A stretch of 20,107 nucleotides of DNA from a virus. Shown here one piece after another: positions 1-20,107 of the stretch. The position numbers and the translations under genes were made by a program. Location: the IMG/VR virus record IMGVR_UViG_3300025132_000412, positions 1 through 20,107 of that record. One strand, 5' to 3'. The notes under the pieces are model-generated. The model was not told the DNA's origin. It was given only the letters and a program-made list of their open reading frames with translations, and ran no database searches. The stretch's first letter is position 1, and every line of letters starts with the position of its first letter.

Positions 1-2
1 AT

Positions 3-59
3 GAAACCTTAGACATGGAACGGGGTCTGAGGTACTTGGAGATTTCCAATGACAATTAA
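3..59 (+). CDS. C-terminal end of an upstream gene (partial)
   Basis: The reading frame beginning at base 3 is open from the window edge and stops with TAA at 57-59, giving 18 residues that end MERGLRYLEISNDN. The other two forward frames stop within the first 12 bases, so this is the most likely tail of a protein encoded upstream. It overlaps the start of the next mini-ORF by 11 bases and carries that ORF's ribosome binding site (GGAG at 38-41). Too little is visible to assign a family. By T7 gene order the portal or scaffold gene would be expected nearby, but nothing here proves it is either. Confidence 0.45.
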   Translation, partial: ETLDMERGLRYLEISNDN

Positions 60-111
60 AGTCACATACAAGTATCGCGGCATTTCTTACACAAAATCAA
101 AAACTATTTAA
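49..111 (+). CDS. 20-residue mini-protein with YRGxxY motif
   Basis: ATG at 49 follows a good Shine-Dalgarno (GGAG, 38-41, spacing 7) and opens a 20-residue frame ending TAA at 109-111, three bases before the next gene. The peptide contains Y-K-Y-R-G-I-S-Y, which resembles the YRGvxY core of the short cyanobacterial/cyanophage DUF4278 family, although those proteins are usually longer. Function is unknown. The ribosome site, the family-like motif and the tight fit between its neighbours favour a real gene. Its length alone would not. Confidence 0.45.
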   Translation: MTIKVTYKYRGISYTKSKTI

Positions 112-114
112 TCA

Positions 115-477
115 ATGAAAACAATTGCACTTGCTCTCGCAGCCACCACATTAGCGTCTGCACCTGCATCCGCTGGCGTTTACTTAAACGCTGAATCTAA
201 TGATGGATTCACAGGATCTGAATACACAGGAAGAACTGTAGATGTACACATTGGATATGAAGGTTCAATTAAGAAGCTTGATTACTACATCCAAGGCGGT
301 CCAGCATTCACTGTTGTCGCAGATGTAGATGGTAAAGAATCAGAACTATCTGGAAAGCTTGGAGCTACATTTAATGTAACTCAAAAGCTAGGTGTTTATG
401 GTGAGTTCTCTGGTATCTCTAATGGAGATGAGGACAATAACTATGGCACAAAAATTGGAGCTAAGTTCTCATTCTAA
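115..477 (+). CDS. Secreted outer-membrane beta-barrel-like (porin-like) protein
   Basis: A 120-residue protein. Residues 1-20 form a clear signal peptide (MK, a hydrophobic Ala/Leu core, then ASA before Gly21), so the product leaves the cytoplasm. The mature part is about 100 residues of alternating polar and hydrophobic/aromatic residues in roughly six strands separated by Gly/Asp/Asn turns, and it ends in KFSF. A C-terminal Phe is the usual signal for insertion by the outer-membrane Bam machinery. Small porin-like genes occur in cyanophage genomes, but I infer function only from shape. Possible roles are altering the host envelope, blocking superinfection or sitting in the virion. Six strands is small for a closed barrel, so it may oligomerise. 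No Shine-Dalgarno is visible; the start was chosen because the signal peptide begins there. Confidence 0.75.
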   Translation: MKTIALALAATTLASAPASAGVYLNAESNDGFTGSEYTGRTVDVHIGYEGSIKKLDYYIQGGPAFTVVADVDGKESELSGKLGATFNVTQKLGVYGEFSGISNGDEDNNYGTKIGAKFSF

Positions 478-605
478 TGTCACAACAAAGCGACAAGGCT
501 AGAGCGTCAGTTACTTCACTGACCCCTGAGCCAGAAATTAAAGAGGAAAAGAAAGAGACTTTTGATGAGGACATCTCATTAGAAGAAGCTTTGTCTACTC
601 TATAA
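477..605 (+). CDS. 42-residue acidic protein upstream of capsid gene
   Basis: The ATG overlaps the stop of the porin-like gene (TAATG, 475-479), a typical coupled start, and the frame runs 42 residues to TAA at 603-605. The sequence is hydrophilic and strongly charged: a Ser/Thr-rich N-terminus, then a Glu/Lys stretch (residues 18-27), then an acidic helix-like tail (FDEDISLEEALSTL). It lies where T7 has its scaffolding protein (gp9, about 300 residues) but is far too short to be a conventional scaffold. It might be a reduced scaffold or capsid-assembly factor, or unrelated. A terminator-like hairpin begins six bases after the stop, which fits the end of a transcription unit. Confidence 0.55.
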   Translation: MSQQSDKARASVTSLTPEPEIKEEKKETFDEDISLEEALSTL

Positions 606-610
606 ACAGG

Positions 611-643
611 AAGGAGAGCACCTCAGAGTAGGACTCTCCTTTC
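611..643 (+). terminator. Possible weak terminator after the early small genes
   Basis: Perfect 8-base stem AAGGAGAG (611-618) with CTCTCCTT (634-641), a 15-base loop that can itself pair (CCT 621-623 with AGG 630-632), and a short T-rich tail. The tail has only three Ts in a row before C, so termination would be inefficient. An RNase III-type processing hairpin is an equally good reading. Confidence 0.35.
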
Positions 644-678
644 ATTTGGCTTTTAGCCCTTACGAGGATACCTATTAG

Positions 679-690
679 CCGTCTAGACGG
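679..690. repeat. 12-base perfect palindrome
   Basis: CCGTCTAGACGG is its own reverse complement. It lies in the capsid leader about 80 bases before the gp10 start and abuts a second short hairpin (690-703). It could be a dimeric protein-binding site or an RNA stem. Confidence 0.45.
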
Positions 691-742
691 TGGGAAAGAC
701 CACGAAATGATTAATTTAAATTGTGCACGATGATGATTTATA

Positions 743-766
743 CCCTCAGTAAATTTAAAACATAGA
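743..766 (+). promoter_or_regulatory. Putative phage late promoter before the capsid gene (phi10 position)
   Basis: CTCAGT (745-750), seven bases, then AAACATAG (758-765), ending four bases before the capsid ATG. The same two blocks with the same 7-base spacing recur before the tail fibre (14043-14063). The sequence ACCCTCAGTAAA (742-753) differs at one position from ACCCTCACTAAA of the T3 promoter as I remember it. T7 has its strongest promoter, phi10, at this place. I infer a promoter for a T7-type RNA polymerase. On the T7 model transcription would start near 754. AAACATAG could instead be a shared ribosome-loading context, since no Shine-Dalgarno is present. Confidence 0.5.
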
Positions 767-769
767 TAA

Positions 770-1894
770 ATGGCTCAACAGTCAACCGCGCATCAGGCGT
801 CGGTAACTATGCCAGGTGCCGCGCAGAGCACAGGGGATAGAAGAGCACTCTACTTGAAGTTATTTTCAGGTGAGATGTTCAAAGGTTTCCAGCACAACAC
901 AATTGCTAGAGATCTAATAATGAAGCGTACCTTGACGAACGGCAAATCATTGCAGTTCATCTACACAGGACGCACAAAAGCTGAGTACCATACTCCAGGT
1001 AACTCAATACTAGGTAACAGTGACGGTGCACCTCCAGTAGCTGAGAAGACTATTACAGTCGATGAGCTATTAATCAGTTCAGCATTCTTGTATGAGCTAG
1101 ATGAGACACTTGCACATTATGACCTTCGTAGTGAGATATCTAGAAAGATTGGATACGCTCTAGCTGAGAAGTATGACAGACTTGCATTCCGTGCTATCAC
1201 ACGTGGAGCAAGACAAGCATCACCAATCACTAAGACTAACTTTGTAGAACCAGGTGGTACTCAGATTCGTGTTGGTGCAACAACCAATGACTCTGATGCT
1301 TATGTACCTGCTAACTTAGTAGCAGCTTTCTACGACGCAGCAGCAGCTCTTGATGAAAAAGGAGTTAGCTCTGACGGTAGAGTAGGTGTATTGAATGCAC
1401 GTCAATACTATGAACTCATCCAACAAGTAGGTGAGAACGGTCTAGTTAACAGAGACGCACAAGGTACATCCAGACAGTCTGGTAATGGAATTGTGGAGAT
1501 CGCTGGTATCAAGATCTACAAGTCAATGAACATACCGTTCCTTGGCAAGTATGGTACTGCTTATGGCGGAACCACTGGTGTAACTGCACCAACAAACACA
1601 GGTGACTTTGTAAGTGTAACTCCAGAAGATGCTTCTGGTGCACAGACAGGTATCAAGAACGACTACGGTACTAACACAGAACTAGGAGCTAAGTCTTGTG
1701 GACTTATCTTCCAGAAAGAAGCTGCTGGTATGGTAGAAGCTATTGGTCCTTCAGTACAAGTAACTAAAGGAGACGTATCCGTGATTTATCAGGGTGACGT
1801 TATTCTTGGACGTTTAGCTTGTGGAGCTGATTATGTTAATCCTTCAGCTGCAGTTGAATTATATGTAGGCGCATCTGCTCCTTCAGCATTCTAA
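770..1894 (+). CDS. 10: Major capsid protein, T7 gp10-like
   Basis: A 374-residue protein that I recognise as the HK97-fold major capsid protein of T7-like podoviruses (T7 gp10A is 345 residues). Typical stretches are the N-terminal LKLFSGEMFKGF, followed by GKSLQFIYTGRTKAEYHTPG, the ITVDELLISSAFLYELDE segment near residues 105-122 and AEKYDRLAFRAITRGAR near 145. It builds the icosahedral shell. The gene stands alone between the structured leader with a putative promoter and a strong terminator, an arrangement suited to very high expression. There is no Shine-Dalgarno; the start sits in an A-rich context (ATAAATGGCT) shared with the fibre gene. I see no sign of a gp10B-style frameshift extension, because the terminator follows within ten bases. 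Confidence 0.95.
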   Translation: MAQQSTAHQASVTMPGAAQSTGDRRALYLKLFSGEMFKGFQHNTIARDLIMKRTLTNGKSLQFIYTGRTKAEYHTPGNSILGNSDGAPPVAEKTITVDELLISSAFLYELDETLAHYDLRSEISRKIGYALAEKYDRLAFRAITRGARQASPITKTNFVEPGGTQIRVGATTNDSDAYVPANLVAAFYDAAAALDEKGVSSDGRVGVLNARQYYELIQQVGENGLVNRDAQGTSRQSGNGIVEIAGIKIYKSMNIPFLGKYGTAYGGTTGVTAPTNTGDFVSVTPEDASGAQTGIKNDYGTNTELGAKSCGLIFQKEAAGMVEAIGPSVQVTKGDVSVIYQGDVILGRLACGADYVNPSAAVELYVGASAPSAF

Positions 1895-1901
1895 GTTTAT
1901 T

Positions 1902-1929
1902 GGGAGTCTTTATGACTCCCTTTTTTTTT
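1902..1929 (+). terminator. Intrinsic terminator after the capsid gene (T-phi position)
   Basis: Perfect 7-base stem GGGAGTC (1902-1908) and GACTCCC (1914-1920) with a 5-base loop TTTAT, followed by nine Ts (1921-1929). It lies 8 bases after the capsid stop and 8 bases before the gp11 start. T7 has its single late terminator at the same place, between genes 10 and 11. Partial readthrough would give much capsid mRNA and less tail mRNA. Confidence 0.9.
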
Positions 1930-1937
1930 ATATAATT

Positions 1938-2552
1938 ATGGCATTCCCTACCACTAACGCTACACTAGAATTACCAGCGGTTAATGAAATATTAGCGTCA
2001 GTTGGTCAAGCTCCTGTAACATCATTAGATCAAACCAACCCAGACGTTGCGATTGCATACGACACGTTGTTACAGGTGTCAAGAGAAGTCCAGTCAGAAG
2101 GATGGACATTTAATAAAGAGTATCATTATCCATTTACTCCTGATGATAATAATGAAATAGTCATACCAACCAATATCTTACAAATAGATATGGCTGAGAA
2201 AGGTGACTATAACCATATGAATGTAGTTAGACGTAATGGAAAACTATATGATAAAGAAGAGCACACAAGTACATTCACAAAGAAAGTAGAATGTGATGTT
2301 GTTTGGTTTTTTGATTGGGTTGATTTACCCAGACCGATACAAGATTATATAACTGCTAGAGCTGCAAGTATTACTGTTTCAAAGATAGTAGGTGATCAAA
2401 GTTTATACCAAATGTGCCAACAAAAAGAAGCTTACGCTAGAGCTTTAGCACTTGAGTATGAATGTAACCAAGGTCAGTTCACATTCTTTGGACACCCCCA
2501 AGGCGGTAACTATTACAACAGCTACAAACCATATCATGCCTTACAAAGATAA
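1938..2552 (+). CDS. 11: Tail tubular protein A, T7 gp11-like adaptor
   Basis: A 204-residue protein, close to the 196 residues of T7 gp11, which forms the dodecameric gatekeeper ring between portal and nozzle. The family pattern is clear near the N-terminus: NEIL (16-19), GQAPV (23-27), then SREVQSEGWTFN (48-59), and a helical segment around YITARAASITVSKIVGD in the second half. The gene begins just after the terminator poly-T run, with no Shine-Dalgarno and an AT-only leader, so its transcription must come from readthrough. Its stop overlaps the gp12 start (TAATG), suggesting translational coupling. Confidence 0.93.
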   Translation: MAFPTTNATLELPAVNEILASVGQAPVTSLDQTNPDVAIAYDTLLQVSREVQSEGWTFNKEYHYPFTPDDNNEIVIPTNILQIDMAEKGDYNHMNVVRRNGKLYDKEEHTSTFTKKVECDVVWFFDWVDLPRPIQDYITARAASITVSKIVGDQSLYQMCQQKEAYARALALEYECNQGQFTFFGHPQGGNYYNSYKPYHALQR

Positions 2553-4945
2553 TGCCAAATGTCACGCAAACCATTTCTAATTACTTAGGTGGTGTATCTA
2601 AACAACCCGATACAAAGAAGTTACCAGGACAATTAGTTGATTGTATTAATGCTTATCCTGACCCTACGTTTGGTTTAACTAAACGACCTGGATTTAAGTT
2701 TCTTAAGGCATTAGGTAATGAGAATATCTATGCCAATGCTAAGTGGTTCTATATCCATAGAGATAATGACGAGAAGTATATCGGATGTATTAAAGGTACA
2801 GCTATATACATTTGGAATGTTACCTCTGGTGTAGCAGCTACAATAACCTATACATCAAATGCTAATACCTCATATCTAACAGGTACTACAGCTAATGACT
2901 ATGACGTATTAACTGTACAAGATACAACAGTTATTACTAATAAAACTAAGACTATAACGACTCAAGCAGCTCCATCATTTACTGCTAATAAGATAGGAAC
3001 TGTAAGGCTCAGAGCTGTTACAGCTAACACCACATACAGCGTTACAGTTAATGGATCAACGGTTACAAATACAACTGGAGACTCAGCCAGTGCAGACGCT
3101 ATCCTAACTAGCTTAAAGAACAGTATTGATGGTTTAAGTATCTCTGGAATGACAGTCACTCAGCTTGACTCATCCCTTGAATTAAGCTGCTCTAGTGCCT
3201 TCACATTGACTGGTAAGGGTGGTGCGGATAACGAAAGGTTAGATACATACCAAAACCAAGTAGCGAACGTTACAGCCCTTCCTGATAGGTCTAAGCATCA
3301 TCGTGTAGTTAAGGTATTAAATACAAGTTCAGATAATGATACTTACTACTCAAGATTCATAGCTGATAATGGTACATCTGGAGCTGGTTACTGGGAGGAA
3401 TACATCGCACCTGATGTGTCTCCAGGTTTAACAGCTACAACTATGCCTCATGAGCTAGTTAATACAGGTACTAATGCTTTTACATTCAGAGCTATAACTT
3501 GGACAGATAGATTAACTGGTGATGATTCAACTAACTCACACCCTAGTTTTGTAGGTAAGAAGATACAACAGTGTTTCTTCCATAGTAGCCGTCTTGGTTT
3601 CTTGGTTGATGATAATGTTTCAATGAGTCAAGCTAACGAGTTCTATAACTTCTATCATGTGTCAGCGATGACCCAGATAGCTTCTGACCCAGTTGATTTA
3701 AGTACTTCTAGTATTAGACCTACACTTCTAACAGGTGTCTTACCAACTGCACAGGGTTTAATCCTGTTCAGTAAGAACCAACAGTTCTTGATGTATGCAC
3801 CTAATGGTATCTTCACTCCTACCTCAACGATCATTCGTGGTATCTCTAACTACGAAATGGATATCAATATTGATCCTGTTGATAATGGTACTAACCTTAT
3901 CTTCCTGAGTAAGACTCCAGGTTTCACACGTATCTATCAGATGAGAACAGCTGGTCAAGAGATGAACCCGTCTGTCTTAGATATAGGAAGAGTGGTATCT
4001 GAATACATACCAAGTTCTATAACAGATCTTATAGCTAGTCCTCAGAACTCATTCATAGCAATGTGGGGAACAGATAAGAATGATCTATATTTCTACAGAA
4101 CCTATAATGACGGTCAAAGAGATGTAATGCAATCTTGGTTTAGATGGCAACTACCAGGATTAGTACAAACAGTATCAGTTGATTCTGATGTGATGTATGC
4201 AGTCACCATGCAAGGTGGTCAGTACACATTAGTTAGTGCAAGTCTTAACCAAACACCAGAGGAAACCATCTTGGTTAACTCAGATGGTCAGAAGATGAAT
4301 CCTTGTATGGATTTATATGCAACTGCTAGTTCAGTAGCTTATGACCAGACTGATCCTGTTAACCCATTCTCGAAGTGTTATATACCTTTTAATAATGTAA
4401 CTGGCTTATCACCTGTACTTGTTATTGGTAGTGCTGCATCTGATTTAACTAACCCTACGTTTGTTGAATCAGGTTTTACCATCACACCAACAGTAGCTAC
4501 GGATGGTGGAGGTACTTACTTTAAGGTTCCATTTAAAAATCTAACCAGTGTAGCTAGTAAGGTAATCGTAGGGTTTAAGTACACCTATGATATTGAACTA
4601 CCGACTATATATTTCTCATTGAATGAACAAGGTACTCAGGCTGATTATACTTCTACCTTAACCATAGCTAGAGTTAAATTCTCAGTAGGTCTATCTGGAG
4701 TTATTAGTTTTAAACTATCGAGAAAAGGAACAACAGATTACGATGATGTTATACCTGTTATTACTGCAAACGAATACTTAGCTAACGACGTAGCCCTAGC
4801 TAATGAGTCTGTAGCGTCAATACCAATACATCAAAAGAATACCAACTTTACGCTGAAAGCATTTAGCGATTCACCATACCCTGTATCACTATCTTCAATG
4901 ATGTGGGAGGGCTATTATTCACCACGTTTTTACACTAGAAAATAA
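2552..4945 (+). CDS. 12: Tail tubular protein B, T7 gp12-like nozzle
   Basis: A 797-residue protein, nearly the same length as T7 gp12 (794), which forms the hexameric tail nozzle. The N-terminus is diagnostic: GVSKQP (14-19), then PGQLVD..NAYPDPTFGLTKRPG (25-47), the region that contacts the ring above. The rest is rich in Thr, Ser, Asn and beta-forming residues, as expected for a multi-domain beta structure. A Thr/Ser-rich insertion around residues 130-220 looks less conserved. It overlaps its neighbours by one base at each end (TAATG), so gp11, gp12 and the next gene form a coupled translation unit. Confidence 0.93.
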   Translation: MPNVTQTISNYLGGVSKQPDTKKLPGQLVDCINAYPDPTFGLTKRPGFKFLKALGNENIYANAKWFYIHRDNDEKYIGCIKGTAIYIWNVTSGVAATITYTSNANTSYLTGTTANDYDVLTVQDTTVITNKTKTITTQAAPSFTANKIGTVRLRAVTANTTYSVTVNGSTVTNTTGDSASADAILTSLKNSIDGLSISGMTVTQLDSSLELSCSSAFTLTGKGGADNERLDTYQNQVANVTALPDRSKHHRVVKVLNTSSDNDTYYSRFIADNGTSGAGYWEEYIAPDVSPGLTATTMPHELVNTGTNAFTFRAITWTDRLTGDDSTNSHPSFVGKKIQQCFFHSSRLGFLVDDNVSMSQANEFYNFYHVSAMTQIASDPVDLSTSSIRPTLLTGVLPTAQGLILFSKNQQFLMYAPNGIFTPTSTIIRGISNYEMDINIDPVDNGTNLIFLSKTPGFTRIYQMRTAGQEMNPSVLDIGRVVSEYIPSSITDLIASPQNSFIAMWGTDKNDLYFYRTYNDGQRDVMQSWFRWQLPGLVQTVSVDSDVMYAVTMQGGQYTLVSASLNQTPEETILVNSDGQKMNPCMDLYATASSVAYDQTDPVNPFSKCYIPFNNVTGLSPVLVIGSAASDLTNPTFVESGFTITPTVATDGGGTYFKVPFKNLTSVASKVIVGFKYTYDIELPTIYFSLNEQGTQADYTSTLTIARVKFSVGLSGVISFKLSRKGTTDYDDVIPVITANEYLANDVALANESVASIPIHQKNTNFTLKAFSDSPYPVSLSSMMWEGYYSPRFYTRK

Positions 4946-5400
4946 TGTCAACACCCGAAGAAAGAAAGACTGATCTACAAAAAGCAATTTATATAATCAC
5001 AGAAGCTTGTGGTGAAGATAAAAATGCAGAACAATACTTATGGATGTTATGTGAAGTATGGAGACGACTTGATGATATATATGATCAAGATGAAACTGTA
5101 AACCGTGAGCAAATATTAGAAAGTATTGAAATTTTATTTTTAAAACTACCTACTAATGTGTTCTTTATTAGACATCAAGACGTATTACTATCACAACATC
5201 TATCTATGTGGAATGCTTGGCAAGCTTCAAATGAATGGGAAAACGGTGATGATACCGAACAAATTTATTCACATGTATGGCGATATGCGATCCATGAAGT
5301 TGTTCCTATTGTAGCTCTACTTACTCAAGGGTATGACAAAATGAAAACAATATCTATCGAAATACGCAAACTATTTAAAACTAATCTAGGAGAAGAATAA
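4945..5400 (+). CDS. Small acidic helical protein at the gp13 position
   Basis: A 151-residue protein that starts inside the gp12 stop (TAATG). It is acidic, looks almost wholly alpha-helical, and has many Trp and Tyr residues (for example YLWMLCEVWRRL near 27-38 and MWNAWQASNEW near 88-98). No signal peptide, membrane segment or catalytic motif is visible. Its place between gp12 and gp14 corresponds to T7 gene 13 (138 residues, internal virion protein), but I see no sequence likeness to gp13. It may be a minor virion or assembly protein. The end of the gene carries the strong ribosome binding site for the next gene. Confidence 0.7.
   Translation: MSTPEERKTDLQKAIYIITEACGEDKNAEQYLWMLCEVWRRLDDIYDQDETVNREQILESIEILFLKLPTNVFFIRHQDVLLSQHLSMWNAWQASNEWENGDDTEQIYSHVWRYAIHEVVPIVALLTQGYDKMKTISIEIRKLFKTNLGEE
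5388..5395 (+). promoter_or_regulatory. Strong ribosome binding site for the gp14-like gene
   Basis: AGGAGAAG ends six bases before ATG 5402. It is one of the few clear Shine-Dalgarno sequences in the window, most other large genes having only AT-rich leaders, and it fixes the start of the following gene. Confidence 0.7.
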
Positions 5401-5401
5401 C

Positions 5402-7126
5402 ATGGGATGGCTTGGAGGTGGAGGCGGTTCAGACGATGTGATTGATCATCAAAATGAACAGATAAGGAAGAAGTTTGAATACGATAAAAAGAACTACGAA
5501 TACCTATGGGGTATAGACGAGAGTAGTGGAGAACAGTTATTTAATGCTGATGGTACTAAGAAAGGTACACAGTGGAAGAACTACTATACAAGTGTCGAAG
5601 GTCTAGAACTTAAGAAACAAGCTGATCAAGAACAGAAAGCCTACCAAGAAGAGACTGCTAACCAGAATTGGGAGATGGGTAAATCCCAACAGCAGTACCA
5701 ATGGGATCAGCAGGACGCTATATATGATAAGAATCGAGAACAGTATGAAGATGTACTGTTGTTTAATAGGGTTGAGTATAACGATGCTCTTGAAAGAGAA
5801 GAGTCTGTATTAAATGAACAATTTATTAGTGCAGCATTTGAAAATCAAGGTTTAATAGCTGATTTATATGAGTCAACTGGTACTAAAGGTTTTGATCAAG
5901 TGTCTCAGAAATTAGGACTTCTTAAACAAGAAGACTTAATAGAAAGTCAAAAGCAAAAACAATTAATCAATCTTCAACAAAGTACATCTGGAGCTAGGTT
6001 TGCTGAGGCTGGTACAAAGATCGGAATGCTAGATCAAGCTGGTAAAACTCAGTTTCAACAGGCAGGTATTGTACAAGATTTATTTGTTAAAGAATCTGAT
6101 CGTAGGTTTAAGAAAGCTTCATTGCTAATGGATGTTGATACTCAAGATCGAATAGCACAACATCAAAATGATCTTATCCGTAGAGAGAATAAAGCTGCTT
6201 ATGGTAAAGCTGCTCATGAAAGTACAGAAAGAAATCTACAAGCATTAAAAGCTCAAGGTCAGGCAGCTTTAACACAGTCTGGTAGATCACAAGGTAAGGC
6301 TGTACAGATGGTATTAGCTGAGCTTGGTAGACAAAATGCTTATATAGCTGAGTCACTAATACGTGGTACTGGAGCTGCTGAAGCTAGGATGAAGAATAAC
6401 TTAGCTAATGTTGCTACAGCTAAGCAAAAGTCTCAATTAAACCTACAACAAATAGCCGAAGAATCAGGACAGAACATTGAGAAGACTTTATTAAACCTAC
6501 AAGAAACAGAAAGAAATTTAAAGATAGGTAATGCTAAAGGTGAGCTTAATCTTGATCAAATCCGAAAGCAGGTATTTGATAATATTGAGAACACAACTCT
6601 AGATGTTAAAACCCTAGAGAATAACCTTAAACATACACAAACTGAAACTGGATTAAATCTTAAAAAGATTGATTGGGATGTAGATAATTTAGGATCTAGA
6701 TTTAAAACTAATCAAGATATCTTAAAGGCTACTTTAGATAGTGCAGTTGAGGCTTCTGCTATGAGTCGACAAGATATAGCAAGAGATTTACGACAAGCTA
6801 ATTTAGAAGCTGAAGCTAGGCGTATGCTTGATCCTTCGGCAGGAAGAGAGGAATTAAACCTAGATAGATTCCAACCTATTGATTTACCTACACCTAAGTA
6901 CCAAGATCCACAAGAACCAGATCTACCACCAGCACCTATTGAAGGTGCAATGATGGATTCAAGTATGGGTGCAGCTGACTTTGCTGGAGCTGCGTTAACT
7001 GGAGTTACAGCTGGCTTAGGAGCTGCCGCTATGGTTGGAGGAAGTACAGCGTTACAAGGTTTAGGATTAGCTGCTGGACCTGTCGGTTGGGTTGTTGGTG
7101 GTTTGTCCTTCTTAAGTTCATTATAA
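5402..7126 (+). CDS. 14: Internal virion/ejection protein, gp14 position
   Basis: A 574-residue protein in the slot of T7 gp14, a core protein ejected into the host outer membrane. It begins MGWLGGGGGSDD. Most of the chain (about residues 15-480) is Gln/Lys/Glu/Asn-rich and predicted to be long helices with heptad-like repetition (LNLQ, LNLDQI, LNLKKI). Next comes a proline-rich linker (DLPTPKYQDPQEPDLPPAP, near 495-513). The C-terminal 50 residues are Gly/Ala-rich and hydrophobic (AGAALTGVTAGLGAAAMVGG...GPVGWVVGGL), fit for membrane insertion. T7 gp14 has only 196 residues, so identity rests on position and architecture rather than alignment. Confidence 0.75.
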   Translation: MGWLGGGGGSDDVIDHQNEQIRKKFEYDKKNYEYLWGIDESSGEQLFNADGTKKGTQWKNYYTSVEGLELKKQADQEQKAYQEETANQNWEMGKSQQQYQWDQQDAIYDKNREQYEDVLLFNRVEYNDALEREESVLNEQFISAAFENQGLIADLYESTGTKGFDQVSQKLGLLKQEDLIESQKQKQLINLQQSTSGARFAEAGTKIGMLDQAGKTQFQQAGIVQDLFVKESDRRFKKASLLMDVDTQDRIAQHQNDLIRRENKAAYGKAAHESTERNLQALKAQGQAALTQSGRSQGKAVQMVLAELGRQNAYIAESLIRGTGAAEARMKNNLANVATAKQKSQLNLQQIAEESGQNIEKTLLNLQETERNLKIGNAKGELNLDQIRKQVFDNIENTTLDVKTLENNLKHTQTETGLNLKKIDWDVDNLGSRFKTNQDILKATLDSAVEASAMSRQDIARDLRQANLEAEARRMLDPSAGREELNLDRFQPIDLPTPKYQDPQEPDLPPAPIEGAMMDSSMGAADFAGAALTGVTAGLGAAAMVGGSTALQGLGLAAGPVGWVVGGLSFLSSL

Positions 7127-7135
7127 ATAAATACA

Positions 7136-9892
7136 ATGGCAAACTTAACTTTTAGGGGGTCAGCGTCAAGAGGTAGACAAAGTTCGTTTGACCCATTCGA
7201 TGTACCTGACCAGACCCTCAAACTACAACAAGAAACAGAGCGTACCTTAAGTGGTATGCGTGAGGTCAGGAGTCAAAACTTACAGAATAGGAATGAACAA
7301 CTAAGTGCAATAAAGGAGAAGAATTATAAGGAATCATCTCACAGAGCTGAGATGAAATCTTTAGAGAAAACTTTTGCTGATGCCGTTCATAAAGCTGAGA
7401 TGCAGCATTATGAGACAAGGATAACGGATGCAGAAACTAAGACTAGAGAAGCTCAGCGTAAACGTCAGCAGATGCAGGACTTAGCTGAATTAATACCTAA
7501 AGCACTTTCAACTTATGCTGAATTTGATCAGGCGAGGAGAGATAATACATTTAAAGAGGGAAAGGTACTACTCAACCAAATTGGTGGTGATAGTTCAAAA
7601 GCTATAGACTTCACTATACAAGCTGAACATCTAAAGTTCAGTGAAGCTGGAATGAATACACTAGTTGATAAGTATTATCCTAATGCCAGTGATCTTCAAA
7701 GACAACAGCTAAAGGGGTTGCGTGGTTATCGCTTGTTAGGTTTAAGAGCTGCAGCTGGTCAAGCAGCTATTGCTAATAACTGGGATCCTTTTTTCTCTCA
7801 GTACTCAAAAAATCCACGGAACGTAGGACGTTCAGGTAAGACACTTGATGAGATGTTGTCTGATCCTGAGTTATACGTTGGAACTGAGGTAAGAGCATTA
7901 AGAGCTAGGGCTGAAGCTGAATTCCAAAAGAAGTATTTCATGGATGACAACCCTGAATTCGTTAAGCGATATTTCCAGCCTGATCTTGATAAAAAAGCTG
8001 ATGCTTTCAATGCAGAATTAAATGAGACTTTAAATAATAATAGAGCTAGAAAGGATCGACAAGATGATATAGATGATGTTGATAACTACTGGGCTTTAGA
8101 TAAAGAAGGAACTGAATGGGTTAAAGCTTATGTAAATAAAGGTGGTGATAGAGCACATAACATTAGAACCTTATTTAAGGTATTAGAACAAAAGGCAGCT
8201 GATGGTTCACTACCAGATGATTTTATAGATAAATTAAAAGTTACAGAAGTAGAGATAAATGGAAAATTAACAACCTATGGTGAAAGTAAATCAGAGTATT
8301 TTAAACCTGTTGATAAAGCAATCCATGAACGAGCTAATAGAAACAGGATAATAAGAGTAGAAGAGAAGAAAAACTACAGTAGCCAAGCAGCTCAGAGAAT
8401 GCAAGAACATATAATCAAGTATGGCAAACGCTACAACAAAGCTGAATGGCAGAGAGAAAAAGATTGGCTAAAGGCTAAAGGCTTCTCACAGTATGACATG
8501 GAGAAATATGCACCTTGGATTAAAGCTGGTGAGAATAGAGAACCTATGGAGATTGAGGCAGCCAAGCAGATGCTCGATGGGTTAGTAACTAAAGGAACCT
8601 TAAAGATGGCACATCTTCATTTAGTTCCTGACTCCTTATGGACTAAGTACAGTAAATTAGCTTCAGATGGTCAACATGCAATTGTTGATCAAAAAGGAAT
8701 CTTTGGTCAGCTAGAAAAGGCTATAATTGCTAAAGCTAGTAAGAGTGCTAAATCAAAATTTGAAGTTAGATCTGAGGCAGAAAGAGTTATATCTAGAGCA
8801 AGGATTAAGGTAAGTCAATTAATCGAACCTGCTTTAATTGGTCAATTCGATGAATCTGGTAAGAGGGTAAAAGGTGGTAATCCGACAAATATCTACCAAG
8901 GAATTATTGATAACGAAATAAGATTATTAAACAGCAATGCCGAAGGTTCGATTTACGAGAGAGCAGTAGATAAGTCTGGAACTACTATCTATGGTCCAGA
9001 TGGAGGGTTTGTTAATGACCATGACCCTACATCAATAGTTCAAGGATATAGGGACGCAGTAAAAGAAAAGAAAGATTTATCTGGAGTATTAACGAATCAC
9101 GATAAGAAACGACTCGTTAACTATTCTAATGGGGTAGGAAGAATGCCAGACTTCGTAGAAGCTATGGCTGAAGAAGATCCAAATAGAGATCCATTTGCAA
9201 TGGCTGAAGCTCTTACAGCAGCTAATATTAAAGGTGGAAGTATTGAACCTAGAGGACATGAAAATATACTTAGAGTTATACCACCTGCAAATAGGAAACT
9301 CATAACTGATAGAGGATCTAAAGCAAAGACATGGACAGCAGCTGCTACAGATCCAGAACAAGAGGATGCACTAGCAACTTCTTTTATACCTAAAGATGTC
9401 ATGAACAAGAATCCAGATAATCCACATGATGTAGTCACTAGCTCATTCTCAGGTAATGGTTTAGATTTAGGTACTAATGTGTTTGGTGCTGATTTAAGTA
9501 ATGTGCCACTGCAGCATATTATTGATGCTCAAAGTAAAGGTATAGTTTCAGAAGTTGGTGCATTTAAAACAACTAAGAACGATCTACTACGTTTAATAGG
9601 TACAGGTATGGCATCCCCAGAGGACTTGTTCACACCTGAATTACAGAAACTATTCTACAGAGAGAAGGTATATCAAGAAACATCTACTATGTATGCCAAT
9701 TATGACATGTTTGAACCCATACTAGGGATAGGACAGCATTGGTTCACATCAGCTAAAGAACAGAAAGGTGAATTAGATGCTGACACAGCTGCTGCATTAA
9801 GCACTCGTCTTGATTTAACAAAGATACCAGCTGCTGTTTTCAACGAGTTCATAGGTCGAACTGTACAACCACTCAAACGAATAACAAAATGA
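7136..9892 (+). CDS. 15: Internal core/ejection protein, gp15-like
   Basis: A 918-residue protein between the gp14 and gp16 equivalents, the place of T7 gp15 (747 residues), which forms the periplasmic part of the ejection channel. The N-terminal 20 residues are Gly/Ser/Phe-rich. Residues about 28-120 are strongly charged with a coiled-coil look (ETERTLSGMREVRSQNLQNRNEQL, then many Glu/Lys/Arg/Gln). The remainder is mixed helical, with no signal peptide or membrane span and no enzyme motif that I recognise. There is no Shine-Dalgarno; the start lies nine bases after the previous stop in a TAAATACAATGG context. The gp16 ATG follows six bases after its stop. Confidence 0.82.
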   Translation: MANLTFRGSASRGRQSSFDPFDVPDQTLKLQQETERTLSGMREVRSQNLQNRNEQLSAIKEKNYKESSHRAEMKSLEKTFADAVHKAEMQHYETRITDAETKTREAQRKRQQMQDLAELIPKALSTYAEFDQARRDNTFKEGKVLLNQIGGDSSKAIDFTIQAEHLKFSEAGMNTLVDKYYPNASDLQRQQLKGLRGYRLLGLRAAAGQAAIANNWDPFFSQYSKNPRNVGRSGKTLDEMLSDPELYVGTEVRALRARAEAEFQKKYFMDDNPEFVKRYFQPDLDKKADAFNAELNETLNNNRARKDRQDDIDDVDNYWALDKEGTEWVKAYVNKGGDRAHNIRTLFKVLEQKAADGSLPDDFIDKLKVTEVEINGKLTTYGESKSEYFKPVDKAIHERANRNRIIRVEEKKNYSSQAAQRMQEHIIKYGKRYNKAEWQREKDWLKAKGFSQYDMEKYAPWIKAGENREPMEIEAAKQMLDGLVTKGTLKMAHLHLVPDSLWTKYSKLASDGQHAIVDQKGIFGQLEKAIIAKASKSAKSKFEVRSEAERVISRARIKVSQLIEPALIGQFDESGKRVKGGNPTNIYQGIIDNEIRLLNSNAEGSIYERAVDKSGTTIYGPDGGFVNDHDPTSIVQGYRDAVKEKKDLSGVLTNHDKKRLVNYSNGVGRMPDFVEAMAEEDPNRDPFAMAEALTAANIKGGSIEPRGHENILRVIPPANRKLITDRGSKAKTWTAAATDPEQEDALATSFIPKDVMNKNPDNPHDVVTSSFSGNGLDLGTNVFGADLSNVPLQHIIDAQSKGIVSEVGAFKTTKNDLLRLIGTGMASPEDLFTPELQKLFYREKVYQETSTMYANYDMFEPILGIGQHWFTSAKEQKGELDADTAAALSTRLDLTKIPAAVFNEFIGRTVQPLKRITK

Positions 9893-9898
9893 TGAATT

Positions 9899-12800
9899 AT
9901 GGATCGGAGCAATGATTTCGCTGGTCTCCGTAATAGAGCAGTAAACAAAGGCTTAGAATTAAGAGAGGAAGAAAAAGCACAAGAAGAGGTGCAACAACAA
10001 GAGGCAGCCGCACAAGAGGCAGCCGCTACACCAACTGCTCCACCAGCTAAAAAGGTTAACAAGGCAGTAGAACTTGGTAGTGCTGTAGCTGGAGGTGTTG
10101 TAGATCTATATAACAGTGTTGGTTCTCTACCTAAACTATTAGACAAAAGATTTTATCAACCTACTGATCCTGAAAACCCATGGTCATATGATGCACCTTG
10201 GTTAATTAAAAACAAACCAATAACTCATACTGCATGGGGAGGATTTATCAGAGGTGGTATTGAATTAGCTGGTGGTGTAGTAGGTGCAGGTAAAGTTGCA
10301 TGGGGAGCTAAAGGTCTTAAAGGTGTAGCAACTGCAGCTAAAGCTACAAGATTAGGACGTGTTGGGTTAGGAGCTGCTCAAGGTGCTGCTTATGACTTTG
10401 TAAGTAACCAATCCCAAGAATCTAACTTAGCTAGAACTCTTATTGATATAAAACCTGAATGGTCTGGATTACTTGAACCAATAGCTACACAGGACACTAT
10501 GTCTCCAGCTATGAAGTCAGCTTATAATATAGGTGAAGGTTTAGGTATTGGTGCATTCTTTGATTTAGCTTTTGAAGGAATGGGTTTAGGTCTTAAATCC
10601 ATTGCTAAGAATAAAAAGAAAGCTGCTAAGAAGATCACAGGTGGAGATGTTGATAAACTCTATAAAGCTATTAATGATAGTAGTGATGTTGATTACGCTG
10701 CATTAACAAATGATGTAGAGAAAGGAGCTAAGGCTACTTTTGAGAAAAGCATTTATAGAAAGTTTAAAAATCAAGCTAATAAACTTAGTGAAGGAACTAG
10801 AGTTAAAGCTGCTGATAGAGAGAACTATGGAACGATAGTTGGTTTTGAGAAAGGTAAAGCTAAGGTTAGATTTGTTAATCCTAGAACAAAAAGAACAGCT
10901 GTAGTATCCTTTGATAAAGGAGCATTAACCCCAATGGGAGGTGGTGATAAGGTTCCATCTATTGCTGACTGGAGAGTCAAAAATAAACCTTGGGAAGCTT
11001 TAACTGATGACCAAAGAGAAGGATTTAGAAAGATCTATGCTGAGAAAAACAATCTTGATTGGGGAGATGAAAGAGACTTTACTCTGAACTCTCGTAAACA
11101 AGGTGATGCAAATAAGGATCTAGCTGTAGAGCAACTTGAATTTGATTTAAGTACAAACAGTCAACGTCAAAACCCTGCTTACTACAAGGGTGGTGATATC
11201 TCTGATAACCAAGCTTTAATCACTACATCTAACCCTGTCAAAGGTGTTAGAGACATGATAGAGATCAGGAATAATCCTACTCAAAAGTACGGATCACCAG
11301 AGGGAACTATCACTGAGGCAAACATACGAAGAGCTGAATATACAGCTCCAGGTATGATGCTTGCAGAGTCAAATGCTTTAGCAAAGCAATTACAAGCTAG
11401 TCCTGCATATAACCTTTTATATGAAGGATCTAACGCAAAGGCTATACAAGAAGACTTAAAGAATGCTGCTACTGATGTATTCAAATTTATTAGCGATTCA
11501 GGTAATAGTCGTTTAATTGATATCCCTGAAGAGGATGTTATTTCATACATCAAGAATGTAGATACCAACCCAACTTTGATTGAAGGTCTACCAATACTTA
11601 ACAAAGCTCAGTTACATGCTACTGATGTAGTACTTGGTCAGCTTTTATTTGAAGCTAGAGACTTAGCAAAAGCTAGTTTAAGTGTTGCTGATCAAATCAG
11701 TCCTTCTTCACCTGGAGGACTATTAGATGGAATATTATCTAGATACTCAGCTATAGCTCGTTTAAGAAAGGAAACCAGTATTGCATCATCTTATAACCTA
11801 CGCAGGTTTAGAGATGGAGAGAAAGTAGGTAGATTCGATACTAAACAAGTAATAGCTAACGCTTCTGACGCTGCAGCTAGTGAAGTAGCTACATTTAAAC
11901 AACTACTAAAAGGTGATGTAGATAACGACTTACTCGAATCATTCATACACTTCACTGCTACTGGTAACGGTAATAAACAAACCTTTAAAGACTTAGATGC
12001 TTTCTTTAGAAACAAGCTACATGGCTATAAGAATGGTAATCAATACCAAAGAAATGCTGTCCTAAACGAACTGATGGTAATGGGTATTAACTCAATACTA
12101 TCTGGACCTAAGACTGTAGCTAGAGCATTAGTTGGTACTGGTTTAGGTACTGCTATGCGACCTGTAGCAACAATGATAGGTGCTGTAGGAGATATGGATG
12201 GAATGACCTTTAGAAGTGCAGCTGCATCCCTTGGTGGGATGATGGATGCTCGGACAGAGGCTTGGAGAAAAGCTGTAGCTGACTTCCAAAACTACAACTT
12301 AGATACAAAAGGCTTTAGAGGATTCACTGAAACAACAGCTGATCAAGAGTGGAATGCAATGATGTCTCATTTCGATCAGAATGGTACGCAAGGTGATAAG
12401 GCTATGGCTTTAATTGCTGATAACTTAAGAGGTCTTAACAAGTCTCCATTCTTTAATTATGGTCCACGAACCATGAAAGCAATGGATACCTACTTTACAC
12501 AGATTATTGGTAGAGGTAGACAAAGACAACTTGCATTCGATGATGTTTATACAAAACTAACTGATCAAGGCATCATGGTTAGTGATAAGGATATGCCAGA
12601 TCTACTAAGGAAAGTTGAGCAAGACTTTGAATCTAAGGTGTTCTCAGCTGATGGACAAGTTACAGATGAGATGGCTCTATTTGCATCTGATGAAGCAAAG
12701 TTAACTAAAGAACTAACAGGTGTTGCCAAAGATATAGATAAGATCTTTGACAAGATGCCATTCCTTAAGCCTTATTTCTTGTTTGCAAGAACAGGTGTTA

Positions 12801-14038
12801 ACGCTTTGATGATGACTTCAAAATACACACCAGGTTTAAATTTAGTTATCAAAGAACATACCGATATATTCACGAAAGCTTGGGATGATCCTGAGATGTT
12901 GCAATATGGTATTAAGAGTCAAGCTGATTTAAACGTAGCTAAAGCTACTGCTAGAGGACGTATGGCTATTGGTTATAGCTTTGCAGCTATGGCAGGTACA
13001 ATGGCTTTAAACGGTACTATCACTGGTAATGGACCACCTGACAGGAAATTAAGAACTGCTTGGATGCAACAAGGATGGCAACCTAGATCATTTAAAATAG
13101 GTAACTCTTATGTTAGTTATGAAGCATTAGAACCATTTAATGCATTCTTTAGTTTAGCTGCTGATATTACAGACTCACAGAAAGTAATGGGTGAGGAATG
13201 GGTTGGTAACTGGTATGGAAGACTTGCTCATTTAGTTGGAGCCAATGTAGTTAATAAATCCTTTATGGCTGGGTTACTACAACTCTCTGATCTATTCACA
13301 ACTCAAGGTGGTGATACACCTAGAGCTGCAGCAAACATAGTCAATAACCAAATACCTTTAGCTGGTCTTAGAAATGAGATTGGTAAAGTCTTTTCACCTG
13401 GGATGAGAGAACTTGAATCTGGTTTCTGGCAAAGCATAGGGAACCGAAACCTATGGGCTGATTTGGTTACTAAAGATCAGTTCTTACCTTATAGATATGA
13501 CATTTTAAGTGGAGAGAAGCTTAGAGACTGGGATCCAATGACACGTCTAGTAAATGCTGTTTTACCTATTAACTTAAACATAGGTGCAACAAATGAAACT
13601 AGAGAGTTGTTAATGAGGAGTGGTCTTAATTTAGCTCAAACATTTAATTCAGGTCCAAATGGACAACTACTTGAGAATAGACCTGATCTTAAATCTAAGT
13701 ATCAGTTCTATATGGGTCAACAGAATATTGAGGCTCAACTTGCAAAGGTAATGACTCCTGAAATTATTGATTCAATTCAACGAATGGAGAGAGGTAAGAA
13801 AGATTATGAGGCTAAAGATACACTTCATGGAAGAGTCATCATGCCTATATTCCGAACAGCTAAACAAACAGCTTGGGACTTATTACTACAAGATCCACAG
13901 TTAGGAGGTGAAGCTCAACAAATAGATACCTTACATTCATTAGGTAAGCTTGAAAATCAATTTAGAAGTGAAGGTCAATATGGTCAAGAAGCTCAAGTAA
14001 GAAAAGAAGTAGAGGCAATAAAAAACTTACCTAAATAA
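9899..14038 (+). CDS. 16: Large internal core/ejection protein, gp16-like
   Basis: A 1379-residue protein, close in size and position to T7 gp16 (1318 residues), the ejected protein that spans the inner membrane. After a Glu/Gln/Ala-rich start come Gly/Ala-rich hydrophobic stretches (residues about 55-165), an amphipathic segment near 215-235, and a Lys-rich patch. Residues about 295-345 (GTRVKAADRENYGTIVGFEKGKAKVRF) resemble a small SH3/KOW-like barrel. The segment near 1040-1090 (PPDRKLRTAWMQQGWQPRSF, then VSYEALEPFNAFFSLAADI) is a block I associate with large injected podovirus proteins. I cannot see the N-terminal lytic transglycosylase domain that T7 gp16 carries. The start has no Shine-Dalgarno. 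Confidence 0.85.
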   Translation: MDRSNDFAGLRNRAVNKGLELREEEKAQEEVQQQEAAAQEAAATPTAPPAKKVNKAVELGSAVAGGVVDLYNSVGSLPKLLDKRFYQPTDPENPWSYDAPWLIKNKPITHTAWGGFIRGGIELAGGVVGAGKVAWGAKGLKGVATAAKATRLGRVGLGAAQGAAYDFVSNQSQESNLARTLIDIKPEWSGLLEPIATQDTMSPAMKSAYNIGEGLGIGAFFDLAFEGMGLGLKSIAKNKKKAAKKITGGDVDKLYKAINDSSDVDYAALTNDVEKGAKATFEKSIYRKFKNQANKLSEGTRVKAADRENYGTIVGFEKGKAKVRFVNPRTKRTAVVSFDKGALTPMGGGDKVPSIADWRVKNKPWEALTDDQREGFRKIYAEKNNLDWGDERDFTLNSRKQGDANKDLAVEQLEFDLSTNSQRQNPAYYKGGDISDNQALITTSNPVKGVRDMIEIRNNPTQKYGSPEGTITEANIRRAEYTAPGMMLAESNALAKQLQASPAYNLLYEGSNAKAIQEDLKNAATDVFKFISDSGNSRLIDIPEEDVISYIKNVDTNPTLIEGLPILNKAQLHATDVVLGQLLFEARDLAKASLSVADQISPSSPGGLLDGILSRYSAIARLRKETSIASSYNLRRFRDGEKVGRFDTKQVIANASDAAASEVATFKQLLKGDVDNDLLESFIHFTATGNGNKQTFKDLDAFFRNKLHGYKNGNQYQRNAVLNELMVMGINSILSGPKTVARALVGTGLGTAMRPVATMIGAVGDMDGMTFRSAAASLGGMMDARTEAWRKAVADFQNYNLDTKGFRGFTETTADQEWNAMMSHFDQNGTQGDKAMALIADNLRGLNKSPFFNYGPRTMKAMDTYFTQIIGRGRQRQLAFDDVYTKLTDQGIMVSDKDMPDLLRKVEQDFESKVFSADGQVTDEMALFASDEAKLTKELTGVAKDIDKIFDKMPFLKPYFLFARTGVNALMMTSKYTPGLNLVIKEHTDIFTKAWDDPEMLQYGIKSQADLNVAKATARGRMAIGYSFAAMAGTMALNGTITGNGPPDRKLRTAWMQQGWQPRSFKIGNSYVSYEALEPFNAFFSLAADITDSQKVMGEEWVGNWYGRLAHLVGANVVNKSFMAGLLQLSDLFTTQGGDTPRAAANIVNNQIPLAGLRNEIGKVFSPGMRELESGFWQSIGNRNLWADLVTKDQFLPYRYDILSGEKLRDWDPMTRLVNAVLPINLNIGATNETRELLMRSGLNLAQTFNSGPNGQLLENRPDLKSKYQFYMGQQNIEAQLAKVMTPEIIDSIQRMERGKKDYEAKDTLHGRVIMPIFRTAKQTAWDLLLQDPQLGGEAQQIDTLHSLGKLENQFRSEGQYGQEAQVRKEVEAIKNLPK
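9998..10027 (+). repeat. 15-base tandem repeat in gp16-like gene
   Basis: Two adjacent copies of CAAGAGGCAGCCGCA (9998-10012) and CAAGAGGCAGCCGCT (10013-10027), differing at the last base, encode QEAAA twice. This is an in-frame expansion within a low-complexity Glu/Gln/Ala region. Confidence 0.8.
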
Positions 14039-14040
14039 TC

Positions 14041-14065
14041 CACTCAGTCAAACCTAAACATAGCG
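14041..14065 (+). promoter_or_regulatory. Putative phage late promoter before the tail fibre (phi17 position)
   Basis: CTCAGT (14043-14048), seven bases, AAACATAG (14056-14063), then CGTAAATGGCT. This matches the element before the capsid gene (745-765) in both blocks and in spacing, within one of the few intergenic gaps here (30 bases). T7 has promoter phi17 at the same place. The upstream context TAATCCACTCAGT is also reminiscent of the T7 core TAATACGACTCACT, with one base less between blocks. Promoter function is inferred. Confidence 0.5.
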
Positions 14066-14068
14066 TAA

Positions 14069-16966
14069 ATGGCTGTAACACAAAATAACTACACAGGGGA
14101 TGGTTCAACCGTCCTCTATAATTTCACATTTCCATATTTAGCGACTACTGATATCAAGGTAAAACTTGATGGAGTCGATACAACTGCATATTCTTTCGCC
14201 AACGCTACAACAGTTCAGATGAACTCAGCTCCAGCAAATGGAGCTAAAGTCATCATCTACAGGAACACCAACAACGATAACAAGAAAGCTACATTCTACC
14301 CTGGTTCATCGATTAAGGCGGAAGACTTAAATAATAACTATGACCAAATTCTTTATGTAGCACAAGAGGTCGATAATAATGCGATGAGCACCTTGGGCGA
14401 TACTGCTATGCAAGGTGACTTCTTAATGGGACCAGGTTTTGGTCTTCAATTTGAAGGGTCAACAGATGATGATAATGAAACAAGATTAGTTGCTGCAGAC
14501 CCCACAGCAGATAGAACTATCACCTTACCTAATGTCACAGGTAACGTTGTTACAACTGGAGATACAGGTACTGTCACAGATGCAATGTTATCTGGAGGTA
14601 CAGCATTAACCAGTGCAGAGAAAACAAAATTAGCTGGCATTGAAACAGGAGCAACAGGTGATCAAACCAATGCTGAAATTAAAGCAGCTGTAGAAGCTGC
14701 GAGTGATTCAAACGTCTTTACAGATGCTGATCATTCAAAACTAAATGCAATAGAAGCTAGTGCAACAGCTGATCAAACAGCTGCAGAGATAAGAACATTA
14801 GTTGGAAATGCTTCTGATTCAAATGTATTTACTGACGCTGACCACACAAAACTTGATGGTATAGCTACATCTGCTAATAACTACACACACCCAAACCATA
14901 GTGGTGAAGTAACATCTACTGCTGATGGTGCTACAGTTATTGCTAGTAATATAGTTGATGAAGATAATTTAAAAATTAGTAATGCTGGAAGCAATGGTCA
15001 ATATCTACAAAAACAATCAGGTAATACTGGGGGTTTAACTTGGGCTGATGGACCAGGAGCAGTAGGTGGTGCAACAGGCGTAGATTTTAATGATGCTGTT
15101 AAAGTTAGACTTGGATCATCAAATGAGCTAGAGCTGTATCATAGTGGTACCAACGCATACATAGTAGATAACGGAGCAGGTGATCTTTGGATTAAAAATA
15201 CTGCTGGTGATGATTTATTTCTGCAGTCTGTAGATGATATACATATAAGACCTCAAAATGGTGAAGATGGGATTAAAGTAATTGGTAACGGTGCCGTAGA
15301 ATTATATTACGACGGTAGTACGACTCCTAAGCTAAAGACGACGAGTATCGGTGTTGAGGTCAATAGCACTGGCACTAGTGCCGTCATGCAAAAATGGATA
15401 TCTAATACAGGGTCAAATGAACGACATGTCGCTTTATATTCACCCGATACTGATGATACTTCTGCTCCATATACATTTTACACTCCTAATTCATTAGCGT
15501 TTAAAGTAGATACAGGTGCTATAGATTTATTAATCCATACGGATGGAAATGTACAAATACCAAACGATACAGGAAAACTACAACTAGGAACTTCACAGGA
15601 TCTACAAATCTACTCAGATGGAAGCAATTCTTGGATAAAACATGATGGAGATGGCTCACTATATATAAATGCTGCTGGAACTAGCGAGGATATCTATATT
15701 CGAGCTGCTGATAATGTTTATATTCAAACTCAAACGAGTGAATCTGCGATAACCGCAGTGGGTGATGGAGGCGTAGACCTTTATTACGACGGTGATCGTA
15801 AATTTAAAACCATCACTTCAGGCGCAGAGGTTGAGTCGTCATCGGGAGATACACAACTAGTCGTACATGCAGAACATGATGACAGTGCTTCTGATGCAAT
15901 ATTTAAAGCCTATACACAAAACAACCAAGCAAATTGTTATTTAATGTTTGGTGATAATGATGATACTTTTGTCGGAGGTTTTAAATATGAAAATAATGGA
16001 GATCAATTAGTTTTTTTTACCAACAATGCTGCTGCTTGGTATATAACTTCAGATGGTCATTTTAGAAATAATAGTGATACACGTAAAATACAGTTTGGAG
16101 CTAGTGAAGATTTTTCTATTTACCACGATGGAAGTCATAGCTACATTGATGAGACAGGTCAAGGTAATCTTTATATCAAATCTTCTGGACTTTGGCTACG
16201 AGATGGTGGTGATGGAGGTATACAGAATTTAGATGGAACAGAGAATCATATCCAGTGGCATGCTAATGGGAATGTAGAACTCTATTACGACGGTGGCACT
16301 CCTAAGCTTCAGACAACTTCGACTGGTGTTTCCATTGCTGGTGATTCATCAATAGATGGAAACTTGGATCTTGGAGGAGGTGTTTTTATAGGAACTGAAA
16401 ATCATTATTTTTATCGAGATAGTGCAAATAGAGTTAGTTTAAGAGTTGGAGATACTAGCGGTACTCATACTTATGGATCATTCGCTAATAGGAGTGGAGT
16501 ATTTGCTGTTGGTTGTCCGAGTGGAGACTTGATCCTAGAAGTAGGTAATGAATCAACTCCTGATCAAGCTATTAAATGCATAAATAATAACGCAGTAGAA
16601 CTTAATTTTGATGGCGCTAAGAAGTTTGAGACGACGAGTCCAGGTGTATCAGTTACAGGAGATATAAGTATTAGCGGCTCTATTGATGAACACGTATATA
16701 ACTGTACTGGAACAGCGTTGGACCCTAGTAACGGGACAATGCAATACAAAACTTTAGGAGCTAATACAACACTTACTGAAAGCATTGCGTCAGGTGAATC
16801 AATGTTATTAATGGTTGCTGATGGTAGTTCTTATACTGTTACTTGGCCGACAATGACTTGGGTTGGTGGTTCTGCACCTACCTTAGCTACAAGTGGTTAT
16901 AGCTGTATAGAGCTTTGGAAGATATCTAGTACTTTATATGGGTGCCATATTGGAGACGTAGCATAA
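14069..16966 (+). CDS. 17: Tail fibre protein, gp17-type N-terminus with cyanophage fibre repeats
   Basis: A 965-residue fibre. Residues 1-110 match the T7 gp17-type tail-attachment domain (MAVTQNNYTGDGST.L..FTFPYL, VIIYRNT, FYPGSSIKAEDLNNNYDQIL). Residues about 187-271 hold 37-residue tandem repeats. From about 346 the shaft is built of degenerate 160-170-residue units starting LGSSNELELYHSG, LGTSQDLQIYSDG and FGASEDFSIYHDG (residues 346, 504, 674). Each ends in VELYYDG..KLKTTS.GV, and a last half-unit lies near 834. The C-terminal 90 residues (WPTMTWVGGSAPTL...IELWKISSTLYGCHIG) resemble the common end of cyanophage fibres. It binds the host surface. The ATG shares its context with the capsid start, and its stop overlaps the next gene. 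Confidence 0.93.
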   Translation: MAVTQNNYTGDGSTVLYNFTFPYLATTDIKVKLDGVDTTAYSFANATTVQMNSAPANGAKVIIYRNTNNDNKKATFYPGSSIKAEDLNNNYDQILYVAQEVDNNAMSTLGDTAMQGDFLMGPGFGLQFEGSTDDDNETRLVAADPTADRTITLPNVTGNVVTTGDTGTVTDAMLSGGTALTSAEKTKLAGIETGATGDQTNAEIKAAVEAASDSNVFTDADHSKLNAIEASATADQTAAEIRTLVGNASDSNVFTDADHTKLDGIATSANNYTHPNHSGEVTSTADGATVIASNIVDEDNLKISNAGSNGQYLQKQSGNTGGLTWADGPGAVGGATGVDFNDAVKVRLGSSNELELYHSGTNAYIVDNGAGDLWIKNTAGDDLFLQSVDDIHIRPQNGEDGIKVIGNGAVELYYDGSTTPKLKTTSIGVEVNSTGTSAVMQKWISNTGSNERHVALYSPDTDDTSAPYTFYTPNSLAFKVDTGAIDLLIHTDGNVQIPNDTGKLQLGTSQDLQIYSDGSNSWIKHDGDGSLYINAAGTSEDIYIRAADNVYIQTQTSESAITAVGDGGVDLYYDGDRKFKTITSGAEVESSSGDTQLVVHAEHDDSASDAIFKAYTQNNQANCYLMFGDNDDTFVGGFKYENNGDQLVFFTNNAAAWYITSDGHFRNNSDTRKIQFGASEDFSIYHDGSHSYIDETGQGNLYIKSSGLWLRDGGDGGIQNLDGTENHIQWHANGNVELYYDGGTPKLQTTSTGVSIAGDSSIDGNLDLGGGVFIGTENHYFYRDSANRVSLRVGDTSGTHTYGSFANRSGVFAVGCPSGDLILEVGNESTPDQAIKCINNNAVELNFDGAKKFETTSPGVSVTGDISISGSIDEHVYNCTGTALDPSNGTMQYKTLGANTTLTESIASGESMLLMVADGSSYTVTWPTMTWVGGSAPTLATSGYSCIELWKISSTLYGCHIGDVA
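14627..14881 (+). repeat. 37-residue (111-base) tandem repeats in the tail fibre
   Basis: Two full copies, 14627-14737 (starting KLAGIETGATGDQT and ending SDSNVFTDADHS) and 14738-14848 (starting KLNAIEASATADQT and ending SDSNVFTDADHT), are followed by a third partial copy, KLDGIATSANN, at 14849-14881. The exact 111-base period with many silent differences points to an old duplication kept for fibre-shaft geometry. Confidence 0.85.
15104..16665 (+). repeat. Degenerate 'LYYDG...TTSxGV' shaft repeats in the tail fibre
   Basis: Three long units begin near 15104, 15578 and 16088, and a half-unit lies near 16570. Each contains L-G/F-G-x-S-x-(D/E)-L/F-x-(I/L)-Y-x-(D/S)-G, then G-x-G-(D/S/N)-L-(W/Y)-I, then V-(E/D)-L-Y/N-Y/F-(Y/D)-D-G followed by a Lys-rich TTS-x-G-V. 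The repeat is clear at protein level and patchy at DNA level, with short conserved stretches such as TATTACGACGGT. Confidence 0.8.
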
Positions 16967-17919
16967 TGAGAAATCATTTTTTAAGAGCTAATGGTGTTCC
17001 CTCTAGTGGCAATACTTTTAATGGAGTTACAACTAATTTAGAAGTTCATTATGACTTTAGTAGAACCGATTGTTGGAACAGAAATCAAAGTACCAATGCT
17101 GCTGATTATACAGTTAATAATTTAGCTAAGGACTATGCCGATGCTTTGTTTAGAGATAGATCAACTGGTGCATTTGAACACGGATCAGCTTCTTCATGTT
17201 GGAGTTTTAATTCTTCGGAAGGAGGAGGCTGTTTACAGACTGTACCTTCTAATCATACTGATAATGTTAATGATGATGCCGCCCTAGTGATCCCAGGTGC
17301 TAGTACAAGCACAAGTGATGATTCCTTTCTTCATGACATGCCTACTGTAAGTTCCACGTCATCTCAAAACCTAATGAACGGTATTGGGACTGGTGCTTTT
17401 ACGATAGAAATGTGGGTACAATTCTATGTAAATCATAGTAATAGTGGTGCGGCAAGAAAAAATTTTTTTATAAAGGGTGTTCATGCAGGTACTAGTATTG
17501 AGAGTTATCATTCGTTTCGTTTTTATGACGCTAATTATTCTGTTTCAGTTCTTAGGGGAGATTTAAGATGGTTAGAAAGAAATGGTACCTCGGGTAATCA
17601 TAGTGCTAGAGCTTTTGTAGAAACGCTCCCAGGCGCACCAGGGAGTGGTGCTGGCTGGTCTGATTGGCTTCATATTGTATTTTCTAGGGAGTCGGGTTCG
17701 TCTGATAATGTAAAACTATATTGTAATAACAGTCTTGAAACAACAGAAACCAATACTAATAATTGGGATTATAATAGCTATGTAAAAGTTTTAGAGGTAG
17801 AAAATTCTATCGACCCTCCTAGAAGGCATGGAATATTTAGGTTTTATAAAGGAAAGGCATTAACATCATCAGAAGTAACAACTAACTGGAACGCACAGAA
17901 ATCACGCTTTGGACATTAA
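16966..17919 (+). CDS. LamG/concanavalin-like adhesin, probable receptor-binding accessory fibre
   Basis: A 317-residue protein. I place the start at ATG 16966, overlapping the fibre stop (TAATG), with GGAG at 16952-16955. An in-frame ATG 24 bases upstream would overlap the fibre further without a better ribosome site. The C-terminal two thirds has the signature of a laminin-G/concanavalin A-like jelly roll: GAFTIEMWVQF (about 143-153), WLHIVFSR (about 234-241), LYCNNS, and the closing FRFYKGKALTSSEVTTNWNAQKSRFG. Such domains bind sugars. Right after the fibre gene it is probably a receptor-binding tip or decoration. The first 120 residues are Asn/Ser/Asp-rich and resemble nothing I know. No signal peptide. 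Confidence 0.78.
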   Translation: MRNHFLRANGVPSSGNTFNGVTTNLEVHYDFSRTDCWNRNQSTNAADYTVNNLAKDYADALFRDRSTGAFEHGSASSCWSFNSSEGGGCLQTVPSNHTDNVNDDAALVIPGASTSTSDDSFLHDMPTVSSTSSQNLMNGIGTGAFTIEMWVQFYVNHSNSGAARKNFFIKGVHAGTSIESYHSFRFYDANYSVSVLRGDLRWLERNGTSGNHSARAFVETLPGAPGSGAGWSDWLHIVFSRESGSSDNVKLYCNNSLETTETNTNNWDYNSYVKVLEVENSIDPPRRHGIFRFYKGKALTSSEVTTNWNAQKSRFGH

Positions 17920-17924
17920 CTAAT

Positions 17925-18359
17925 ATGAAATACGCAATTGTCGATGGAACTACTGTAAAAAGTAGCGGTACCATCTATGAACTCTTTCCACAAACTTCAT
18001 TCCCTCAGTCTGGACCTAATGCATCGTTCATTAGTGATAACAACTTATTGGAAATTACTGAGTGGCTTACATACACTACCCCTTCTCAAAAACTAACTAA
18101 AAACGTTGATGTTTATGTTGATAGCGGTAAGGCTTATAACTGCAAAGTAGAAGCAACTACTACTGAAGAAAGAACAACTCTAATTAATAGTCAATGGTCT
18201 AGCATTAGAGAGCAAAGGGATGAAAAACTACAAGAAACAGATTGGAGAGCTTCTTCTGATCTAACACTTAGTGATGCTTGGAAAACTTATAGACAAGCAC
18301 TAAGAGATATACCAACTCAATCTGATCCATTTAATATCACATGGCCGACAAAACCTTAA
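17925..18359 (+). CDS. Phage tail assembly chaperone-like protein
   Basis: A 144-residue protein. The C-terminal half has the pattern I associate with the Phage_tail_APC family: WSSIREQRDEKLQETDWRASSDL.LSDAWKTYRQALRDIPTQSDPFNITWPTKP (about 92-144), that is, an RD-x-x-L-x-x-(T/S)-DW helix, then W-x-x-YRQ-ALRD-ip and a closing WP. Proteins of this type accompany fibre genes and are thought to help fibre folding or attachment. The N-terminal half (YAIVDGTTV...ELFPQTSFP...ITEWL) looks like a small beta domain. It starts five bases after the adhesin stop without a Shine-Dalgarno. The family call is from memory, and the exact role here is inferred from position. Confidence 0.72.
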   Translation: MKYAIVDGTTVKSSGTIYELFPQTSFPQSGPNASFISDNNLLEITEWLTYTTPSQKLTKNVDVYVDSGKAYNCKVEATTTEERTTLINSQWSSIREQRDEKLQETDWRASSDLTLSDAWKTYRQALRDIPTQSDPFNITWPTKP

Positions 18360-18381
18360 ACAATTTATTCAATAAAACAAA

Positions 18382-18690
18382 ATGGCAACAAAAACTTGGC
18401 AAGTAAATACTCTTCAACGTGAACTAGCTGATGGGTATGTAAATAAAGTTATCTACCGTGTTAATGGTGAAGATGGTACTTATAAATTTAGAGCTACAGG
18501 TGAGGTTGATCTCCCTAAGCCTGATACTCTTGTTCCTTATGCTGACCTTACAGAAGCAACTGTATTAGGTTGGGTTAAGGCAAAACTAGATGCAGATAAC
18601 GCTGGTACTGTAACTGCAATTGAAACAGCTGTAGAGAACGGCGTTAACGAACAAAAAACCCCAACTACAGGTGTCGGCAAACCTTGGTAG
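18382..18690 (+). CDS. Small conserved cyanophage protein (DUF7936-like)
   Basis: A 102-residue protein starting MATKTWQVNTLQRELADGYVNKVIYRVNGEDGTY. Its visible pattern is a beta-rich N-terminal half (VIYRVNGEDGTYKFRATGEVDL), a Pro-rich turn, then the helix YADLTEATVLGWVKAKLD and a tail NEQKTPTTGVGKPW. I remember similar proteins next to fibre genes in many cyanophages, grouped as a domain of unknown function (I believe DUF7936). No enzymatic motif, signal or membrane span. It may be a minor structural or fibre-associated protein. The next gene starts inside its last 20 bases. Confidence 0.68.
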   Translation: MATKTWQVNTLQRELADGYVNKVIYRVNGEDGTYKFRATGEVDLPKPDTLVPYADLTEATVLGWVKAKLDADNAGTVTAIETAVENGVNEQKTPTTGVGKPW

Positions 18691-19072
18691 GATAAGAGTT
18701 CCTACTACTCCTACATCGCTACCCTCGATGCAAATCGAGTTCAAACCACCCACAGCGAGGTTTCCATCTTATAAACCAATGGTTATACCTCCGAGTGATT
18801 TGGAGTCACCAGAGGGAGTAGAAGCTGAAGCAACAGAACAACCAGAACCACCTAAATTACAAATACCTGTATTGGATATTCAAATGCCAATACCTGAGAC
18901 AGCAGTAGTTGTTACAGCTGTTACTACAGCAGTAGTGGCAGTAGCTACTACTTCTATCACTCAGTCTTTATTTGAACCAATTAAAAAGAAAGTACAGAAA
19001 TTCTTACAAGGGAAAATAGATAAATGGAAGCAAAAGCAACAGAAAAACCCAAAGGACTCTTTGGAAAGTTAA
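18671..19072 (+). CDS. Single-span membrane protein with Pro-rich N-terminus and basic tail
   Basis: A 133-residue frame beginning with GTG at 18671, 20 bases inside the previous gene. ATG at 18728 (residue 20) is the alternative start, and neither has a good ribosome site. I prefer GTG because GRIRVP and the Pro-rich run after it read like one continuous coding segment. Residues 11-76 are Pro-rich. Residues about 77-96 (TAVVVTAVTTAVVAVATTSI) are one membrane span. Residues 103-125 are strongly basic (KKKVQKFLQGKIDKWKQKQQK). By the positive-inside rule the N-terminus would face the periplasm. A lysis or envelope role is possible from position, not proven. Confidence 0.62.
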   Translation: MSANLGRIRVPTTPTSLPSMQIEFKPPTARFPSYKPMVIPPSDLESPEGVEAEATEQPEPPKLQIPVLDIQMPIPETAVVVTAVTTAVVAVATTSITQSLFEPIKKKVQKFLQGKIDKWKQKQQKNPKDSLES

Positions 19073-19323
19073 AAGAGAATGTAGACGATCATGAAGAACA
19101 GATGGTAATCCTTGGGGCTATGGTTCGTTTAGGAGTAGTCGTTTGGTCCGGATTTATCATTACTTTAAACTATGTAGAATTACCTATGTTTAGAAAGAGT
19201 CCAGGTGGGGATATTACATTTCCGGCTTCGATTTTTACAGGAGCCCTTGCAACATTTGGTTTGTCTACAGGTAATGGTAATGGTAAAAAGAACGGCAATG
19301 GAGACACTAAAGTAAAACAATGA
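19024..19323 (+). CDS. Two-span membrane protein, candidate class II holin
   Basis: A 99-residue protein overlapping the previous gene by 49 bases, with AAGGGA at 19008-19013 as ribosome site. A charged N-terminus (FGKLKENVDDHEEQ) is followed by a membrane span at about 27-51 (MVILGAMVRLGVVVWSGFIITLNYV), a short loop (ELPMFRKSPGGD) and a second span at about 64-81 (ITFPASIFTGALATFGLS). The tail is Gly/Asn/Lys-rich and hydrophilic. Two spans and this length fit class II holins, and T7 has its holin (gp17.5) in the same place, after the fibre. I recall similar uncharacterised proteins in cyanophages. Holin function is an inference from topology and context. Confidence 0.6.
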   Translation: MEAKATEKPKGLFGKLKENVDDHEEQMVILGAMVRLGVVVWSGFIITLNYVELPMFRKSPGGDITFPASIFTGALATFGLSTGNGNGKKNGNGDTKVKQ

Positions 19324-19691
19324 AAAAATGGATAATACTCTTAGCTCTGTTGTCACCCACAGCAGCAAGAGCAGAATTAGTAACCCCCAATTTCACACAG
19401 GGGTCAATGAATTCCACAACAACAACGACTCAAGAGATCGTCGAAGAAATAACGACGACCACTTATGGGTCTGCATTAAACAAATGGAGTGGCGAAAATA
19501 TCACTCATACATCAGCCTCATCAGGAGGATTAGTAGCTACAGATTCAATATTTACCCTAGATTCGGCTGGAGATCCTTTCTCTCTAGAGATAGTAGAAAG
19601 AGCAGCCAGTCAGGTATTATCAGTAGAAGTAATAGACAGAGAAATAGACGTTACTTCTACTACGGTCTCCTTATCAGTCTTCTCTCAGTAG
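19320..19691 (+). CDS. Small secreted Thr-rich protein of unknown function
   Basis: A 123-residue protein whose ATG overlaps the previous stop (ATGA). Residues 1-18 are a signal peptide (KK, IILLALL, then ARA before Glu19). There is no lipobox Cys, so it is not an obvious Rz1-type lipoprotein. The mature part has a Thr run (NSTTTTTQEIVEEITTTT, about 31-48), then a beta-type region ending DVTSTTVSLSVFSQ. I recall related proteins with the start TPNFTQGSM in cyanophages, all uncharacterised. Its last 70-odd bases also encode the signal peptide of the next gene in another frame. Periplasmic location and a link to envelope disruption are possible. Confidence 0.65.
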   Translation: MKKWIILLALLSPTAARAELVTPNFTQGSMNSTTTTTQEIVEEITTTTYGSALNKWSGENITHTSASSGGLVATDSIFTLDSAGDPFSLEIVERAASQVLSVEVIDREIDVTSTTVSLSVFSQ

Positions 19692-20107
19692 CTCCTGTAA
19701 GAGCTGAAGATGAGACGAATAACGTAAGTAATCCAGTAGCCGCTGCGACGGGAAATGTAACCAACCAAGCGGTGCAATTCCAAAACAATGGAGCACCGTC
19801 AAGACAGCACTACGGACCTAATATTTCGTGTAATGGAAGTACGATGACTTTCTCACCATTCTACATGGGAAATCATACGACTCCATTTGATGAGACTATG
19901 ACTCAACAGACCTATACGGTAGCTGAGAACTGGGGAGGTCAGATAAACTTCATGATCCCTTTAGATCGTGAAGGTTTGAATAGATGTCGCAGTATAGCGG
20001 CAAGACAGGAGGAGAAGATGCGCTTGGACTACGAGTTGGTTCGTGTCCTGAAATGCAGTGAGCTCCAGCAAAAGGGCTTCATGATATTGCCTAATACACG
20101 TGTCTAT
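19616..20107 (+). CDS. Secreted protein with no conventional start near its signal peptide (partial, runs off the window)
   Basis: The frame is open to the window end (164 codons from 19616). A good signal peptide is visible: a basic stretch (NRQRNRRYFYYG), a hydrophobic core (LLISLLSVAP) and VRA before GluAsp. The mature part includes NPVAAATGNVTNQAVQFQNNG, SCNGSTMTFSPFYMGN and a charged helix (RQEEKMRLDYELVRVLKC). No ATG, GTG or TTG lies in frame just before the signal peptide. The nearest rare starts are ATT 19616 and ATC 19619. The nearest ATG (19484) would add about 44 Ser/Arg-rich residues and overlap the previous gene by 208 bases. It probably continues past the right edge. Function unknown; similar proteins occur in cyanophages as I remember. 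Confidence 0.6.
   Translation, partial: MISRSNRQRNRRYFYYGLLISLLSVAPVRAEDETNNVSNPVAAATGNVTNQAVQFQNNGAPSRQHYGPNISCNGSTMTFSPFYMGNHTTPFDETMTQQTYTVAENWGGQINFMIPLDREGLNRCRSIAARQEEKMRLDYELVRVLKCSELQQKGFMILPNTRVY

Follow-up and report, generated by a model that had tools for sequence, protein, structure and literature searches.

Where does the second of two overlapping genes begin when no start codon lies close to its signal peptide? The question arises at one end of a viral DNA stretch of 20,107 nucleotides (IMG/VR record IMGVR_UViG_3300025132_000412, positions 1 to 20,107), analysed here in full and referred to as the window. The gene u (19320..19691, + strand) encodes a 123-residue, predicted exported protein of PHROG 650 with the putative signal peptide MKKWIILLALLSPTAARA; read to its end, the u frame gives DVTSTTVSLSVFSQ, followed by a stop. 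A second predicted exported protein is encoded by q (19328..20107, +) in the -1 frame relative to u; it corresponds to PHROG 848/1755, is supported by tblastn matches and continues in frame beyond the window end. The most hydrophobic stretch of q (19655..19705, +) comprises the hydrophobic core and cleavage-site region of its candidate signal peptide, FYYGLLISLLSVAPVRA. Mature q is predicted to begin near 19706 with EDETNN..., and its conserved domain then leaves the window. A first-pass annotation of this DNA had pointed out that no ATG, GTG or TTG closely precedes the signal peptide, and indeed none occurs in the q frame between 19484 and the segment at 19655-19705. The annotation took the second protein to have no normal start codon; this was not supported, and two ATG codons are present in the q frame. 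One, at 19328..19330 (+), lies 8 nt past the ATG of u, is formed from u codons K3 (AAA) and W4 (TGG) and is the top candidate for the q start in this clade. The other, at 19484..19486 (+), is formed from K55 (AAA) and W56 (TGG) and may be an alternative or secondary start.

u is located directly behind the gene for a 99-residue DUF6450 protein (19024..19323, +), whose gene family also contains T4-GC218 of P-HM1; in the ATGA at 19320-19323 the TGA of this gene overlaps the ATG of u. The DUF6450 gene in turn shares 49 nt with the gene for a 133-residue protein of PHROG 9426 that contains a single hydrophobic segment (18671..19072, +). The DUF6450 gene, u and q are packed so closely that they could be translationally coupled.

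Both u and q belong to existing families without assigned function (DUF6322; PHROGs 650, 848 and 1755). In profile searches, u matches PHROG 650 over residues 1-123 (E=3.2e-32). The window's u scores 17.3 bits against Pfam DUF6322 (PF19847), which is under the curated cut-off of 30.6, and 44 of 69 aligned relatives match this family at E<=0.01, the best at 1e-42. For q, the matches to PHROG 848 and 1755 have E=3e-49 and 2e-46, and no credible family was found in Pfam and NCBIfam. Judged by sequence, both proteins resemble Sec substrates, with an apparent signal-peptidase I site that reads AARA|E in u and PVRA|E in q. The AlphaFold model of u displays a long β-hairpin (pLDDT 81, pTM 0.38); a fold search with it returned no PDB match below 1e-3, and the best VIA-align hit (Z 4.1) was to the long hairpins of pore stems, a likeness that may reflect only the shared long-hairpin shape. 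The low-confidence model of mature q (pLDDT 65.5) consists of a β region and a long helix, predicted to span 36 residues. Its fold search yielded nothing below E=0.8, and comparison of the q profile with solved structures nothing below E=0.037. Four cysteines are invariant in the q alignment. In the window, the long form of q has cysteines at residues 49, 168, 220 and 243, none of which falls at the cleavage region, and u is devoid of cysteine.

The overlap of u and q in two frames is real and exceeds what chance would give. The q frame is free of stops across all of u, back past ATG 19328. When the u protein was held fixed and its codons were drawn from this phage's usage, none of 20,000 draws left the frame open from u+8, and 0.025% left it open from 19484; on shuffling u's own codons, these proportions rose to 0.85% and 14.5%, respectively. 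The longest -1 open run measures 122 codons in u, compared with a maximum of 48 among the window's other major genes. Moreover, 67 close relatives contain 0 stops downstream of ATG 19484, whereas 59 of the 67 would be expected to have one even if only the part between 19484 and the signal peptide is counted.

A tblastn search with mature q as query matched 345 phage records, all of cyanobacterial phages by name except two uncultured ones and one filed under a genus name. Six IMG/VR scans and 19 annotated records provided 435 loci with q, the window included. In 398 of them the conserved tail of u adjoins q; 393 of these have q in the -1 frame and the remaining 5 in the other. The pair occurs in T7-like and T4-like phages of Prochlorococcus and Synechococcus, which are abundant cyanobacteria of the sea. 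The other frame is used for q in P-SCSP2 and four related contigs; in P-SCSP2, u and q share 56 nt and the signal peptide of q is short and ordinary (MTRSTLLALSLLC...). Of 90 T4-like loci, 76 encode another small secreted protein, of the T4-GC237 type, in the vicinity of u; the T7-like loci yielded none. The 188-kb record NZ_RMVE01000006.1, filed under Nonlabens xiamenensis, contains u, q, a T4-GC237-like secreted protein and a DUF6450 gene in the arrangement of T4-like cyanophages, and is probably a co-sequenced phage rather than bacterial DNA.

For the analysis of start sites we used 300 unique loci with full-length u and with q in the -1 frame; these relatives are not independent samples. 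In each of the 300, the interval from the last in-frame stop to the signal peptide contains an ATG, GTG or TTG. As a rule, this codon is formed by a Trp codon of u, as TGG creates ATG, GTG or TTG when the preceding codon ends in A, G or T. Its position depends on the clade and, in columns of the u alignment, is 56 in phages of the window type, 70 or 78 in T4-like phages, 87 in P-SSP7 and many others, and 103 in the P-SSP3 type, so that the overlap ranges from ~64 to 364 nt. Stops observed relative to synonymous-codon shuffles (O/E) are generally close to 1 upstream of a clade's start and 0.00 downstream in nearly every cell. In the W56 group without the early ATG, the ratio is 1.65 before column 56 and 0.00 after it; in the W87 group, it is ~1 up to column 86 and 0.00 thereafter. 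The window's own group has 0.20 in columns 5-55 and 0.00 after column 56. Exceptions past column 87 are the T4-like phages (0.04), a group able to start at column 103 (0.53 in columns 88-102) and a mixed group (0.20, one stop, n=12). In the comparison of relatives, which the first-pass annotation had recommended for locating the second start, in-frame stops disappear, clade by clade, at an ATG, GTG or TTG codon. Comparison among relatives supports the q frame, its stop boundary, the association of this boundary with start codons and constraint on the q frame. On this evidence the start of q appears to differ by clade, the frame being kept open only downstream of the start in use, and u and q so read as an overprint that is old and almost complete, in which the q start has migrated.

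Which ATG operates in the window's clade can be approached through the Trp at u codon 4, which in this group creates the ATG 8 nt past that of u. A stop within u columns 5-55 occurs in 55 of 55 W56 relatives without this early ATG versus 10 of 91 that possess it. Close cultured relatives include NATL2A-133, P-SSP6, P-SSP10 and NATL1A-7, the first three of which have the early ATG with an open frame; P-SSP7 has GTG at column 87 and P-SSP3 ATG at column 103. Third-position T before AA, AG or GA is found at 3% in columns 5-55 versus 24% elsewhere in the early-ATG group, and at 67% versus 46% in the group without it. In each of the 55 sequences that lack the early ATG, the codon preceding W56 yields ATG, in 53 cases at a variable wobble site; given an early ATG and an open frame, the wobble of the column-56 start is relaxed (ATG 62, GTG 10, TTG 5, CTG 4). 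Fifteen sequences have no ATG or GTG at any internal site, and all 15 have the early ATG and zero stops across u. At four-fold sites, which carry no stop risk, the window's clade has a diversity in u columns 5-54 of 0.74 times that of mature q; in the four groups whose columns 5-54 fall outside q, the ratio is 0.94-1.06. Stop avoidance, the relaxed wobble at 19484, the reduced synonymous diversity and the 15 sequences without another ATG or GTG favour ATG 19328, and q probably starts there, either alone or together with 19484. The first-pass annotation, which had listed ATG 19484 with a long extension, was right to look to an upstream in-frame ATG, but the better candidate in this clade, ATG 19328, was missing from its list.

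Initiation of q at ATG 19484 only, with the openness of 19328-19484 inherited or incidental, is a possibility that we regard as rather unlikely. It agrees with the finding that no W56-type sequence has a stop past that codon, and it would place a less extreme 57 residues before FYYGLLISLLSVAPVRA; a signal peptide ~110 residues into a protein is unusual, which counts against a start at 19328. Furthermore, the ten of 91 early-ATG sequences with stops before column 56 must start at the equivalent of 19484. However, strong stop avoidance in columns 5-55 and reduced synonymous diversity are confined to the early-ATG clade, and it is in this clade that the wobble at 19484 is relaxed. In tree-based independent pairs of early ATG and open frame, about 5.0 of 9 were concordant and 0.6 opposite (median p 0.125), which is too few independent changes to be decisive. 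No Shine-Dalgarno-like motif precedes u, 19328 or 19484 in the window, as is the case for most genes of this phage.

The other options raised by the first-pass annotation, a non-canonical start, a frameshift or an error, are very unlikely even when taken jointly. An ATT or ATC start near 19613-19616, just upstream of the signal peptide, would give the latter an ordinary length, and the nearest canonical codon is only at ATG 19484. These codons are not conserved among relatives, though, and where relatives have a short signal peptide, the start is ATG or GTG; an ATT or ATC start would also leave unexplained why every W56 relative has stop-free codons from 19484, and we consider it highly improbable. 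Production of q by -1 ribosomal frameshifting from u would fit the -1 relation seen in 393 of 398 loci. Against it, u contains only partial matches to the slippery heptamer X XXY YYZ, the lack of a classic one having been correctly noted before. Five relatives have q in the other frame, and the boundary of the open frame shifts with the start codons between clades, which leaves frameshifting with a very slim chance. Lastly, the window is a metagenomic contig whose end q leaves, as might raise suspicion of a sequencing or assembly error. Such an error is refuted as the cause of the overlap, which is common to hundreds of independent contigs and to finished genomes of cultured phages, and its probability is close to nil. 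The same recurrence in independent records bears out the earlier description of two secreted proteins, secretion being predicted, in overlapping frames, as well as the accompanying argument against simple error.

We return to ordinary initiation as the preferred reading: very likely, u and q are separate Sec-exported proteins made from one DNA stretch, with q starting at an ordinary ATG inside u. The initiation of q and the export and cleavage of both proteins are steps that we infer. In the window's lineage q would most likely initiate at ATG 19328, with ATG 19484 as a secondary or alternative start. As the starts of u and q are 8 nt apart, they could use one common ribosome-loading site, and with a q start at 19328, 364 of the 372 nt of u would be double-coding. 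The q precursor would then comprise a basic N-terminal extension of ~109 residues (57 if made from ATG 19484) ahead of FYYGLLISLLSVAPVRA, after which signal peptidase may cut to free mature q (EDETNN...). Across cyanophages, the q start may have moved among the few Trp positions of u able to yield ATG, GTG or TTG. The signal-peptide zone is clearly constrained (synonymous diversity ratio 0.46) and the extension mildly (0.74-0.82). This mild constraint, together with the variation in extension length from ~10 to >100 residues between clades, would fit a tolerated n-region better than a conserved domain. Selection on the net charge of the extension was not clear (10.1 versus 9.4 in a codon-shuffled control).

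Our literature search found no paper on the u/q overlap or on the start of q. In GenBank, q starts at u+8 in NATL1A-7 and P-SSP6, at u+164 in P-SSP10, at column 103 in P-SSP3 and inside mature q in NATL2A-133 and P-SSP7; it is unannotated in S45-C4, and u is unannotated in NATL1A-7, P-SSP6 and P-SSP10. The annotated q starts disagree even between records of close relatives. Owing to these inconsistent starts and the omission of u or q from some records, both genes are easy to overlook, and for embedded or overlapped phage gene pairs databases often carry wrong starts (PMC6139136). The natural series of overlaps (~64 to 364 nt) with its migrating second start makes the cost and origin of overprinting measurable across hundreds of genomes.

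Among known systems, u and q resemble lambda Rz/Rz1 in being two small exported proteins, the second of which starts inside the first in another frame. Unlike that pair, u and q are both free of a lipobox cysteine at the cleavage site and look as if cleaved by signal peptidase I. Spanin identity by way of the lipobox of an o-spanin lipoprotein was rejected on the absence of this cysteine, and neither protein had a sequence or fold match to spanins. An i-spanin would have an uncleaved N-terminal anchor and a coiled coil in the periplasm; in q, a single N-terminal hydrophobic segment precedes a VRA|E that looks cleavable, and the 36-residue helix is predicted. A published list of phages that lack identifiable spanins includes P-SSP7, P-HM1, S-PM2 and Syn5 (PMC6139136), and an envelope or lysis role for u and q in phages listed in this way is a reasonable lead, but only a lead and of low probability; if true, it would bear on how such phages open the outer membrane. 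That u and q, with starts 8 nt apart in one initiation region, form together with the DUF6450 gene an exported envelope-disrupting module replacing spanins in marine cyanophages is unlikely. The other point of comparison is P-HM1, in which the DUF6450 gene is T4-GC218, u is T4-GC236 and q is T4-GC235. Sullivan and co-workers described a cluster of T4-GC 218/219/234/235/237 in marine T4-like cyanophages as a possibly mobile cassette (PMC3037559). In their account of this cassette, 235 is listed and 236 is not, and the u-q overlap and the start of q are not discussed; in P-HM1 itself, u and q overlap in a comparable way.
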